Source: Candidatus Melainabacteria bacterium (GTDB lineage: Bacteria; Cyanobacteriota; Vampirovibrionia; Obscuribacterales; Obscuribacteraceae). Taken from it: 64,000 bases of DNA. The notes under the pieces are model-generated. The model was not told where the DNA came from. It did not search any database and saw only the letters and a list, made by a program, of their open reading frames with translations. Positions 1 to 64,000 of the stretch are shown here, in pieces. The stretch covers positions 1 to 64,000 of the forward strand of contig RXJR01000016.1 of the NCBI GenBank assembly GCA_003963305.1, in the 5' to 3' direction. The position numbers and the translations under genes were made by a program. The first letter of the stretch is position 1; each line of letters starts with the position of its first letter.

Positions 1-90
1 CCAAAAGGCTTCATCCAAAACGGGTCTGTCCAGCGAGAGTCCGCAGCTAGAGCCAATTACAGCCATCTGTAATTGTATATTATGTTTCAT
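1..90 (-). CDS. Partial CDS at left edge, possible Rossmann-type nucleotide-binding protein
   Basis: An open frame starts at ATG 90-88 and runs off the left edge after 30 codons without a stop. The N-terminus carries MAVIGSSCG a few residues in, a hydrophobic strand followed by a Gly/Ser-rich turn as in Rossmann-like nucleotide-binding folds such as the SLOG/LOG group. No clear Shine-Dalgarno sequence precedes the ATG. It lies 73 bases downstream of the GGDEF gene on the same strand. Function cannot be assigned from 30 residues; a chance frame is possible. Confidence 0.45.
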   Translation of the reverse strand, partial: MKHNIQLQMAVIGSSCGLSLDRPVLDEAFW

Positions 91-163
91 TTCTAGTTAC
101 TGATTCGGAAAACGCCCAACGACGCCTGGTCTTCAGGCTCGTTCAAAAGACGCGGAACTACAA

Positions 164-763
164 TCACGTCGCGCCGATCTGACAAATGATCTCGTGACCG
201 GCGGAAGTTGACTCCACGATTCCTTTATCCAGATGAAACATAATGACCCGGTTTATGTAGTGATTTCTGTGTTGATTCCTTTGGGCGGAAACTTTGACTA
301 CTGAATGCTTCAAAGTAACATCCCAGGCTAGCTGCAACGGTCGATAGTCTCCTTCCCCAAGTTGTACAACGAACTCATCGCCACCAAATCGGTAAACGTT
401 CGCGTCCCCATAATCTGCGCGCAATAGGCTCCCAATTTCCTGGAGAACTTCATCACCAGTGCTCAAACTGTAGACATCAAGAAATTTTTTGAAGTTATCG
501 ATGTCGATACAGACGTACTTGTTTGTGTAAGCAGAATGGTCCTGCCAGCTGCTTCCAAAAGTTGCCCTATTAATGTCTTGTTCAAGCTGATAACGCGTTT
601 TGCACTTTGTCATTGCATCGGTTTCTCGTCCTGGTGCGCAGGACTTTTGGAGTTCAATTTCAATTAGCTGTTGAACGTATTCTGAGACGTCGTCCGAGAG
701 GTATCTTTCCTCTATCAATCTTTTGTACTGGTCGTATAGAGAATCCGGAATATCTATCTTCAC
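164..763 (-). CDS. Ribbon-helix-helix-like N-terminus fused to a GGDEF domain protein
   Basis: 199 residues. Residues 1-40 read like a ribbon-helix-helix DNA-binding segment: a short beta strand (MKIDIPDSLYDQY) then two helices ending in a SEYVQQLIEIEL-type pattern. Residues 48-199 are a GGDEF domain with an intact FGGDEF motif at about 126-131 and a conserved CIDIDNFKKF strand-helix near 84-94, where diguanylate cyclases bind metal and GTP. The C-terminal part that normally holds the SIGIA-like strand is poorly conserved, so it may be active or a degenerate nucleotide sensor. The start is GTG 763-761, preceded by an AGAGGAG ribosome-binding site 8 bases upstream. No PAS, REC or membrane segment is present. 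If active, it would make cyclic di-GMP in the cytoplasm. Confidence 0.75.
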   Translation of the reverse strand: MKIDIPDSLYDQYKRLIEERYLSDDVSEYVQQLIEIELQKSCAPGRETDAMTKCKTRYQLEQDINRATFGSSWQDHSAYTNKYVCIDIDNFKKFLDVYSLSTGDEVLQEIGSLLRADYGDANVYRFGGDEFVVQLGEGDYRPLQLAWDVTLKHSVVKVSAQRNQHRNHYINRVIMFHLDKGIVESTSAGHEIICQIGAT

Positions 764-1098
764 GGTTTCGCTCCTCTTTAGTGAGCTCGATCATCACTTT
801 GATATTGTTTGAACCGATCATGCCAGCTATTGACAAGGTTACCTGTTATTTTGGCTGACCACAAGCTCTAATCCTCTGATTTCATGCGGGTTTTGAACGA
901 GGAGCCGTTATACGGTGTTTTGAGGGGCTTTTGCACCATAGGGTGGTAGGATTCGACCTTGTTCAATTTTAGGATACTTTTCTGGCGCCACATGGGTTGC
1001 TAACCGCAAGCACAGACAGTCTCTTTCAAGGACCTTGAATAGATACTGCAAGCGGTGGCACAATTGGGCACTGAACTTGATTGTAAGGAGACAAAAGA
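764..1098. other. Gene-free stretch between divergent genes
   Basis: 335 bases between the GTG start of the GGDEF gene (minus) and the GTG start of the broken membrane gene (plus). It must hold both promoters. Isolated hexamers such as TTGACA near 829 are present, but I found no -35/-10 pair with acceptable spacing, and no convincing small ORF or hairpin. Confidence 0.4.
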
Positions 1099-1502
1099 GT
1101 GATCGAGCCGATTCAATTCATCAGTGCTTCTGCAATTAACGCAGGACTGGTGATATTACCGGCATACGCGGTTGCAGCAGTCAAACGTTCAAAACCAGTT
1201 GCGCACGCGGCTTCAATCACCCTGATTCTGTTCATGCTCTATACCGTGGACTGCTGCTTACAATCTGGGATCAGGCTACAGGTAGGCATTACGAATTCTT
1301 CGGAACAAAAATTGGTATAGGTGCGGCGGTAAGCAGTTTGCTATTCGTACTAGGACATACATTTACACTTGATCATTTCTTTCACCCTATAGTTGCTCCG
1401 CTGTGGGTCTGGTTAGACATGAGCTTATTCGCATTAGCGATGGTCTGGTTCCGCGATACAAATGCGACAGTTTTTGGCCACCGCTGCTGGTTCACAACTT
1501 AG
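1099..1502 (+). pseudogene. Frameshifted small membrane protein gene
   Basis: A good ribosome-binding site (AAGGAG, ending about 10 bases upstream) precedes a GTG at 1099. The frame opens with two hydrophobic segments and would stop at 1320. From about 1240 the adjacent frame (codons starting at multiples of 3) continues the membrane-protein character without interruption to TAG 1500-1502, encoding GLLLTIWDQATGRHYEFFG, then SSLLFVLGHTFTLDHFFH and a further hydrophobic helix LWVWLDMSLFALAMVWF. The two halves together make a protein of about 134 residues with roughly four membrane segments. A one- or two-base indel near 1240-1250 therefore splits one gene. This may be real decay, programmed frameshifting or a sequencing error. 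The family is not recognised. Confidence 0.6.
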
Positions 1503-1659
1503 GAAATTCAGCTACGCACCTTGTAGAGGTGGCTTGCGGTCGGTGATACGAGAAGTCAGCCGACGGATAACTTTGCTCGGAAAGTCTGCCACTGTTCGGA
1601 CACTATAGGACGCATAAAATCAGGATGGACGAATACCAGCAGATTGTGGAGTTGAATAA

Positions 1660-2043
1660 ATGGCCGACGTTTTTCATAAGCACGAAGAAGATTCTGAGGG
1701 ACATGTCGCTCCCCTTAGTGAGCTGGTGTACAACTCCCTACTAGGAGCTGGAAAACCAGCTGTCGACAAAGTCTTCGGTGCTCATCAAGATAGTTTGTCG
1801 GCTGAAAAATGGCTTTCCAAGCTAGAGCTTATAGGTGGAACTGATAAGCAAGTGAACGAGGAAGAACTTAAGTTCCTCATGGGTGCCGGACCCCAAACCG
1901 AGAGAATATTCCGGTCAGCCGACGAAGACGCTGACGGAGCCGTGTCAGTCAAGGAAGGAGTCAGTCTGTTTAACAAGATGGACAGCGATCACGATCATCA
2001 GCTGACGAGATCCGAATTCAATTCATTTACTGACAGGATTTAG
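1660..2043 (+). CDS. EF-hand calcium-binding protein
   Basis: 127 residues, no signal peptide, cytoplasmic. Two EF-hand loops sit back to back near the C-terminus: DEDADGAVSVKE (about 88-99) and DSDHDHQLTRSE (about 108-119). In both, positions 1, 3, 5 and 12 carry the acidic or oxygen-bearing side chains needed for calcium, and position 6 of the first loop is Gly. The second loop has His at positions 4 and 6, so its affinity may be lower. Residues 45-75 form a further helical pair that may be a third, degenerate hand. ATG 1660 follows a GGAG site. Likely a calcium sensor or buffer; the partner is unknown. It ends just before a shared terminator hairpin. Confidence 0.75.
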   Translation: MADVFHKHEEDSEGHVAPLSELVYNSLLGAGKPAVDKVFGAHQDSLSAEKWLSKLELIGGTDKQVNEEELKFLMGAGPQTERIFRSADEDADGAVSVKEGVSLFNKMDSDHDHQLTRSEFNSFTDRI

Positions 2044-2085
2044 GATCGAATTTCCGCGCACTGGGACATTGCCTGAAACAAATAC

Positions 2086-2118
2086 CGATCTCTGCCCGGG
2101 GACTTCAGGCGGAGATCG
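2086..2118. terminator. Bidirectional hairpin between convergent genes
   Basis: An 11-bp stem with one T-G pair (2086-2096 with 2108-2118) and an 11-base loop lies between the end of the EF-hand gene (+) and the J-domain gene (-), whose stop codon is in the loop. CCTTTAAAA follows on the plus side and a T-rich GTATTTGTTT follows on the minus side. Confidence 0.55.
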
Positions 2119-2707
2119 CCTTTAAAAGTTCCGCATCCACCCAACCGTGACGAACAAATAATTCGCCTGAAGACTTGCTCTGGGTGCGCTGTTCCATCTG
2201 CACAATCAAAACCATATCTTCGGAAACCAGACCTAAAGAAACCAGTCGCATGCCAAGTGGATCTGTAACCGCGCTCGGTGCATCAATCATTTCTTGCCCG
2301 AGCAGCAAACCGTCTAACTCGGCCTGCGAAATGAATTGCTTGTCTTGTAAAACCTCTCCTAGAGGCATGCCTGTCTTCACCTGAGTATCGACTGCTTCTC
2401 TCAGTTGCTCCATCGATATCATTCCAGAAGCTACGCAGAGCTGACCGAGCCGGGGCCGACTGTCGCCCTGCTTTTCACCTTTCAAATACTCAGACCGCTG
2501 CTTCTCATATAACTGTCGCAGTTCTGGACGAATCAGCGTGGCATGCGCCTTGTCGATGGCAACACGGGCCTTGTCAGCCTGGCTCCTGGCGCGGTCCGAC
2601 TTGAATTTGTCAGGAGAAAGAGCCTGCAAAAGGTGCTCGTAAGCAGCCTCCACCTGGGTGGTTGAGGCCGATTCTTCGAGACCAAGCACTGCGTATAGGC
2701 TGATCAA
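2105..2707 (-). CDS. Degenerate J-domain protein with two MshEN/GspE-N-like repeats
   Basis: 200 residues. Residues 3-70 resemble a DnaJ J-domain (LYAVLGLEESAS start, then helices II-IV), but the HPD tripeptide that activates DnaK is SPD (31-33), so ordinary co-chaperone activity is unlikely. Residues about 90-200 hold two copies of a helical repeat of the form LGxxLVxxGxISxEQLxxAVxxQ...GEVLQ, as seen at the N-terminus of type II secretion/type IV pilus ATPases (MshEN, a cyclic di-GMP-binding fold in its family). The start is TTG 2707-2705 with AGGTG 7 bases upstream. Cytoplasmic. The architecture suggests a scaffold or second-messenger reader rather than a chaperone; this is inference. Confidence 0.65.
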   Translation of the reverse strand: MISLYAVLGLEESASTTQVEAAYEHLLQALSPDKFKSDRARSQADKARVAIDKAHATLIRPELRQLYEKQRSEYLKGEKQGDSRPRLGQLCVASGMISMEQLREAVDTQVKTGMPLGEVLQDKQFISQAELDGLLLGQEMIDAPSAVTDPLGMRLVSLGLVSEDMVLIVQMEQRTQSKSSGELFVRHGWVDAELLKAISA

Positions 2708-3125
2708 CTAGGCACCTGTAAGCACAACTACAGTACAAAGCATACATGATTGTGCTCGTCATCATCCACCCCATCGGGTGCAATGATCGGAAGAGAAAAT
2801 ACGCAACTATTGCCATCATAGGTGGTGCTTCGTGCGCCATTTAGTCGGCCCACCCATGAATTCCTTATTGGGACGGAAGCATCGTTAGCATTCAAAACTT
2901 GGTGCCAGAGTACAAATAATTCTCCTCCCGCATAACAATTTTCAACAGGTCAACAGTTACTCCAGTCTAAACATCGATTCTTAATTAGTTCGAGTTTAGA
3001 ACAGTACAAATAGTCGTATTGTCGACAGGATAAACAGTATTAAACTAAACGAGTCTATCAGTCAAATAGTAATATCTTCGTCTTGTTATATAGACATCCA
3101 GAATTTAAAACGAATCTATCCCAAG
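2708..3125. other. Gene-free, AT-rich stretch
   Basis: 418 bases between the J-domain gene start and the end of the ABC operon. The left part has ordinary composition and should hold the J-domain gene promoter. From about 2940 to 3120 the sequence is clearly AT-rich and contains diverged repeats (listed separately). No ORF, tRNA or clear terminator was seen. Confidence 0.5.
3002..3120. repeat. Two diverged ~60 bp tandem repeats in an AT-rich stretch
   Basis: Unit one (3002-3059) and unit two (about 3060-3120) begin with related sequences (CAGTACAAATAGT and CAGTCAAATAGT) and end with AAACGAGTCTATC and AAACGAATCTATC. The centres have diverged. A third, weaker unit may precede them (2954-3000, starting CAGT and ending TTCGAGTTTAGA). 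They sit immediately downstream of the ABC permease stop codon. Confidence 0.4.
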
Positions 3126-3911
3126 CTAAGTAAACTCTCGCCATGGCAACATTCTTCGTTCAAGCTGCTCAACTACTATCGTGAAAAAGAGGGCAATAAC
3201 GACCAGAGCAAAGACACCAACTAAAACCGTGGCCATGTCGTAGAGTCCGGAGGCTCGCACGATCATGTGTCCAAGCCCTTCTTCGGCCGATATGAATTCA
3301 CCGATGAAGGCTCCCAGCAATGCAAGTCCGATGTTTAGCTTCGCCGCATTAAGTACCCAGATCCAAGACGATGGCATAACCACAGTTCGGAAAGTCTGAA
3401 AGCGGCTCGCACCGATAACTTTCATCAGTCTGAGAAACCGAGGCTCAACTGAGGTAGCACCTTGATACGACTGAACGATGGCTACTACAACAGTGGAAAT
3501 GAAAGCAAGCATAATCTTGGACATTATGCCAATTCCAAACCAGGCGATAATCATCGGCGTCAATGCAAATATCGGAATTGAGCCAAGTGCAGCGATATAC
3601 GGCTTGGAGACTCGTGCGACGATTTTTGAATACCAGAGAGAGAGTCCGGTTAGCGCACCAAATAAGGTTCCAAATATAAAACCAACAAGGGCCTCGCAAA
3701 TAGTAACGAGAGAATTTTTGAATAGTTCACCATTCATGATAAGAGTGACAAGTTTTTCCCAGACTTGTGCGGGACTGGAAAAAATAAACTGATTGTTGGC
3801 ACTGGAAGCGCTGTAAAGCTGCCAAACCAGCAGCACTACCAGTAGTGGCACAGGATAGAGCCCGTATACCCACAGATTAGTTCGATCCGACGCATCAGGT
3901 GATTCTGTCAT
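3126..3911 (-). CDS. ABC transporter permease, SsuC/TauC/ThiX-like
   Basis: 261 residues, about six membrane helices, binding-protein-dependent permease fold. The coupling loop is visible around 165-195 (EPRFLRLMKVIGASRFQTF and following VVMPSSWIWVL), the EAA-type motif that docks on the ATPase. Last gene of a three-gene importer operon; its ATG (3911-3909) shares one base with the TGA of the ATPase gene, so translation is coupled. The family imports sulfonates, taurine, nitrate or thiamine precursors; the sequence alone does not decide the substrate. Confidence 0.88.
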   Translation of the reverse strand: MTESPDASDRTNLWVYGLYPVPLLVVLLVWQLYSASSANNQFIFSSPAQVWEKLVTLIMNGELFKNSLVTICEALVGFIFGTLFGALTGLSLWYSKIVARVSKPYIAALGSIPIFALTPMIIAWFGIGIMSKIMLAFISTVVVAIVQSYQGATSVEPRFLRLMKVIGASRFQTFRTVVMPSSWIWVLNAAKLNIGLALLGAFIGEFISAEEGLGHMIVRASGLYDMATVLVGVFALVVIALFFTIVVEQLERRMLPWREFT

Positions 3912-4705
3912 CAGGCAGAAACCTCCTTAAATCGATCCCAAATGATACGGAAGTAGTTCCCGAACGAAGGTAAAGCTCGCACCAATTCTGGTTCTCTGCA
4001 ATCTCCAAAATCGATCTGAATTTCTGAGCGAATCTCGCCACCATTTCCAAGCAAGATAATTCGATCTGAGAGAGCAATCGCCTCCTCGATATCATGGGTG
4101 ACAAGTAAGACAGTAATGCCTTTAGTTCTAGCGAGGTTGTAAAACTCAGTCTCGAGAGAAAGTCGGGTGTAGAAATCCAGAGCAGAAAAGGGCTCATCAA
4201 GTAAAAGCAAATCGGGGTTAAAAAGCAGTGTTTGGATAATGCTGACACGCTGCTTCATACCGCCGGACAACTGTGACGGGTAGTTTTTCATAATGCTTTC
4301 TTCGAGATGAAAACTGCTAAAAAACTCGGCTCGTCTTTGATCAAAAGTAGCCTTGTCGATACCGCCGATTTCCCGGGCAAGGTTCAAATTAGCGGCGACG
4401 GTGCGCCACGGCAACAATGCGTCCTGCTGAAAAATGTAGCCGATTTTTGTTTTGACCGAGGAATCTGCCGCGATCTTAATTTGCCCCCGTTGTGGAGCCA
4501 TCAGTCCCGCTATGAGATTGAGCAATGTGCTCTTGCCGCATCCGCTGCGTCCCAGGATAGAGACTATTTCACCCTCGTTCACAGCTAGCGAAAGACGTTC
4601 AATAACTGACTTGCTATGATTTTCGAATGCGAAGCTAAGTTCGCTGATTGCAAGCAAAGTAGGCCGATTCGAGGCACTGAGAAATTGTGATGGAACTTCG
4701 TCCAA
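3911..4705 (-). CDS. ABC transporter ATPase, SsuB/TauB-like
   Basis: 264 residues with all nucleotide-binding motifs: Walker A GRSGCGKST (about 52-60), Q-loop FQQDALLPW, signature LSGGMKQRV, Walker B LLLLDEPFSALD and switch histidine in LLVTHD. It powers the importer encoded by its neighbours. The start codon lies 9 bases after the stop of the lipoprotein receptor gene, and the stop overlaps the permease ATG by one base. The LLPW segment after the Q-loop and the short length are typical of the nitrate/sulfonate/taurine group. Cytoplasmic face of the inner membrane. Confidence 0.92.
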   Translation of the reverse strand: MDEVPSQFLSASNRPTLLAISELSFAFENHSKSVIERLSLAVNEGEIVSILGRSGCGKSTLLNLIAGLMAPQRGQIKIAADSSVKTKIGYIFQQDALLPWRTVAANLNLAREIGGIDKATFDQRRAEFFSSFHLEESIMKNYPSQLSGGMKQRVSIIQTLLFNPDLLLLDEPFSALDFYTRLSLETEFYNLARTKGITVLLVTHDIEEAIALSDRIILLGNGGEIRSEIQIDFGDCREPELVRALPSFGNYFRIIWDRFKEVSA

Positions 4706-4714
4706 TTTCGTTTA

Positions 4715-5704
4715 TCACTTGCTCGGAATGTACTGCATGTCCACGTTCTCTTCGTAGCTGCCGGCGCTTTTCAGATCACCTAATTGATGGCGCAATTTTA
4801 TCGCCGAATCCCAGGCAGACCTTGGCAGGTCAGGACTTGCCGGAATAGTGCCCGAATCGCGCAAGCGAATCAAGGCATCCTTAACGATCGCCGGTTTAAC
4901 TTCAGGAAATTCCTTTTGCGCCACAGCGACGGCGCCGTCGAAATCGGACCGGATATATTTCATCGCGTCATCTATCGCAGCCCCGCATGCTCTGATCTGC
5001 TCCGGATGCTCTTTTGCAAACTTGTCAGAGACTTCCAGACCGGTGAACGCAAAATCTCCAAGTTCTTTTTGTGGAGCATACACAAGGTGACCGCCCTCAC
5101 CTAAAACTATGGACACTGTCGGCTCGATCTCGATTGCCACGTCTGCCTGTGCCGAATGCAGGAGGGCCGGCAGGGTTCCGAACGCGCCCTGCACGATCTT
5201 TGCATTGTTCGCGTGTCCAGTATCAAGTAAGTTCTTCATCACGGCATAGCTCGTAGATGGAGCTGTGAATGCTGCGCACCGAAGTCCATTGAACTGCTCC
5301 GCTTTTGTGAAAGGACCAACACCTGGCTTTAAGGCAACGATCCAGAATGGTACGCCCCGGACTATTCCGGCGACCACTTTGCCGCCTTGCCCATGTTCCC
5401 TGGCAATCGCAGTGAAAGTGGGGTCGGCCACTCCGAACTGCGCATTACCGGTCGTAACGGCCGTGAATGTTTTCTCATCACCACCAGTGCTGACAAGGTT
5501 CACATCCAGCCCGTGAGCCTTAAAAAAGCCCTTATCCAGAGCGACATAAAGAGGCATGTAGAGGAAAACATGCCCGAATTGAGCAATCGTGATTTTGTTT
5601 GCTTGTGTTTGTTCAGTGTTACTGGATTTTGGAGTTTCCGAACATCCTGAAAGCGACAATGTAGCCATTAAGCAAGTTACTACGGCTGCAGTTCCGACTT
5701 TCAT
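4715..5704 (-). CDS. ABC transporter substrate-binding lipoprotein (SsuA/THI5/NMT1-like)
   Basis: 329 residues from ATG 5704, chosen over a start 13 codons upstream because a GGAG site lies 8 bases before it and it gives a clean lipoprotein signal: MKVGTAAVVTC, hydrophobic core, then the lipobox LSGC near residue 20. The mature part has the periplasmic type II binding fold of the NMT1/SsuA group (GHVFLYMPLYVALDKGFF near the start, later GNAQFGVADPTF). The substrate is unknown; the family includes sulfonate, nitrate, bicarbonate and pyrimidine binders. First gene of the operon with ATPase and permease. An 8-bp inverted repeat lies 19 bases upstream of the start. Confidence 0.88.
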   Translation of the reverse strand: MKVGTAAVVTCLMATLSLSGCSETPKSSNTEQTQANKITIAQFGHVFLYMPLYVALDKGFFKAHGLDVNLVSTGGDEKTFTAVTTGNAQFGVADPTFTAIAREHGQGGKVVAGIVRGVPFWIVALKPGVGPFTKAEQFNGLRCAAFTAPSTSYAVMKNLLDTGHANNAKIVQGAFGTLPALLHSAQADVAIEIEPTVSIVLGEGGHLVYAPQKELGDFAFTGLEVSDKFAKEHPEQIRACGAAIDDAMKYIRSDFDGAVAVAQKEFPEVKPAIVKDALIRLRDSGTIPASPDLPRSAWDSAIKLRHQLGDLKSAGSYEENVDMQYIPSK

Positions 5705-5722
5705 TTCTACACTCCACTTGAA

Positions 5723-5747
5723 ATTAGTGTTCAGAATACACACTAAT
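5723..5747 (-). promoter_or_regulatory. Inverted repeat, possible operator of the ABC operon
   Basis: ATTAGTGT (5723-5730) and ACACTAAT (5740-5747) form a perfect 8-bp inverted repeat with a 9-base spacer. It sits 19 bases upstream of the receptor gene ATG, overlapping the likely promoter/leader. It could be a repressor site or a leader hairpin; no regulator gene is adjacent. Confidence 0.4.
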
Positions 5748-5880
5748 CAGCGTAAATGTAGAGCTGAGTGCACGTACCTTCTTGCTAGTTCATAAAACTT
5801 TTCGGGCTTACAGGGCTTAGAAAACAAAGCAGTCAAGATAATTTATTGATAATTCCATTGCAATACTTGCAAAACAACGG

Positions 5881-5907
5881 TTGTCGGCTGACCGCGCCAT
5901 CTATACT
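5881..5907 (+). promoter_or_regulatory. Candidate sigma-70 promoter for the membrane protein gene
   Basis: TTGTCG (5881-5886) and TATACT (5902-5907) are separated by 15 bases. Transcription would begin near 5914, almost at the TTG at 5915 and 16 bases before the GTG at 5930. Spacing is short of the ideal 17. Confidence 0.35.
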
Positions 5908-5914
5908 TGCATGA

Positions 5915-7075
5915 TTGTTGGATTTCGCCGTGACAAAACTGCAAAAAATTCTGACCGGATGCCTTGTGCTGGTGATTACCATCGCCTTCACAATGTCCTA
6001 TTTCAGCCGTCCTCACGAGCCGAACGTAGAGATAGTAAATGCTCTGCAAGAGCTTCCCGATCCATCAAGAAACTATCCCCTTGATACAGGATTATCCGAG
6101 AGAATTTCCAGGTCTCACGGATTGGCTCTGGTTCTCGTTATTAGCGAATTCACTCAAAGGAACGCCCTCGCTCTCGATTCACTGAGATCATGGGCTCGCC
6201 AGAATTATCTTAGAGACGCCGGCTTCCTTCACAACGACTTACCCGAGCCGGTGAACAAGCACACAACCATTGTAGAAAGTCTCTGCTACAGCTTGTTTGC
6301 AGCGCCAAGCGCGGCTCTTCGCGAGGCTGCTCTCAATTTCGTGCGCGACCAGGTCGCTGAATTTCACAACACTCCCGCCTTTGAAAAATTCAGATCAGAT
6401 TTCTTTGATTCGTTCGGGCTTGAGATGGAGTCCGCACTGCTTTTAGCGCGCTATCAGTCAGACAAAGCAAAAGCTTCTGTTGATGTTCTTCTCACTGCCG
6501 GGTTCTGGATTATCGTATTTGTTGTCGGATCGATTCTGGCATTGCGCTCTAAACCGGGCGTTCGCACCACTCGTCTGCAGCGAATTCTGGCTTACTTCTA
6601 CGTGATCATGGCAATCTATTACTTGTGTTCAGCCTGGTCACAAAACCAAATGGTGTTCCTGATTTCGGCCTGGGTACTTGGATGGATAGGCATATACATC
6701 CGGCGCCCCGTCACGATCGAACTGGGCGAAGACAAAGGGCTGTCATTCAAAGTTCTCACACCAAGCCGCTCTGTAATAGCACTCGGTTATTGGGCCACAT
6801 TTAGCTTGATCGCTATTCAGATCCTGACATGGATAAAAACTGGTTCGCTAATGAATCCAGATCCAGTCTCACTGCTGATTTCATGCTTCACGGGTAATTT
6901 TCTCTATGACCCTACAAGCGCTAAGCGAGCCATTTCACAGGCTGTTGGCGTAGCCTGGATTCTTGTTTCACTGTGGGTCTTCAGAGAAGTAACTGTTCGA
7001 GCACCGGCAGCAGAAGTCGAACAAGAGCTTGCCTCTCTCAATCAAGTAACACCCAAAGAAGAAGCACTTCCTTGA
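5915..7075 (+). CDS. Membrane protein of unknown function
   Basis: 386 residues. One membrane helix near 10-28 is followed by a soluble helical region of about 150 residues (probably outside the cytoplasm), then about five more membrane helices between 175 and 365, and a short charged tail. The family is not recognised and no catalytic motif is visible. The frame opens at TTG 5915; GTG 5930 (giving MTKLQKILTG) is an alternative, and neither has a convincing ribosome-binding site. Transcribed divergently from the ABC operon and convergent with the GNAT gene, whose stop abuts it. Confidence 0.65.
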   Translation: MLDFAVTKLQKILTGCLVLVITIAFTMSYFSRPHEPNVEIVNALQELPDPSRNYPLDTGLSERISRSHGLALVLVISEFTQRNALALDSLRSWARQNYLRDAGFLHNDLPEPVNKHTTIVESLCYSLFAAPSAALREAALNFVRDQVAEFHNTPAFEKFRSDFFDSFGLEMESALLLARYQSDKAKASVDVLLTAGFWIIVFVVGSILALRSKPGVRTTRLQRILAYFYVIMAIYYLCSAWSQNQMVFLISAWVLGWIGIYIRRPVTIELGEDKGLSFKVLTPSRSVIALGYWATFSLIAIQILTWIKTGSLMNPDPVSLLISCFTGNFLYDPTSAKRAISQAVGVAWILVSLWVFREVTVRAPAAEVEQELASLNQVTPKEEALP

Positions 7076-7507
7076 TTACATGTCCTGTCTGGTCAGATAG
7101 AACAATGCCTTCTTTTCTCCAGGCAGCGTGAAATCAAAGCCGCACGACTGAAAGAACAAGTCTTCTGAAGTAATCGCCATCACCTCAAAAACGCCCTCTT
7201 CTTTCGCCTTTTCGACACAAGCATTGACCAGTCTTTTGCCAATGCCCCTGCCGCCGTATTCACGTGCTACCACCAAACTGCGCACTTCGGCGAGTTTAGG
7301 CGAGTATACTTCAAGCACCACGCAGCCGATTATTTCTCCGTCAGCCTCAGCAACCACGTAGGAAGGAATCAGGCTCTGAAGTTCGCTGAAGGTTCTGCGC
7401 AAAATCTTCTTTTCCGCAACAAAAGGCTCGATGCACTTCGCTATTGCATCGAGATCGCTATCCTTTGCCGGACGAATAATCACTTCAGTCGAAATTTGTT
7501 TGCTCAC
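7076..7507 (-). CDS. GNAT N-acetyltransferase, N-acetylglutamate synthase-like
   Basis: 143 residues from GTG 7507. The frame extends to TTG 7561, but the shorter start puts the conserved IIRPAKDSD strand near the N-terminus as usual. The acetyl-CoA-binding motif is clear: LAEVRSLVVAREYGGRGIGK, with Arg/Gly residues of motif A, followed by an FFQSCGF segment. The order VAEADGEIIGCVVLEVY, AEVRSL, RGIG, FFQSCGF matches stand-alone ArgA-type (short NAGS) enzymes, which acetylate glutamate in arginine synthesis; another amine substrate is possible. No arginine genes lie nearby. Cytoplasmic. Confidence 0.75.
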   Translation of the reverse strand: MSKQISTEVIIRPAKDSDLDAIAKCIEPFVAEKKILRRTFSELQSLIPSYVVAEADGEIIGCVVLEVYSPKLAEVRSLVVAREYGGRGIGKRLVNACVEKAKEEGVFEVMAITSEDLFFQSCGFDFTLPGEKKALFYLTRQDM

Positions 7508-7609
7508 ACTTTGCCTGCTAATTTGCCCTACCAGACTGCAAAACTTAGCACATTTTGACAAGCGCTATCAAATACTCATGACGACACTTTACGGCTCACT
7601 GAGCAGCTA

Positions 7610-9361
7610 CTATTTGATGTTCACCACTTCGGTTTGAGCGCTTTGACTCTTCTCACTGTCATTGTTGGGGGAGCCGGATTGATTCGTGGATGGGTCAGGC
7701 TGAAGCGTCTGAGTATCGGAATTGTTGGATTCAGTGGCAGTTCTGAATTCCTTGACGCTTCCTTCTCGATATGTCTTACGCCTGTCTCGAAAAACAGTGC
7801 CAAGCGTGCTCCAATCGATAACAAGACTGCCACCGCTCAACTTCATCTGTTTATCGAGGTTCATTAACAGGTCGAGACAGGCATGATCGATGTAATCAAG
7901 CGCTTCCAGATGCACATGCAACTCAGTATCCTGACGAATTTTTTCCAGACAATCGGCCAATTTAGGCATGTTCAAGAAGGTCGCCGCGCCCGTCAGGTGC
8001 AACTGAGTTCGATTCGTCTTTTCGTCATAACTTACCTTCATGTCCAATCTTGTGAATGTGTAGACCAGCTTGCAAATTGACAGCGCTACTCCGGCAAGAA
8101 CACCTGTGAGCAAATCAACCGACACAATCAAAATTACTGTCGTTGCATAAATGATCACTTCGCTCTTGCCGAATTTGCTCAGATTCTTGATTGTTTTGAC
8201 ATCCATCAACTTATAGCCGGTAAAGACGAGAAGCGCAGCAAGGCTGGAGACTGGAATCAGTTTCAAAACAAAAGGAAGAAACGAAACAAAAAGAAGAAGC
8301 CAGACTCCGTGCATGATGTTAGACATGCGCGTTCTGGCACCGGCAGCTACGTTGACACCGCTGCGCACCATCACGCCGGTCATCGGCAAAACTCCTAGAA
8401 TTCCACACACGAAATTGCCGACACCTTGACCGGTCAGTTCCCTGTCATAGTTGGTGCGCTGGCCGCGATGCAGTTTGTCGAGCGCTGCGGCTGTCAAAAG
8501 AGTCTCGGCGGAAGCGATGAATGCCACTTCACAGCCGGAGAGAATGACATTCTTATCCATCAAATAGATGAGGGTATTTGCATCAGGAAACTGTAAGCAA
8601 GAGAAAATATTGGCAGGCAGATCGACGTAGCGGACAGGAAAGTGGAATACAGCAGCTATAGTGCTGACGATGGCAATTGCAACCAGAAAACTCGGCACCA
8701 CCTTTAGTTTCTTCGGAGCGAACCTGGTCCAGAACAAAATGATGAGAATGGTGGCAACGCCTAAGAATGCCGCTTCTTCATGGCTCTTAGTGGCATCGGG
8801 ACTGACGGCTTTAATAATCGCACCGGGAATCGAAAGCAGATTATTGATGCCGCTACCTTTTGAGGTGTCATCAACCATCAAGTGAAATTGTCCGGCAAAC
8901 AATAGAGCTCCAATTCCCGCAAGCATCCCATTGATGATGGCAGGCGTGACTGCACGAAACCAGTGTGCCAGCCCGAACAAGCCACCGACCATTTGCAGAG
9001 TGCCTGCTACAAGAACTATCGCACCAAGTTTTTCAGGACCATGCTGGTGCAAAATGTCGGTCAGGATGACCACCAGGCCAGCCGCAGGCCCGCTTACCTG
9101 CAGTGGGCAGCCGCCTAAAAAACCTACGACCATGCCGCCGATGATACCGGTGACGATACCGACAGCCGGTGAAACACCGCAAGCGATCGCGATACCCATG
9201 CACAAGGGCAATGCGACAAGAAATACGACAAAAGAGGCCAGTAGGTCATGCATTAAGGAATCAGGAAGTATTCGCGAAGATACCGGCTTGGTCGAATTGC
9301 TCTCAAGGCTCTGGCTATCTTGCGTGACAGCGTTCACATTATCTGTAGAGGGCTTCTCCAT
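7610..9361 (-). CDS. SulP family anion transporter with STAS domain
   Basis: 583 residues. About residues 35-420 form a SulP (SLC26) membrane domain with the expected start (LLASFVVFLVALPLCMGIA) and the VSGPAAGL segment near the substrate site. Residues about 445-535 are a STAS domain, ending in a helix-strand unit with LDYIDHACLDLL where STAS proteins carry a conserved D-S/H motif. The last 50 residues are Ser/Thr/Gln-rich and low complexity. SulP proteins move sulfate, bicarbonate or other anions across the inner membrane; the substrate is not decidable here. ATG 9361. No carbonic anhydrase gene is adjacent. Single-gene unit. Confidence 0.9.
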   Translation of the reverse strand: MEKPSTDNVNAVTQDSQSLESNSTKPVSSRILPDSLMHDLLASFVVFLVALPLCMGIAIACGVSPAVGIVTGIIGGMVVGFLGGCPLQVSGPAAGLVVILTDILHQHGPEKLGAIVLVAGTLQMVGGLFGLAHWFRAVTPAIINGMLAGIGALLFAGQFHLMVDDTSKGSGINNLLSIPGAIIKAVSPDATKSHEEAAFLGVATILIILFWTRFAPKKLKVVPSFLVAIAIVSTIAAVFHFPVRYVDLPANIFSCLQFPDANTLIYLMDKNVILSGCEVAFIASAETLLTAAALDKLHRGQRTNYDRELTGQGVGNFVCGILGVLPMTGVMVRSGVNVAAGARTRMSNIMHGVWLLLFVSFLPFVLKLIPVSSLAALLVFTGYKLMDVKTIKNLSKFGKSEVIIYATTVILIVSVDLLTGVLAGVALSICKLVYTFTRLDMKVSYDEKTNRTQLHLTGAATFLNMPKLADCLEKIRQDTELHVHLEALDYIDHACLDLLMNLDKQMKLSGGSLVIDWSTLGTVFRDRRKTYREGSVKEFRTATESNNSDTQTLQPDPSTNQSGSPNNDSEKSQSAQTEVVNIK

Positions 9362-9569
9362 AGATATCTAACTCCTGTAATTGCGCTCGATGCGCATAAA
9401 ATCAAAGTGGGCCATGTGCAGAAAAAGTCCCAATGAATTGGGACGCGCTTCAATAGTCCTGTTTTTTGGCTCTGACAGCCAATTCCAAAGAATCAGCCGC
9501 CGGGCTGCAAATAGTATTAGGATTCGTACTTATACCTTATCTTGCCAACCTTTCACTTCACTTTCAACA

Positions 9570-9598
9570 TTGGCTCAATTTAATGGGCTTGGTACAAT
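9570..9598 (+). promoter_or_regulatory. Sigma-70-type promoter of the two-component operon
   Basis: TTGGCT (9570-9575) and TACAAT (9593-9598) are separated by exactly 17 bases. Transcription would start about 9605, followed by a GGAG ribosome-binding site (9611-9614) and GTG 9621. Confidence 0.6.
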
Positions 9599-9620
9599 GC
9601 AGATCAGTCAGGAGTCATGA

Positions 9621-10298
9621 GTGATTTTTATGCGTATTCTGTTAGCTGAAGATGACGAATTTATTGCGCGTGGGTTGCTTCTTGCGCTCGAGGAAAGCGG
9701 ATATTTTCTCGACCATGTGAAATCCGGCAGTGACGCCGATGTAGCCATTGCCACAGATGTCTATGACTTGCTGGTGTTAGATCTTGGTTTGCCGGTACTG
9801 GATGGGTTGGAGGTTTTGAAGCGTTTGCGCTCGCGTCAGCAAACTGTGCCGGTGCTGATTTTGACCGCACGAGACAGCATTCAAGATCGGGTTCAGGGGC
9901 TTGATCTCGGTGGAAACGATTACATTACCAAACCGTTCGACCTCTCCGAGCTGGAAGCGCGTATTCGCTCCTTACTGCGCAAACAATACTGGAACAACAA
10001 TACCGAAATCACGCATGGTTCCATAGTCTTCGATACAGTTTCACGAAGAGTTCGGGTGAATGGAGAGCCTCTGGAGCTATCGGCCCGCGAACTTGCTCTT
10101 CTGGAAATTATGCTGCAGAGAAGAGGAAGAGTTGTGACAAAGCGGCAGCTGGCCGACCATCTATCCAATTGGGAATCTGTTCTGACCGACAATGCAATCG
10201 AGATTCTGATGCACAGGTTACGCAAAAAACTGGAAACGTCAGGCTTCGAAGTTCGCACAATTCGCGGGCTGGGATACTTGGTTGAAAAGGCCGTATAG
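9621..10298 (+). CDS. OmpR/PhoB-family response regulator
   Basis: 225 residues. Receiver domain 4-117 with the acidic pair (EDD about 10-12), phosphoacceptor D54 in LLVLDLGLP, Thr in LILTAR and K104 in DYITKPF. Winged-helix DNA-binding domain about 127-222 with the family signature LSARELALLEIML and C-terminal VRTIRGLGYLV. Closest in style to QseB/PmrA/TctD regulators. GTG 9621 has GGAG 6 bases upstream; ATG 9630 is the alternative. Its 3' end overlaps the histidine kinase gene by 17 bases, so the two are translated together. Expected to bind direct repeats upstream of its targets, unknown here. Confidence 0.93.
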   Translation: MIFMRILLAEDDEFIARGLLLALEESGYFLDHVKSGSDADVAIATDVYDLLVLDLGLPVLDGLEVLKRLRSRQQTVPVLILTARDSIQDRVQGLDLGGNDYITKPFDLSELEARIRSLLRKQYWNNNTEITHGSIVFDTVSRRVRVNGEPLELSARELALLEIMLQRRGRVVTKRQLADHLSNWESVLTDNAIEILMHRLRKKLETSGFEVRTIRGLGYLVEKAV

Positions 10299-11694
10299 AT
10301 CGATTCAACAAGAGCTGCTTGGTTGGCTACTTGTGCCAATTTGCACGCTCTGGTTGGTGACTACATTTTCCGCCTATTCGTTTGCGGCGCGATTTGCCAA
10401 TGACGCGTACGACGAGATCATGTTGAATTCGGCAGATTCGATCGTTGCCAGAATTCTAGAAACAGATCATGGACTGATGGTCGATCTTCCACCCGCAGCC
10501 AGAGACATTCTCGAACACAATGACATGGATACATTTTTCTATCGAGTCGTCACGCTCGAGGGAAAAACGCTTTCGGCCGATGCAGACCTGCCGATGCCTC
10601 CTGAGGCTGCGAACTTGCCTCTTTGGAAACCAAAATTTACCGACGCCCGAGTAAAGGGGCTAAAAACGCGGCTCTGCGTTCTCAAAGTACCCGTAAAGGG
10701 ATCACCCGCCGATGAAGTTGTCGTGATTGTTGCTGAGACATTGAAAGCACGAAATCACTTCGCTACTGAAATAACACTCAGCATTATCGTGCCGCAACTC
10801 TTTTTCATCCTTCTTAGCGCCATCGCAGTCTCGGTGGGAGTTTCTCGGGCACTTGTGCCACTAAAAATCCTTCGAGATTCCCTGCGTAACAGATCGCAGC
10901 ATGACCTCACGCCAATCATAGAAGAAGACACGCCAAACGAGGTGAAACCGTTGGTAGTGGCAATTAACGAATTGATGATCAAACTGGCTGAAGATCTGGA
11001 AGCACAGAGAAGATTCGTTGGCAACGCGGCTCATCAACTTCGCACACCGCTGGCTGGACTGAAAACTTACGTAGCCTTGCTGAAGCGAAAGAAACAGCCG
11101 GAGACGACCGAACTTCTCGACCAATTGGATGTTGGGATGGACCGGTTGAATAAGTTGGTTGGCGGACTGCTGGCGTTAGCCAAAGCCGAGCCCAGCGCAA
11201 ATCGCTCGACGGATATGATCATGACCGATCTGAACAGTATTACAGGCGATATCACAAATGCTTTGCGGGCGAAAGCTGAGAGCAAAGAACTTTCTATCGA
11301 ATTCATGAAAAACAGCGAATCTGCCACCATTCACGGTGATCCAAATCGGCTTCAGGACCTGGTTTCCAACCTCATAGACAACGCGATTTTGTACACACAG
11401 AAAGGCGGCGCAGTAAAGGTCACTGTGGACGCTCTGGAGCATCAGGTGAAACTTGTCATCGAAGACAATGGCCCCGGCATTCCTCCCGAGGATCGAGACA
11501 GGGTGTTCGAGCGTTTCTATCGTGTTTTAGGTACTGGAGTAGAAGGAAGCGGGCTCGGATTAGCCATTGTGAAAGAAATAGCAATCATGCACGACGCAAC
11601 GATTTCCATCGAAAGTGTCAAACCTCAGGGCACGCGATTTATCGTGAATTTCAAGCGAAGCACCGCACCAGTTGTCAATGTACAAACCGTCTAA
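10282..11694 (+). CDS. Membrane sensor histidine kinase
   Basis: 470 residues, TTG start inside the end of the response regulator gene. Membrane helix about 12-35, periplasmic sensor about 36-165, second helix about 167-188, HAMP-like linker, dimerisation domain with phosphoacceptor His about 251 in NAAHQLRTPLAGLK, then a HATPase domain with the N box (NLIDNAILYT), G1 (DNGPGIPPEDR) and G2 (GSGLGLAIVKEI). QseC/TctE-like. Partner of the upstream regulator. The periplasmic sensor has no recognised ligand motif. No adjacent target gene reveals the signal. Confidence 0.93.
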   Translation: MKRPYRSIQQELLGWLLVPICTLWLVTTFSAYSFAARFANDAYDEIMLNSADSIVARILETDHGLMVDLPPAARDILEHNDMDTFFYRVVTLEGKTLSADADLPMPPEAANLPLWKPKFTDARVKGLKTRLCVLKVPVKGSPADEVVVIVAETLKARNHFATEITLSIIVPQLFFILLSAIAVSVGVSRALVPLKILRDSLRNRSQHDLTPIIEEDTPNEVKPLVVAINELMIKLAEDLEAQRRFVGNAAHQLRTPLAGLKTYVALLKRKKQPETTELLDQLDVGMDRLNKLVGGLLALAKAEPSANRSTDMIMTDLNSITGDITNALRAKAESKELSIEFMKNSESATIHGDPNRLQDLVSNLIDNAILYTQKGGAVKVTVDALEHQVKLVIEDNGPGIPPEDRDRVFERFYRVLGTGVEGSGLGLAIVKEIAIMHDATISIESVKPQGTRFIVNFKRSTAPVVNVQTV

Positions 11695-11748
11695 ACTTTT
11701 CGTACCATCGACTAGGCTGATCAGGGCAAACGTGTAAAATAACTGCAT

Positions 11749-11832
11749 GCCCTTGTGTCGGAACTGGTATACGAGACGCACTTAAAATGCGTTGCCCGTA
11801 AGGGATTGAGGGTCCGAATCCCTCCAAGGGCA
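11749..11832 (+). tRNA. tRNA-Leu (anticodon TAA)
   Basis: 84 bases. Acceptor stem GCCCTTG (11749-11755) pairs with CAAGGGC (11825-11831), with discriminator A. The anticodon arm has a 5-bp stem and loop CTTAAAA, giving anticodon TAA, which reads UUA. A long class II variable arm (TGCCC-GTAA-GGGA) follows, then a T arm with GGTCCGAATCC. The 3' CCA is not encoded. All features fit a leucine tRNA. Confidence 0.95.
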
Positions 11833-11869
11833 ATCTCTTCTTCTTCGCCTGCGCCTGATTGTACGCAAA

Positions 11870-12715
11870 CTAATTGACTGGAGCGTATTCCTTAACGCGC
11901 ACCTTATTCTCAAGAAGACCGATTCCAGCAGCTTCCATCGAAACAACGTCTCCGTCTTTCAACCAAGTGTACTTAGCCGGCTGAATCTCGCTACCCGTTT
12001 TTGGATCGACTTTGGCGCTGAACTCAGCTATGCAGCCATTTCCAACAGTACCTGAGCCGATCAAGTAACCCGGCTGCACGGGAATGTTTTGTTGCCCCAG
12101 AAAGGTCAAGACACGGGGAAAACTCCAGGCATGACGCATGCCTGTGGCAGGATGCGTGTGATAGATAGTGTTGTAATTGGAATGGCTTCTCTCTTCACCG
12201 TTGACGCGAAGCACCATCTCCATGTCCATGACGCCTTCGTCATCCAACTGGAAGTGCGACACAGGCACAAATTTCGGACCGATGCTCTTGCCAATCACAA
12301 ACTTGCTGTTGGCAGGTCCGAGCCCCTCGATATCACGTTTTTGAATGTCTCGAGCCGACCAGTCGTTGACGATGGTCAGTAGGCACTTTTCCTTGAAGAA
12401 GTCCAGCGCCTCTTGCTTTGTGGTGAGAAGCGCTGTCTCCGTCACGTAGCATCCTATCTCAAACTCATAGTCCCCGGCTCGCACGCAAGAAGGTATAACC
12501 ACCTCATCTCCCGTACCGAACAGCTTTTCGGGTTGCAAGTCAACAATGTAATAGGCGGCGTGGTCATACCAGCCCGGCCAGATCGTTGCGCCCCGCTTGT
12601 CACGAATTTGCACGACATGTTTTTCGAAACCGAGGAAATCTATGAATGCTCTTGGTTCGGGCACATTCGTACCAAGAAGATTGACGGTTGTGGGAACAGT
12701 TCGAGAGTAGAGCAT
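11870..12715 (-). CDS. Fumarylacetoacetate hydrolase (FAH) family protein
   Basis: 281 residues. The FAH fold is recognisable by the metal-binding acidic pair in YEFEIGCYVT, the IVNDWSARDIQKRD segment, and a C-terminal PGYLIGSGTVGNG motif followed by an LKDGDVVSMEAAGIG strand. Family members hydrolyse or decarboxylate acylpyruvates and related beta-diketo acids with Mg2+ or Mn2+. The length fits the single-domain group plus a modified N-terminus. The substrate is not predictable: no aromatic degradation genes are nearby. ATG 12715. Probably cytoplasmic, single-gene unit, convergent with the tRNA. Confidence 0.85.
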   Translation of the reverse strand: MLYSRTVPTTVNLLGTNVPEPRAFIDFLGFEKHVVQIRDKRGATIWPGWYDHAAYYIVDLQPEKLFGTGDEVVIPSCVRAGDYEFEIGCYVTETALLTTKQEALDFFKEKCLLTIVNDWSARDIQKRDIEGLGPANSKFVIGKSIGPKFVPVSHFQLDDEGVMDMEMVLRVNGEERSHSNYNTIYHTHPATGMRHAWSFPRVLTFLGQQNIPVQPGYLIGSGTVGNGCIAEFSAKVDPKTGSEIQPAKYTWLKDGDVVSMEAAGIGLLENKVRVKEYAPVN

Positions 12716-12868
12716 TCAGTCACGCCTCGCTTGCAAACAATGTCGGTTACAGAGCAGGCATTATCCCATGTATGACGAGTCGAAGAAATATTCTCAATGT
12801 TGCCCTTATAAATTGCAGAGAATCGCCGAGCTTGCAGTTACAATTTGGTTGCCTCGGGAGGAGATTGC

Positions 12869-13237
12869 ATGAAACACACTGAAGCTTTTGAAAAGCTTGT
12901 GGCGGAGATAAAACCGCGTATTCGAGAAATTTCAATTGATGAGGTGCTGAAAAAGCAAGCCGGCAAACATCACTTCAGATTCGTCGATGTTCGCGAAGAT
13001 CATGAGTGGGCAGAAGGTCATGCAGTCGGCGCGGAGCACATCGGGCGGGGCATTCTCGAACGAGATATTGAAAAACATATTCCCGACTACAACGAAGAGA
13101 TTGTTCTTTATTGTGGCGGCGGTTACAGATCAGCCATGGCTGCCGACAACATTCAAAAAATGGGCTACACCAACGTCTTTTCGATGGCAGGCGGAATGCG
13201 GGGGTGGCGCGAGAAAAGTTTGCCCGAGGAAAGGTAA
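12869..13237 (+). CDS. Single-domain rhodanese (sulfurtransferase)
   Basis: 122 residues from ATG 12869, chosen because GGGAGGAG lies 5 bases upstream; the frame itself extends 8 codons further. The rhodanese fold shows FRFVDVREDHEWAEGHAVGAEHI and the active-site loop YCGGGYRS with catalytic Cys about 82, followed by the CH2-like NVFSMAGGMRGW end. It carries sulfur as a persulfide. No secretion signal. The next gene, a small membrane protein, starts two bases after this stop codon, so the pair is probably coupled. Confidence 0.9.
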   Translation: MKHTEAFEKLVAEIKPRIREISIDEVLKKQAGKHHFRFVDVREDHEWAEGHAVGAEHIGRGILERDIEKHIPDYNEEIVLYCGGGYRSAMAADNIQKMGYTNVFSMAGGMRGWREKSLPEER

Positions 13238-13238
13238 A

Positions 13239-13454
13239 TTGAACAAACTGGTTCCGGCAGCATGCCTGCTTTTGACGTTTTGCCCGGCCCTGGCGAAGGA
13301 CCCCGCACAGGCCATGCAAGACATGCAGTCCGTTTCAGATACCGATCCAAACGGATTCAAATGGATGATAGTCTGCATCGGTCTGCTTTTCCTGGTCGCC
13401 ACGAGCTTGATTGTAGCGACAGTCATGTACGGAATGAAGAAGCCCAGGAAATAG
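13239..13454 (+). CDS. Small exported or membrane protein coupled to rhodanese
   Basis: 71 residues from TTG 13239, one base after the rhodanese TAA, with AGGAAAGG upstream inside the rhodanese gene. The N-terminus is a signal-like helix (LVPAACLLLTFCPALA), followed by about 20 polar residues (DPAQAMQDMQSVSDTDPNG), a membrane helix about 43-65, and a basic tail MKKPRK. A longer open frame upstream overlaps rhodanese in another frame and is not believed. No family recognised. It could anchor or cooperate with the rhodanese; this is inferred from coupling only. Confidence 0.65.
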   Translation: MNKLVPAACLLLTFCPALAKDPAQAMQDMQSVSDTDPNGFKWMIVCIGLLFLVATSLIVATVMYGMKKPRK

Positions 13455-13477
13455 CGCACCGTAACTAATACCAAGCA

Positions 13478-13503
13478 TGAATTATCAGATCCCCGATAAT
13501 TCA
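13478..13503. repeat. 9-bp inverted repeat after the rhodanese pair
   Basis: TGAATTATC (13478-13486) and GATAATTCA (13495-13503) with an 8-base loop. There is no T-tract, so it may be a weak terminator, an mRNA 3' hairpin or an operator for the downstream promoter at 13517. Confidence 0.4.
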
Positions 13504-13516
13504 AGCAAATTGGATC

Positions 13517-13544
13517 TTGTAAACGCCTTCTGACTGTGTACAAT
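13517..13544 (+). promoter_or_regulatory. Candidate sigma-70 promoter of the coiled-coil gene
   Basis: TTGTAA (13517-13522) and TACAAT (13539-13544), spacer 16. Transcription would start about 13551, leaving a leader of about 80 bases before ATG 13632. The inverted repeat 13478-13503 lies just upstream of the -35. Confidence 0.5.
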
Positions 13545-13631
13545 TGGCGGCAGGAGGTAGCCAAGTATTGCCATCGTAAGTGATACCACTCATAATGTCG
13601 CCGAAGCAAGCTCGTCTAGAAAGAGCCTTTG

Positions 13632-14027
13632 ATGAACACGAATCCGAAAAGAAACTATCAATCTCACGAGGACCATCTCGACCTCGAGGGATTGGAGTTA
13701 CTGTTAGATCATGCCCATCTGGAAATCCCTCAGGTGCCAGTAGCACCGGTTTCCGAAACCAAACTAGTGCAAAATTTACTAGAACAGTTGGTGCGGGTAA
13801 CTGATCTGGTGAAGGACACAAGTGAAAGGCTTGCGAGCGCCCACCAGCGTCTCAACCAGCTTTCCACACTGGTCACCACCCAGGCCAAGCAAATGGAACT
13901 GCTCGATCACTACCAGATTCAAGCAGCCCGGGCAGCCTCTCTCGAAAACCAGCTGGCGGCTGCAAATGCGGAACTGGAACACCACAGACAGCCCCTGTCC
14001 AGAAAATTACTCTTCTGGGTGAAATAG
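13632..14027 (+). CDS. Coiled-coil protein of unknown function
   Basis: 131 residues from ATG 13632 (a TTG codon directly before it is less likely). Acidic N-terminal third, then a long helix from about 45 to 120 with heptad-like Leu spacing (VQNLLEQLVRVTDLVKDTSE and RLNQLSTLVTTQAKQMELL), predicted to form a coiled coil. The tail PLSRKLLFWVK is short, basic and hydrophobic. No signal peptide and no recognised family. Preceded by its own candidate promoter and followed by a strong terminator, so it is a single-gene unit. Possibly a structural or adaptor protein. Confidence 0.7.
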   Translation: MNTNPKRNYQSHEDHLDLEGLELLLDHAHLEIPQVPVAPVSETKLVQNLLEQLVRVTDLVKDTSERLASAHQRLNQLSTLVTTQAKQMELLDHYQIQAARAASLENQLAAANAELEHHRQPLSRKLLFWVK

Positions 14028-14051
14028 AATTCGACTTATTTCTGCTTCTAT

Positions 14052-14084
14052 AAGCGTGCTCGGCGCAAGGCGGGGCACGCTTTT
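14052..14084 (+). terminator. Rho-independent terminator
   Basis: Perfect 8-bp stem AAGCGTGC (14052-14059) with GCACGCTT (14075-14082), followed by TTTTC. It closes the coiled-coil gene and insulates the following operon. Confidence 0.75.
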
Positions 14085-14096
14085 CACTGGCGAAGA

Positions 14097-14105
14097 TGGT
14101 ATGCT
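14097..14105 (+). promoter_or_regulatory. Candidate extended -10 promoter of the exported-protein operon
   Basis: TGGTATGCT (14097-14105) fits an extended -10 element (TGnTATnnT). No -35 of note is present. The start would fall near 14112, only a few bases before ATG 14115, so the message could be nearly leaderless. Confidence 0.3.
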
Positions 14106-14114
14106 AATTCGCCT

Positions 14115-14885
14115 ATGAATAAGAGATTGTGTTCCGCTTTACTCGGCATCAGTTTGTCCGTGGCGATGTTTGCGCCTTCCGGACAGGCGAAGACATTGGT
14201 TGGTGAAATCGACCACAGTGAGACTTTACAACCTTTAGATCCATCGATTGCTGTGGGCGAGATCTTCGAACCATCGAAACTGCCCACACTAGACAGTCAA
14301 CCGGCTAACAAGTGGTACCGGATTCCAGCCTGGTTGGCTGGCACCTGGCACAAAGAGAGCCAAACTGACTACTACAGATACAACTACAAAACCGATAAAA
14401 CCGACACGACCACTCGCACCGAACCTGCCAAGGCAACCGGCACCTGGGGCACCCAACAGGACGACAAGGGGACGATCTGGCAATTCGATCCGGCTCCTTT
14501 CACTGCGACCGTCGACAGCGGTGACGACTTCGTTGTGCAAATGGTCAGGTCTAGTGAGCCTATCGATGTTTCAGATCGCAAGTTTGTCAGACGAAGCATC
14601 GACACTCAGATTCGCGTCTCTAAAATGAACGGAGTGATCAAATCGGTAGAGTCCGGTGAACAACTCACCACTTATCGACCAGAAGGCGATGGGCTGATTA
14701 AGCGTGAAACTTCTGCCAAAGTTTTCGACACGCAGGGCCAGCCGATACTGCTTGGTAAATCATTTGCTTATGAGAACCGTGTCAGTGGATTCACGCCTCA
14801 AGATTCTTACAAGGGTAAGGATATGAAAAAGCTGTTTCAGGAGTTCCTACAATCGAATAGTGAAACTGCCTCGGCTACACCATAG
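14115..14885 (+). CDS. Exported protein of unknown function
   Basis: 256 residues. A signal peptide is clear (MNKRLCSALLGISLSVAMFA, cleavage about AKT after residue 25). The mature protein has a WLAGTWHKESQ motif near 75 and is rich in Thr and Asp with many alternating beta-type stretches, suggesting a beta-barrel or lipocalin-like fold; the family is not recognised. First gene of an operon; 9 bases separate it from the M1 aminopeptidase gene, which implies co-translation and perhaps shared location outside the inner membrane. Confidence 0.7.
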   Translation: MNKRLCSALLGISLSVAMFAPSGQAKTLVGEIDHSETLQPLDPSIAVGEIFEPSKLPTLDSQPANKWYRIPAWLAGTWHKESQTDYYRYNYKTDKTDTTTRTEPAKATGTWGTQQDDKGTIWQFDPAPFTATVDSGDDFVVQMVRSSEPIDVSDRKFVRRSIDTQIRVSKMNGVIKSVESGEQLTTYRPEGDGLIKRETSAKVFDTQGQPILLGKSFAYENRVSGFTPQDSYKGKDMKKLFQEFLQSNSETASATP

Positions 14886-14894
14886 GGGAGAAGA

Positions 14895-17570
14895 ATGTTT
14901 AAAAAACTGTCCGAGCGACTCGGGCTGATTTCGCTCAGTCTACTTTTAACCACCTCTAACGCCTCCCTCGGCTCAGACAAGCCGTTGAAAAACAAGTCGG
15001 CAGGCAAATCAGCCGTGCCTGCAGAATATCGCCTCCCGGAAGGCATCTGTCCCAAAAGCTATGATTTATTTTTTCAACCCGAGCTGGGCAAACGCAGTTT
15101 TGCCGGCAAGGAGACGATATCAATCGTAGTGGCATCGGCTAAGCCTTCCATCGTCTTGAATGGCATCGAATTGAACATACTGAGCGCCACACTAAAAGAT
15201 AGCTCCGGCAAGACAACCAAACTGAAAGTGACTCCGGAAGCCAAATTTGAGAGAATTCACCTGCAAAACGGCTCGACGATTCAGCCAGGCAACTATCAGC
15301 TTTCGATCAACTTTACAGGCACGCTCAATGACAAATTGCGGGGCTTCTATCGTTCTGATTTCAAAGACAAGAAGGGCGTCACGCACTTCATCGCTACGAC
15401 TCAAATGGAGCCTACAGATGCCAGGCGAATGTTCCCCTGCTTCGACGAGCCGAGTTACAAAGCCACCTACAAAGTGACCGCATCCATCGATCCCGCCCTT
15501 GTCGCGATATCAAACAGTGCCGTTGCCGAAGACAAAGTCGATGCGAAAACTCATAAGCGAGTCATGAAGTTCGAAGAAACTCCCGTTATGTCGAGTTATC
15601 TTCTTGCACTTATTGTCGGTCCCTTTAGGAGCACACCCCTGGCCGTTTCTGAAGGTGTTCCAGTGAAAGTCTGGTGTGTTGCCGATCGAACTTCATTGGG
15701 CACGTATGCACAGCAAGTAGCGACCAAGTTATTGCCTTTTTACAACAAGTATTTCGGCGTTCCGTATCCAGGCAAAAAGCTCGATTTAATTGCCATTCCA
15801 GACTTTGAAGCAGGCGCTATGGAGAACCTTGGCGCGATCACATTCCGCGAGAGTGCACTGCTCATTCATGAAAAAACGGCATCAACAAGTTCTCGCATGG
15901 AAGTCTCATCCATAGTCGCCCACGAGATGGCGCACATGTGGTTCGGTGATCTTGTCACCATGAAATGGTGGGATGACCTCTGGCTCAACGAAGCGTTCGC
16001 CACCTGGATGGCCACAAAAGCTTGCGATTTCTTGCGTCCCGACTGGCATGAGTGGGATCACTTTGCTGCCGACCGCGCTCGTGCTCTGGAAAGTGATTCT
16101 TTGATGTCGACACGTCCGATTCACTTCAATGTCGACAACCCGCTGCAAGCGCTGGAGATGTTCGACGAGATCACCTACACGAAGGGTGCGTCGATTCTCA
16201 GAATGCTCGAGCGATTTGTTGGCGAAGATACATTCCAGATTGGTATTCAGGACTATATCAAAGCGCACCAGTTCAGTAATGCCACGACCGAAGATTTGTG
16301 GAGCGCAATTGGTACGGCTTCGAAGTTAGATGTTTCAGCCCTGATGAAAAATTGGGTGATGAAACCCGGTTACCCTCTTGTTGATATTCAGAAATCAGCA
16401 CGTGGACTCGATCTCGTTCAGTATCGATTCATCCTGATTCCGCCCGCTACCGATCAGACTCCGGCCAAAACGATCTGGCACACTCCCGTTTCCTTCCGCC
16501 ATTCCAACGAGCAATCTCCTGAGAAGTTTTTGTTTGAAGATCAAAATGCGACGCTGACTAAACCGATGGAAGCGCCGTTCACCGCCAATGCACATGGTGA
16601 CGGTTACTTTCGCGTCAAATATACCGATGAGCAACTCAAGAAACTGGCGTCGGCGATTCAAAACTTTGATGTTCAGGAGCGTCTTGGTCTGATAACAGAT
16701 CAATGGGCACTCTGTTACAACAACAAAGTTTCGATTGAGTCATTTCTGAATTTGACGAAAGCTTACGCTGATGAAAAGGATCCAACCGTAATTGGTGCGT
16801 TGATCGAAAAAATCAATGGTCTATACAAGTTCATTACGCCTCCTGCGCGTCCTGCCTTCGCCACGTTCGTAAGAAACACGCTCTCCCGACAGAAAGAAGA
16901 ATTCGGATGGCAGCCTCACTCCGGTGAGTCGGATCTGACGGCATTGGCAAGAGTAGATGTCTTGAGAACACTGGGCACCATCGGTCAGGATCAGAGCGTC
17001 ATCGATAAGGCGCGACAACTTTTCGCTCAATACGCGAAAAACACAGCATCGCTCGACCCAAACATTGCCGAGGCAGTCACGGTGATTGTGGCTTATAACG
17101 GCAATGCATCAGACTACAAGCAATTGTCCAAACTCTGGCAGACCGCTCAAACTCCTGAAATCGAAAAGCGCGCACTGTTTTCTTTAGCGCTTTTCAAACA
17201 ACCGGAGCTTGCCGATCAGACTCTGGCCATGTCAATCACCGATAAGGTTCGTACACAAGATGCGCCCCGACTATTGGGTCGCTTACTGGGTCAAGTTGAT
17301 ACCAGTGCCAGAGCATTTGCGTTTGTCCAGAGCAACTGGGCTGTGCTCAACAAGCGGTTCCCACCAAATTCGATGCCGCAGATCGTTTCAGCCGCTGCCG
17401 CTTCTTTCACCACAGCCGAGCAAGAGTCAAAGGCAAGAGTGTTTGTATCTACACACCCGATGGCGGCAGGAAAACGTACGATCAGGAAAGCACTTGAGTG
17501 GATACATGGCAACGTCATCTTCCGCCGCAATGCTGCCATTGAGTTGAATAACTCTCTGACGAAAAAATAA
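14895..17570 (+). CDS. Exported M1-family zinc aminopeptidase
   Basis: 891 residues with a signal peptide (residues about 1-30). The N-terminal beta domain holds TQMEPTDARRMFPCFDEP. The substrate-anchoring GAMENLG motif is near 305-311, the zinc site HEMAHMWFGD near 342, the third ligand Glu in WLNEAFATWM near 364, and a catalytic Tyr in the ITYTKGASIL segment. A C-terminal helical ERAP1-like domain fills residues about 530-890. This is the full M1 architecture, similar to aminopeptidase N/ERAP rather than the short leukotriene A4 hydrolase group. It removes N-terminal residues from peptides, here probably in the periplasm. GGGGAGAAG precedes ATG 14895. Its TAA shares one base with the next ATG. 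Confidence 0.95.
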   Translation: MFKKLSERLGLISLSLLLTTSNASLGSDKPLKNKSAGKSAVPAEYRLPEGICPKSYDLFFQPELGKRSFAGKETISIVVASAKPSIVLNGIELNILSATLKDSSGKTTKLKVTPEAKFERIHLQNGSTIQPGNYQLSINFTGTLNDKLRGFYRSDFKDKKGVTHFIATTQMEPTDARRMFPCFDEPSYKATYKVTASIDPALVAISNSAVAEDKVDAKTHKRVMKFEETPVMSSYLLALIVGPFRSTPLAVSEGVPVKVWCVADRTSLGTYAQQVATKLLPFYNKYFGVPYPGKKLDLIAIPDFEAGAMENLGAITFRESALLIHEKTASTSSRMEVSSIVAHEMAHMWFGDLVTMKWWDDLWLNEAFATWMATKACDFLRPDWHEWDHFAADRARALESDSLMSTRPIHFNVDNPLQALEMFDEITYTKGASILRMLERFVGEDTFQIGIQDYIKAHQFSNATTEDLWSAIGTASKLDVSALMKNWVMKPGYPLVDIQKSARGLDLVQYRFILIPPATDQTPAKTIWHTPVSFRHSNEQSPEKFLFEDQNATLTKPMEAPFTANAHGDGYFRVKYTDEQLKKLASAIQNFDVQERLGLITDQWALCYNNKVSIESFLNLTKAYADEKDPTVIGALIEKINGLYKFITPPARPAFATFVRNTLSRQKEEFGWQPHSGESDLTALARVDVLRTLGTIGQDQSVIDKARQLFAQYAKNTASLDPNIAEAVTVIVAYNGNASDYKQLSKLWQTAQTPEIEKRALFSLALFKQPELADQTLAMSITDKVRTQDAPRLLGRLLGQVDTSARAFAFVQSNWAVLNKRFPPNSMPQIVSAAAASFTTAEQESKARVFVSTHPMAAGKRTIRKALEWIHGNVIFRRNAAIELNNSLTKK

Positions 17571-18391
17571 TGGCTGTTGCTGGTCGAAGAGCAGCTGCGA
17601 AACCCGCCATTAAAGCGATTATCGCCTTACTTGGTTGCGCCCTCATCATGCAGGCAGCAACAGAGCATGCACTTGGCAGACAGGTAGCTTCGCCTCCAGC
17701 CCGGATGTTGTGGGCCTGGGAACGTCCTGAGGATCTGCGTTTTATCGATGCGAAAACGACCGGCGTAGCCTATCTAGTCGCCACTATAAAACTTAGAGGT
17801 GGTGCCGTAATTTGCATAAACCGCCACCAACCGCTGCGCGTTCCACCTGGCACTTACATGATGCCAGTCGTCAGAATCGAGTCTGACGGAACCCTGGACA
17901 GTTCAAGGACAACAGAAATCGAGAAGATAGCCGCGATAATTCCGCGCTTCTTGACCCCACGTGTGCGTGGTTTTCAATTTGACTTCGACGCCCGTAAAAG
18001 CGAAAGGGGCTGGTATAAAAATTTCTTGCTGAAGATGCGTGAGACGCTTCCAGCCGATCTTTACCTGTCGATGACGTCAATCGCTTCCTGGTGCCTGGGT
18101 GACGACTGGATCAACGGCAATAAATTGCCTGTTGATGAAGTCGTCCCAATGTTTTTCGAGATGGGCGCAGACACAAGACAGATAGGCGTTCTTCTCGACA
18201 ATGGCAACACATTCGGACACACCTTTCAGTCAATTGGAATTTCAGACAAGGACATGGCGATAAACAAACGTCTTGGCAAGTTCGTAACAGGTATACTAAA
18301 GCCGACTCCACGGCTTTATATGTTTTCGCGCAAGCCGTGGAACCAACAGAAAGTGCAAACGCTGGTGCAAGAGGTCAATAACTGGAAATGA
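17570..18391 (+). CDS. Exported DUF3142-like protein
   Basis: 273 residues. A hydrophobic N-terminal helix (about 17-34) serves as signal or anchor. The rest resembles DUF3142 as I remember it: MLWAWERPEDLRFID near the start, a central GFQFDFDAR strand with acidic residues like a TIM-barrel hydrolase active site, LYLSMTSIASWCLGDDW, then VPMFFEMGAD. The barrel-like pattern suggests a glycoside hydrolase-like fold, but no activity is established. ATG 17570 overlaps the M1 gene stop by one base and its TGA overlaps the next ATG by four bases (ATGA), so it is firmly part of the operon. Confidence 0.7.
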   Translation: MAVAGRRAAAKPAIKAIIALLGCALIMQAATEHALGRQVASPPARMLWAWERPEDLRFIDAKTTGVAYLVATIKLRGGAVICINRHQPLRVPPGTYMMPVVRIESDGTLDSSRTTEIEKIAAIIPRFLTPRVRGFQFDFDARKSERGWYKNFLLKMRETLPADLYLSMTSIASWCLGDDWINGNKLPVDEVVPMFFEMGADTRQIGVLLDNGNTFGHTFQSIGISDKDMAINKRLGKFVTGILKPTPRLYMFSRKPWNQQKVQTLVQEVNNWK

Positions 18392-20691
18392 ATATCGCAA
18401 AAGTCGGAGTGATGATTGCTGCTCTCTCGTTCTGTTTAAACCCGATGAGAGCTTACTCGTGCGGACCATTCTTCGACGAAACGGTTTTCAGTTACCAGTA
18501 CCATCCCGACCTGCCGCTCAAATTTTTCGCCGATGGCAAGCTTGGTGTCATAGAACCCAGTTTTGCCCGCTCCTATTTATTTGCTGCCTACCGCGATTTG
18601 TCCGGTAAGCCTCTCACCGATGCTGAGCAGAAGTCCATTATAAAAGTCTGGGAAACTCGCATGACCAACGCCGATGCGGTTGTCGGTTATGCCGGCGCGG
18701 GCATGGAAAACTGGTTGAAAGAGAGAAACAAACTGCCCGGCATCAAGAAGATCGATATGATCTCGTCTGACAGACCGGTATCTCAAACCGATGGCGACAC
18801 AGCCAACACGTATTTAAACTGCCCGGATGATGCATTCAAAAATGCCACCACAATCTTGCAACAAAAAATCAGCAAGTTTGGCGCTAATTCGGCGGCAGTA
18901 AAAGATTGGGTGGGAGCACAAGACCAGGTATTCAGCCATTGCGCTGGTCCCAGCTATAAATGGGAAACGAAAAAATACGAGGCTGAGCCACCATTCCCCT
19001 CACCGGCCATTGCCTCCGCTGATGCGACTACCCGAGCTGATCGCGCCTATCAAATCGCCGCAGCACACTTTTACGCACAGAAATTCGATCAGGCCGCTCA
19101 GGAATTTGATGCCATAGCAAAGGACGAATCATCACCTTATCGCGACATTGCACCGTATCTGGCGGCTCGCTGTATGCTCCGAAAAGGAACCCTGGCTCCG
19201 AAATATGACATTGGCGCCCTTCAACACGCGCAACAACGTCTGAAAAATATTATTGACGACTCGAAATCATCAGCCAATATTCGCGAAGCCGCAAACAAAC
19301 TTTTGACTTTTATTGCCATACGAGAGACACCCGAAGCAACGCTAAAAGCCCTTGCCCACAAAATCGCCAATGGTGGAGCCAATGAAGCTTTCGGTCAAGA
19401 TGTGATCGACTACACATGCATGCTCGATAAATACTTTGACTGGAGCGTTGACAACGAATCGAACGAATCGCCCAAGCTGTCCCAAATACCTGCCGCCGCA
19501 CAATCCGATCTGACTGAATGGATCACTCTCGTACAAACCACAGATGCTCAGGCTGAAGAAGCTGCGTTCAAGAAATGGAATAATTCCAAGACGCCTCTCT
19601 GGCTGATTCCAGCGATTATGCATGCGAAAGCAGGTGGCAAAAACAGCGCCGCTTTAATCGAGTCTGCCCTTGCTGTGCCAGCCAGTTCCTCAGCCTATTT
19701 GACGGTGCGATACTATGCAGTCAAATTGCTTGTCGAATCAAAAGATTATGCCCGAGCAAAGAAGACGATCGACGAGGCTCTGGCGCTCAAAGACAATCCT
19801 CCTTCAACCGTTAACTTATTCCTCGACCAGAAAATCAAACTGGCAAAATCGATCGCCGAGTTCTGGCCCGATGCCGTTCGCTTCAGCGCTGGAGCAATGA
19901 ACGATTCTATGGGACTGGAAACTCCAGACGATCTGGATAAAGCAGAAGCAAGAAATAGTTGGTACGTCGGACCTTCAGCTTTCAGCCCGAGCGCAGCAAA
20001 CGTGATTAATCAATCGATGCCGCTCAGCATACTGGCTAATGCAGTCTGGTCGAACTGGGCAGTAGCTCAGAAACGGGATTTTCTACAAGCCGTCTGGACT
20101 CGAGCTATTCTGCTCAACGATGACAAAGTGATCGCTCAAATCACTCCCCTTCTAGCCGCCCAGAATCCGCTTCTGGCAAAGTTGCTCAATGAATATAAAG
20201 CCGCGACCAATCCAGACCAGAAAAGATTTCTAAGCACGTACATTCTTCTGATAGACCCGGCTATGCGCCCCTATGTCACGCCAGGAACGGCGCGACAAGC
20301 CGCTTTTAATAAGATTGACGACTTTCAGGACAACTGGTGGTGCTCTACCGGTCCTTCTACAAGCGACGACGGAGACACACCTCAGAAACCGGTGAAAGTC
20401 AAAGCTGATTTTCTAACGCCAGCTCAACTCGCTCAGGCTGCTGCCGAGGACAAAAAATTGAAGGCTGCCGGATCTGGTTCCACATACCTGCTGACGGAAC
20501 TGCTAGCCTACGCAAAGAAGCCTGGAACGAAGGATAAGCGTTTGCCGGAAGCGCTTTACCACGCAATCAGATCGCCAAAATTCGCCTGTACGGACAAAAA
20601 CACTTCCGCTCTATCGAAGACAGCATTTCAACTGATGCATAAACAATATCCTCATGATCCATGGACAGCGAAAACACAGTATTGGTACTAA
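18388..20691 (+). CDS. Large exported helical-repeat protein of unknown function
   Basis: 767 residues. Signal peptide 1-24 with a Cys at the likely cleavage region (YSCGPFFDE), which could be a lipoprotein-like start but lacks a proper lipobox. About residues 200-660 are helical, with TPR-like pairs (RAYQIAAAHFYAQKFDQAAQ near 225). There are acidic and aromatic conserved-looking patches (NWWCSTG near 648). No enzyme motif seen. It overlaps the upstream DUF3142-like gene by 4 bases and the downstream hydrolase gene by 31 bases. Probably periplasmic or surface exposed; a partner of the M1/DUF3142-like pair is a reasonable guess. Confidence 0.65.
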   Translation: MNIAKVGVMIAALSFCLNPMRAYSCGPFFDETVFSYQYHPDLPLKFFADGKLGVIEPSFARSYLFAAYRDLSGKPLTDAEQKSIIKVWETRMTNADAVVGYAGAGMENWLKERNKLPGIKKIDMISSDRPVSQTDGDTANTYLNCPDDAFKNATTILQQKISKFGANSAAVKDWVGAQDQVFSHCAGPSYKWETKKYEAEPPFPSPAIASADATTRADRAYQIAAAHFYAQKFDQAAQEFDAIAKDESSPYRDIAPYLAARCMLRKGTLAPKYDIGALQHAQQRLKNIIDDSKSSANIREAANKLLTFIAIRETPEATLKALAHKIANGGANEAFGQDVIDYTCMLDKYFDWSVDNESNESPKLSQIPAAAQSDLTEWITLVQTTDAQAEEAAFKKWNNSKTPLWLIPAIMHAKAGGKNSAALIESALAVPASSSAYLTVRYYAVKLLVESKDYARAKKTIDEALALKDNPPSTVNLFLDQKIKLAKSIAEFWPDAVRFSAGAMNDSMGLETPDDLDKAEARNSWYVGPSAFSPSAANVINQSMPLSILANAVWSNWAVAQKRDFLQAVWTRAILLNDDKVIAQITPLLAAQNPLLAKLLNEYKAATNPDQKRFLSTYILLIDPAMRPYVTPGTARQAAFNKIDDFQDNWWCSTGPSTSDDGDTPQKPVKVKADFLTPAQLAQAAAEDKKLKAAGSGSTYLLTELLAYAKKPGTKDKRLPEALYHAIRSPKFACTDKNTSALSKTAFQLMHKQYPHDPWTAKTQYWY

Positions 20692-22319
20692 GATTCGTGT
20701 TTTGTAAGCTTTTAGTTGCCGCCCTCGTTTCCACATTGATTTGCGTGGAATCGGTTTCTGCACACTCGAATAAAGGCACACACAATCACGCCAATTCAAA
20801 GCAAGGCGGGTCGCCGGGTCAGAATGGCGCGCAGTCAGGTACCCAGACAAACCAGCTCGACACTCCACCCTGCTTGAGTTGGATCAGTCCGGTATTGAAA
20901 CCGAGAGCTTTGCTCTTGTGCGTACATGGGCTTGGACTGTACAGCGGCAGCTATGCGAATTTCGGTAAGAGACTGGCCCGGCTCGGGATTAATGTCTACG
21001 CAATCGACGTGCGGGGTTTCGGATCGTGGATGCGTAATGGAGGGCACGATCAGGTAGATTTCAACGGTTGTCTGAACGACGTGAAAACAACACTTCTATC
21101 GATTCGCAGTGCTAATCCTGGTATGCCGGTCTTCCTGCTCGGTGAATCCATGGGTGGTGCGATCGCTTTGAGAGCGGCTTCGATGTATCCGGATCTGATT
21201 GACGGCTTAATTTCTGCAGTACCATCAGGTGATCGGTTCAAGCAGAAAAAGACTGACTTGAAAGTCGCTCTGCAGTTCTTAAAAGGTGCCGATAAACAGT
21301 TCGATGTCGGGTCTGCGATAGTGGATCAGGCTACTGCAAATCCCAAGCTTCGCGACGACTGGGCAAGTAATCCGCTTGATCGCATGAATCTGTCACCGAA
21401 GGAATTGATTCAGTTTCAATCATTTATGAATGACAATCATGACTCAGCAAAAAAGATCATTACCACTCCCGTACTTATGGTGCAGGGCAACAACGATAAA
21501 CTCGTTAAGCCCGAAGGTACGTGGGATTTGTTCAACGAAATCGCATCTGAACAAAAATCTTTTCTTGCCGTGCCCAGTGAGCATTTAATTTTCGAAGAAC
21601 AGCAGGACAAGGAGCGTATTTTCGACCGCCGTATCGATCAAATGACCGCCGCCTGGATTATGTGTCACACCGCAGATACTGTCAGAACAGCAGCAGTGGC
21701 TCAAGCCCACAACAACTCACTTTCCGAACCGATAAACTTAATCGCGTCAGGAAATTATGCAGACGCAAAAACTGAATTACAGCAAATTTTAGAGCGCGAG
21801 CCCCTCAATGCAGAGGCGCACTATTGGCTCGGCATCACCCTCTACAAATCACGCAATGTCAGTGCGGCACAGAAAGAATTCGAGACTTGCGTCAGCCTTG
21901 GAAATGATCCGGTTCATTTGAAAGATGCTTCGAATTATTTGCTGGCAATCAAAGGCAAAGATGTAGATTTGCCGCCTGTCATTCCAACTGACTCAACCGG
22001 AACAGCGACTCCAATCAGTCATCCCGAAATTTCCCAGGGCGTGCCTACGGTGCTTGCCTTCTACGCCCCCTGGGTTGCCCAGTGTCGTGAGATAGTTCCC
22101 ATGTTCATGCAAGCGCAACAGCGATACGGACCACGTCTGCGCCTGATTCAAGTTGACATCGATACCCCGGACGGAAAAAGTCTTGCCAGCCAGCTCAATA
22201 TTGGTCCAATACCTACTTTCGTGTTCTTGACAGGCAGTGGCGATATAGCAAAAACTCGAATCGGCATGTCAAGCTTTATCGATTTTGCTAAGAACATAAC
22301 AACTATCTTGCCACGCTGA
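20661..22319 (+). CDS. Exported alpha/beta hydrolase fused to TPR and thioredoxin-like domains
   Basis: 552 residues. Signal peptide about 1-35. Residues 70-330: serine hydrolase of the monoglyceride-lipase type with LLCVHGLGLYSGSY (oxyanion region), nucleophile GESMGG, Asp in VQGNNDK, and His in VPSEHLIF. Residues about 350-430: a TPR pair (AKTELQQILEREPLNAEAHY). Residues about 450-552: a thioredoxin fold with FYAPWVAQC and cis-Pro in GPIPTFVFL. The usual CxxC is VxxC, so only one Cys remains and dithiol redox activity is lost. Its start overlaps the upstream gene by 31 bases. A triple fusion of this kind is unusual. Periplasmic lipase/esterase or acyltransferase with protein-binding domains is the best guess. 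Confidence 0.75.
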   Translation: MDSENTVLVLRFVFCKLLVAALVSTLICVESVSAHSNKGTHNHANSKQGGSPGQNGAQSGTQTNQLDTPPCLSWISPVLKPRALLLCVHGLGLYSGSYANFGKRLARLGINVYAIDVRGFGSWMRNGGHDQVDFNGCLNDVKTTLLSIRSANPGMPVFLLGESMGGAIALRAASMYPDLIDGLISAVPSGDRFKQKKTDLKVALQFLKGADKQFDVGSAIVDQATANPKLRDDWASNPLDRMNLSPKELIQFQSFMNDNHDSAKKIITTPVLMVQGNNDKLVKPEGTWDLFNEIASEQKSFLAVPSEHLIFEEQQDKERIFDRRIDQMTAAWIMCHTADTVRTAAVAQAHNNSLSEPINLIASGNYADAKTELQQILEREPLNAEAHYWLGITLYKSRNVSAAQKEFETCVSLGNDPVHLKDASNYLLAIKGKDVDLPPVIPTDSTGTATPISHPEISQGVPTVLAFYAPWVAQCREIVPMFMQAQQRYGPRLRLIQVDIDTPDGKSLASQLNIGPIPTFVFLTGSGDIAKTRIGMSSFIDFAKNITTILPR

Positions 22320-22380
22320 GACTGGAGATGCGTACGGGCTCATGTATCATAGTGTGGGCACATAATGAGAACGGTGGACA

Positions 22381-23169
22381 ATGACAACTACTGACTTATA
22401 CGAATCTGAAGCGCTTCTCGATCAAGCGCGCAAAGCAGCTAACAAACGACAATTCTCGGCGGCAGCAAACTTGTTCGATCAAGCTGCGAAACGCAGAGAA
22501 AAGGCTCTCGGAGAAGACGTCAGCGTTGCCCAAATTCTCGACGAACTCGGCGCAGTTCAGATTGCTCTCGGTAAATTTGATGAGGCTGAAAAGACTTTGA
22601 CCGGCGCACTGGCGATGGCAGAAAAGTTGCTTTATGCGGGTCATGGATTGCTCGTTCCTTTCTGTCAGCATCTTGCCGATTTGCATATTCTGCAAAAGAA
22701 ATATGCAGAGGCAGAACCGTTCGCTGCCAGAGCTCTGGAAATCAGTGAAAAAACTTTGAGTGGTGAACATCGAACCACTTTGCTCAACATTCAACGTCTG
22801 GGCCTGGTGCAGAGCAAATTAGACAAACAAGCCGACGCCGAGAAAACACTGACAAAAGCGCTGAAGCATATCGATTCTCCGCTCGGACCACTTGAAGAAT
22901 TCAAATATGAGCTCGCCATGTTATTCCAGGCTCAAGGGAAAACTGCCGAAGCTGAGAAAGCATACAAAGAAGCAATCGAAGGGCTCGAGTATCGCACCAA
23001 CCTGCCGAGACTGGCAGAATGTCTGACAAGTTACGCCGAGTTTTTGAAAGCAAACAATCGCGGCAGCGAAGCAGAGCCATTTCTTCAAAGAGCGAAAACA
23101 GCCAGCGAGAACAGTCGCGATTGGCATCATTCGCCGGATATCTTCCCGTCAACTTTGCTGCGAGCTTAA
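22381..23169 (+). CDS. TPR (kinesin light chain-type) protein
   Basis: 262 residues, almost wholly tetratricopeptide-type helical pairs with a period near 42 residues (EKTLTGALAMAEKLL, AEPFAARALEISEKTL, AEKTLTKALKHID, EKAYKEAIEGLEYR). No signal peptide, so cytoplasmic, unlike the five genes before it. ATG 22381 with GGTGG upstream; 61 bases from the hydrolase gene and followed by a strong terminator, so probably the last gene of the unit. The LLVPFCQHLADLHILQKKYAEAE stretch resembles the TPR block of the large 31478 protein, suggesting paralogy. Role: protein-protein scaffold, partner unknown. Confidence 0.75.
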   Translation: MTTTDLYESEALLDQARKAANKRQFSAAANLFDQAAKRREKALGEDVSVAQILDELGAVQIALGKFDEAEKTLTGALAMAEKLLYAGHGLLVPFCQHLADLHILQKKYAEAEPFAARALEISEKTLSGEHRTTLLNIQRLGLVQSKLDKQADAEKTLTKALKHIDSPLGPLEEFKYELAMLFQAQGKTAEAEKAYKEAIEGLEYRTNLPRLAECLTSYAEFLKANNRGSEAEPFLQRAKTASENSRDWHHSPDIFPSTLLRA

Positions 23170-23205
23170 TGCGCCCTTAAAGCGAACCTGTTGTAAAGTC
23201 AAAAC

Positions 23206-23240
23206 CAAGCGATAGTCGTGTCAATCACGACTATCGCTTG
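23206..23240. terminator. Strong bidirectional terminator
   Basis: Perfect 15-bp stem (23206-23220 with 23226-23240) and TCAAT loop between convergent genes. On the minus strand it is followed by GGTTTTGAC; on the plus strand by TTCAG. Confidence 0.75.
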
Positions 23241-23264
23241 TTCAGATATCTAAGTTCCAGATGC

Positions 23265-23876
23265 TTATGGGCAGCTTTCAGCCTGGCAACCAAGCAGTGC
23301 CGTATTCAATACAGATCCGATGCTGTTGCCATTCAGCGAAACTTTTCCAAGATAAATCGACTGTGTAGTCGATCCACTGTATTGAAAAGTTATCTGGGTT
23401 AGCACCTTACCAACGGTATTGCTCGGGAGGGAGGGACTGACCTGGTACCATCCCTGTCCGGCCGAATGGACAACAGTTCCGCTATTGGGCACAAATACAG
23501 AACTAAAGAAGGAACCATTCGGATTGTTGAAACAAAGTATGACGTTCAGATTCTGCAGAGCGCTCGAGCCGCCCACTGGACTGACATACCAGAGAATGTT
23601 GCTGAAAGTGTTGCTTGGCGGAGTCAAGACAACGCCCAGCGTGCCACCTGCAGCGTTAGGAGAAACCGCTGCGATATTTCTGCTGGTGCCGTAAGCAAAC
23701 TGCTTGCTCTGTCCCGTCACTTGCTGGAAAAATATGTTGCTGGCGCCACCGCTGCAACGGTAAAGCTGGGTGCTATTAGCAGGAGCTGCTTGAGCAGCAT
23801 AGCTAGAAGTGAAGGTCGACATGGCTACCAACGCTAGCATTCCTTTTGTAAGGTTTACATTTTTGATCAATTTCAC
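23265..23876 (-). CDS. Exported protein of unknown function
   Basis: 203 residues with a standard signal peptide (MKLIKNVNLTKGMLALVAMS, cleavage after AQA about 31). The mature part is rich in Ser, Asn, Gln and Gly, has three Cys residues (one after the signal, two at the C-terminal end CQAESC), and many short beta-prone segments. No charged active-site motif. It looks like an extracellular or surface beta-sandwich protein. AAGGAG precedes ATG 23876 at slightly long distance. It ends at the shared terminator. Family not recognised. Confidence 0.65.
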   Translation of the reverse strand: MKLIKNVNLTKGMLALVAMSTFTSSYAAQAAPANSTQLYRCSGGASNIFFQQVTGQSKQFAYGTSRNIAAVSPNAAGGTLGVVLTPPSNTFSNILWYVSPVGGSSALQNLNVILCFNNPNGSFFSSVFVPNSGTVVHSAGQGWYQVSPSLPSNTVGKVLTQITFQYSGSTTQSIYLGKVSLNGNSIGSVLNTALLGCQAESCP

Positions 23877-23936
23877 GTTCCTGCTCCTTTTAAAACCAGC
23901 GAAAGTATATCACTGGTCGAGCTATTTTCAGACGCC

Positions 23937-26741
23937 CTAGCCCGTATTCTGAAGTCCTTCTGCGACACCATTAATAGTCATCAACACGGTCTCAAGAAGC
24001 ATGTCGCGCTTACCTGTAGAACTTTCAGTTCTGTCGGCTGACTCATTTGCAGTTCCTCGCGATCGCAACTCTTTGAGAAAACGCACTTGTAGATAGCTGA
24101 GCGGATCCACATAGGGATTGCGCAATTCAATTGAATGTCTGAGATAAGGAGTGTCTTCGTTTAAAACCTTCTTCTGTGAGATCTGCAGTACAGCTCGTTT
24201 AGAAAGTTCGTAAGCGGATTCGATGCGCGGGAAATAGCGCTCGCACAGCGACTTCTCTACAAGTTCATCTGCATAATATTTTGCGATGTTGAAGTCGGCA
24301 ACAGCGAGAGCATTTTCGATTTTTGATACCAAGCCTTTGAAGAAAGGCCACTTAAGATACATCTCTTGCATCAGAGCCAATTTCTCAGGCTCTCTCGTGA
24401 TTTTCTCGAATGCGGTTCCAAATCCAAACCATGCCGGCAACATATAACGACTCTGGGTCCAGGCGAATACCCATGGAATAGCCCGCAAGTCACTGATAGA
24501 GTTACTACCCTGAGTTCGTCGTGTTGGGCGCGAGCCCAGGCGCAATTGCGCGAGCTCGTTGATTGGCGTGGTTTGCTGGAAGAAATCGACGAAAGACGAG
24601 TCACCGTAAACCAGGTCTCGGTAGGCATGAAAAGCCAGCACCGAAAATTCCTCCATGAAAGCAAGCCATTCCTCACGGTCAAACTCTTTCCGCTGGTGAT
24701 CTACATTGTGGACGCTGGTCTCCACAACAGCGGCAGCCAGTCTGTCAAAATTTCTGACTGCAATGTCGTGCAGAGCGTACTTAGACGCAATCACCTCGCC
24801 TTGCTCGGTGATCTTAATTCTGCCTGCCACCGTTCCTGGTGGCTGCGCGAGAATTGCGGCATGGGTTGGTCCTCCACCGCGACCGATTGTGCCGCCCCGA
24901 CCGTGAAACAGTCTCAATTTTATGCCAAGCTTGCTGCCCATCTCGACCAGCTGTTTCTGAGCCTTATACAGCTCCCAGTTTGATGTAACAATGCCACCGT
25001 CCTTACCGCTGTCCGAGTAACCAATCATGATTTCTTGCAGGTTATCCATGTTTTGCAGATATTCGCGATAGGCTTGATTCGCTAAAAGCGAGCCAAGCAT
25101 TTTAGGTGCTCGACGCAAATCATCAATGGTCTCAAACAAAGGCACCACGCTGATTTTTCGCTCGGGGTGAAACTTCAGGTCGTAGAGTCCAGCCTCTTTC
25201 GCAAACAGCAGCACAGTGAGCAGATCGCTGACATCCTGAGTCATGCTGACGATATAGGTATCAAGTGCCTCCTTGCCATACTTATCCTGACACTCTGTCA
25301 TTGTCCGAAAGACTTCGATGGTTTCATTAGTAGCTTCTGAGAAACGCGAATCGGCTGGAAGTATCGGACGACGGTTGGAAATTTCCTTTGTCAGCCAGGC
25401 TTGCTTCTCTTCTTCAGTCAGGCTCTTTAACCCGCCTGGTATCAGCTCGAGAACGTCGACAATTTCCTCCAGAGCGGCGCGATGGCGCGCGCTGTGCTGG
25501 CGTAAATCGAGTTTGGCCAGGTGAAAACCAAAAATATCGACACTATAGATCAGTCTGCGCAGACTATCCAGGCTCGCGTCGCATCCGGCTGCCCGCAGTG
25601 CATCAAGTTGCATCTGTAAGTCCCGTCTCAACTCAGAAGGATGGTTGTAGGCGATTGAAGGGTTTGCACCGCTGACGGTGTTACGCAAGCGCTCTTGAAT
25701 AAAGAGCAATTTCTGACGAAATGGTTCAAAGGTATAACGTCCTTCAATTCTTCGCTCAATCTCAGGCATCGCATCACGATCTTCAGAGAGCGACTGCTTT
25801 ATCTCATCTGTCAATTGAACCCAATTTTCTGACTGACTCAAATGCCCAAAAATTATCTCCAGCTGAGCCAGATATCGCTTCAAAATCATTGAACGATGGT
25901 AGGCCATGGTCTGCCTTGTCACTTCCGGTGTTACAAACGGATTGCCGTCGCGATCACCGCCTATCCAGGAACCAAACGTAATGAATCTGTGCGCTGAAGC
26001 GTTTTGCTTATCGCCTGAATTTGCGTGCAGGTCCTCATGGACATCAACCACAGCATCCATGACGACATGCTCGAAATGATAGAGCCCATAACGTACTTCA
26101 TCCATTACAGCTGGTTTGAAATAAACAATGCTGTCTGTCAGCCAGAGCGACTCGACTACGCCTCGCAATCCCTTCTCGATTTGTGCGGTCTCTTTGCGGG
26201 TCAATGGCGGATGGTCGCGTTTACTGAGATAACCGGCCAGTTCAAGCTGGTGCAACAAGACTGTGCGCCTTGTGATTTCTGTAGGATGTGCTGTAAAAAC
26301 GACTTGAATATCGATTTCTTTTAACAGTTCAGCAAGGCGTTCCGTTTCCTGAACCGGCAGGTGTTCGAAAAATTCAGCCAGAGAACCATCTTGAGATTTG
26401 GCTCCACCCTTTGATTCGGCTATCGCTCTTCTACGTCTTCTGTGATTTTGTTCCGCAATGTTAGTCAAATCGAAGTATGTCAAAAACGCTTTGATTACTT
26501 TATTGGCGGTATCAGCATCAAGACTGGCAATTAAATGCTGCAGTTCACGCTTCGCGTCGCTGTCGTCCGAATCATGAATACGTTTGAAAAGACTGCGAAA
26601 CTTTTCTACCGTGGAAAAAACTTCCTGCCCATCAAAACGGATAATCGTGTCGCCTAAAATATTGCCGAGCAAGCGAACGTCATCGCGAAGAGGCTTGCTG
26701 CGTTCAATAAATTCGGCAGGAATTTCCAAATTGGTTTTCAT
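23937..26741 (-). CDS. ppc: Phosphoenolpyruvate carboxylase
   Basis: 934 residues from ATG 26741 (a TTG six codons upstream also keeps the frame; neither has a strong ribosome-binding site). All landmark motifs are present: VFTAHPTEITRRT with catalytic His, GSWIGGDRDGNPFV, YSDSGKDGG, the LRLFHGRGGTIGRGGGP loop, and the RAIPWVFAWTQ segment, ending in the conserved C-terminal NTG. It makes oxaloacetate from PEP and bicarbonate to feed the TCA cycle. The length is close to bacterial enzymes. The N-terminus lacks the plant phosphorylation site. Single-gene unit, divergent from the penicillin-binding protein gene. Confidence 0.97.
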   Translation of the reverse strand: MKTNLEIPAEFIERSKPLRDDVRLLGNILGDTIIRFDGQEVFSTVEKFRSLFKRIHDSDDSDAKRELQHLIASLDADTANKVIKAFLTYFDLTNIAEQNHRRRRRAIAESKGGAKSQDGSLAEFFEHLPVQETERLAELLKEIDIQVVFTAHPTEITRRTVLLHQLELAGYLSKRDHPPLTRKETAQIEKGLRGVVESLWLTDSIVYFKPAVMDEVRYGLYHFEHVVMDAVVDVHEDLHANSGDKQNASAHRFITFGSWIGGDRDGNPFVTPEVTRQTMAYHRSMILKRYLAQLEIIFGHLSQSENWVQLTDEIKQSLSEDRDAMPEIERRIEGRYTFEPFRQKLLFIQERLRNTVSGANPSIAYNHPSELRRDLQMQLDALRAAGCDASLDSLRRLIYSVDIFGFHLAKLDLRQHSARHRAALEEIVDVLELIPGGLKSLTEEEKQAWLTKEISNRRPILPADSRFSEATNETIEVFRTMTECQDKYGKEALDTYIVSMTQDVSDLLTVLLFAKEAGLYDLKFHPERKISVVPLFETIDDLRRAPKMLGSLLANQAYREYLQNMDNLQEIMIGYSDSGKDGGIVTSNWELYKAQKQLVEMGSKLGIKLRLFHGRGGTIGRGGGPTHAAILAQPPGTVAGRIKITEQGEVIASKYALHDIAVRNFDRLAAAVVETSVHNVDHQRKEFDREEWLAFMEEFSVLAFHAYRDLVYGDSSFVDFFQQTTPINELAQLRLGSRPTRRTQGSNSISDLRAIPWVFAWTQSRYMLPAWFGFGTAFEKITREPEKLALMQEMYLKWPFFKGLVSKIENALAVADFNIAKYYADELVEKSLCERYFPRIESAYELSKRAVLQISQKKVLNEDTPYLRHSIELRNPYVDPLSYLQVRFLKELRSRGTANESADRTESSTGKRDMLLETVLMTINGVAEGLQNTG

Positions 26742-26903
26742 ATTGCGCACGAGGTCCAAAAGGTTACAGGAGCAATCTTATTGAATGCCGCCGGGCTAAA
26801 CAATTGATTGTGGACAAATGTGCCACCTGACATGTGCTTTGTTGAGTTGGAACCAAGCCGCAGTCTGAGACGTCCATCGGACTGAACCATACCGGTACGA
26901 ACT

Positions 26904-29045
26904 TTGCAAACCAAATTACCATCACAACAGAGCCTTCACGCGACCCGCATGCCAGGTCGACCAGACAGGCGATTAATAGCCGCAGGTGTCGCTTGCATAC
27001 TTGTGCTCGTAGCCATGACTCTTGCCTGGAATTACTTCCACGACTGGAATTCAGTCAGCCTGCCTGATGAAAACGTAGGCTTGAAATTCTTCGACAACCA
27101 TGACCGATTGATATGCACCCTTCTGCCTGATAAAGAATACGTGCCGGTACCACTTGGAAGAGTTGCGAAGAGCTTCCAACAAGCATTAATCGCGACCGAA
27201 GACCGCAGTTTTTATCACCATCCGGGCGTAAACCCTGAAAGTATCATCAGGGCTCTTCTCGCCAATGCTCGCGCCGGTCATGTAGTTCAGGGCGGTTCAA
27301 CAATAACTCAACAGCTAGTTAAGAATCTTTATTCAGGTGACAGCAAACGTACAGTCTTACTCAAGCTGAGGGAAGCAGTTCAGGCAATTGAACTCGACAG
27401 GCGATATCAGAAAAACAAGATCCTCGAATCATATTTGAATTTTGTCTATTTCGGGCGTGGAACATGGGGCATAGAATCTGCTGCCGAGAGGTATTTCGCC
27501 CGACATGCCTCTGACCTGGACCTGGCACAGTCTGCTTATCTAGCAGGAATAGTCAACGCTCCAACCAGATTGAGCACCCACAAAGCCGATGCCATCTCGC
27601 GCCAGCACGAAGTGCTGGATAACATGGTTGAAGAGCACTACATCACTAAAGATGCGGCATCAAAAGCTAAAGCTGAAAAATTGGTGTTCAAAGGTGCACA
27701 GACCCGCTTTGAGCACAATGCCTATTACCTCAATTATGTTGTCGAACTTCTGAAACGAGAGAATTTTTCAGATGATGACCTCTGGAACAAGGGTACTCGT
27801 GTCTTTACTAACCTCGATACCTCAGCACAAATGCTTGCGGCACAGACTTTGACTCAGGGAATTAAGAAAGCTCCGCCCGGTGTATCTCAGGGAGCGCTGG
27901 TCTCGCTATCGGTAAAAGATGGTGCTGTTCTGGCTATGGTTGGTGGAGTAGGCAGCTACGATAAAAGCCCATGGAATCGAGCCACCAGTGTACATACTGC
28001 AGGTTCGGCTTTTAAGCCGTTTGTCTATCTGAGCGGTTTGCAGACGGGAGTACTCAAGCCTGATACCACCATATATGATGCTCCGCTGGCAATCGATATA
28101 CCCGGGCAGGAAGCATATTCACCTAAAAACTTCGATGGAAAATACCTGGGACCAATTACCATAAGGAAAGCCCTGGCGCTCTCACGCAACACTTGCGCTG
28201 TAAGAGTGACGCAAGCCGTCACCCCTCAAACAGTGGCGGAAACTGCTACAAAAGCAGGTATCACATCAAAATTGGCACCCACACTGGCGCTAGGTTTGGG
28301 AGCTTCAGCCGTGTCGCCCCTGGATATAGCGAACAGTTATGCAACTCTCGCTAGAGGCGGCGTTCGCATCACTCCAAGCTTCATCAGACGTGTGGAATCA
28401 AAAGACAAAAAGGTGTTGCGCAATTACGCACCAGAATCAATCCAGGTCTTTGACCCTGAACCGGTAGCGGAAATAGTCGACGCCATGCAAGATGTCGTTC
28501 AGAAAGGAACCGGGCAGAAGGCGAAATTGTTCAATCGACCTGTAGCCGGAAAAACAGGCACCGCTGACGGTGCCCGAGACATCTGGTTTATTGGATTCAC
28601 GCCAGACACTGTTACAGCAGTCTGGGGAGGTAACGACAAAAATACAGCCATTGCCGGCAATCAAGTAACAGGCGGCACCATCATGGCAGGCATCTGGCAG
28701 AACTACATGACGGCATTCTACAAATCGCATGCTACTCCACCAGGTCTGTTCAAGGCACCCGAAAACCCGCTGGCCGAGGAGATCGATCAAATTCATTTCC
28801 TGCCGCAGCCAGCCGGTATTTTCGACAAAATTACCAGTTTCGTAACTGGCGACGCACCCCCGCCGGCGCTAGCAGAACCGGCACTGAAGAACCAGGTTGA
28901 GATGCCGCCGTTAGCGCCGCCGATTCATAAGGATTTCGGCACAGTCAGCGACCACAACTCGTATCCGAGTCTGCATCATCCGGACAAAGCGAAGAAAAAA
29001 TTCAGATTCAAGAAGTTGTTCAACAAGATAATCAACCTATTCTAA
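26904..29045 (+). CDS. Class A penicillin-binding protein (PBP1a-type)
   Basis: 713 residues. Membrane anchor about 26-45. Glycosyltransferase (GT51) with catalytic Glu in ATEDRSFYHHPG (near 97), then GGSTITQQLVKNLY and the RKNKILESYLN-type helix. Transpeptidase with SxxK in GSAFKP (Ser about 367), SxN in ALSRNTC (about 425) and KTG in AGKTGTADG (about 549). It polymerises and cross-links peptidoglycan on the outer face of the inner membrane. The C-terminal 90 residues are Pro-rich and end very basic (KAKKKFRFKKLFNKI). The frame opens at TTG 26904; ATG 26949 is an alternative. Confidence 0.93.
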   Translation: MQTKLPSQQSLHATRMPGRPDRRLIAAGVACILVLVAMTLAWNYFHDWNSVSLPDENVGLKFFDNHDRLICTLLPDKEYVPVPLGRVAKSFQQALIATEDRSFYHHPGVNPESIIRALLANARAGHVVQGGSTITQQLVKNLYSGDSKRTVLLKLREAVQAIELDRRYQKNKILESYLNFVYFGRGTWGIESAAERYFARHASDLDLAQSAYLAGIVNAPTRLSTHKADAISRQHEVLDNMVEEHYITKDAASKAKAEKLVFKGAQTRFEHNAYYLNYVVELLKRENFSDDDLWNKGTRVFTNLDTSAQMLAAQTLTQGIKKAPPGVSQGALVSLSVKDGAVLAMVGGVGSYDKSPWNRATSVHTAGSAFKPFVYLSGLQTGVLKPDTTIYDAPLAIDIPGQEAYSPKNFDGKYLGPITIRKALALSRNTCAVRVTQAVTPQTVAETATKAGITSKLAPTLALGLGASAVSPLDIANSYATLARGGVRITPSFIRRVESKDKKVLRNYAPESIQVFDPEPVAEIVDAMQDVVQKGTGQKAKLFNRPVAGKTGTADGARDIWFIGFTPDTVTAVWGGNDKNTAIAGNQVTGGTIMAGIWQNYMTAFYKSHATPPGLFKAPENPLAEEIDQIHFLPQPAGIFDKITSFVTGDAPPPALAEPALKNQVEMPPLAPPIHKDFGTVSDHNSYPSLHHPDKAKKKFRFKKLFNKIINLF

Positions 29046-29138
29046 AGTCTGCGCGGCAGTCCGCCGTTCGAGCACCCATTTACCTTCGATGATAGAGTGA
29101 GGACAAGAGTTCTCCTTCATACTGATGTCTGGCTAATA

Positions 29139-30320
29139 ATGAATGGCTCTAACAAAAAGATAGAACAGATCGCTAACAACATCACTACGTTTGTACTCTC
29201 AGTGATCATTGTCGTTGTGGCAGTTGGATTCTGGAATTACTCGTCACAGACCTTTAAGCAAGACTGCTTTACCGCGGTAGCAACCATGCTTAGCAAAACC
29301 CTGGATTTCGTTGCGCATCCTTTTGCTAAAAAGGACTCAGGGCAAGAACATACCGTCATAAGCCAGTCAGCGCAAGAGAACTGGGAGGGCGACAGCGCAA
29401 CTACAGATAACACCGGCTCTAAGAGCAAATCGACACGAGTCTTACACAAAGAGAGCACCGAGCCTGACCAGGCTGAAAAAGCCAAGCTCGCTTCCATGCC
29501 CGCTCCACCCTTTGCCTCGCCGTCATTGCCAAAAAAAGAGAAGGTAGTGCGCCATGGGAAACCTGTTCAGTTCGTCAGAAAGACTGTATCTCATGTTCCT
29601 GTCTATGAAACCATTATCGATTTGCACGACCCCGAGACGTTTATAAGCATCGGATTAGCTAACAATGCATTTCTAGCCAACGACAAAGATATGACTCATG
29701 GCGATGAAGGATTCGATTCGCTTGTCAAAAAATCCCACGCCAGCGTAGTCATGAACGGCACCTTTTTCAGCAAGGACGATCAAAAGCGTGTCATGGGAAA
29801 TATGGTGTCAGGCGGGCGATTTCTCAAATACAGTCCATGGGAAAATTATGGCACCACATTTGGTCTGACCAGGAACAACCGTCCGGTGATGATGACTGCC
29901 AGAGCCGGAGAACTTCCGAACTGGAGCGAACACTGGTTTTCACTGACGTGTGGACCACGACTCTTGAAGGACGGTGAGGTGTGGATTTATCCTGAGAAAG
30001 AAGGCTTTGCAGACTCGCACGTGCTGGGCGTTGGTCCGCGGTGTGCGCTGGGGTTTAATCCGACTGGCGATAAGCTTATCCTTTGCACATTCATGAATGG
30101 ACTCTCGCTTTCAGAGGAAGCACGCCTCATGAAAGAATTGGGCTGCAGCGAAGCTATGAACCTGGATGGCGGTGCATCAAGGTCGCTTGCTCACAACGGT
30201 TCCATAGTGGTGCCGGCAGGGCGTCCGCTGACAAATGTGTTGCTGGTCTACGATTCAAAAAATAGGGCGCCACAGTCGCTTATCAACTCCTGGGAAACAT
30301 TTCAGCAAATCGAACGTTAG
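29139..30320 (+). CDS. Membrane-anchored phosphodiester glycosidase (NAGPA/DUF2233) domain protein
   Basis: 393 residues from ATG 29139 (a GTG at 29097 also keeps the frame). A membrane helix about 17-36 is followed by a polar linker of about 110 residues and a C-terminal NAGPA-type domain: SHASVVMNGTFFSKDD, later NRPVMMTARAG, RCALGFNPTGDKLIL, and MNLDGGASRSLAHNG near the end. The Asp/Gly-rich MNLDGG motif is the family hallmark. In related proteins this fold removes N-acetylglucosamine from phosphodiesters or acts in exopolysaccharide metabolism. Probably in the periplasm, anchored at the N-terminus. It follows the PBP gene by 93 bases and may be co-transcribed. Confidence 0.82.
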   Translation: MNGSNKKIEQIANNITTFVLSVIIVVVAVGFWNYSSQTFKQDCFTAVATMLSKTLDFVAHPFAKKDSGQEHTVISQSAQENWEGDSATTDNTGSKSKSTRVLHKESTEPDQAEKAKLASMPAPPFASPSLPKKEKVVRHGKPVQFVRKTVSHVPVYETIIDLHDPETFISIGLANNAFLANDKDMTHGDEGFDSLVKKSHASVVMNGTFFSKDDQKRVMGNMVSGGRFLKYSPWENYGTTFGLTRNNRPVMMTARAGELPNWSEHWFSLTCGPRLLKDGEVWIYPEKEGFADSHVLGVGPRCALGFNPTGDKLILCTFMNGLSLSEEARLMKELGCSEAMNLDGGASRSLAHNGSIVVPAGRPLTNVLLVYDSKNRAPQSLINSWETFQQIER

Positions 30321-30329
30321 CAGCAAAAG

Positions 30330-30773
30330 CTACTTTCGCTTGTTCACGATCGGGTACAAAATCATTTGTGTGCAGCGAAAATAACAAATGGCTTTTCCAG
30401 TCTCCTCGCTGGTTACAACAGCATCCCAAACCTGTGTTCCTTTTCCGCCATGTACGAGAGTTGCCTCACAACTAATTGAGCCACTGCGGGCGGTTCCAAT
30501 GAAATTACTCTTTAGTTCTATGGTAGTAAAACCGGTTGCACCCGGCGGCAAATTTGCGACTGATCCATAACCGCAACTAGTATCAGCCAGCGCCACAACA
30601 GTCGCGGCATGCAAATATCCATTTGGCGCCAAGAGCTCGTCGCGCAACTTAAGTACGCTGTTCAGTTTGCCCGGAGAAAGAGAAGTTACTTCCAAGCCAA
30701 TGATCCCCGGCAAACGTCCCTTGCTTCTCTCGTTCAACAGTTCGACAGTTACTTTCTTAGCGGGCATAGTCAT
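30330..30773 (-). CDS. PaaI-type hotdog thioesterase
   Basis: 147 residues from ATG 30773 (a start six codons earlier is possible). Hotdog fold with PNGYLHAATVVALADTSCGYG, in which the NG-H-A motif and the following Asp are the family catalytic signature, then TGFTTIELKSNFIGTARSG and the C-terminal strand AICYFRCTQMI. It hydrolyses acyl-CoA thioesters, commonly phenylacetyl-CoA or short-chain substrates; the exact substrate is unknown. Cytoplasmic, convergent with the NAGPA-domain gene. Confidence 0.82.
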   Translation of the reverse strand: MTMPAKKVTVELLNERSKGRLPGIIGLEVTSLSPGKLNSVLKLRDELLAPNGYLHAATVVALADTSCGYGSVANLPPGATGFTTIELKSNFIGTARSGSISCEATLVHGGKGTQVWDAVVTSEETGKAICYFRCTQMILYPIVNKRK

Positions 30774-30867
30774 CTCTCGCCAGGGACGCAAATCATATAC
30801 TAAAACAAATCGATCGCAGCTTCCGCCACAGATCGATCGTTTGATTGCAACATTTCAACGAGCCGGA

Positions 30868-31272
30868 TTAGGCCGTACGCTCTCGCGCTCGCATCGAATC
30901 GGCAACTCCGCCTGTGACGAGGCTAACAACCATCATCAGAAGTCCGCCCAGAATTGCCGGTCCCCAACCTGCTACCGTCAGATATTGCGGTAAAAGATCG
31001 GCCACCAGCCTGAGCGCGAAAGCCGGCAGTAACCAGAAACCAAGCAGCCACATTGGAATCAGCACCAGCAGCGCCAGACCAAAGGTAGTCACTGTCAGGT
31101 ACGCGCTTAATGCCATAGCTCCGACCTCGACTCCCCACAACATTAAACTGAAAACTATTGCGAGACAAATCGCAGCGACGAAGTTGCCATGAAAATCAAT
31201 ACCACCAAGCATCGGCAGAAGAAAAACAAAAGCCAGGGCTTTCAAAGCCAGTCGTACAAGAAACTCCATCAC
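30868..31272 (-). CDS. Small four-helix membrane protein (holin-like)
   Basis: 134 residues, four closely spaced membrane helices with short loops (about 8-28, 30-50, 58-82, 100-122), and an arginine-rich C-terminus. The layout is like the small phage holin family IV/YvlD-type integral membrane proteins, but there is no phage gene nearby, so a lysis role is not implied. AGGAGG lies 5 bases before the GTG at 31272; ATG 31269 follows directly. Divergent from the large repeat protein gene. Confidence 0.6.
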   Translation of the reverse strand: MMEFLVRLALKALAFVFLLPMLGGIDFHGNFVAAICLAIVFSLMLWGVEVGAMALSAYLTVTTFGLALLVLIPMWLLGFWLLPAFALRLVADLLPQYLTVAGWGPAILGGLLMMVVSLVTGGVADSMRARERTA

Positions 31273-31477
31273 CCGCTCCTCCTAAACTACAGCCGTTCGG
31301 ACGCGAAATGCTTGATAAAAGTTGCAAATCATTGCCGTTGCCAATAGCAAGTCTCTGATAAATCAAGAAGCCAAGTTGGACCGGTTTGTACACAACGAAT
31401 GGTGGTATTAGTAAACTGTGTACCGCTGACACTGTACTCAGCGGCCGCCATGCACTGCATACACGTACGGGGGAAAA

Positions 31478-34400
31478 TTGGCCGACGATAAGGTTGACGA
31501 AGAATCAGCCCAGACCGGTGGAGAGGATGAAAACGAGGCACCGAAGAAATCCTTCGGCATACTGGCCGCACGCTTCCTACAGAAGGGCAAAAGCTCCCCT
31601 GGTTCTATCACCGGCGAATTTGAGGCATTAGTCCCACCGGACCAGACACCGACACCAGATCCAAAAGTGCGTAATTTAAATCCTGTAGACGACGAATACG
31701 AAGAAATAAGAGAAGGCAGCATCCATGGCATGGAAGTGCCGCTTACCGAATCGCTTTACGCCGATATCGGACTTGATGACATGTCTGGTTTCGACGAGCC
31801 TGAACAGTCTTTTGACAGGTCAGAAGAGGGTTCGGCGCCTGCAGACGTTATTTACGACATTGACGCTGGAGAGCAACCTGTTATCAGCTTCGGCTCCGGG
31901 GTCGCTGATGAGCATGCGCACGACATCGAACTCGCTGGAGGTGAAGCAGACTTCGGCGGATATGAAGAGTCTGCCCAGACAGACAGTTCATACACCGAGC
32001 CGGTCCAGAACCAAGAAGAGGCAGTTTCTCAAGCAGAAGCAGTTCAGTACGAAGAAGAAGCTTTCGCTCAAACCGAGCCAGTCCAGTACGAAGAAGAAGC
32101 GGTTTCTGAAGCCGAACCAGTTCAGTACGAAGAAGAATCAGTCGCTCAAACCGAGCCAGTTCAGTACGAAGAAGAATCAGTCGCTCAAACCGAGCCAGTC
32201 CAGTACGAAGAAGAATCAGTCGCGCAAACAGAAGCAGTCCAGTACGAAGAGGAATCAGTCGCTCAAACAGAAGCAGTCCAGTACGAAGAGGAATCAGTCG
32301 CTCAAACCGAGCCAGTTCAGTACGAAGAAGAAGCGGTTTCTCAAGCCGAGCCAGTTCAGTACGAAGAAGAAGCGGTTTCTGAAGCCGAACCAGTTCAGTA
32401 CGAAGAAGCCTCTCACGACGAATCAGCCTTTCATGAGTCGAGCGATCAGGGCCTTGCTGCTGCTGACAATACCTATCATGCTGATCAGGAGGCGAGCCAT
32501 TCAGTAACTGCTGAAACGAATGAAGCTGAGAATTCAGCTCCATCTGACAACTATGCTCCGACACCCGCTTATGATCTTTCCGAACTTGACTCGATAGGAA
32601 TCTCAAAAGAAACAACTTTTGACAAGAACGTTCTTGATCAGATTGGCTCTGGGGATGCGAACAACAAAGTTTCTGCTGAGAGCGAAACACCACCGGCTGT
32701 TCCTGAGAAGAAGGGACTCCTGGGTAAATTCGCAGGCAAGAAGGAGTCAACGCAGAAGCCCTTGTTTGGCGACGGCGCCAAATTGGAAAGCTCGGAACCG
32801 GCGACAGAAAAACCGTATGATCCTGCAGCGTTAGACTCAATTGGCACCAAAGATTTCGATAAGAGCGCCCTTGATTCTATCGGCACCAAGGATTTCGATA
32901 AGGGTGCTCTTGATGCCATCGGCACCAAAGGTTTTGATAAGAGCGCCCTTGATTCTATCGGCACCAAAGGTTTTGATAAGAGCGCCCTTGATTCTATCGG
33001 CACCAAGGATTTCGATAAAGGTGCTCTTGATGCTATCGGCACCAAGGATTTCGATAAAGGTGCTCTTGATTCTATCGGCACCAAAGGTTTTGATAAAAGC
33101 GCACTTGATTCTATCGGCACCAAGGATTTCGATAAGGGTGCTCTTGATGCCATCGGCACCAAAGGTTTTGATAAAGGTGCTCTTGATTCTATCGGCGAAG
33201 CTGCCCCGGCAACGCCAGAAGGGAAAGACAAAGCCCCGAAGGGTGGCGGATTGCTTGGTGGCAAGTTCGGTCAAAAAGCGAAAGCCTCTGGCGGTGACAA
33301 GCTCAAAGTGGGCGGTATTAATCCGCCATCGGTAGATCCAAATTTCGACCAGAAAGAAACCGGCCGGTTTATGGTCAATCAATCGGAACTTGATGCTCTG
33401 GGCGCCAGCCAGAGCCTAACTCCGGAACCAGCTCAAGATTTTTCATCAGCAGCCTCCGCGCTCCCTCCCGAAATGGACTTATCCGCCTCTTCCGCCGTTT
33501 CCGAAGAAGCGCCGGTCGACGAAAGTGCTTACGAGCACACTCCTGTCATCGGCGCCGACGAAGTCGGGCGCCTGATCACTGATGCAGATAACGCCTACCG
33601 CTTGAGGCAGTTCCGGGCTGCAGAGCCGATTTTTGCGAATGTGCTGGATAAGCTTGACAAGACTGGCGACGATTCAGATCCGCTGCTTCCGTATTGCCTG
33701 GACAAGATGTCGGACAATCTGTATCAACTTAAGAAATACAACGAAGCACTTCAATATCTGCGTCGCTTATTGGTTCTGCACACGAAAATCAGCTCAGAAG
33801 ATCGCGATATGATCTCGACGCTGTACAAAATTGCGCAATGCTGCGAAGCGCTGAGCCTTACAAGCGAAGCCGACTCCATGTACAAACGCGCTTTTAGATT
33901 AGGTCAGCAATCGCTCGTCCCCGGCGATCCATTGTTAGCTAAAGTGCTGGAAGGTTACGGCACAATGCTTATGCGCAGCGAGGGCGCTGAACCTCCTGCC
34001 GGCTCGAGTGAAAAGAGCGAAGAAGCACCGACAAAAACGCCACGCAGCACCGAAGTTCAATCAGCGCTATCGGCGGAAGAAATCGCCATGCTTAACTCGC
34101 TTGGTGCGAGTTCTGAACGTAGCAGCACCGAGCCCTCCCCGATCATTCTCTCAGGCGGACCGACAGGCGCTTCTGAACAGTCTTCAGGCAAATCTAGAAG
34201 CCCACTCAAACAATCTGATGAACGGGCAGATAAGGTAAGGGCTACCACCGGTCCCGTCGGCGGCAGCACCGCTGGTGGTGTGTGGGTGCGACTGGGAATT
34301 TTCCTCAGCGTCATTGTCGGGCTTGTACTGGTCACCTTGAATATCAAGACAGACTACACATCGCATCACGTCGATCATTCAAAAGACTTCGTCAAGCGCG

Positions 34401-35416
34401 TTTATAAGAGCGCTGACGGAGGCGCCACATTCACGATATCCAGCGAAGACGAAGCTGCAAAAGACAATTTCGGCAAGCACTTTGTATACGAATATCGTGA
34501 TTGGAACGGCACGCCTAGCGACGATATCGAAGTAATATCCGGGCAGGTGAACGGTGACAACTTCATTTATGAAATCCCACAAGGAATAAAGGACGGCAGC
34601 GGAGCGATATTCTTTGAGCCACATGCCTCAGAACTGACAGTTACAGCGAAAATGCACGAGCTCGGCAATAAAGCTCAAGCTTACTTTAAATCAAAAGGCA
34701 AGTATCCAGATGGGAAAGATCTGGCAGCACTGGCGAAATCGGTCGACTACAAAAATCCATTTACGCAGACCGCTGATTCAATTTCAGCTGCGGGCATCGC
34801 CTGGCCTCCCAGCCTCGATGCGACCCAGCTCCTCATGAAGTCCAGTTTCGATACAGGCATGGAAAATGGTGACCTCTGGGAAGGCGAAGCCGCGCCAAAA
34901 CCAGGTCTCATATCTGCGGCATCAGCCAGTCAGAAACAACCAGACGCCAGCGTCTTCTACATTCATGGTCGTGACCGTGATGGAAAATTGATCACGCGAG
35001 CTGATGGCAAAGTTTACGTTCTCATTTACAAGAACGGCATCGACGTCACACCCGGTGCAGCCGACTTCAAAAATGAGAAACCAGGTCCTGGACCAGCGCC
35101 AATGCGTTTATCAAAGAAAGATGGCTCGATTACAGCTATTACCATTATCTTGAGCTACTTGCCTGTTGCCTTCTTCTTGATTCTTGCACTCGTCTTTCTG
35201 GCTATGTTGAACAAGGGAAGCGGGCGCATCGGAAGGTTCTCAGTGCCGACCTTTGGGGTGATGTGGTCACCGGTTATGGTGCTTCTGACAGGTCTGGCGA
35301 AATTTGTGCCGGCTCCCTATTCAATGATCTGTGTTGGACTTGCCGCTGTAGTTTTCGTTGGCGGGCTGGGGTGGCTGGCGTTTAACATCTTAAAAAACAA
35401 ACCTAAAAAGTCCTGA
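31478..35416 (+). CDS. Giant membrane protein with two 13-residue repeat arrays and TPRs
   Basis: 1312 residues, TTG start with GGGGGAAAA upstream. Residues 1-175: acidic, low complexity. About 175-311: ten VQYEE-type 13-residue repeats (VQYEEESVAQTEP consensus). About 440-573: nine repeats of TK[DG]FDK[SG]ALD[SA]IG, also 13 residues. About 690-840: two or three TPR units. Then a membrane helix near 932-954, a soluble domain of about 250 residues with a WPPSLDATQLL segment, and three membrane helices at the C-terminus (about 1220-1245, 1260-1280, 1285-1305). No enzyme motif. Likely a large scaffold with a long acidic cytoplasmic arm. Not recognised as a named family. Confidence 0.75.
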   Translation: MADDKVDEESAQTGGEDENEAPKKSFGILAARFLQKGKSSPGSITGEFEALVPPDQTPTPDPKVRNLNPVDDEYEEIREGSIHGMEVPLTESLYADIGLDDMSGFDEPEQSFDRSEEGSAPADVIYDIDAGEQPVISFGSGVADEHAHDIELAGGEADFGGYEESAQTDSSYTEPVQNQEEAVSQAEAVQYEEEAFAQTEPVQYEEEAVSEAEPVQYEEESVAQTEPVQYEEESVAQTEPVQYEEESVAQTEAVQYEEESVAQTEAVQYEEESVAQTEPVQYEEEAVSQAEPVQYEEEAVSEAEPVQYEEASHDESAFHESSDQGLAAADNTYHADQEASHSVTAETNEAENSAPSDNYAPTPAYDLSELDSIGISKETTFDKNVLDQIGSGDANNKVSAESETPPAVPEKKGLLGKFAGKKESTQKPLFGDGAKLESSEPATEKPYDPAALDSIGTKDFDKSALDSIGTKDFDKGALDAIGTKGFDKSALDSIGTKGFDKSALDSIGTKDFDKGALDAIGTKDFDKGALDSIGTKGFDKSALDSIGTKDFDKGALDAIGTKGFDKGALDSIGEAAPATPEGKDKAPKGGGLLGGKFGQKAKASGGDKLKVGGINPPSVDPNFDQKETGRFMVNQSELDALGASQSLTPEPAQDFSSAASALPPEMDLSASSAVSEEAPVDESAYEHTPVIGADEVGRLITDADNAYRLRQFRAAEPIFANVLDKLDKTGDDSDPLLPYCLDKMSDNLYQLKKYNEALQYLRRLLVLHTKISSEDRDMISTLYKIAQCCEALSLTSEADSMYKRAFRLGQQSLVPGDPLLAKVLEGYGTMLMRSEGAEPPAGSSEKSEEAPTKTPRSTEVQSALSAEEIAMLNSLGASSERSSTEPSPIILSGGPTGASEQSSGKSRSPLKQSDERADKVRATTGPVGGSTAGGVWVRLGIFLSVIVGLVLVTLNIKTDYTSHHVDHSKDFVKRVYKSADGGATFTISSEDEAAKDNFGKHFVYEYRDWNGTPSDDIEVISGQVNGDNFIYEIPQGIKDGSGAIFFEPHASELTVTAKMHELGNKAQAYFKSKGKYPDGKDLAALAKSVDYKNPFTQTADSISAAGIAWPPSLDATQLLMKSSFDTGMENGDLWEGEAAPKPGLISAASASQKQPDASVFYIHGRDRDGKLITRADGKVYVLIYKNGIDVTPGAADFKNEKPGPGPAPMRLSKKDGSITAITIILSYLPVAFFLILALVFLAMLNKGSGRIGRFSVPTFGVMWSPVMVLLTGLAKFVPAPYSMICVGLAAVVFVGGLGWLAFNILKNKPKKS
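32002..32410 (+). repeat. 39-bp tandem repeat array (VQYEE repeats)
   Basis: Ten copies of a 39-bp unit coding VQYEEESVAQTEP and close variants, plus one degenerate first copy (VQNQEEAVSQAEA). Copies are near-identical in DNA, with third-position and Pro/Ala differences, which implies recent expansion or ongoing recombination. Confidence 0.9.
32820..33196 (+). repeat. 39-bp tandem repeat array (FDK-ALD-IG repeats)
   Basis: Nine near-identical 39-bp units coding TK[DG]FDK[SG]ALD[SA]IG, preceded by a degenerate unit (YDPAALDSIG). A further diverged pair (YDLSELDSIG, FDKNVLDQIG) lies about 200 bases upstream. Confidence 0.9.
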
Positions 35417-35499
35417 AAGCGCTCAGCCCAGGTTCGTTTCAGAGTCGGGCACCGGCTGACAATGAGCTGACGTACTGCAAAAAAGCTAAAATCCCCAAA

Positions 35500-38400
35500 A
35501 TGGGACTCAGATATTGGAAAGTGGTTTCGATCTTTAAACGCAGAGAGCAGCTTGTAGCACTTGGGGCGGTTTTATCTCTTTTTTTGCCTGGACAAAATGG
35601 GAATTGTCTCTCAAGCATCAAAACTGACTATCGCCCGGAACTTGTCAGGCAGCCTTTATCGAACAGATGCATATACTTTTCTATCGCATATTCGCCGGAC
35701 AACCGGGTTATCGCTACGGGCGGCGAATCTGAAATTAGTTTGTGGGATCACAATTCCGGCAAACTAATACGCACTCTCAGCGGTATCAGACGCGAAGTTC
35801 TGGCACTGGCATTCAGTCCCGATGGCACAACACTGTTCGGTGCCAGTATGGACAATTCACTCCGCTTTTGGGACGTCGCTACAGGAAAGACCCTTCTCAG
35901 CTTGAGCGGACATCAAGGCAATTTTGTAGACTGGGCTGGCTTCAGTGCCGACGGAAAGCAACTTCTGATGGCGTTCTCAGTACAAAAAGCAAACGGCAAA
36001 AATCTAGACTGCGAATTCTTCAGTGCGTATGAACTGTGGGACGTTGAGCGCGGCAAGATGCTCAGACGCGTTGAAGTTCCCGTTAAACAAGTAGAATCGT
36101 TTGCGGTCAGCCAGAATTTGAAGGTGTTCGCCACTGGACGAAGTGACAGCATAAAAGTCTACGACATTCAGGCCGGAAGCGAATTGCGACAAATAGCAAT
36201 TCCCTCCGGAACGGAAGTATCGGCAATTGCCCTGGATGCAGAGGGGAAAAGACTGGCTTGCGGAACAGAGCAGGGAGCGATCAACATTCTTGATTGTCGA
36301 TCAGGCAAGACCATCAAAACGTTTGACGCACATTGTGGAGCCCTGAGAGCGATAAAATTTTCGCCCGACGGCAAATTAGTAGCCGGGAGCGGAGCCGACA
36401 AAACAGTAAGGCTGTGGACAGCTGCTGATGGCAAACTCATAGCGATCGTCGACCATGAGATTTCAAATGCAAATCCGCTCATTGCATTCAGTCCGGACGG
36501 ACGCTACCTTGCTAATCAGAAACAGCGCTACACAATCCGGACAGATACGGACAAGCAACATCCGACCAAAATTTGGAGCGACTGCATAAATCTCTTTGAC
36601 CTCCAGAGAGGCAAAAACTTCGGACAATTAAGCGGGCAAGATAGTTCAATCAAATCTGTTGCTTTCTCAAACGATGGCAAATATCTCGTCACAGAAGGCG
36701 AGAATGCACGCCTGAGACTTTGGAATCTAGCCGATACAGAACGACCATACACTTCTCAGTCCGCTGACAAGACGGACACTAAAAGAGACATTAATGCTGC
36801 AACGTCAGCTACAAGTCACGACGGTAAGACTGTTGCCGTGGCATCCGGGGCATATTTGACTCTTTCTAAAAGTGGTTCCCACGATCAAGATCTGCGTATT
36901 AAAGTCTACAAGCATGAGAAATCGTTGCAATCCTACGCTGACCTTGTTCGGGCCTATGAAGAGAGTGGGTCACTTGAAAAACCGGAGATCACTTCTGTTG
37001 TCTTCTCCAATGATGACGCCCAGGTTGCCACAGTCGACAACGATCGAGTAGATTTCTGGCGCGTTGCCGACGGTAAATATCTGTCCTCTCTGCCCGGTAA
37101 TTCCGTAAGTTTCAGTAAGGACGGCAAGATAATTGCCCTGGCAGACCACGACATCGTCACTTTGCGCAACGCTGGCGATCACAAGCTGATTGCAACAATT
37201 GCAACTTCAGGAGACGATGACTGGTCAATCGTCGCAGCGAATGGCAATTTTGACGCCAGTAATCTCGACAACATTGCCGCCGTGGCCTGGGTAGTGCCCG
37301 ACCAACCAACAAGAGGGTTACCGGTAGAAATTTTCTTTCGCCAATACTATACGCCCGGGCTGTTGAGCCGCATTTTTTCGTCCGAAGGTTTGCCGCCGGT
37401 TCCTCAAATGTCTGAGTTAAATCGTGTTCAACCGCGAGTAAAAATCATCAGCGTGAAACCGCACGGTTCGACAAAAGACCAGGTCGATGTAAGCGTAGTC
37501 TGCGAAAGCATCAATGAGCATTTCGATAATACCAAGTATAGTCGCAGCGGTGTCTTCGATCTGAGACTATTTCGAGATGGGCAACTAGTAGGTTCTCTGC
37601 CAGATCGGAACACATTCACCGCAGGTGATAGCACGGATCTCTGCGCAACAAAGGAAAAATTTGAAAGAACCTTTGTCGTGCGTTTACCTCATAACCAGAA
37701 AAAGAGTTATCAGTTCACTGCTTATGCATTCAACTCCGACAAAGTGAAGAGCGCCACAGACAGCTATAACTATGCCCTATCGACACCACTGGCTGAACGT
37801 AAGGGAAACGCGTATGTGATCGCATTTGGTGTGAACCAGTTTGAGGATCCGGAATGGAATTTGGAATGGGCCGTAGCCGACGCAAAAGCGTTTGACTCGG
37901 ACCTGGTACCGGCGCTGAGGAAAACTGGTCAGTACAGTAAAGTCGTGTCGATTCAGCTGACTTCCGACAATCATACTCGTGATTCGAACACGCTACTTGC
38001 GAATAAACAATCATTTTTGGACACACTCTCAGTGCTGTCTGGACAAAAGGCAAGCAATACTAGAACCGAGACGCTACTTAGGAATCTAGGCGTTAAACTC
38101 GTTCAACCAGAAGACACAGTATTGATAGCATTCTCTACGCACGGTGCTGTCGATAAAAGCTCAGGTATGTTCTACCTGTTTCCGTGTGATATTGGGAAAA
38201 GACAAAGTTCCGGGCTCACACCAGACCTGATCAAACATGCCATCAGTACAAGTGAGTTGGAAGATGCCGTAAAGAACATTGATGCAAGCAACATCACTAT
38301 GATCATTGATTCATGCCACTCGGGAGCGGCTAGCGGCAAAGACGCGCGAGGCGGGCCAATGGATAATCCAGGATTGGCCCAACTGGCCTATTACAAGAAG

Positions 38401-38745
38401 ATGCGCATACTTGCTGCAAGTACTGCTGCCACCGGTGCTCAAGAAAATAGTGTCATCGGTCACGGCTTCCTTACTTACGCGCTCATTAAGGAAGGGTTGG
38501 CAAATGATGGTCGATCAGATTGTCTGATTAAGGATGGAAAAGTCTCAATGGAAGAACTGTTGCATTTCGCACAGCAAGAAGTGCCAAAGTTGGATCAGTT
38601 GAGTTGGCAAGGGAAACTAGATCAGGTTAAACCGCGAGACATCCATTTCGATCAACCTACGCAGCCCCAGGCTCACCAATCACCTGTTCTTTTCGATTTT
38701 GCAAATGACTCAGACGACCAGATCGTTCTAGATTTGAAAAAGTAG
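35500..38745 (+). CDS. WD40 beta-propeller protein with C-terminal caspase-like (C14) domain
   Basis: 1081 residues. A signal-like hydrophobic stretch at 20-37 follows a basic start. Residues about 60-560 hold many WD40 blades (for example VLALAFSPDGTTLFGASMDN, LRAIKFSPDGKLVAGSGADK, VRLWTAADG). Residues about 640-770 form a beta-rich linker. About 780-1050 is a caspase/metacaspase fold: NAYVIAFGVNQFEDPEWNLE, catalytic His in AFSTHGAVD (about 880) and catalytic Cys in IIDSCHSGA (about 938). Both catalytic residues are present, so it is likely an active Arg/Lys-specific orthocaspase-type protease. Whether it is exported is unclear. Confidence 0.88.
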   Translation: MGLRYWKVVSIFKRREQLVALGAVLSLFLPGQNGNCLSSIKTDYRPELVRQPLSNRCIYFSIAYSPDNRVIATGGESEISLWDHNSGKLIRTLSGIRREVLALAFSPDGTTLFGASMDNSLRFWDVATGKTLLSLSGHQGNFVDWAGFSADGKQLLMAFSVQKANGKNLDCEFFSAYELWDVERGKMLRRVEVPVKQVESFAVSQNLKVFATGRSDSIKVYDIQAGSELRQIAIPSGTEVSAIALDAEGKRLACGTEQGAINILDCRSGKTIKTFDAHCGALRAIKFSPDGKLVAGSGADKTVRLWTAADGKLIAIVDHEISNANPLIAFSPDGRYLANQKQRYTIRTDTDKQHPTKIWSDCINLFDLQRGKNFGQLSGQDSSIKSVAFSNDGKYLVTEGENARLRLWNLADTERPYTSQSADKTDTKRDINAATSATSHDGKTVAVASGAYLTLSKSGSHDQDLRIKVYKHEKSLQSYADLVRAYEESGSLEKPEITSVVFSNDDAQVATVDNDRVDFWRVADGKYLSSLPGNSVSFSKDGKIIALADHDIVTLRNAGDHKLIATIATSGDDDWSIVAANGNFDASNLDNIAAVAWVVPDQPTRGLPVEIFFRQYYTPGLLSRIFSSEGLPPVPQMSELNRVQPRVKIISVKPHGSTKDQVDVSVVCESINEHFDNTKYSRSGVFDLRLFRDGQLVGSLPDRNTFTAGDSTDLCATKEKFERTFVVRLPHNQKKSYQFTAYAFNSDKVKSATDSYNYALSTPLAERKGNAYVIAFGVNQFEDPEWNLEWAVADAKAFDSDLVPALRKTGQYSKVVSIQLTSDNHTRDSNTLLANKQSFLDTLSVLSGQKASNTRTETLLRNLGVKLVQPEDTVLIAFSTHGAVDKSSGMFYLFPCDIGKRQSSGLTPDLIKHAISTSELEDAVKNIDASNITMIIDSCHSGAASGKDARGGPMDNPGLAQLAYYKKMRILAASTAATGAQENSVIGHGFLTYALIKEGLANDGRSDCLIKDGKVSMEELLHFAQQEVPKLDQLSWQGKLDQVKPRDIHFDQPTQPQAHQSPVLFDFANDSDDQIVLDLKK

Positions 38746-38978
38746 CCAGCTGACGAAGCGCCGGATAAACAATCGGCTACGAGGTTCAAGCACTCTTGAC
38801 AGCCCGGAGCCTGCCACTTTGGCTGTAGAATCTCTGCATTGCGGATTGTGTCGAAATGAAAATTTCGCCAGGAACTTTCGAGAAATCGGCTCCGTCAAGG
38901 GACGCTCGTCCGCGAGTACTTACGAGTGGGATCGATTCGATCGCCAGCGGATCATTTGTTTATCGGAGGAGATTTTCC

Positions 38979-39764
38979 ATGCATTACAGGACATACAAAA
39001 CACCGGCAGTGGTCGCGGCGATGCTGACAGCTTTCGGTCTGGTGGCACCAGCAAACGCTCAAACCACAACCACACAAACGACTACCACTGAAATCACAGT
39101 GGGCGGAGCCCCTGCAACTGTTGTCGCAACACCTGCAGGCGTGACGACAACGACAACTACCGTCGCCCCGATCCCCATTACCGGCACCACCGGCAGCACT
39201 GTTTATTTCCGCACTGCCAAGCCGGAAGTGCTTTTGATGACAATCACAGCACGACGAAGAGATCTCGATAAGATGATCGACGCAGCTCATTCGAAAGGCA
39301 AAATCACCGAAAAAGAAGCGAAAGCAATGAAGTCTGAGCTCAAACGAATTGAGCGGGAAACCGGCAGTAACACAATCTCATACGAACGAGCTGTGGCATT
39401 TGCTCGTGACCTCGACTTTATCGGAACGAGGATGGGTGGTGTAGTGGTCGAGGGAGTTCCTCTTTATCAACCAATTATTGCCGGCTCTCATTTCACTGTT
39501 GTCAATGGACAAATCTACGTTCTGGATGATCTGTCGGTACGTCGCGTAGACCTGGAGGCAAGAATCATCAAAGATTACCTCGAAGGTAGATTGAGCGATG
39601 ATCGCGCCTCCAAGTTGCGCGCCGAACTAGATGCTATCGGCGCTACACAAGCCATCTATTCGGCAACAGGGGAGCTTGATCCTGTTTCCAGCCGCAAATT
39701 CTACAAAGAGATGGACAAAGTAGCCTCTGAATTAGAAAAGTACGCAGGAAAAGACAACAACTGA
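38979..39764 (+). CDS. Exported helical repeat protein of unknown function
   Basis: 261 residues from ATG 38979, fixed by a GGAGGAG site 8 bases upstream; the longer frame from 38856 lacks one. Signal peptide 1-28 (cleavage after ANA), then a Thr-rich linker of about 40 residues (TTTTQTTTTEITVGG). Two copies of a helical motif follow: DLDKMIDAAHSKGKITEKEA (about 90) and DLEARIIKDYLEGRLSDDRA (about 190), each a helix, a Gly turn, a [TS]xxEA/DRA start and another helix, reminiscent of EF-hand-like pairs without calcium loops. Secreted or periplasmic. It ends before a strong terminator. Confidence 0.7.
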   Translation: MHYRTYKTPAVVAAMLTAFGLVAPANAQTTTTQTTTTEITVGGAPATVVATPAGVTTTTTTVAPIPITGTTGSTVYFRTAKPEVLLMTITARRRDLDKMIDAAHSKGKITEKEAKAMKSELKRIERETGSNTISYERAVAFARDLDFIGTRMGGVVVEGVPLYQPIIAGSHFTVVNGQIYVLDDLSVRRVDLEARIIKDYLEGRLSDDRASKLRAELDAIGATQAIYSATGELDPVSSRKFYKEMDKVASELEKYAGKDNN

Positions 39765-39783
39765 TTTGTTTTCCACTTTTCGA

Positions 39784-39818
39784 CGCAGTTCCAGTTATGG
39801 CTGGAACTGCGTTTTTTT
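39784..39818 (+). terminator. Rho-independent terminator
   Basis: Perfect 11-bp stem CGCAGTTCCAG (39784-39794) with CTGGAACTGCG (39801-39811), TTATGG loop, followed by seven T (39812-39818). It closes the exported helical protein gene. Confidence 0.92.
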
Positions 39819-39882
39819 CTGCACATTTTTCGACAGCTGGTGTGCAACAATATGAGCCGGCATCTGTGTCTTGGTTTGTTTT

Positions 39883-40596
39883 ATGGTGCAAACGACCTTC
39901 ACTGAATCAGAAATACTGGGGCAGCTCGACGATTGCGCTTTAAATTTCGACTTTCCCATGCTGGATAACGGCTATATAGCGCCTGCTGACGTGAAATTGC
40001 ATGCTTTTGCTGATGAGCTGCGCTGGGCAATTATTATCGAAGACCTGGGATATCACACTCGTACTGGCGATCACGATGGAATGACTGACTGCATTAGTTA
40101 CTATGGAAACTGCCTGACGCGCAAGCCAGGCAGTGCCAATGAAGACTTTCTGGTAGTTACCGGTGACGGACCAGACGGAAAAACTTTTGAAGACGAGACA
40201 AACTGGTATCTTCGCAAGCCGATTGGTCAGATCACCATTCGCGATGAACTTGTCAGTTATGACTGTACCCGAGAAAAGCTCGAACAACTTGCAATTCCGC
40301 TGCAAGACACCCAGGCAAGTGGCACCCAGCTGTTGCGGAGTCTCGTGCCTCGCTACCGAAATCTTTTTTTTGCAACTGAGCGCGAGTTGAGAAGACGCAT
40401 CCCTTTTGATCTACCCTGTCTGTTGTCTCTCAGCGAATGGCATCATCCTGATCTTGCCGGTGACGAATTGCCCAGCGTCAATGAGACATTTCAACAAATT
40501 GCAAGAGTTCTCCACAATCTTGACAGTGCTTTGTACGCACCATCTCTGCCACCAAATACGCACTGGTCAAACTGGCCGGAGGGCGGCAATCTTTAG
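39883..40596 (+). CDS. DUF7003-like protein of unknown function
   Basis: 237 residues from ATG 39883 (TTG 39871 also possible). The N-terminus ILGQLDDCALNFDFPMLDNG, followed by LRWAIIIEDLGYHTRTGDHD and WYLRKP, resembles what I recall of the DUF7003 family, whose function is unknown. Rich in acidic and aromatic residues; no signal peptide. It sits 18 bases before the tex gene on the same strand and after a terminator, so the two could be one transcript. Single-domain cytoplasmic protein; the family call needs a profile search. Confidence 0.6.
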   Translation: MVQTTFTESEILGQLDDCALNFDFPMLDNGYIAPADVKLHAFADELRWAIIIEDLGYHTRTGDHDGMTDCISYYGNCLTRKPGSANEDFLVVTGDGPDGKTFEDETNWYLRKPIGQITIRDELVSYDCTREKLEQLAIPLQDTQASGTQLLRSLVPRYRNLFFATERELRRRIPFDLPCLLSLSEWHHPDLAGDELPSVNETFQQIARVLHNLDSALYAPSLPPNTHWSNWPEGGNL

Positions 40597-40614
40597 CGCG
40601 ACCAAACCCAGACA

Positions 40615-42807
40615 GTGAACGATTCTAAAAGGAACCAGACTTTGCTAACCATAACCGACAACATTTCAATAGTTGCAGATGAATTAAAACTGACTGCCAG
40701 GCAAGTGCAAGCCACAGCCGATTTGCTCAACGAAGGCGGCACCGTGCCTTTCATCGCCAGATACCGCAAGGAAGCGACAAATTCACTAGACGAAGTGCAG
40801 GTCCTTGCGATTCGCGATCGACTGGCTCAGTTAGCTGATCTGGACAAGCGCCGCGATGCCATTTTGAAGTCGCTCGAAGAACGCTCTCTCCTCACCGAAG
40901 AGCTGAAAAAGTCTGTAGCCGCGGCGAAGAACATGGTGGAGTTGGAAGACATCTATCTTCCATTCCGCCCCAAACGGCGCACAAAAGCAATGGCAGCGAA
41001 AGAGAAAGGACTGGAACCACTGGCGCAGCAAATTTTCGATTGCGTGCTCGACAATCCCAAGAAAACGGCGGAAGGCTTTATTAGTGATGAGAAAGGCGTC
41101 GCCAGCAGCGACGAGGCGCTCAGCGGTGCAAGAGATATCATCGCCGAATGGATCAACGAGAATCAACAAGTACGAAATCAAGCGCGCCACTATTGGACAC
41201 GCAAAAGCGACATAAAATCGGTCGTAGTAGCCGGCAAGGAGGCTGATGCAGCCAAATTCAAGGACTATTTCGATTGGTCTGAACCACTTGAATCAGCGCC
41301 TTCCCATCGGGTGCTGGCTCTGTTCCGAGGCGAGAACGAAGGACTTCTGAAAGTAGAAGTAGGGCCCTATGCAGATGACTTGATCAAACAATTGGAGAAC
41401 CTGCTGATCAAGCGTCGTAATCAATGCGCAGAACAGATCAAACTGGCCCTTGCCGATTGTTATAAACGACTACTGGCACCATCTATGGAGACAGAGATAC
41501 GTCAGCTCTTCAAAACCAGGGCAGACGCAGAAGCAATCAAAGTATTTTCCGACAACATCAAGCAACTTTTGATGGCACCACCGCTCGGGCAGATAGCGAC
41601 TCTGGCTATAGACCCGGGTTTCCGCACCGGGTGCAAGCTGGCAGTTCTCGATGCTCAGGGCAAGCTCCTGAAACACGATGTGATCTATTTGCACGAAGCG
41701 GAAAAAGACCCCGTCAATTCAGCAGCAGCAAAAAAGATTTTCGACATCTGCACCAAATTTAGTATTGGCGCCATAGCAATCGGAAACGGCACGGCCGGGC
41801 GAGAGACCGAAACATTCGTCAAGAAGCTTGCTCTCAAGAAAAGTGATGGCAGCAAGATCACCATCGTCATGGTAAATGAAAGCGGAGCCTCTATTTATTC
41901 GGCATCGGAGGTAGCCCGTCAGGAGTTTCCAGACCTCGATCTTACTGTCAGAGGAGCTGTGTCGATTGGTCGTCGACTAATGGACCCGCTTGCAGAACTG
42001 GTAAAGATTGAGCCAAAGTCGATCGGTGTCGGGCAGTATCAGCACGACGTCGATCAGGCGGCCCTGCAGCACAGCCTGGATGATGCCGTAACAAGTTGCG
42101 TCAACAACGTCGGAGTAGAACTGAATACGGCGAGCAAACAGCTTCTTACTTATGTCTCCGGGCTCGGACCACAACTAGCGGGAAATATCGTCAAGCATCG
42201 AGAAGAAAACGGCGCCTTCAAGAGTCGCAGCGAACTTAAAAAGGTGCCACGACTGGGTGCCAAAGCATTTGAACAAGCGGCCGGTTTTCTTCGTATTCAT
42301 GAAGGCAAGAATCCTCTGGATGCCAGCGCTGTTCATCCTGAGAGCTACACCGTAGTCGATGCCATGTCGGCAGATCTTGGATGCAAAGTAGCAGAATTGC
42401 TGCAGAAAGAAGACCTTCGCAAGAGAATCGACATAAACAAGTATGTTACCGACAAGGTTGGGCTGCCGACGCTCAAAGACATCATGTCCGAACTGGCTAA
42501 ACCAGGAAGAGATCCCAGAGATAAGTTCGAGCAGGTGGAGTTTGCCGAGGGCATCAATACCATCAACGACTTGAAGCCTGGCATGACCATGGACGGCGTT
42601 GTCACAAACGTCACCGCTTTTGGTGCATTTGTCGACATCGGCGTGCATCAGGACGGACTGGTACACATCAGCGAATTAGCTGACAAATTTGTAAAGGTGC
42701 CTGCTGATGTAGTAAAAGTTCAACAGAAGGTGAAAGTGAAGGTACTCAGTGTTGACGCAGAACGGAAAAGAATTTCTTTGAGCATGAAAAATCTCAACTC
42801 AAAGTAA
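40615..42807 (+). CDS. tex: Tex-family RNA-binding transcription accessory protein
   Basis: 730 residues, GTG start. Order of domains matches Tex: N-terminal helical domain with LNEGGTVPFIARYRKEATNSL, YqgF-like RNase H fold (IATLAIDPGFRTGCKLAVLD), helix-hairpin-helix DNA-binding pair (LTYVSGLGPQLAGNIVKHRE, FKSRSELKKVPRLGAKAFEQ), and a C-terminal S1 domain (GMTMDGVVTNVTAFGAFVDI, ISLSMKNL). In other bacteria it is a nucleic acid-binding protein affecting transcription of toxin and stress genes. Length is usual. The catalytic acids of active resolvases are not complete in the family. Confidence 0.95.
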   Translation: MNDSKRNQTLLTITDNISIVADELKLTARQVQATADLLNEGGTVPFIARYRKEATNSLDEVQVLAIRDRLAQLADLDKRRDAILKSLEERSLLTEELKKSVAAAKNMVELEDIYLPFRPKRRTKAMAAKEKGLEPLAQQIFDCVLDNPKKTAEGFISDEKGVASSDEALSGARDIIAEWINENQQVRNQARHYWTRKSDIKSVVVAGKEADAAKFKDYFDWSEPLESAPSHRVLALFRGENEGLLKVEVGPYADDLIKQLENLLIKRRNQCAEQIKLALADCYKRLLAPSMETEIRQLFKTRADAEAIKVFSDNIKQLLMAPPLGQIATLAIDPGFRTGCKLAVLDAQGKLLKHDVIYLHEAEKDPVNSAAAKKIFDICTKFSIGAIAIGNGTAGRETETFVKKLALKKSDGSKITIVMVNESGASIYSASEVARQEFPDLDLTVRGAVSIGRRLMDPLAELVKIEPKSIGVGQYQHDVDQAALQHSLDDAVTSCVNNVGVELNTASKQLLTYVSGLGPQLAGNIVKHREENGAFKSRSELKKVPRLGAKAFEQAAGFLRIHEGKNPLDASAVHPESYTVVDAMSADLGCKVAELLQKEDLRKRIDINKYVTDKVGLPTLKDIMSELAKPGRDPRDKFEQVEFAEGINTINDLKPGMTMDGVVTNVTAFGAFVDIGVHQDGLVHISELADKFVKVPADVVKVQQKVKVKVLSVDAERKRISLSMKNLNSK

Positions 42808-42844
42808 CCAGAGATCTTGGCAAGGGACGACCGGGAGTAACGCG

Positions 42845-43693
42845 ATGGGCGCTTGGACATTAGGAATTCTAGTAGTAGTGGGCGGCACGCTCGGCTCCGT
42901 TGCCGGCATGTTGTGGGTGAGGAAATATTTCAATCTTGCCAAGCTGGAATCGCACCATGAGGTCGCTGGGTACTTACTGTCTGTCATAGGCACACTATAT
43001 GCGGTGCTATTAGGACTGATTGTCGTAGATGGTCAGAGCAAGTATCAGCAAGCACAGTTGATGACAGAAACTGAAGCAAATGCAGCGGCAGATATGTTTT
43101 TAATCAGTCAAGCATTCTCCGATCCTACAAGGCAAAGAATACAAGATGGCATTGCCGAGTATGTCAATGTCGTACTCGATGAAGAGTGGGGCAAAGAGGT
43201 GCACAGAGACATCCTCACTGAGGGCAGCGTGGTGCCGCTGAGAAAGGTCTGGCAGACGATGGCATCATATGAACCGGTCACAAACCGTGAACAAGCTTGC
43301 TACAGCACAATGTTGACCACGCTTGGTGAAATGGCTGATGCCCGTCGATACCGTGTCGTCAGCACACGCGGAGGAACGTCGGAAATCCTATGGGGCGTGC
43401 TTATAGCGGGCGGAATATGTACGGTTCTCTTCACCTATTTTTTCGGCGTTGAAAATGCTGTTGCCCACATCGCTATGACCACACTCGTCTCGCTTTGCTT
43501 GTCTCTAAATGTCATGCTGGTTGTACTGTTCAGTAATCCGTATCGCGGAGATATGAGAATTCAACCGGAAGGTTTTAGACATGACCAGAGAATGATGCAG
43601 ACCTTGCTGAAAGAGCGGAAAGATGGAAAATTTCCACTTGTTGAACCAAAGCCAACCAGTCAACCCGGCGAAACGGTCCCGTCCTCCCCATGA
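42845..43693 (+). CDS. DUF4239-like (bestrophin-like) membrane protein
   Basis: 282 residues. Four membrane helices: about 5-25, 43-62, 182-205 and 212-236, with a cytoplasmic helical domain (about 70-175) between pairs. VGGTLGSVAGMLWVRKYFNL, then HHEVAGYLLSVIGTLYAVLLGLIVVD, match the DUF4239/bestrophin-like arrangement in which the second helix lines a pore-like channel; the ion is unknown. GGGAG before ATG 42845. The C-terminal 25 residues are Pro/Ser-rich. 37 bases after tex. Confidence 0.75.
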   Translation: MGAWTLGILVVVGGTLGSVAGMLWVRKYFNLAKLESHHEVAGYLLSVIGTLYAVLLGLIVVDGQSKYQQAQLMTETEANAAADMFLISQAFSDPTRQRIQDGIAEYVNVVLDEEWGKEVHRDILTEGSVVPLRKVWQTMASYEPVTNREQACYSTMLTTLGEMADARRYRVVSTRGGTSEILWGVLIAGGICTVLFTYFFGVENAVAHIAMTTLVSLCLSLNVMLVVLFSNPYRGDMRIQPEGFRHDQRMMQTLLKERKDGKFPLVEPKPTSQPGETVPSSP

Positions 43694-43934
43694 CATCAAC
43701 CATTTAAGAGCGGCTGTGCCGGTCAGCAGCGCTGGTAAGGTAAACAGCTTGCAATAGCAAAATAGCAATGTCATTAATTTTTCGAGATTGCATATTTAGA
43801 TCTGCTATCTTGAAGGCTCAGACTGCCATAAATGCCGTTGTTGAGCCTCCTCGTAGTGCTTCCGGCAAGTCAGTCGTGGCTCAGGTTCTCTGAGCAGGCA
43901 TCCCACAATTCACGAATGTAGCAGGAGAGTCAGG

Positions 43935-46808
43935 ATGAGTACCGTCAAAGCCTTGGTCAACCCTTTGAAAGATTTGCAAAAGTTCGGTCAATCCGTCTGG
44001 CTCGACTATATTCAACGGAGTTTGATCAAATCGGGCGAACTGAAGCGGTTCATCGATGAAGATGGTCTGCGCGGCATCACCTCTAACCCATCGATTTTCG
44101 AAAAAGCAATCGGCGGAAGCACCGACTACAACGATTTCATTGCCTCGATTCGCGACTCCAACCTTGACGCAGCAGGGATTTTTGAGAAGCTGGCCATCCG
44201 CGATATTCAAGAAGCCGCTGATATCCTTCTTCCGGTTTATAACGAAACAAACAAGCGCGACGGCTATGTAAGTCTCGAAGTTTCGCCGCTCATCGCCAAT
44301 GACACCAAAGCCACTCTGGCAGAAGCGAAGAAGTTATGGAGAGAAGTAGCCAGACCAAACGTGATGATCAAAGTGCCAGCAACTGAAGCCGGCATACCTG
44401 CCATCAGAGAGCTGATATCAGACGGCGTCAACGTGAATGTAACCCTTTTGTTCTCCGAGCAGACATACGAGCGGGTTGCAGACGCTTATATCGCCGGTCT
44501 GGAATCACTTGCCTCTAAAGGTGGTGACATAAACAGTGTCGCCAGCGTTGCGAGCTTCTTCATCAGCCGCATCGACACGGATGTCGACACCATCGTCAGC
44601 GCCCGTCTTGCGCAGACCAAAGATGACACTCAAAAGCAGTTGTTAAACAGCGTGCTTGGAAAGGTGGCCGTAGCTAACGCTAAATTGACCTACGAACGCT
44701 ACACACAAATCTTCTCCGGCAGCCGCTGGGAGAAATTGAAAGCTAAGGGAGCACAAACTCAGAGAGTACTCTGGGCAAGCACTTCCACGAAAAATCCAAA
44801 GTACCCGGAAACAATGTATGTCGACGAGTTAATTGGACCAGACACTGTCAACACGATTCCACCGGCAACCTTTGAAGCTTTCAAGAAGAACGGCAAGGCG
44901 CAACTGACTCTTACTGAAAATCTGGATGACGCTCGCCAGGTCATGGATAACCTGGAGAAGTTGAACATCTCCATCAAAGACGTCACTGACAATCTTGTCG
45001 TTCAAGGCGTAAAGCTATTTGCTGATGCTTTCAACAAACTCACCGACACTGTGGCGAAACAGAGAGCAGAGTTAAAAATAGGAAAAGAACAATTCAGTTA
45101 CCGCCTGCCTGAAGAACAGACTCGCGTGTTGCATGCAACTTTGAAAGAGTGGCAGGAGAGCGGCAAAGTTAAAAAACTTTGGAAGAGAGACGCCTCCTTG
45201 TGGACAAACGAAGACGAAGCGCTCTGGCTGGATTGGCTGACAATCACAGACGACATGCGCAAAGAACTCGAAAGCATCAAGAATTTCGCAGCTGAGATCA
45301 AAGCGGCAGGATTCACTCATGCAGTGTTGCTCGGTATGGGGGGATCAAGCCTCTGTCCCGAAGTTATGAGTCTCACTTTTGGACACATCGCCGGCTATCC
45401 GGACTTGAAAATTCTCGATTCTACAGACCCGGGACAGATTGCCACTCTGGAAAAATCAATCGATCTCGCCAAAACCCTCTTCATCGTCTCCAGCAAGTCG
45501 GGAAGCACCCTTGAGCCGAATATCTACAAACAGTATTTCTTCAAAAAGGTAGCTGACCTGGTCGGTAAGGACAAAGCAGGAAAGCAATTCATCGCCATCA
45601 CTGATCCTGGATCGAAAATGCAGAAGGTGGCGGAACAAGACAAATTCCGCAAAATCTTCTTCGGAGTGCCCGGCATCGGTGGTCGCTATTCGGCCCTTTC
45701 CAACTTCGGACTGGTACCGTCCGCGGTGATGGGCGTGGACTTGCAAAAATTCATGGACAAAACCGAAGAGATGGTTCGGGCTTGTTCACCAGAGACACCA
45801 ATCGACGAGAACCCTGGTGTGGTACTGGGTGTGATGCTCGGCTTGATGGCTAACGCCGGTCGAGACAAGTTGACTCTGATTGCCTCTCCCGGCATTCACG
45901 ACATCGGCGCCTGGCTCGAACAACTTCTTGCCGAATCAACAGGCAAAGTTGGAAAAGGCATTGTTCCAGTCGACAGAGAACCTATCGGCGCTCCGAATGT
46001 TTATGGCAAAGACAGATTCTTCGCTTACCTACGCTTAGACAACGCAGCCGACCCTGACCAAGATCGTCTCGTCGAAGCACTGGAAAAGGCCAACCAGCCT
46101 GTGGTTCGTATCAACGTTCCGGACATTTACTGCATCGGCCAAGAATTTTTCCGCTGGGAAATTGCAACGGCTGTCGCCGGTTCGATTATTGGTATTAACG
46201 CCTTCAACCAACCTGACGTCGAAGCAAGTAAGATTGCCACCAAGCAAATTACTGAAGCTTACGAAAAGAATGGTTCACTGCCTGAAGAAAAGCCATTCTA
46301 TGAAGGCGAGGGAGTGAAGCTGTTTTCAGACGATAAGAACGTCAACGAACTGAACGCCGCTTTGGGAGCACACCCGAAATCGTTAGCCGGTTATTTGAAA
46401 GCTCACACGTCCAGAGTAAAAGCTGGTGACTACTTCGCCATTCTCGGTTATATAGAGATGAACGAAAAGCACGAACAGCAGCTACAGACTGTTCGCCTTG
46501 CAGTGAGAGATTTCAAAAAGGCGGCAACGTGCCTTGGCTTCGGTCCTCGTTTTCAACATTCGACCGGTCAAGCCTACAAAGGTGGACCGAACACAGGTGT
46601 CTTCTTGCAAGTAACCTGTGATCACAAAAACGACCTCGACGTTCCAGATCAGAAATACACTTTTGGAGTAGTAGAAGCAGCACAAGCCCGTGGAGACGGT
46701 CAGGTGCTTGCAGAGAGGGGTCGCAGAATGTTGCGCGTTCACTTGAGCGACGTAGAACAAGGTCTGGCAACTCTGGAAGCTGCTGCTAAGCAGTCTCAAC
46801 AGAAATAA
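43935..46808 (+). CDS. Bifunctional transaldolase/phosphoglucose isomerase
   Basis: 957 residues, a fusion. Residues about 1-370 are transaldolase: GLRGITSNPSIFEKAI, active-site Lys about 145 in NVMIKVPATEAG, and VNVTLLFSEQTYERV. Residues about 385-957 are a glucose-6-phosphate isomerase: GMGGSSLCPEV, SSKSGSTLEPN, and GVPGIGGRYSALSNFG. It links the fructose-6-phosphate node of glycolysis with the non-oxidative pentose phosphate pathway. AGGAG precedes ATG 43935. First gene of an operon with gnd and glk. Such fusions are known in several bacterial groups. Confidence 0.95.
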   Translation: MSTVKALVNPLKDLQKFGQSVWLDYIQRSLIKSGELKRFIDEDGLRGITSNPSIFEKAIGGSTDYNDFIASIRDSNLDAAGIFEKLAIRDIQEAADILLPVYNETNKRDGYVSLEVSPLIANDTKATLAEAKKLWREVARPNVMIKVPATEAGIPAIRELISDGVNVNVTLLFSEQTYERVADAYIAGLESLASKGGDINSVASVASFFISRIDTDVDTIVSARLAQTKDDTQKQLLNSVLGKVAVANAKLTYERYTQIFSGSRWEKLKAKGAQTQRVLWASTSTKNPKYPETMYVDELIGPDTVNTIPPATFEAFKKNGKAQLTLTENLDDARQVMDNLEKLNISIKDVTDNLVVQGVKLFADAFNKLTDTVAKQRAELKIGKEQFSYRLPEEQTRVLHATLKEWQESGKVKKLWKRDASLWTNEDEALWLDWLTITDDMRKELESIKNFAAEIKAAGFTHAVLLGMGGSSLCPEVMSLTFGHIAGYPDLKILDSTDPGQIATLEKSIDLAKTLFIVSSKSGSTLEPNIYKQYFFKKVADLVGKDKAGKQFIAITDPGSKMQKVAEQDKFRKIFFGVPGIGGRYSALSNFGLVPSAVMGVDLQKFMDKTEEMVRACSPETPIDENPGVVLGVMLGLMANAGRDKLTLIASPGIHDIGAWLEQLLAESTGKVGKGIVPVDREPIGAPNVYGKDRFFAYLRLDNAADPDQDRLVEALEKANQPVVRINVPDIYCIGQEFFRWEIATAVAGSIIGINAFNQPDVEASKIATKQITEAYEKNGSLPEEKPFYEGEGVKLFSDDKNVNELNAALGAHPKSLAGYLKAHTSRVKAGDYFAILGYIEMNEKHEQQLQTVRLAVRDFKKAATCLGFGPRFQHSTGQAYKGGPNTGVFLQVTCDHKNDLDVPDQKYTFGVVEAAQARGDGQVLAERGRRMLRVHLSDVEQGLATLEAAAKQSQQK

Positions 46809-46847
46809 GTCCATCACATAAAACAGCACTACAGAGAGAGAAACAAT

Positions 46848-47840
46848 ATGCAGTTAGGCATGGTGGGACTCGGTCGCATGGGCAGCAATATGGTGCGGCG
46901 ACTGATTAGAGCTGGTCATGATTGCGTGGTCTATGACCATCTTCCAGGACCGGGAAAGGAGCTCGAAAAGGAAGGAGCCAATGCGGCTGATTCGCTGGAA
47001 TCATTCATCAGCAAACTATCGAAGCCAAGGCACGTATGGGTTATGGTGCCGGCTGGGGCTCCTACGGAAGAGGCAATCTCCAATCTGGCTAATTTGATGG
47101 ATCCAGGCGATGTTATCGTCGATGGAGGCAACTCCTATTACAAAGACGACATCAGAAGAGCGGAAGAGCTCAAACCTAAGCGCATCAACTTCGTTGATTG
47201 CGGCACCAGCGGCGGTGTGTGGGGTCTGGACAGGGGCTACTGCCTGATGGTTGGCGGCGACAGAGACGTGGTGCGGGAACTGTATCCTGTTTTGCGAGCG
47301 CTGGCACCAGGTGTAGGGTCGATAGATCGTACTCCCGGACGTGAACACATTGACAGTACAGCCGAAGAAGGCTTCTTACACTGCGGACCGGTTGGTTCCG
47401 GGCACTTCGTAAAAATGGTGCACAACGGCATAGAATACGGCTTGATGCAAGCCTATGCGGAAGGATTTGAAATATTCAGGAAAGCAAATTCCGAGCACTT
47501 GCCTGAAAACCGCCGATACAATCTCGACATCGCCGACATTGCCGAGGTATGGAGAAGGGGCAGCGTAGTGGGTTCCTGGCTTCTGGACCTGACCGCTTCC
47601 GCTCTTGCCGGTGACCCAGACCTGGTCAACTACAGCGGCTACGTAGAAGATTCAGGCGAAGGTCGATGGACTGTTCAGGCGGCGATCGAGGAGGCTGTAC
47701 CGGCTGAAGTCCTATCTGCAGCTCTATACACACGCTTTCGCTCAAGAGAAGTAAGTCCGTTCAGCGACAAACTTCTTTCGGCCATGCGGCACAGCTTCGG
47801 CGGCCACATCGAACTGAAGCCGGCTCCAGCGAAGAAATAG
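46848..47840 (+). CDS. gnd: 6-phosphogluconate dehydrogenase, short NAD-preferring type
   Basis: 330 residues, shorter than the 470-residue NADP enzyme. Rossmann motif [13 protein letters not shown], then VVYDH after the second strand: no NRT motif that binds the NADP phosphate, which points to NAD. Catalytic landmarks: [31 protein letters not shown], and [20 protein letters not shown] with catalytic Lys. Oxidatively decarboxylates 6-phosphogluconate to ribulose 5-phosphate. 39 bases after tal-pgi, 4 bases before glk. No zwf in the window. Confidence 0.93.
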
Positions 47841-47844
47841 TGTC

Positions 47845-48861
47845 ATGGCCGATACCATAATTTTAGCTGGTGATGTTGGTGGCACCAAAGCTAATCTGGC
47901 ATTTTATTCGCTTAAAAACACAAGGCTCCACTTACTGGTCCAAAAGCAGTATCCAAGCAACGGGTACGCGGATCTGCACGAGCTGATAGCTGAATTCATC
48001 CAGGAGACTCAGCTGAATGCAGACCATGTTTGCATTGCCGTGGCAGGGCCTGTTGTAGATGGGAGTTGCCATGCCACCAACCTCCCGTGGGTCATCGACG
48101 CCGGGCTTCTAGCAAAGCGACTCAACCTCAAGAACGTTGAGCTGATGAACGACCTCGAAGCCAATGCTCACGGCATTTATGAACTGACAGACGACGATTT
48201 TGTCACGATCAACAAAGGTGACATAAAAAAGCACGGCAATGTAGGCGTTATTTCTGCCGGCACCGGGCTTGGAGAAGCTGGAATTATCTGGGAAGACCGC
48301 AAAATGCGCCCTTTTGCATCAGAAGGCGGGCACTGCGACTTTGCACCGAATGGTCCGCTCCAGTTTGAACTTCTGCAGTACCTGCAGAAGAAATTCGATC
48401 ACGTCAGTTGTGAACGAGTTTTATCGGGACAGGGACTGCGAAACATTTACGACTTTCTTCGAGATCAAAATAAGTATCCACAACCAGAATGGCTAGCAGC
48501 GTCACTTAATGCAGGGGATGCACCATCAATAATTTCCAAGCATGGTCTCAAAGGCGAAACTGAAATCTGCGTCGAAGCGCTGAACATCTTCACTGATATT
48601 TATGGTGCTGAAGCAGGAAATCTGGCGCTGAAACTTATGGCCACGGGCGGAATATACATAGGCGGTGGCATCGCACCAAAAATGATTGCGAAGTTGAAAG
48701 AGCCCAGATTCCTCAAAGCATTTCTGGAGAAGGGTCGGTTGCGCAATGTGCTTGAAACGATACAAATCAAAGTTATCATGAATGACAAAACAGCACTGCT
48801 GGGCGCAGCCAGATGTGCTCTGATGCATGCCGGGATTTTCCATCATATCGGTGCGGTCTAG
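47845..48861 (+). CDS. glk: Glucokinase (Glk family)
   Basis: 338 residues. N-terminal phosphate-binding LAGDVGGTKANLAFYS, CIAVAGPVVDGSCHATNLPW, ELMNDLEANAHGI with the catalytic Asp, GVISAGTGLGEAGI, then SEGGHCDFAP and ATGGIYIGGGIAPK. This is the Glk (PF02685) group rather than ROK. Phosphorylates glucose to glucose 6-phosphate, feeding the fused isomerase. ATG 47845 lies 4 bases after the gnd stop. No regulator of its own visible. Confidence 0.95.
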   Translation: MADTIILAGDVGGTKANLAFYSLKNTRLHLLVQKQYPSNGYADLHELIAEFIQETQLNADHVCIAVAGPVVDGSCHATNLPWVIDAGLLAKRLNLKNVELMNDLEANAHGIYELTDDDFVTINKGDIKKHGNVGVISAGTGLGEAGIIWEDRKMRPFASEGGHCDFAPNGPLQFELLQYLQKKFDHVSCERVLSGQGLRNIYDFLRDQNKYPQPEWLAASLNAGDAPSIISKHGLKGETEICVEALNIFTDIYGAEAGNLALKLMATGGIYIGGGIAPKMIAKLKEPRFLKAFLEKGRLRNVLETIQIKVIMNDKTALLGAARCALMHAGIFHHIGAV

Positions 48862-48898
48862 CTTTCAACATAGTCTTTTTGAAGAGGAATTTTTCACT

Positions 48899-49426
48899 AT
48901 GCCAGTCGATACCCAATACCTTCTGAACAGGCTTGAACAACTGGGATTCAAAACAAATACCGTCGAACATCCGCCACTGCGAACCGTAGAAGAATCCAAA
49001 CAGCTGCGTGGGGAGTTGCCCGGTGCTCACGTGAAGAACCTGTTTCTAAAGGATAAATTCAAACGTTTCTGGCTGGTTGTTGCCCAGGAAGATACAAGCA
49101 TCAACTTAAAACAACTGGCCTCAATACTTGGTGCCGGTAAATTCTCCTTTGCTTCAGCGGATGAACTGTACGAGTACCTGGGAATAACTCCTGGTGCGGT
49201 TTCACCCCTGGCTCTAATCAATGACTCCGAGAAGAAGGTTGCAGTAGTACTCGATCAGCGCATGATGAGCACTTCGCCTTTGAACTTCCATCCCTTACGC
49301 AATGACATGACGATTGCCATCTCTACGCCGGACTTTTTAGCGTTCCTGAAAGACGTTGAACACACACCTCAAGTCATCAATATAGCGCAGCAAGCGGAAG
49401 CAGATAATGAAGCAACTGCTGTTTGA
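48899..49426 (+). CDS. YbaK/ProX-type aminoacyl-tRNA deacylase
   Basis: 175 residues from ATG 48899 (GAGG about 10 bases upstream), rejecting a longer frame that overlaps glk. YbaK-fold: VEHPPLRTVEESKQL, AHVKNLFLKDKFKRFWLVV with the catalytic Lys, and ITPGAVSPLALINDSEKKV. The pattern LKDKFKRFWLVVAQEDTSINLK fits PrdX/ProXp-ala, which hydrolyses Ala- or Cys-tRNA(Pro). Acts as a free-standing proofreading enzyme. 37 bases after glk, probably the last gene of the operon. Confidence 0.85.
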   Translation: MPVDTQYLLNRLEQLGFKTNTVEHPPLRTVEESKQLRGELPGAHVKNLFLKDKFKRFWLVVAQEDTSINLKQLASILGAGKFSFASADELYEYLGITPGAVSPLALINDSEKKVAVVLDQRMMSTSPLNFHPLRNDMTIAISTPDFLAFLKDVEHTPQVINIAQQAEADNEATAV

Positions 49427-49483
49427 GGGAACAGCTAGTGACGCCGCACGGAAAGCGGCTGGCTGATTAGAGCTATGCCGGCA

Positions 49484-50488
49484 CTATTGGCGTAAGTGCG
49501 GCACGTTTGGATAATTTTCGACGACTTTGTGAAAGATGTAGCCATATTGAATTGACTCGGAAATCATCTCTTGAGGCAGAAATAAAGCGTCCAGTCTTGC
49601 GTTGGCATATTCCGCAGGAAGTTGCAGAGGTAGTTCCGCCGATGGCAAGAACTGCTGTTTCTCGACGAGAAATGAACCGATGTAATTACCGTCGAAAACA
49701 AAACTGACCGAAATCGTGCCGCTGCCATCAGTAGACAATGTCAGACAAGCAGTTTGACCACGCTTGGAGAATTCATCCAATAACCCGAGCGCTACAGTCG
49801 GCGTATTCGAGACAGGAAGACCCTCGATCGGACAACCAAGGAACAAAGAAGACATAGACAAGATTATCTCTTCAGGCAAGGAATAGAGCTGCACGTCTGT
49901 GCCGCTCGACTGAAGATCTCCAATCATCAGATACATTGCAGTTTCGGTCGTGTATGGTTGCGGCTTTGGACTTTTAGTACCATATATGCAACCAACAACT
50001 CGTCCTTCGAAGAGCAAGGCTGCAGAACGTGAGAGCTTTTCTTCGTTTTGCGCCTTCAAGCAACCGGTAAACTTAGTATTCTCAATGTGCTCCATCAACT
50101 CAGCGAGCGTATGCTCGTTGCTCGTCATGGTGCGAATATTTCCATCAAGAGAGGGCATTACGACGTCGATAGCGCGTCGTAATTTCATGTTGGTAGGGTA
50201 AGAGTCAGCCCAGACAGAAAATGCATTAATGGAGTCGCTACTGGTGCTCAATTGAACGCGTTCAGTGGTGCCTATCATGTAAGCAAAAGTGAGCAGAGCT
50301 CTGTCACCGTGCATACAAACGAAAGTAGCAGGCACCTGACGACCAATATCCAGAGGGTCTTGACTAGGCAGAAAACCCTTAATGCCGGCCGGTGCAACTG
50401 TTACCAGATAGCCACCGGTTTCCGGTGCCTCAACACGGCACAGGACGCTCTGTCCAGGACGATAGCCTTTTGTTTCGCCAGCAGTCAT
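49484..50488 (-). CDS. Protein with S1-like N-terminus and PATAN/DUF4388-like middle
   Basis: 334 residues. Residues about 8-70 resemble an S1/OB fold (RPGQSVLCRVEAPETGGYLV, then VAPAGIKGFLPSQD, the five-strand pattern of S1). Residues about 108-180 have a DUF4388/PATAN look: LAELMEHIENTKFTGCLKAQ, then SAALLFEGRVVGCIYGTKSP, a family found in c-di-GMP and two-component signalling proteins. The rest (180-334) is mixed alpha/beta with no recognised family. No signal peptide. Its ATG at 50488 lies 36 bases after the end of the RlpA gene on the same strand. Annotation is tentative. Confidence 0.6.
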   Translation of the reverse strand: MTAGETKGYRPGQSVLCRVEAPETGGYLVTVAPAGIKGFLPSQDPLDIGRQVPATFVCMHGDRALLTFAYMIGTTERVQLSTSSDSINAFSVWADSYPTNMKLRRAIDVVMPSLDGNIRTMTSNEHTLAELMEHIENTKFTGCLKAQNEEKLSRSAALLFEGRVVGCIYGTKSPKPQPYTTETAMYLMIGDLQSSGTDVQLYSLPEEIILSMSSLFLGCPIEGLPVSNTPTVALGLLDEFSKRGQTACLTLSTDGSGTISVSFVFDGNYIGSFLVEKQQFLPSAELPLQLPAEYANARLDALFLPQEMISESIQYGYIFHKVVENYPNVPHLRQ

Positions 50489-50523
50489 GATGCCAGGATT
50501 TTAGCATCTTATCCGAGCGTCAA

Positions 50524-51093
50524 CTAGTCGGCTTTTGGTTTGGATGCCTGGGACTCGGAAGCGTCGTTACCTGACTGAGCCGCATTAACTTTAAGAGGCT
50601 CAGAAGCATTCTCAGCAGAGGCAATTACCTTACTCTGGTTGACACCGTCTACCGCAGTTTTTCCTGACTTTGTAGGACCCTCTATGTCAATTGCATTGAC
50701 CACGCTCTTTCCGGCATAGCAGACCACTCTACCCAGCCCGGTGATACCTAGTTTGCGCGCCGCTGCTTTTGAGAGGTCCACTACTCTGTTGTGAGCGTAG
50801 GGACCACGATCGTTGACGATCACCTCGCAACAAGAGCCTGTATCCGGATTCTTCACTAGAATTTTGGTGCCAAATGGCAATGATCGGTGCGCACAAGTCA
50901 ACTTCGAATTATCGAAAATCTCTCCGGATGCGGTTTTACGCCCGTTGAATTTGTCGGCATAGAACGAAGCCACACCATGAAAAACCTTCCCAATTTTTGA
51001 CTCTATTTTGCGAATCGGCGAAGATAGTGCCGGTGTCGTGAAAATGAGCAACACAAAGACAACAGCGCAAAAATAGCGCACGATGTTAATCAT
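50524..51093 (-). CDS. RlpA-type exported protein (double-psi beta-barrel)
   Basis: 189 residues from ATG 51093 (TTG 51099 also possible). Signal peptide about 1-25. Domain residues about 38-125: GVASFYADKFNGRKTASGEI, CAHRSLPFGTKILVKN, VNDRGPYAHNRVVDLSKAAA, the RlpA signature. RlpA proteins are septal-ring lytic transglycosylases or inactive relatives that bind peptidoglycan; the catalytic acid pair cannot be judged by eye. No SPOR domain. The C-terminal 60 residues are low-complexity, Ser/Ala-rich. Outer membrane or periplasm. Confidence 0.88.
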   Translation of the reverse strand: MINIVRYFCAVVFVLLIFTTPALSSPIRKIESKIGKVFHGVASFYADKFNGRKTASGEIFDNSKLTCAHRSLPFGTKILVKNPDTGSCCEVIVNDRGPYAHNRVVDLSKAAARKLGITGLGRVVCYAGKSVVNAIDIEGPTKSGKTAVDGVNQSKVIASAENASEPLKVNAAQSGNDASESQASKPKAD

Positions 51094-51211
51094 GATCAAA
51101 GTCTCTTAAAGTCTATCGCTGTGCAGAAAGCAGCTGTTTAGCTTTCGTGCTGGTCTCGACGAAGCTCTTCACTTTTAAGTTCCCGCGCTGCGCCATACGC
51201 CGACAATGGCT

Positions 51212-52336
51212 CTAACCAGCGAGGATTGCTCTGGATCGCTTACGCAGGTCTTCGGCTTCGAAAGTACGCCCCTGAGCGCTGTACAACTCCGCCAGGTCCT
51301 TCAGCGCATTACCGACCGCTTTGTGATCTGGTCCATAGTTCTTTTCGTATATTTGCACAGCGAGATTTGTTAGAGCAGCAGCTTTATCGTACTTCTTGCG
51401 CTCCTCGTAGAATTTGGCCATCGACAACAAGGTCGTTGCCACTTCGGGATGTTCGGTGCCCAGCACCGTCGAAAAAAGTTCCAGAGCGCGGCGATACAAC
51501 ATCGCGGCCTCACCATCTCTGCTCATTTTGTAGTACAAGACCGCAAGATTATGCAAGTTGGTGGCAATCTCAGAGTGATCAGGCTCCGGATTTTTTTCGT
51601 ATATCTCAAGAGAGCGCTTGTACAGAGGCTCCGCCTCGGCGTACTTACCCTGATACGAATAGTTGTTGGCCAGGCTGCGAAGTGTTTCAGCCACTTCGGC
51701 GTGGTCCATTCCCAGCAACTCTTCTTTCACCGACAGTGTCTTCAGGTAGTAGGCATCAGCATCCGCAAATCGTCCCTGTTTTCGATAAATTCGAGCCAGA
51801 GTCTTCAATCCGTTCGCTACTTCCTTGCTGACCAGACCTGCATTTGCTTCTTTAACAGCCAGGGCGCGCAGCATCAGAGGTTCGCATTCGTTGAAATTGC
51901 CAACCGAAGCGTAGAAATTAGCAAGCTCTTGTAAACTATCAGCTACATCAAGATGTTCAGCACCAAGCATGCTCTCTTTAATCTGCAGCGCCTGACGATA
52001 AAGCTGTTCGCACTCGTGCAATTTGCCCTGAAAACCCTGATTCTTGGCCAGCGCTGTCAAGCATTCAGCCACTTCTATGCTCTGGTCGCCAAGATTACGT
52101 GCTCTAAGCTCAAGTGCCTCGGTTATGCGCGGCTCGGCCTGCTGATATTGACCGACTGAATTGTAGAGGGTTGCCAAATCTAAGCAGCTAGTGGCGATCT
52201 GCAAATCGCGGTAATTTTGCCTGGCGAACTCCAGAGCCTCAAACCAGGCTTTCTCGCAGTCTTCGTATCGTTGCTCGACGAAGGCCAACTGACCTGCCTG
52301 CCGCAGTTCTTCCCAGTCCAATTTGACATCCTGCAT
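51212..52336 (-). CDS. Kinesin light chain-type TPR protein
   Basis: 374 residues from ATG 52336; the frame extends to TTG 52354. Eight or so TPR pairs of the kinesin-light-chain kind with period 42 (for example AEPRITEALELRARNLGDQS, YRQALQIKESMLGAEHLDVA, LKTLSVKEELLGMDHAEVA, YKRSLEIYEKNPEPDHSEIA, YRRALELFSTVLGTEHPEVA). No signal peptide, membrane helix or catalytic domain. Scaffold; partner unknown. Stand-alone gene on the minus strand. Confidence 0.85.
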   Translation of the reverse strand: MQDVKLDWEELRQAGQLAFVEQRYEDCEKAWFEALEFARQNYRDLQIATSCLDLATLYNSVGQYQQAEPRITEALELRARNLGDQSIEVAECLTALAKNQGFQGKLHECEQLYRQALQIKESMLGAEHLDVADSLQELANFYASVGNFNECEPLMLRALAVKEANAGLVSKEVANGLKTLARIYRKQGRFADADAYYLKTLSVKEELLGMDHAEVAETLRSLANNYSYQGKYAEAEPLYKRSLEIYEKNPEPDHSEIATNLHNLAVLYYKMSRDGEAAMLYRRALELFSTVLGTEHPEVATTLLSMAKFYEERKKYDKAAALTNLAVQIYEKNYGPDHKAVGNALKDLAELYSAQGRTFEAEDLRKRSRAILAG

Positions 52337-52494
52337 CTTGTATCCGCCCAGCAAGCCCGGAATTATTATCCTCCCACATACTGTAAAACAAAACTGCTTG
52401 ACTTTGGCAACCCATTAAGCGGAGTAACGCTTATCCTCTGTGACGGGGAAGGAGTTCAGATGGAAGCTCGCGGTTCGACGCGGTGTTATGTTAG

Positions 52495-53334
52495 ATGGGC
52501 AGTGACGATTCGCCAAAGAAAATGACAAGACTCTATGAAATACCATTGCTTTACGACCTTGCCTTCAGGCGCATGGCTATTACTAACAACGTGGACGGGC
52601 TTCTGGCTTGTCACGAGCGCTTCGGCAGCGAGCACGAACTGAAAAATGTCCTTGAGTTGGCGGCGGGACCAAGCCGCCATGCCCTGGAATTCGCGAGCAG
52701 AGGCTACCTCGCAACTGCAATCGACAACTCGCCGTCGATGTGTTTCTATGCCACGAAACTTGCCGGCGACCTATCTGTCCCCTTGAATGTTAACAACGAG
52801 GACATGCTCGATTTCAATATCTCAGAGAATTTTGATCTGGCTTTTATCCTGCTTAATTCAATCGGGCACGTACACACGGCAACAGATCTCACCAGACACC
52901 TGGCTGCAGTCTCAAGACATCTGAGTCGAGACGGGTTATACGTGGTCGAGGCTCATTACCCTCACTGGAGTGGTCGCGAGTCAATCAAACAGTCGTCTTG
53001 GCCAGTCGAGTTAGAGGGCATTCAACTACACGTCGACTTCGGTGCCACTGACGATGAATTCGATGTCGACACCAGGGTTCGCAGTCTCAAATTGCACATT
53101 TACGGTTCGGTGATGGGCAACTCAGTAGACCTAGCCGACCATCTGATGATTCGCTCATGGTCGGCAGATTGCTTCGAAGAAACAGTTGCAGAGAGCGGGT
53201 TCTTTGAGATTGCAGCTAAACTCAGTTCACTCGACCCAGATCAGCCATTCAATCCAGCTGAGGCCGGGCGGCTCGTCTATGTTCTGAAGAAAAAAGACGG
53301 TTTGCTCAGTCAGAACGCGTCAAAGCAACAATAA
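52495..53334 (+). CDS. Class I SAM-dependent methyltransferase
   Basis: 279 residues. Glycine-poor variant of motif I, VLELAAGPSRHALEFASRG, then DNSPSMCFYA (motif II acidic residue) and FDLAFILLNSIGHVHT. Rossmann-type SAM-binding fold; the C-terminal half has an extra beta region (GIQLHVDFGATDDEF). The substrate is not predictable. ATG 52495 is the start used, but ATG 52522 also fits (MTRLYEIPLLYD). Its 3' end overlaps the convergent cupin gene by 29 bases. Confidence 0.8.
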   Translation: MGSDDSPKKMTRLYEIPLLYDLAFRRMAITNNVDGLLACHERFGSEHELKNVLELAAGPSRHALEFASRGYLATAIDNSPSMCFYATKLAGDLSVPLNVNNEDMLDFNISENFDLAFILLNSIGHVHTATDLTRHLAAVSRHLSRDGLYVVEAHYPHWSGRESIKQSSWPVELEGIQLHVDFGATDDEFDVDTRVRSLKLHIYGSVMGNSVDLADHLMIRSWSADCFEETVAESGFFEIAAKLSSLDPDQPFNPAEAGRLVYVLKKKDGLLSQNASKQQ

Positions 53335-53812
53335 TTTCTTCGTGCAGTGGATGATCGCCAAGAAGTACTCTTCGCTCGCCATGTTCATAGTCGGCAAATT
53401 CGAATCCTGGTGCAACGGTGCATCCCATCAAAGCAAAATTACCGCCGGGAGCCAACCTCGAGCCCTGCCAGACCCGTTTGGGGACGACATACTGCAGTTG
53501 GTGACCAGAGGCGATGTCTTTACCGAGGGTGACTTCGGTCAATCTGCCGGACTGATCAATCAAAGACAGCACAACTGGGTCGCCAAGATAGAAGTGATAA
53601 ATTTCGTCAGACTTTAGTCGATGGAAAGCTGAGAAAGTAGAAGAGTCCAACATGTAGAAGATAGAGGTCATCGTTGCTCTTTCATCTTCGTATCGCAGCG
53701 GCAAAGAAGATTTCGCCAACATCTCAGGAGCGCGAAAAATCTCCTTGAAGAAGCCCCCTTCTCCAGGTAATGGTTTTAGGTCAAGCATTGCCTTTAGTTC
53801 GTCAGCTGTCAT
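53306..53812 (-). CDS. Cupin superfamily DUF985 protein
   Basis: 168 residues from ATG 53812, favoured by GAGG 6 bases upstream over a TTG nine codons earlier. Cupin_5/DUF985 pattern: LDLKPLPGEGGFFKEIFRAP, then FSAFHRLKSDEIYHFYLGDP with the His/Glu metal-binding cluster, and a second motif with VWQGSRLAPGGNFALMGCTV. Small beta-barrel, function undefined in the family. Probably a cytoplasmic isomerase- or sugar-binding-like protein. Convergent overlap with the methyltransferase gene. Confidence 0.85.
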   Translation of the reverse strand: MTADELKAMLDLKPLPGEGGFFKEIFRAPEMLAKSSLPLRYEDERATMTSIFYMLDSSTFSAFHRLKSDEIYHFYLGDPVVLSLIDQSGRLTEVTLGKDIASGHQLQYVVPKRVWQGSRLAPGGNFALMGCTVAPGFEFADYEHGERRVLLGDHPLHEEIIVALTRSD

Positions 53813-53890
53813 ACTGAACCTCGAGTTGTTTGTCTGCAAATACCGCAGATAAAGAATACACTTCCATTCTCAAGTTTCAGGAGCAAAAAA

Positions 53891-54667
53891 TTGGCAAAAC
53901 GAGCCCTCGTAACCGGAGCATCCGAAGGAATTGGTTTTGAACTCTGCAAACTGCTGGCTAAAGATGGCTATTCCATCGTACTTACGGCTCGCAATCAACA
54001 GCAACTTGAGAAACGAGTTGAGCAATTAAAAGAGCATAAAATCGAAACTCACATCATTGTCCAGGATCTTTCTTTGCCCGATGCGTGCGAAAAAATAGTG
54101 GAAGAACTGACTGCAAAAAACCTGCAAATAGACATTTTGATAAACAATGCGGGATTCGCCAATTACGGCTATTTCTCAAGCAACTCTTTAGAGAAGGAAG
54201 TGGCACTGCTGCAAGTCAATATCGTCGCTTTGACTAAGCTGACTAAACTGCTATTGCCATCAATGCTGAAAAACAAAGACGGAAAAATAATGAACCTGGC
54301 CTCTATGGCAGCATTTGTGGCGGGACCACAAATGGCTGTCTATTATGCGAGCAAAGCTTATGTTCTTTCATTCTCAGAAGCTCTCGCTTGTGAGCTGGAA
54401 GGAACGGGAGTTACGGTGACCGCAGTATGCCCCGGAGCTACCGCAACTGAGTTTCAAGAACGAGCCGGACTGGGTCGCTCCAAGCTCTTCTCCAAATTCA
54501 AACCAATGGATGCCACTACTGTGTCTGAGATCGGTTATCGAGGCATGATGAACGGTGACGTTATAGTGATCACGGGAACCTCCAATAAGTTTATGGGATT
54601 GGCAACACGATTGCTCCCGAGGAGCGTGTGCACGCATATGGTGAAGCGCATTCAGGCGGCCCGCTAA
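53891..54667 (+). CDS. Short-chain dehydrogenase/reductase
   Basis: 258 residues, TTG start with AGGAG 8 bases upstream. Classical SDR: cofactor motif TGASEGIG (about 8-15), NNAG (about 86), active-site Ser in ASMAAF and YYASK (about 155-159), then the PGATATEF segment. It resembles the YqjQ/DltE subgroup (ALVTGASEGIGFELCKLLA). It reduces or oxidises a carbonyl or alcohol with NAD(P); the substrate is unknown. Cytoplasmic or membrane-associated (a hydrophobic KFMGLATRLLP near the C-terminus). Confidence 0.92.
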   Translation: MAKRALVTGASEGIGFELCKLLAKDGYSIVLTARNQQQLEKRVEQLKEHKIETHIIVQDLSLPDACEKIVEELTAKNLQIDILINNAGFANYGYFSSNSLEKEVALLQVNIVALTKLTKLLLPSMLKNKDGKIMNLASMAAFVAGPQMAVYYASKAYVLSFSEALACELEGTGVTVTAVCPGATATEFQERAGLGRSKLFSKFKPMDATTVSEIGYRGMMNGDVIVITGTSNKFMGLATRLLPRSVCTHMVKRIQAAR

Positions 54668-54744
54668 ACAGCAAAATCAAAAGACAACAACGCTGGATAC
54701 TCGGGCTAATGGGCACAATTACAGTGCACAACCGAGGCGGTGAA

Positions 54745-55905
54745 ATGTCGAACCCCAAAGAAAGGCCGCAGTCCGAAGAGGGTGGAGACTCTACTTCTGC
54801 CGACAACATGGTTGCTTCGTCGCGCATCGCCAACCGCGAACTTCAACCCGCAGAAAAAGCCACTGCCAGGTCAGACGTCTTGAACATCGACATGGCAAGC
54901 GCAGCAGAGCCGCCAATTACCTGGGAACATGTAGTAGAGAATGGCAGCGCTGGAATCAGTGACTCAAATTCGCGAAAGATTTTGACAGTCGAAAAATTGA
55001 CTGATCTCTTGCACCAACATGGAATTGCAAGTCTGCGATGGTGCACTTCCATAAGGCGAAGAAGGGAAAAACATAAAGCGCAAAACGAAGACTATCGCGA
55101 GCGGAATGAAGATAAAGATTCAGATGCATACGATCGAGAACACAACGTCGGACTGAACTATATTCTCCGCTTAACAGCATCTTCCGGGTCAGCCAACTCC
55201 GAAACGAATTGCGAGATAGAACGAATTCGAAAAATTATTTCAGCAGAGAGAATCGTCGGCACGCCGGCGAAGCGCTATGTTCTGGGCAGTGAAATCGCCC
55301 TGGCGCTGATCATTGCCGCAGCCGGTGCAACAAGAATCAGAGGCGGAACGGGAAAGAGTGGACCGCGGACCCAACTGATTCCAGGAGACCGAAACTCTCA
55401 GGACCTCAACTCAGGTAATGAAAACTCGCAAGACAGAGACGCGCAAGATAGAAACGCAGGAGACTTACCCGCAGGTGATGCAACAGCAGGCGAACAATAT
55501 TTCCTCTCAGGGAGATCAGGAGATATAAATACCGAACGAAATAATTCGACTGCGCATCCTCGGGGAAAAAAACAATCCGCCAGGCCAAAGACAATAATCG
55601 CATCCACTGACACTTTGATCAGCATTGCCGAAGCATTCTTCTATGACCCGAACGTTGCCTGGCTGATTGCAGATCTGAACCAGAAAATTACTAAAGAGAG
55701 TTTTATGGATGGCAAGCGCATCGTAGAAGTTAAGTCGCGCCAGCAGATAGAACTTCCGTTGCGTGAAGAGATCGAAAGATTTTATAGAACCAGATCAGAC
55801 AACGAGCGCGGCGAAAACGTAATTACGATTGTGGATGAAACTGTGATTGATTCAGAATTGCTCAACAGTTCGCTGATGAAACTATTGAATCCAGAGGAAG
55901 AATAA
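54745..55905 (+). CDS. Protein with LysM-like domain, low-complexity linker
   Basis: 386 residues from ATG 54745 (GAGGCGG upstream); the longer frame overlaps the SDR gene and lacks such a site. No signal peptide. Residues about 95-125 are very basic (RRRREKHKAQ), then an acidic helix and an alanine-rich stretch SEIALALIIAAAGATR near 192 (possible membrane segment). About 225-290 is Asp/Asn/Gly-rich, with degenerate repeats (NSQDRDAQDRNAGD). About 295-345 reads like a LysM domain (IIASTDTLISIAEAFFYDPN, WLIADLNQ). LysM proteins bind GlcNAc polymers; an intracellular use cannot be excluded. Confidence 0.55.
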   Translation: MSNPKERPQSEEGGDSTSADNMVASSRIANRELQPAEKATARSDVLNIDMASAAEPPITWEHVVENGSAGISDSNSRKILTVEKLTDLLHQHGIASLRWCTSIRRRREKHKAQNEDYRERNEDKDSDAYDREHNVGLNYILRLTASSGSANSETNCEIERIRKIISAERIVGTPAKRYVLGSEIALALIIAAAGATRIRGGTGKSGPRTQLIPGDRNSQDLNSGNENSQDRDAQDRNAGDLPAGDATAGEQYFLSGRSGDINTERNNSTAHPRGKKQSARPKTIIASTDTLISIAEAFFYDPNVAWLIADLNQKITKESFMDGKRIVEVKSRQQIELPLREEIERFYRTRSDNERGENVITIVDETVIDSELLNSSLMKLLNPEEE

Positions 55906-55968
55906 TTTGAAGTGCGATATCATTTGGTGATTCAGTCACAAATATTCTAATCGTACTAATAAGGCACC

Positions 55969-57426
55969 ATGTCAAAATCAAACCATGTGAACCTTGCTTC
56001 AATGGCTCACGACAACATGCTCGAAGCAGGTTTTCAGCCAGATCTTACCCCTGAAATAAAAGAGCAGCTGAAGAACCTGAAGTCCACGCCACCAAAAGGA
56101 AACGAGAAAACGAGGGATCTCAGAGAGCTGCTCTGGTCTTCCATCGACAATAGAGAATCACAAGATCTAGATCAAATTGAATGGTCAGAATCATTACCCG
56201 ATGGCAATATGCGCCTTTTAATCGGAATTGCTGATGTGGATGCATATGTACCTAAAGACTCACCGATCGACCTATATGCAAGAGTCAATACCACGTCCGT
56301 CTATATGGGCATCATGACTTATCCAATGCTGCCTGAAAAGCTATCCTTCGACATCAGTTCGTTACTTCCTCATGTCGACCGACTGGCAATCGTTACTGAA
56401 TTGATTGTAGATAAAAACGGTGCGGTCATCTTTACTGATTTTTATCGTGCGCTGGTCAGAAACCACGCTAAACTCGCGTATGCCGACATCGGACCCTGGC
56501 TCGACAGCAAAGATGATTTGCCTGACAGACTAGACCAACCAGGACTGGCAGATCAACTCCACATGCAAGATCTGGCAGCAGATCGCTTAAAAGAAGTGCG
56601 CATCAGAAATGGTGCGCTCAATCTTGCCACAGTCGAAGCAACACCAGTCGCACAAAATGGAAAAGTCGTAGACATTACGACAACAGAGCACAATGCCGGA
56701 CGCGATCTGATAGAGAACCTCATGGTCGCAGCCAACACAGCCATGGCTCAAGAATTGGACAAGAAAGGAACTTTTTCGATTCGCAGAATTGTCCGAGAGC
56801 CCAAACGCTGGCCGAAAATTGTCGAAACAGCCCGAGCACTAGGCTACACATTGCCAGAAACTCCTGACTCCAAAGCACTCTCAGAATTTCTGGACCAGAG
56901 AAAGTCCGTCGACCCCGATCACTTTCCTGACTTGTCACTGACTATCGTGAAACTGCTGGGACCAGGAGAATACGTCGTAGTCAAGTCAGGCGAAGCACAC
57001 GAAGGACACTTCGGTCTGGCGGTGCAAGACTACACGCATTCAACGGCACCAAATCGCCGCTACCCAGACATCGTCACCCAGCGTCTTTTGAAGAGTGTGA
57101 TTGATAAGAAGCCTGAGATTTATAGCCAGAGTGAACTGGAAGATATCGCCGCCCACTGCACGCAAATGGCGAGCGCGGCCAACAGAGTCGAACGTTTCAT
57201 GCGTAAAGCCGCCGCTGCAGTACTGTTGAGCGACAAAATTGGACAAACCTTCAAAGGCATCGTCACCGGTGTCAAAGAAGATGCAACCTATGTTCGAATA
57301 TCGAAACCCTCAGCAGAAGGTCGAATCATCAAAGGACAACGCGGCGTTGACGTGGGCGACAAAGTTAAAGTGCGTCTGCTGTCTACAGATCCGCTCAAGG
57401 GATTTATAGATTTTCAGAAGATTTGA
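55969..57426 (+). CDS. RNase II/R-family (RNB) ribonuclease, DrII-like
   Basis: 485 residues. The RNB catalytic core starts about 60 (SSIDNRESQDLDQIEW) and includes GIADVDAYVPKDSPIDLYA, NTTSVYMGIMTYPMLPE and the HSTAPNRRYPDIVTQR segment near 365-375. The canonical D-x5-D-x-DD is D-x5-D-L-DQ: the last acid is Gln, as in the Deinococcus RNase II-type group as I recall it. A C-terminal S1 domain is present (about 420-480, FKGIVTGVKEDATYVRI). 3'-to-5' exoribonuclease. No cold-shock domains at the N-terminus. ATG 55969. Its stop is 12 bases from that of the convergent exported protein gene. Confidence 0.88.
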   Translation: MSKSNHVNLASMAHDNMLEAGFQPDLTPEIKEQLKNLKSTPPKGNEKTRDLRELLWSSIDNRESQDLDQIEWSESLPDGNMRLLIGIADVDAYVPKDSPIDLYARVNTTSVYMGIMTYPMLPEKLSFDISSLLPHVDRLAIVTELIVDKNGAVIFTDFYRALVRNHAKLAYADIGPWLDSKDDLPDRLDQPGLADQLHMQDLAADRLKEVRIRNGALNLATVEATPVAQNGKVVDITTTEHNAGRDLIENLMVAANTAMAQELDKKGTFSIRRIVREPKRWPKIVETARALGYTLPETPDSKALSEFLDQRKSVDPDHFPDLSLTIVKLLGPGEYVVVKSGEAHEGHFGLAVQDYTHSTAPNRRYPDIVTQRLLKSVIDKKPEIYSQSELEDIAAHCTQMASAANRVERFMRKAAAAVLLSDKIGQTFKGIVTGVKEDATYVRISKPSAEGRIIKGQRGVDVGDKVKVRLLSTDPLKGFIDFQKI

Positions 57427-57437
57427 TTGAGGAGCCA

Positions 57438-58226
57438 CTACTGACCAGAGGTAAATTTCTTCAAGTATTCTCTCGCCAGGTCGCTTTTCATCAGCTTTTC
57501 CTTGAGCTCATTATTATCTAAACCGGCTGGAATTTTGTCGCCGTACTTCTGCCGCAACTCATTTATGATTGCATCAGTATTGCGATGGCCGGGGGCACCA
57601 GCAGCCGAAGCTCCACCACCGCCGCTATAAGAAGTGCGGGCGCCACCGCCTGCAGGTCTTTGCGTCTTCAAAATCTGACTGCGCTTCAACTGGTCTGTTA
57701 AACCATCAGCAATAGAATCAATTCTCGCTTCTAACTGAGGACTGGCGTTGCCCTGCTTGATTTGATCTTCAATCTTATTCAACTCGTTCAAATAAGTCGT
57801 GATACCAAAATTCTGTTTCTTTGCCACCTTAATGCTTGAGAGCAGCAGCTGTCTTTTAGCCTCGAAAGCCCCTGGGGCAACTTTGTCAGAGTAGAGAAGC
57901 GCCATCGGGTCAGAAGGAGCCTTAGCAGCATCGGCCGCATTTGTTGCGCCGGGGGCTGCAGGTGCGGCAGCGGATGGCGAAGATGAAGGGATAGCGGGCT
58001 TCTCTTGAGGAGGTTCTGCTCGACCGGCCGCTGTTTCATCTGTGACGATTTTGGAGGGCTGAGATTCGCTCTCACTGACAGGCTTGGCAGCAGGCACTGG
58101 GTCAGTGACAATAGTCGATTTCTTTCCATCGCTTGCAGGTGCGGCTTCATCGGCATGGGCAGCAGCGCTGCTTCCAAGCAAACACAACGCAAACAGCGCT
58201 AGTGTTGAACTCTTCCGACTCATCAT
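57438..58226 (-). CDS. Exported low-complexity protein of unknown function
   Basis: 262 residues from ATG 58226 (GAGGAGGGAG 3 bases upstream), with a second ATG directly after it. The upstream frame to 58667 overlaps the divergent esterase and is not believed. Signal peptide 1-24 (cleavage after AHA). Residues about 30-120 are Pro/Ala/Ser-rich; 125-180 a helical region (LLSSIKVAKKQNFGITTYLN, LEARIDSIADGLTDQL); then a Gly/Ser-rich spacer (SYSGGGGASAAGAPGH) and a final helical stretch with NELRQKYGDKIPAGLDNNEL. No enzyme motif. Probably periplasmic or outer membrane-associated. Confidence 0.6.
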   Translation of the reverse strand: MMSRKSSTLALFALCLLGSSAAAHADEAAPASDGKKSTIVTDPVPAAKPVSESESQPSKIVTDETAAGRAEPPQEKPAIPSSSPSAAAPAAPGATNAADAAKAPSDPMALLYSDKVAPGAFEAKRQLLLSSIKVAKKQNFGITTYLNELNKIEDQIKQGNASPQLEARIDSIADGLTDQLKRSQILKTQRPAGGGARTSYSGGGGASAAGAPGHRNTDAIINELRQKYGDKIPAGLDNNELKEKLMKSDLAREYLKKFTSGQ

Positions 58227-58274
58227 AACTCCCTCCTCAGGTTTACCAGCCAGCGCAATTGGAATAATCACTCT

Positions 58275-59276
58275 ATGCAATATGTAGCAAGAATTCAAAA
58301 ATTTTGTCGCGTTATGGTCTGCGCCGTAATTGCCGCTTCTATTAGTCCACGCGAGGGCGCCGCTCAAACCGCAAGAGCTCAACGGGATTATGATTTTAAG
58401 CAAGTCGTCACTTCCGATGGAACTCCACGCAGTTACTTCGTGCACGTGCCTGCCTCTTACGACAGAAAGAAGCCTATGCCTCTGGTCATGGTCTTTCACG
58501 GACTGCACATGAACGGCAGAATCATGTCGCCGCTGACCAGATTTGATGTTCTGGCAGATCGAAAAAATTTCATTGTCGCCTACCCCGATGGTTTGGGCGG
58601 CAAATGGCAGACGGCTTATGGCGGCAGTCCCGATGATGTGCGATTTGTCGCTGATATGATCGGCCAAATCTCAAGGACGGTGTCAGTCGATTCAAGGCGC
58701 ATCTACGCTGTGGGGATGTCGAACGGCGGATATTTCACTGAGCGTCTGGCCTGCGAAATGCCCGATAAACTTGCTGCCATTGCCATTGTCGCCGCTTCAA
58801 TGATGGACTCGACAGCAACACATTGCGGTGCCAATCGACGAGTGCCCGCCATGTTCTTCATCGGCTCGCAAGACCCTCTCGTACCATCGGAAGACAGTGG
58901 ACACAACGACACCCTGGGCAAGCTCGGAGACGCTGTCGGTCTGAGCGGGCTTGGCAATCTGAGCGTACCTATGGCTAAAATGGGCGGACTGATGACGGAG
59001 CGCGAAGCGGTTGACTTCTGGTGCCGTCACAATCAAACTTCAGCTAGCCCATATACGACAAATGAACCAGACAAAGATCCTCACGACGGAACCCGTGTGA
59101 AACGAGAGACTTTTGGCGCTTACAACAGCGAGGTGGTGCTTTACTCGATTCAAGGAGGTGGGCATACCTGGCCTGGAGCCTTCTACAGCGGTCCGTCCGA
59201 CCTCCTGGGCAAAACCTGCAATGACATCGATGCAACCGAACTGATTTCAGATTTTTTCTTGCGACACAACAACTGA
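58275..59276 (+). CDS. Exported PHB depolymerase-type esterase (LpqC family)
   Basis: 333 residues, signal peptide about 1-31. Alpha/beta hydrolase: PLVMVFHGLHMNGRIM oxyanion region, nucleophile elbow GMSNGGYF, acidic residue in FIGSQDPLVP and His in GGGHTWPGAF near the C-terminus. The pattern MSNGG with GGHTWPG is that of the PHB depolymerase/feruloyl esterase (LpqC) group. It hydrolyses an ester in the periplasm or outside; the polymer or substrate is unknown. Divergent from the low-complexity protein gene with 48 bases between them. Confidence 0.9.
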   Translation: MQYVARIQKFCRVMVCAVIAASISPREGAAQTARAQRDYDFKQVVTSDGTPRSYFVHVPASYDRKKPMPLVMVFHGLHMNGRIMSPLTRFDVLADRKNFIVAYPDGLGGKWQTAYGGSPDDVRFVADMIGQISRTVSVDSRRIYAVGMSNGGYFTERLACEMPDKLAAIAIVAASMMDSTATHCGANRRVPAMFFIGSQDPLVPSEDSGHNDTLGKLGDAVGLSGLGNLSVPMAKMGGLMTEREAVDFWCRHNQTSASPYTTNEPDKDPHDGTRVKRETFGAYNSEVVLYSIQGGGHTWPGAFYSGPSDLLGKTCNDIDATELISDFFLRHNN

Positions 59277-59349
59277 CGCATAGTCAGATGACCTCAAGGG
59301 AGCCTTTACAGCGTGTTAAAATTCACATCTTGCCCTTGAGGAACTTGCT

Positions 59350-59706
59350 ATGCACGACGTCGCAGATAAGGTAGGTGATGCCGCGCTCGTTGGCGCGATT
59401 GCAGCAGCTATCGCCGCGCTCGCTCTTGCATGCCGCACCAGGGGATCCAAGCTGGACAAACGACCTGTCGGCTTTCCGGCTGATGCCAATGCCACGCTAG
59501 CAAAATACGAAAACGCTTACCTTCAGCTCGTCAGCAAATCGGCCGAGGAGCCGAGAACAGGTCAAGGCGAGCCTTCGACGGCGCTCGAGTACGCCCTTGT
59601 AGCATTCGAACAGGCAAAGGGACCGTCTCGTGGCGAAAGCAGCAGAGGATCTGCTCCGCCATCACAACCGCCCAAAGCGATGAAACCTGGAAAGGGCAAA
59701 AGATAA
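59350..59706 (+). CDS. Small single-span membrane protein, unknown function
   Basis: 118 residues, one membrane helix (about 13-31, ALVGAIAAAIAALALACRT) followed by a basic turn (RGSKLDKRP) and an 85-residue soluble tail ending in a Pro/Lys-rich stretch (SQPPKAMKPGKGKR). TTGAGGAA precedes ATG 59350. The next gene (PrsW-kinase) begins at the base after its TAA, so the two are coupled. The tail could be a substrate or docking site for that protease or kinase; this is only a guess from position. Confidence 0.65.
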   Translation: MHDVADKVGDAALVGAIAAAIAALALACRTRGSKLDKRPVGFPADANATLAKYENAYLQLVSKSAEEPRTGQGEPSTALEYALVAFEQAKGPSRGESSRGSAPPSQPPKAMKPGKGKR

Positions 59707-61821
59707 TTGCATAGTGAATCCCCACTGAAGTTTGCCAACACCTGGGGAACCATTCCCCTCGGTAGAAGCCGACTGCAAATCAGACTGGTCGTTTTCTGGT
59801 GCGCCGCCTTCACGTGGATTATCTGGACAGTGGCGAAAACAGGGCCGCAGGGACTGATTTCACTGGCTTACAATTCAATATTCGTCATCGTGTTGATGAT
59901 AATCTCGCGCGCCACGACCACTGTTCCACTTGCCACCACGGGTACTATCGCGCTTTGCGGTGGCGTGATGATGGGAATAGCCGGGTCTGCCGGAGTGCAA
60001 CTGGCCAATGCGATCGGACCAGGCAATCCGATCACCCCTTTGCTGCAAGCTATTATGGAAGAGTTGCTCAAAATACTTCCTGTTCTCGTCCTACTTTTTC
60101 GAGGGCGAAATTTCAGTTCTCTGACCCTGGGAGCAACTGACATTTTTCTGCTGGGAGTCGCATCCGGAGCAGGCTTTGCTTACTCCGAAGACGCATTTGT
60201 TCATGCCGCCGCCTGGCAAACCCAGATTGTCTGGCTTCCGGCCACTGAGGTGATTAACGGCCGCATGGTCGCCGGGCATGCGATCTGGACCGGTCTGGCT
60301 GCTGGATCGCTTGGTCTTGCCCTGATGCAAAAACAGCATCGCAGCGCACTGCTAATGGTGGCACCACTAGGGCTTGTCTGGGCTCTCATCGACCACATAA
60401 CTTACAATTTCGCCTTCAACAGAAACGATCTGACCGCCAATATGCTCAACTGGGTGAGCGGCTACGGCTATATCACGATCGCTCTTTTCGTTGCCTGCTA
60501 CGCAGGAGTTTTGCTCTTCGACCGTTTCGTGCTCTTCAAAACGCTACCGAAGGTTCCTGAGTTTCGAATTCCTTCTTCAAAGGAAGCCGCAGAAACACTG
60601 GAAAATTTCTGGGAGTTCGTCCTGGACCGCCGCAGGCTTGCTTACGCATATTATCGATATGTTCGCCGAACCGGCGAGGACAAGCGCAAGCCGGCTCTGG
60701 TTGTGGCAATTCTGATGCAGCATCTGACAAATTGTCATAAAGCAAAGGCACCGGTTGATGTAGCGCCCTCAAGGAGATCACCAGCTCCGGCACCGCCGCA
60801 AGGTACTATCACAGTGGACGTGGAAGAGCCATCGCTGGCTGAAACCCGCAGCCTGGGCGATGCGAACTCAACTCTGGTAGAGCCGAGACTTCTGATGTCC
60901 TCGTCCGTGCCTAAAAAACCTGAGAGTAATAGCCTTCTTGATTTGCCGGAGCGATACGAGGCAATTTCTATAATCAGCCAGGGTGGCATGGGCGTCATTT
61001 ATAAAGCCAGGCACGTCATGACGGGAGCAAAGCTGGCCGTCAAAACCCTGCACTTGCATTTAGCCCATCAATCCAAACATATTCTACGATTCGAGCAGGA
61101 AGCGAAGGCTGCAAGTGCCCTGAAACATCCCCATCTCGTCGTTGTACATGACTTTGGTTTGACAGCAAGCGGCGTACCATTTCTGGTGATGGATTTGATC
61201 GAGGGGACTAACCTGCAAGAGCAGATCCTCAATTACGGACCCCTTTCTCTGCCGCGATTCTGCGAAATCTTCATTCAAGCAAGTGATGCCCTGGCTCATG
61301 CTCACAAACGCGGCGTCATCCATCGAGATATAAAACCGGGGAACATGATTCTCGCTGCCTCGGACGACGGCAAAGATTTCATTCGTATCGTTGACTTCGG
61401 AATAGCCAAAGTTATTGCCAGTGATGCGCTCACTACTCAAGACCTGACACAAACCGGTGATCTGGTGGGCAGTCCGCTCTACATGAGCCCGGAGCAATGC
61501 ATGGGCACGAACCTGGATGCACGTTCCGATATATATTCACTTGGTTGTGTAATGTACGAAGCGATAACCGGTAAGTGTCCGTTTCTTGGTCCGAATTCGG
61601 TGCAGACGATTTTCAAGCATATTCATGAAATGCCGCCCAGACCTTCGTCGCAGCGCAGCGACATTGTAATTCCCCCCTCCGTTGAAAAAATTCTGTTTCT
61701 AACACTGCAAAAAGATCCTGCTGCTAGATACGCATCGATGGATGACCTTCGTGCCGATCTCGAAATAGTCCAGAAACAGATTTTGCAATCTACTACTGAA
61801 ACTTTTATTCAACCTATATAA
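59707..61821 (+). CDS. PrsW-type intramembrane protease fused to a Ser/Thr protein kinase
   Basis: 704 residues, TTG start directly after the TAA of the small membrane protein gene (GGAAAGGG upstream). About 25-290: seven or eight membrane helices with the PrsW motifs EELLK (about 118-122), GAGFAYSED with Glu about 161, and His about 191 in GHAIWTG, plus a later DHITYNF. All family catalytic residues are present. About 415-690: Hanks-type kinase with the glycine loop QGGMGVIY, Lys about 446 in AVKTL, HRDIKPGN, DFG (IVDFGIAK), and SPEQ/DIYSLG of the activation-loop region. The kinase faces the cytoplasm if the PrsW topology holds. The fusion is unusual; B. subtilis PrsW cleaves an anti-sigma factor, and a sigma gene follows here. 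Confidence 0.88.
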   Translation: MHSESPLKFANTWGTIPLGRSRLQIRLVVFWCAAFTWIIWTVAKTGPQGLISLAYNSIFVIVLMIISRATTTVPLATTGTIALCGGVMMGIAGSAGVQLANAIGPGNPITPLLQAIMEELLKILPVLVLLFRGRNFSSLTLGATDIFLLGVASGAGFAYSEDAFVHAAAWQTQIVWLPATEVINGRMVAGHAIWTGLAAGSLGLALMQKQHRSALLMVAPLGLVWALIDHITYNFAFNRNDLTANMLNWVSGYGYITIALFVACYAGVLLFDRFVLFKTLPKVPEFRIPSSKEAAETLENFWEFVLDRRRLAYAYYRYVRRTGEDKRKPALVVAILMQHLTNCHKAKAPVDVAPSRRSPAPAPPQGTITVDVEEPSLAETRSLGDANSTLVEPRLLMSSSVPKKPESNSLLDLPERYEAISIISQGGMGVIYKARHVMTGAKLAVKTLHLHLAHQSKHILRFEQEAKAASALKHPHLVVVHDFGLTASGVPFLVMDLIEGTNLQEQILNYGPLSLPRFCEIFIQASDALAHAHKRGVIHRDIKPGNMILAASDDGKDFIRIVDFGIAKVIASDALTTQDLTQTGDLVGSPLYMSPEQCMGTNLDARSDIYSLGCVMYEAITGKCPFLGPNSVQTIFKHIHEMPPRPSSQRSDIVIPPSVEKILFLTLQKDPAARYASMDDLRADLEIVQKQILQSTTETFIQPI

Positions 61822-62122
61822 ATCCAACCAGCTTCCATTCCGCAAGACGGTCATGAGTAGTAGCTTCTAAACTCAGTTCGATTTGTATAGTTTAGTTACC
61901 AAAATCATTTTTTGCCTCTAGATCTGGTTCCAACGATTTTGCCTGGGCATAAAAAGAAAATGCAGCGCTTTCGGTTCTACCTCTAAACGCGGTTGGAATT
62001 AACCATTTCGAAAGCAGACGTGCGCCAGGCGCACGCAGATGCTGCTCTGAAGACTGAACGGACGAGAAACTAGCGTCCGTATCAGCCTCTATTGTTTTGC
62101 GCGAAATTCGAGGGTAACCACT
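61822..62122. other. Intergenic stretch upstream of the sigma factor gene
   Basis: 301 bases with no ORF of note. The only structured element is the palindrome at 62019-62035. A TATAGT at 61886 could be a -10, but no matching -35 was found. Confidence 0.4.
62019..62035. promoter_or_regulatory. 17-bp palindrome upstream of the sigma factor gene
   Basis: CGTGCGCC (62019-62026), one base A, GGCGCACG (62028-62035): a perfect 8-bp inverted repeat around a single base, 88 bases before the TTG start. It is GC-rich within an ordinary region. An operator for a dimeric regulator, or a hairpin in the leader. Confidence 0.45.
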
Positions 62123-63133
62123 TTGATCATGAATCGAACAGCAAAAAAGCAAACTCGGGGCACCAGACACACGAGTAAGGTTAGCCACGAGTTGCATGAA
62201 GAAGAACAATTCGACGACCTCATTGATTTCGAGGACGACGACAATTCTGCAGCACCCGCCGCGGGCGAAGAATACATTGCAGTCGAGGCGGAAGAACCCG
62301 CGTCGGTTGAAGAAGATTCACTCAAGATATATCTGCGCGAAATCGGGCGCCATAGACTTTTGAACGGGTCGGAAGAAATCGAACTGGGTCGTGCCGTCAG
62401 AGACGGAGACCCGGAAGCTCGAAGACGGTTGATTCAAGCCAATTTACGTTTGGTGGTGAGCATTGCAAAACGCTACAATAACCGTGGACTGAGCTTTCAA
62501 GACCTGATTCAGGAAGGCGGATTGGGACTGATTCGCGCCGTTGAAAAATTCGATCCGGAACGCGGATATAAGTTCTCGACCTACGCGACATGGTGGATTC
62601 GCCAGGCTATCACACGCGCGCTGGCCGATAAGTCACGCGGCATTCGCGTGCCGGTGCACGTTGGAGAAAGCATGAGCAAGTTGCGTAAGCTGGTTCGCGC
62701 CATGGTCGATGAGATGGGACGCAAGCCGACAATGGACGAGATTGTTGCTCGCTCCGGTCTCAGTCGAGAAAAGGTCATGCTAACAGTGGGAGCTTTCCGC
62801 GAACTTGTTTCGCTTGACGCCAAGCTGAGAGACGAGTCTGATACACTCCTCGCCGATATGATTGAAGACAAATCATTGCCTCACCCCGAGACAGTCGCTG
62901 AGGAAGGGCTGTTAAGCCAACATGTGAACACGCTGCTATCGAGACTCAGCTCACGAGAGCAAGACATCATCAGACTGCGCTACGGATTAGAGCGAGAATC
63001 TCCAAAGAGTCTGGAGGAGTTGTCCCAGCTATTGGGAGTATCGCGCGAAAGAGTCAGACAGATCGAGTGTCGGGCCTTGAAGAAATTGCGCAAGGATGAC
63101 CAGGCTAGAAATTTGATGGACAATCTGAACTGA
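62123..63133 (+). CDS. RNA polymerase sigma factor, sigma-70 family (RpoD/SigA-like group 1 or 2)
   Basis: 336 residues, TTG start with GAGGG 8 bases upstream; ATG 62129 is the alternative. Acidic N-terminus of about 60 residues ([19 protein letters not shown]), then region 1.2 ([20 protein letters not shown]), region 2 ([40 protein letters not shown] with the -10-binding AT(W)WWIRQAI), region 3, and region 4 ([20 protein letters not shown] and the C-terminal [20 protein letters not shown]). Full primary-type layout without an ECF truncation, but shorter than housekeeping RpoD, so possibly a group 2 sigma factor. It follows the PrsW-kinase gene; an anti-sigma gene is not seen. Confidence 0.92.
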
Positions 63134-63192
63134 TTAAGAGCAGAAATGTCTGATTAAAGAGTCCAGAGTCTCAGAAACGCCTGATTAAAGAG
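63130..63192 (+). repeat. Three short direct repeats after the sigma gene
   Basis: CTGATTAAGAG (63130), CTGATTAAAGAG (63150) and CTGATTAAAGAG (63181), spaced 20 and 31 bases, between the sigma factor stop region and the terminator. The first overlaps the stop codon. Confidence 0.4.
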
Positions 63193-63545
63193 ACAAAGAT
63201 CCCACCAGATGAAAGCGCCGAAGTTCACCGAGCTTCGGCTTTTCTTTTTAATGTTCGCTGAAAAGTCCAACAGCTTTGGAGAAAACTATCCTGGATACAC
63301 AAAAGACCGAAATCACTCTTAAGCTGAAAGCAAATCACCCGAAAGTGTAGTGACCGTCGCAAAAATTTCGGGCAGACTATAAGAAGTAAGTGGATTCCGC
63401 ATCCCGAAAACTCCAAAAACGGTTGCTGTTTGCAGCGTCCGGTGGATTCTCACCCAAATTGCCTGGATTAACTCATAATTCATGGGCAGAATCGACAAAA
63501 AGTAAATTGTCGAAACCGGCGACAAAAACTAGAATAGAGAGACGA
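63134..63545 (+). other. Gene-free stretch with direct repeats and a terminator
   Basis: 412 bases between the sigma factor gene and the GspE-like gene. It holds three short direct repeats (63130-63192) and a terminator (63217-63249). The remaining part to 63545 shows no clear promoter or ORF of conviction; an in-frame extension of the next gene to 63390 is possible. Confidence 0.4.
63217..63249 (+). terminator. Rho-independent terminator after the sigma factor gene
   Basis: 7-bp stem GCCGAAG (63217-63223) with CTTCGGC (63233-63239), nine-base loop, followed by TTTTTCTTTTT (from 63240). Confidence 0.8.
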
Positions 63546-63986
63546 ATGGAGATCGATCAGATGACAACTGCAGAGTCACCGTCACCACCAAGCAACCTGG
63601 AGCCGGTTTCGAGTCAGACAGTGCCGGAAGAAGAGAGTGTTATCGCCGGTCAAGACGCGTCACTGATGCTTTTGGCTAATGAACTGATCGCAAAAGCCAT
63701 CGACATTCGTTGTTCGGATATGCATGTTGAACCAGATCAAGAGCACACTATTTTGCGTTACCTGAAAAATCGCGAATTGCTTCTTGAATCCAAGCTGCCC
63801 AAGCCTGTGCACCTGGAACTGGTATTTTGCTACAAAGTGATAGCCGGTCTGAATATCAACGAAACCTCCAAACCTCAAGATAAGAAAGCAGTTTTGAAGA
63901 TTGCCGGGTCAGATTTGAACTTCCGGGTAACAACCATACCTGGCGATTTTGGTGAGACTGTAGCTATATCATTTAAATTCGACTAG
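63546..63986 (+). CDS. Stand-alone GspE/PilB-like N-terminal domain, no ATPase
   Basis: 146 residues from ATG 63546 (AGAGAG upstream); the frame extends to 63390. After an acidic/Ser-Pro-rich start, residues about 45-146 match the second domain of type II secretion/type IV pilus ATPases: LIAKAIDIRCSDMHVEPDQE, ILRYLKNRELL, FCYKVIAGLNINETSKPQDK and LNFRVTTIPGDFGETVAISF, the region just before the Walker A domain. The protein ends there with a true stop; no ATPase domain follows. A free regulatory or assembly domain, or a remnant. No other secretion gene lies in the window. Confidence 0.7.
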   Translation: MEIDQMTTAESPSPPSNLEPVSSQTVPEEESVIAGQDASLMLLANELIAKAIDIRCSDMHVEPDQEHTILRYLKNRELLLESKLPKPVHLELVFCYKVIAGLNINETSKPQDKKAVLKIAGSDLNFRVTTIPGDFGETVAISFKFD

Positions 63987-64000
63987 CTGCCCGTAACAGA

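Follow-up and report, generated by a model that had tools for sequence, protein, structure and literature searches.

A conserved gene pair encoding a predicted exported GH18-like DUF3142 protein and an alpha-solenoid partner in an aminopeptidase operon of Obscuribacterales

Pairings of a TPR protein with a glycoside hydrolase are known from the Pga, Pel and alginate systems. The chitinase-like DUF3142 fold is already known from TfeC of Yersinia pseudotuberculosis, a chitinase by the titles of its PDB entries (8y6t, 9vtv) and, according to two reviews, an anti-Candida effector of type VI secretion. PA5441, from which a family of exported proteins of about 720-770 aa with a TPR-like centre takes its name (NF053584), has been tied to outer-membrane vesicles of Pseudomonas (PMC9993114) and is present in a surface-adhesion proteome (PMC5541441). 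A partial model led to the guess that it belongs to type IV pili (PMC8516228), and it has been proposed as a drug target. In the literature searched, DUF3142 turned up in a single paper, as one row of a table, and no paper was found for the family accessions or on the gene pair described here.

The window, that is the whole stretch of 64,000 nucleotides analysed, belongs to contig C16 of a 7.5 Mb genome of Candidatus Obscuribacterales (G000), an order of non-photosynthetic relatives of cyanobacteria; the closest named loci are those of Obscuribacterales and of 'Cyanobacteria bacterium SZAS LIN-3'. Six ORFs follow each other on one strand (+) with gaps of 9, -1, -4, -31 and 61 bases, in agreement with the positions given by an earlier note on this DNA, and, judged from this spacing, would be read as one transcript. 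The features are as follows.

14052-14082, + strand: hairpin with UUUUC after it, 5' boundary of the operon and likely the terminator of the preceding gene
14115-14885, + strand: ORF1, 256 aa, predicted exported, member of an order-specific multi-paralogue family
14895-17570, + strand: M1 aminopeptidase, predicted exported, with an ERAP1-like C-terminal domain and intact motifs
17570-18391, + strand: ORF3, predicted exported DUF3142 protein with a GH18-like TIM barrel, first gene of the core pair
18388-20691, + strand: ORF4, predicted exported alpha-solenoid of 767 aa with an N-terminal CGPFF motif, second gene of the core pair
20661-22319, + strand: ORF5, predicted exported, an S33 alpha/beta hydrolase (GESMGG) joined to TPR and a thioredoxin fold without CxxC
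22381-23169, + strand: ORF6, TPR_12 protein without export signal
23206-23240, no strand assigned: hairpin with a perfect 15-bp stem between the operon and a convergent gene

Both hairpins stand out against shuffled sequence, the upstream one, a 10-bp stem with an inner 2-bp stem, at -21.6 kcal/mol and z -4.25, the downstream one at z -9.0. As its U-run lies on the operon strand, the upstream hairpin looks as if it closed the transcript of the gene before and is likely the terminator of that gene. After the downstream stem the + strand reads TTCAGAT, and the T-rich tail lies on the - strand, so that this hairpin fits a terminator for the convergent gene at least equally, or a two-way terminator. 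The two hairpins noted before are thereby confirmed. All export calls come from a hydropathy check, with no trained signal-peptide predictor behind them; it placed a hydrophobic N-terminal segment in five of the six proteins and none in ORF6, which agrees with the five signal-type N-termini and the cytoplasmic TPR protein noted before.

What is conserved of this operon was assessed in 53 genomes from 25 genera of the order, the genera being labelled by g-numbers. The ORF4 family is present in 42 of these genomes and the ORF3 family in 41, and ORF3 lies directly upstream of ORF4 on the same strand at 52 of the 59 places where ORF4 occurs; counted from ORF3, 52 of 56 places have an adjoining ORF4, and at least two of the missed pairings sit at contig ends. 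The matched segments are separated by a few hundred bases at most and the ORFs often overlap, the two genes sharing 4 bases or nearly abutting. The well-supported pair is carried by 39 genomes from about 18 genera, mostly without M1, and among 41 loci, whose clusters were annotated in part, no further gene family is conserved beside it. The earlier note would have been refuted by relatives in which none of the genes stay together; they do stay together, so the operon is no chance arrangement. Its core, however, is the ORF3-ORF4 pair and not, as the earlier note had it, the M1 aminopeptidase. When 240 genomes of the class were searched with an ORF4 profile, the family was confined to the order except for four weak matches of TPR type.

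The genome of the window also carries a second, diverged DUF3142-ORF4 pair without M1 (G000:C31:137372-140592, L078), and second pairs of this kind are present in several other genera. In g8 and g16 the ORF4 protein is longer by about 110-135 aa (L074, L075, L076, L077), and part of the added sequence in L074 and L076 is hydrophobic and membrane-like, which suggests a membrane-anchored version.

By sequence, ORF3 scores 21.7 bits against DUF3142 (PF11340), below the curated cut-off of 30, which its paralogue in the same genome passes with 30.6. The earlier DUF3142-like assignment, weak on this score, is backed by family and fold, since 35 of 35 members of the ORF3 family match DUF3142 at E<=0.01, two of them matching Glyco_hydro_18 as well, and the family profile finds TfeC in the PDB (8y6t/9vtv, E 1.4e-7), followed more weakly by the cortex-lytic enzymes SleL and YaaH. 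The AlphaFold model (pLDDT 90) is a predicted (beta/alpha)8 barrel, for which Foldseek returns TfeC as the best match (E 8e-8, probability 1.00) and GH18 chitinases next, at modest TM-scores of 0.5-0.6 and 18-20% identity. TfeC shares with ORF3 the DUF3142 fold, the QIDFDA motif and the distances from it to the TxLxxW and DE motifs and differs by this low identity and by the export signal and fixed solenoid partner that ORF3 has. With the SleL/YaaH enzymes and GH18 chitinases, ORF3 has in common the predicted TIM barrel, an acidic motif at strand 4 and aromatic positions at strands 6 and 8. From the family profile and the predicted fold, ORF3 is probably an exported GH18-like TIM-barrel enzyme.

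Compared with GH18 enzymes, the DxxDxDxE motif is incomplete in ORF3, which reads QIDFDA and has Asp140 in the place of the catalytic Glu in all 35 Obscuribacterales sequences; because the canonical acid is replaced, activity is not assured. A dead, glycan-binding barrel, with the pair serving as a sensor, an inhibitor or a structural complex, would agree with this replacement and with the identity of 18-20% to any characterised enzyme. Yet the invariant residues of the family (W48, W50, R102, Q136, D138, D140, T169, W174, D178, M194, F196, Y250, F252 and W257) are placed for the most part on predicted strands or at strand ends, where the active-site residues of TIM barrels sit, with D138, D140, T169, W174, M194, F196, Y250 and W257 at or close to the ends of predicted barrel strands. 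Strict conservation of this whole strand-end set argues against a dead barrel, as do the Glu of GH18 acid type that the Sphingomonas and Variovorax proteins have at the position of D140, which makes it a site of Asp/Glu exchange, and the identical QIDFDA motif of TfeC, deposited as a chitinase. Loss of catalysis is, on balance, quite unlikely.

The model of ORF4 is an alpha-solenoid (pLDDT 88), and the family conserves the CGPFF motif after the export signal and last residues of KKTPYYY type. A sequence search of the PDB gave no match to ORF4. Assignment to a known solenoid was tried with a fold search and dropped, as only TPR and HEAT proteins at a low TM-score of about 0.2 were returned. Against the PA5441 family ORF4 reaches 21 bits, far from the cut-off of 300, and 33 of 41 ORF4 relatives match that family weakly; aligning ORF4-type with PA5441-type profiles in hhalign gives a probability of 95 and E 2.5e-8 over 254 columns in register. 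This supports a remote homology, with the reservation that the TPR-like stretch can inflate the score. PA5441-family proteins resemble ORF4 in export, length and TPR-like centre, in a similar C-terminal motif (..YPGSPWAQ..YYW, compared with ..YKGNPWTKKTPYYY in ORF4) and in adjoining DUF3142 in every record examined; they differ in the reversed gene order and in the score of ORF4 below the family cut-off. Of the two members that had been called uncharacterised, ORF3 is chitinase-like and ORF4 a solenoid with remote relatives in Proteobacteria.

Outside the phylum, a plasmid of Sphingomonas changnyeongensis encodes relatives of ORF4 (profile E 3e-105) and ORF3 (3e-49) in overlapping genes, and adjacent relatives of the two are found in Variovorax paradoxus (3e-43 and 9e-41); both cases come from a plasmid collection, with full-length or partial matches. 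In an Aeromonas caviae record DUF3142 adjoins a true member of the PA5441 family (579.7 bits, cut-off 300), which as a query retrieved 11 records of Aeromonas, Providencia, Burkholderia and Novosphingobium from the plasmid collection. A DUF3142 search found the same 11 of 11 records, with DUF3142 always immediately downstream of the PA5441-family gene. The order is thus solenoid before enzyme in these records and enzyme before solenoid in Obscuribacterales, from which it follows that the pairing either outlived a rearrangement or arose twice. The Providencia pair as query had no match in 5,426 E. coli genomes, and in a sample of 386 genomes of the phylum PF11340 and NF053584 gave no convincing match beyond the genome of the window.

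On an IncC plasmid of Providencia rettgeri (L086:1068-8208), the pair lies in a chromosome-like block with an IS26 transposase gene on one side, which encodes YbbN, FetAB, SPFH/NfeD, the PA5441-type protein, DUF3142 and CueR. In Xanthomonas sacchari (L085:4686-8082), a lipoprotein-like DUF3142 gene is followed by one whose 722-aa product carries ACGPEF at the N-terminal end, possibly a third partner type, for which no homology to ORF4 is demonstrable beyond the likeness of ACGPEF to CGPFF.

Because the two genes stand side by side across distant bacteria, ORF3 and ORF4 very probably work jointly on a sugar polymer. ORF3 might in that case trim or release a polysaccharide exported by the cell itself, with ORF4 as the TPR-type scaffold of the export line, and the combination of a GH18-like enzyme with a TPR/solenoid partner in one gene pair, the export of both predicted by hydropathy and the occurrence of PA5441 with vesicles (PMC9993114) and in the surface-adhesion proteome (PMC5541441) are all compatible with such an assembly line. 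However, as no other family is conserved beside the pair at the 41 loci with their partly annotated gene clusters, neither is a glycosyltransferase, a synthase or a porin, and in Proteobacteria the pair stands alone, so that a role in polysaccharide export is considered unlikely.

The M1 aminopeptidase of the window resembles aminopeptidase N (tricorn/ERAP-type) in all domains and motifs, with GAMEN at residue 307 and HExxH-18-E at residue 343 both intact (Pfam, 263 bits), and differs from it in being predicted as exported and placed ahead of the DUF3142 pair. Such a gene lies directly upstream of the pair in 15 of 41 fully read loci, which belong to g1, g5, g10, g18, g19 and g22. In a tree of M1 proteins the pair-linked copies form two clusters inside one subfamily, so M1 joined the pair either once, with later losses, or twice. 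The genome of the window also has three tandem M1 genes within 9 kb (G000:C33:32941-41661, L003-L005), apart from the M1 of the operon.

The other genes are local additions to the pair. ORF5 follows it in g1, g18 and two genomes of g19, ORF1 and ORF6 are linked to it in g1 and g18 only, and ORF1 adjoins M1 in g1, g18 and g21. The ORF1 family (in the window at 14115-14885; L124-L133), predicted to be exported and with a conserved WLAGxW / GxQxDxxGxIW core, occurs in 51 of the 53 genomes in up to 12 copies, 7 of them in the genome of the window, and matched nothing in Pfam or the PDB, also when searched as a profile of 24 sequences. The fusion of hydrolase, TPR and thioredoxin parts described for ORF5 is present and forms a recurring family in the order, with near full-length matches in several genera; its redox motif is lost, with WVAQC in the window and WAEQC, WAEEC or WCEGA in relatives taking the place of CxxC.

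A periplasmic peptide or lipid processing operon with M1 at its centre, as proposed by the earlier note, would be in line with an intact, exported M1 that adjoins or overlaps ORF3 in the six genera and with the restriction of linked copies to just two clusters of one subfamily. This is nevertheless very unlikely, as most genera, and the Proteobacteria, have the pair without M1, and in g21 the same M1 subfamily is found elsewhere in the genome, beside ORF1. From that proposal, peptide processing is plausible for M1 itself, but the S33 hydrolase is all that speaks for lipid processing.

The reading preferred here, with a probability of roughly 60%, is that the core of the operon is an exported GH18-like glycosidase and an alpha-solenoid partner acting on a GlcNAc-type glycan, to which M1 is coupled in some genera. 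ORF3 would cut a GlcNAc-containing glycan, be it chitin, peptidoglycan strands or a polysaccharide of the envelope or matrix, while ORF4 may tether either ORF3 or the glycan, in the periplasm or at the cell surface; the vesicle association of PA5441 fits an envelope location (PMC9993114). The gene cluster of the pair would have recruited an exported M1 in six Obscuribacterales genera, and in two or three genera an esterase and TPR proteins too, so that the material cut by ORF3 might also lose peptides to M1 and esters to ORF5, and the combined set might attack glycan, peptide and ester linkages in the envelope or in external biomass. The absence of M1, ORF1, ORF5 and ORF6 beside the pair in most genera counts against this reading.

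More tentatively, and at slightly worse than even odds, DUF3142 and the PA5441/ORF4-type proteins could form a widespread exported glycan-processing system common to Obscuribacterales and Proteobacteria, in which the gene order was flipped at least once and of which the partner was overlooked in the case of TfeC. Two large families, DUF3142 and the PA5441-type proteins, gain from the pairing a common context and a joint function that can be tested, and that a chitinase-like enzyme accompanies the PA5441 family speaks for glycan processing, not for type IV pili.
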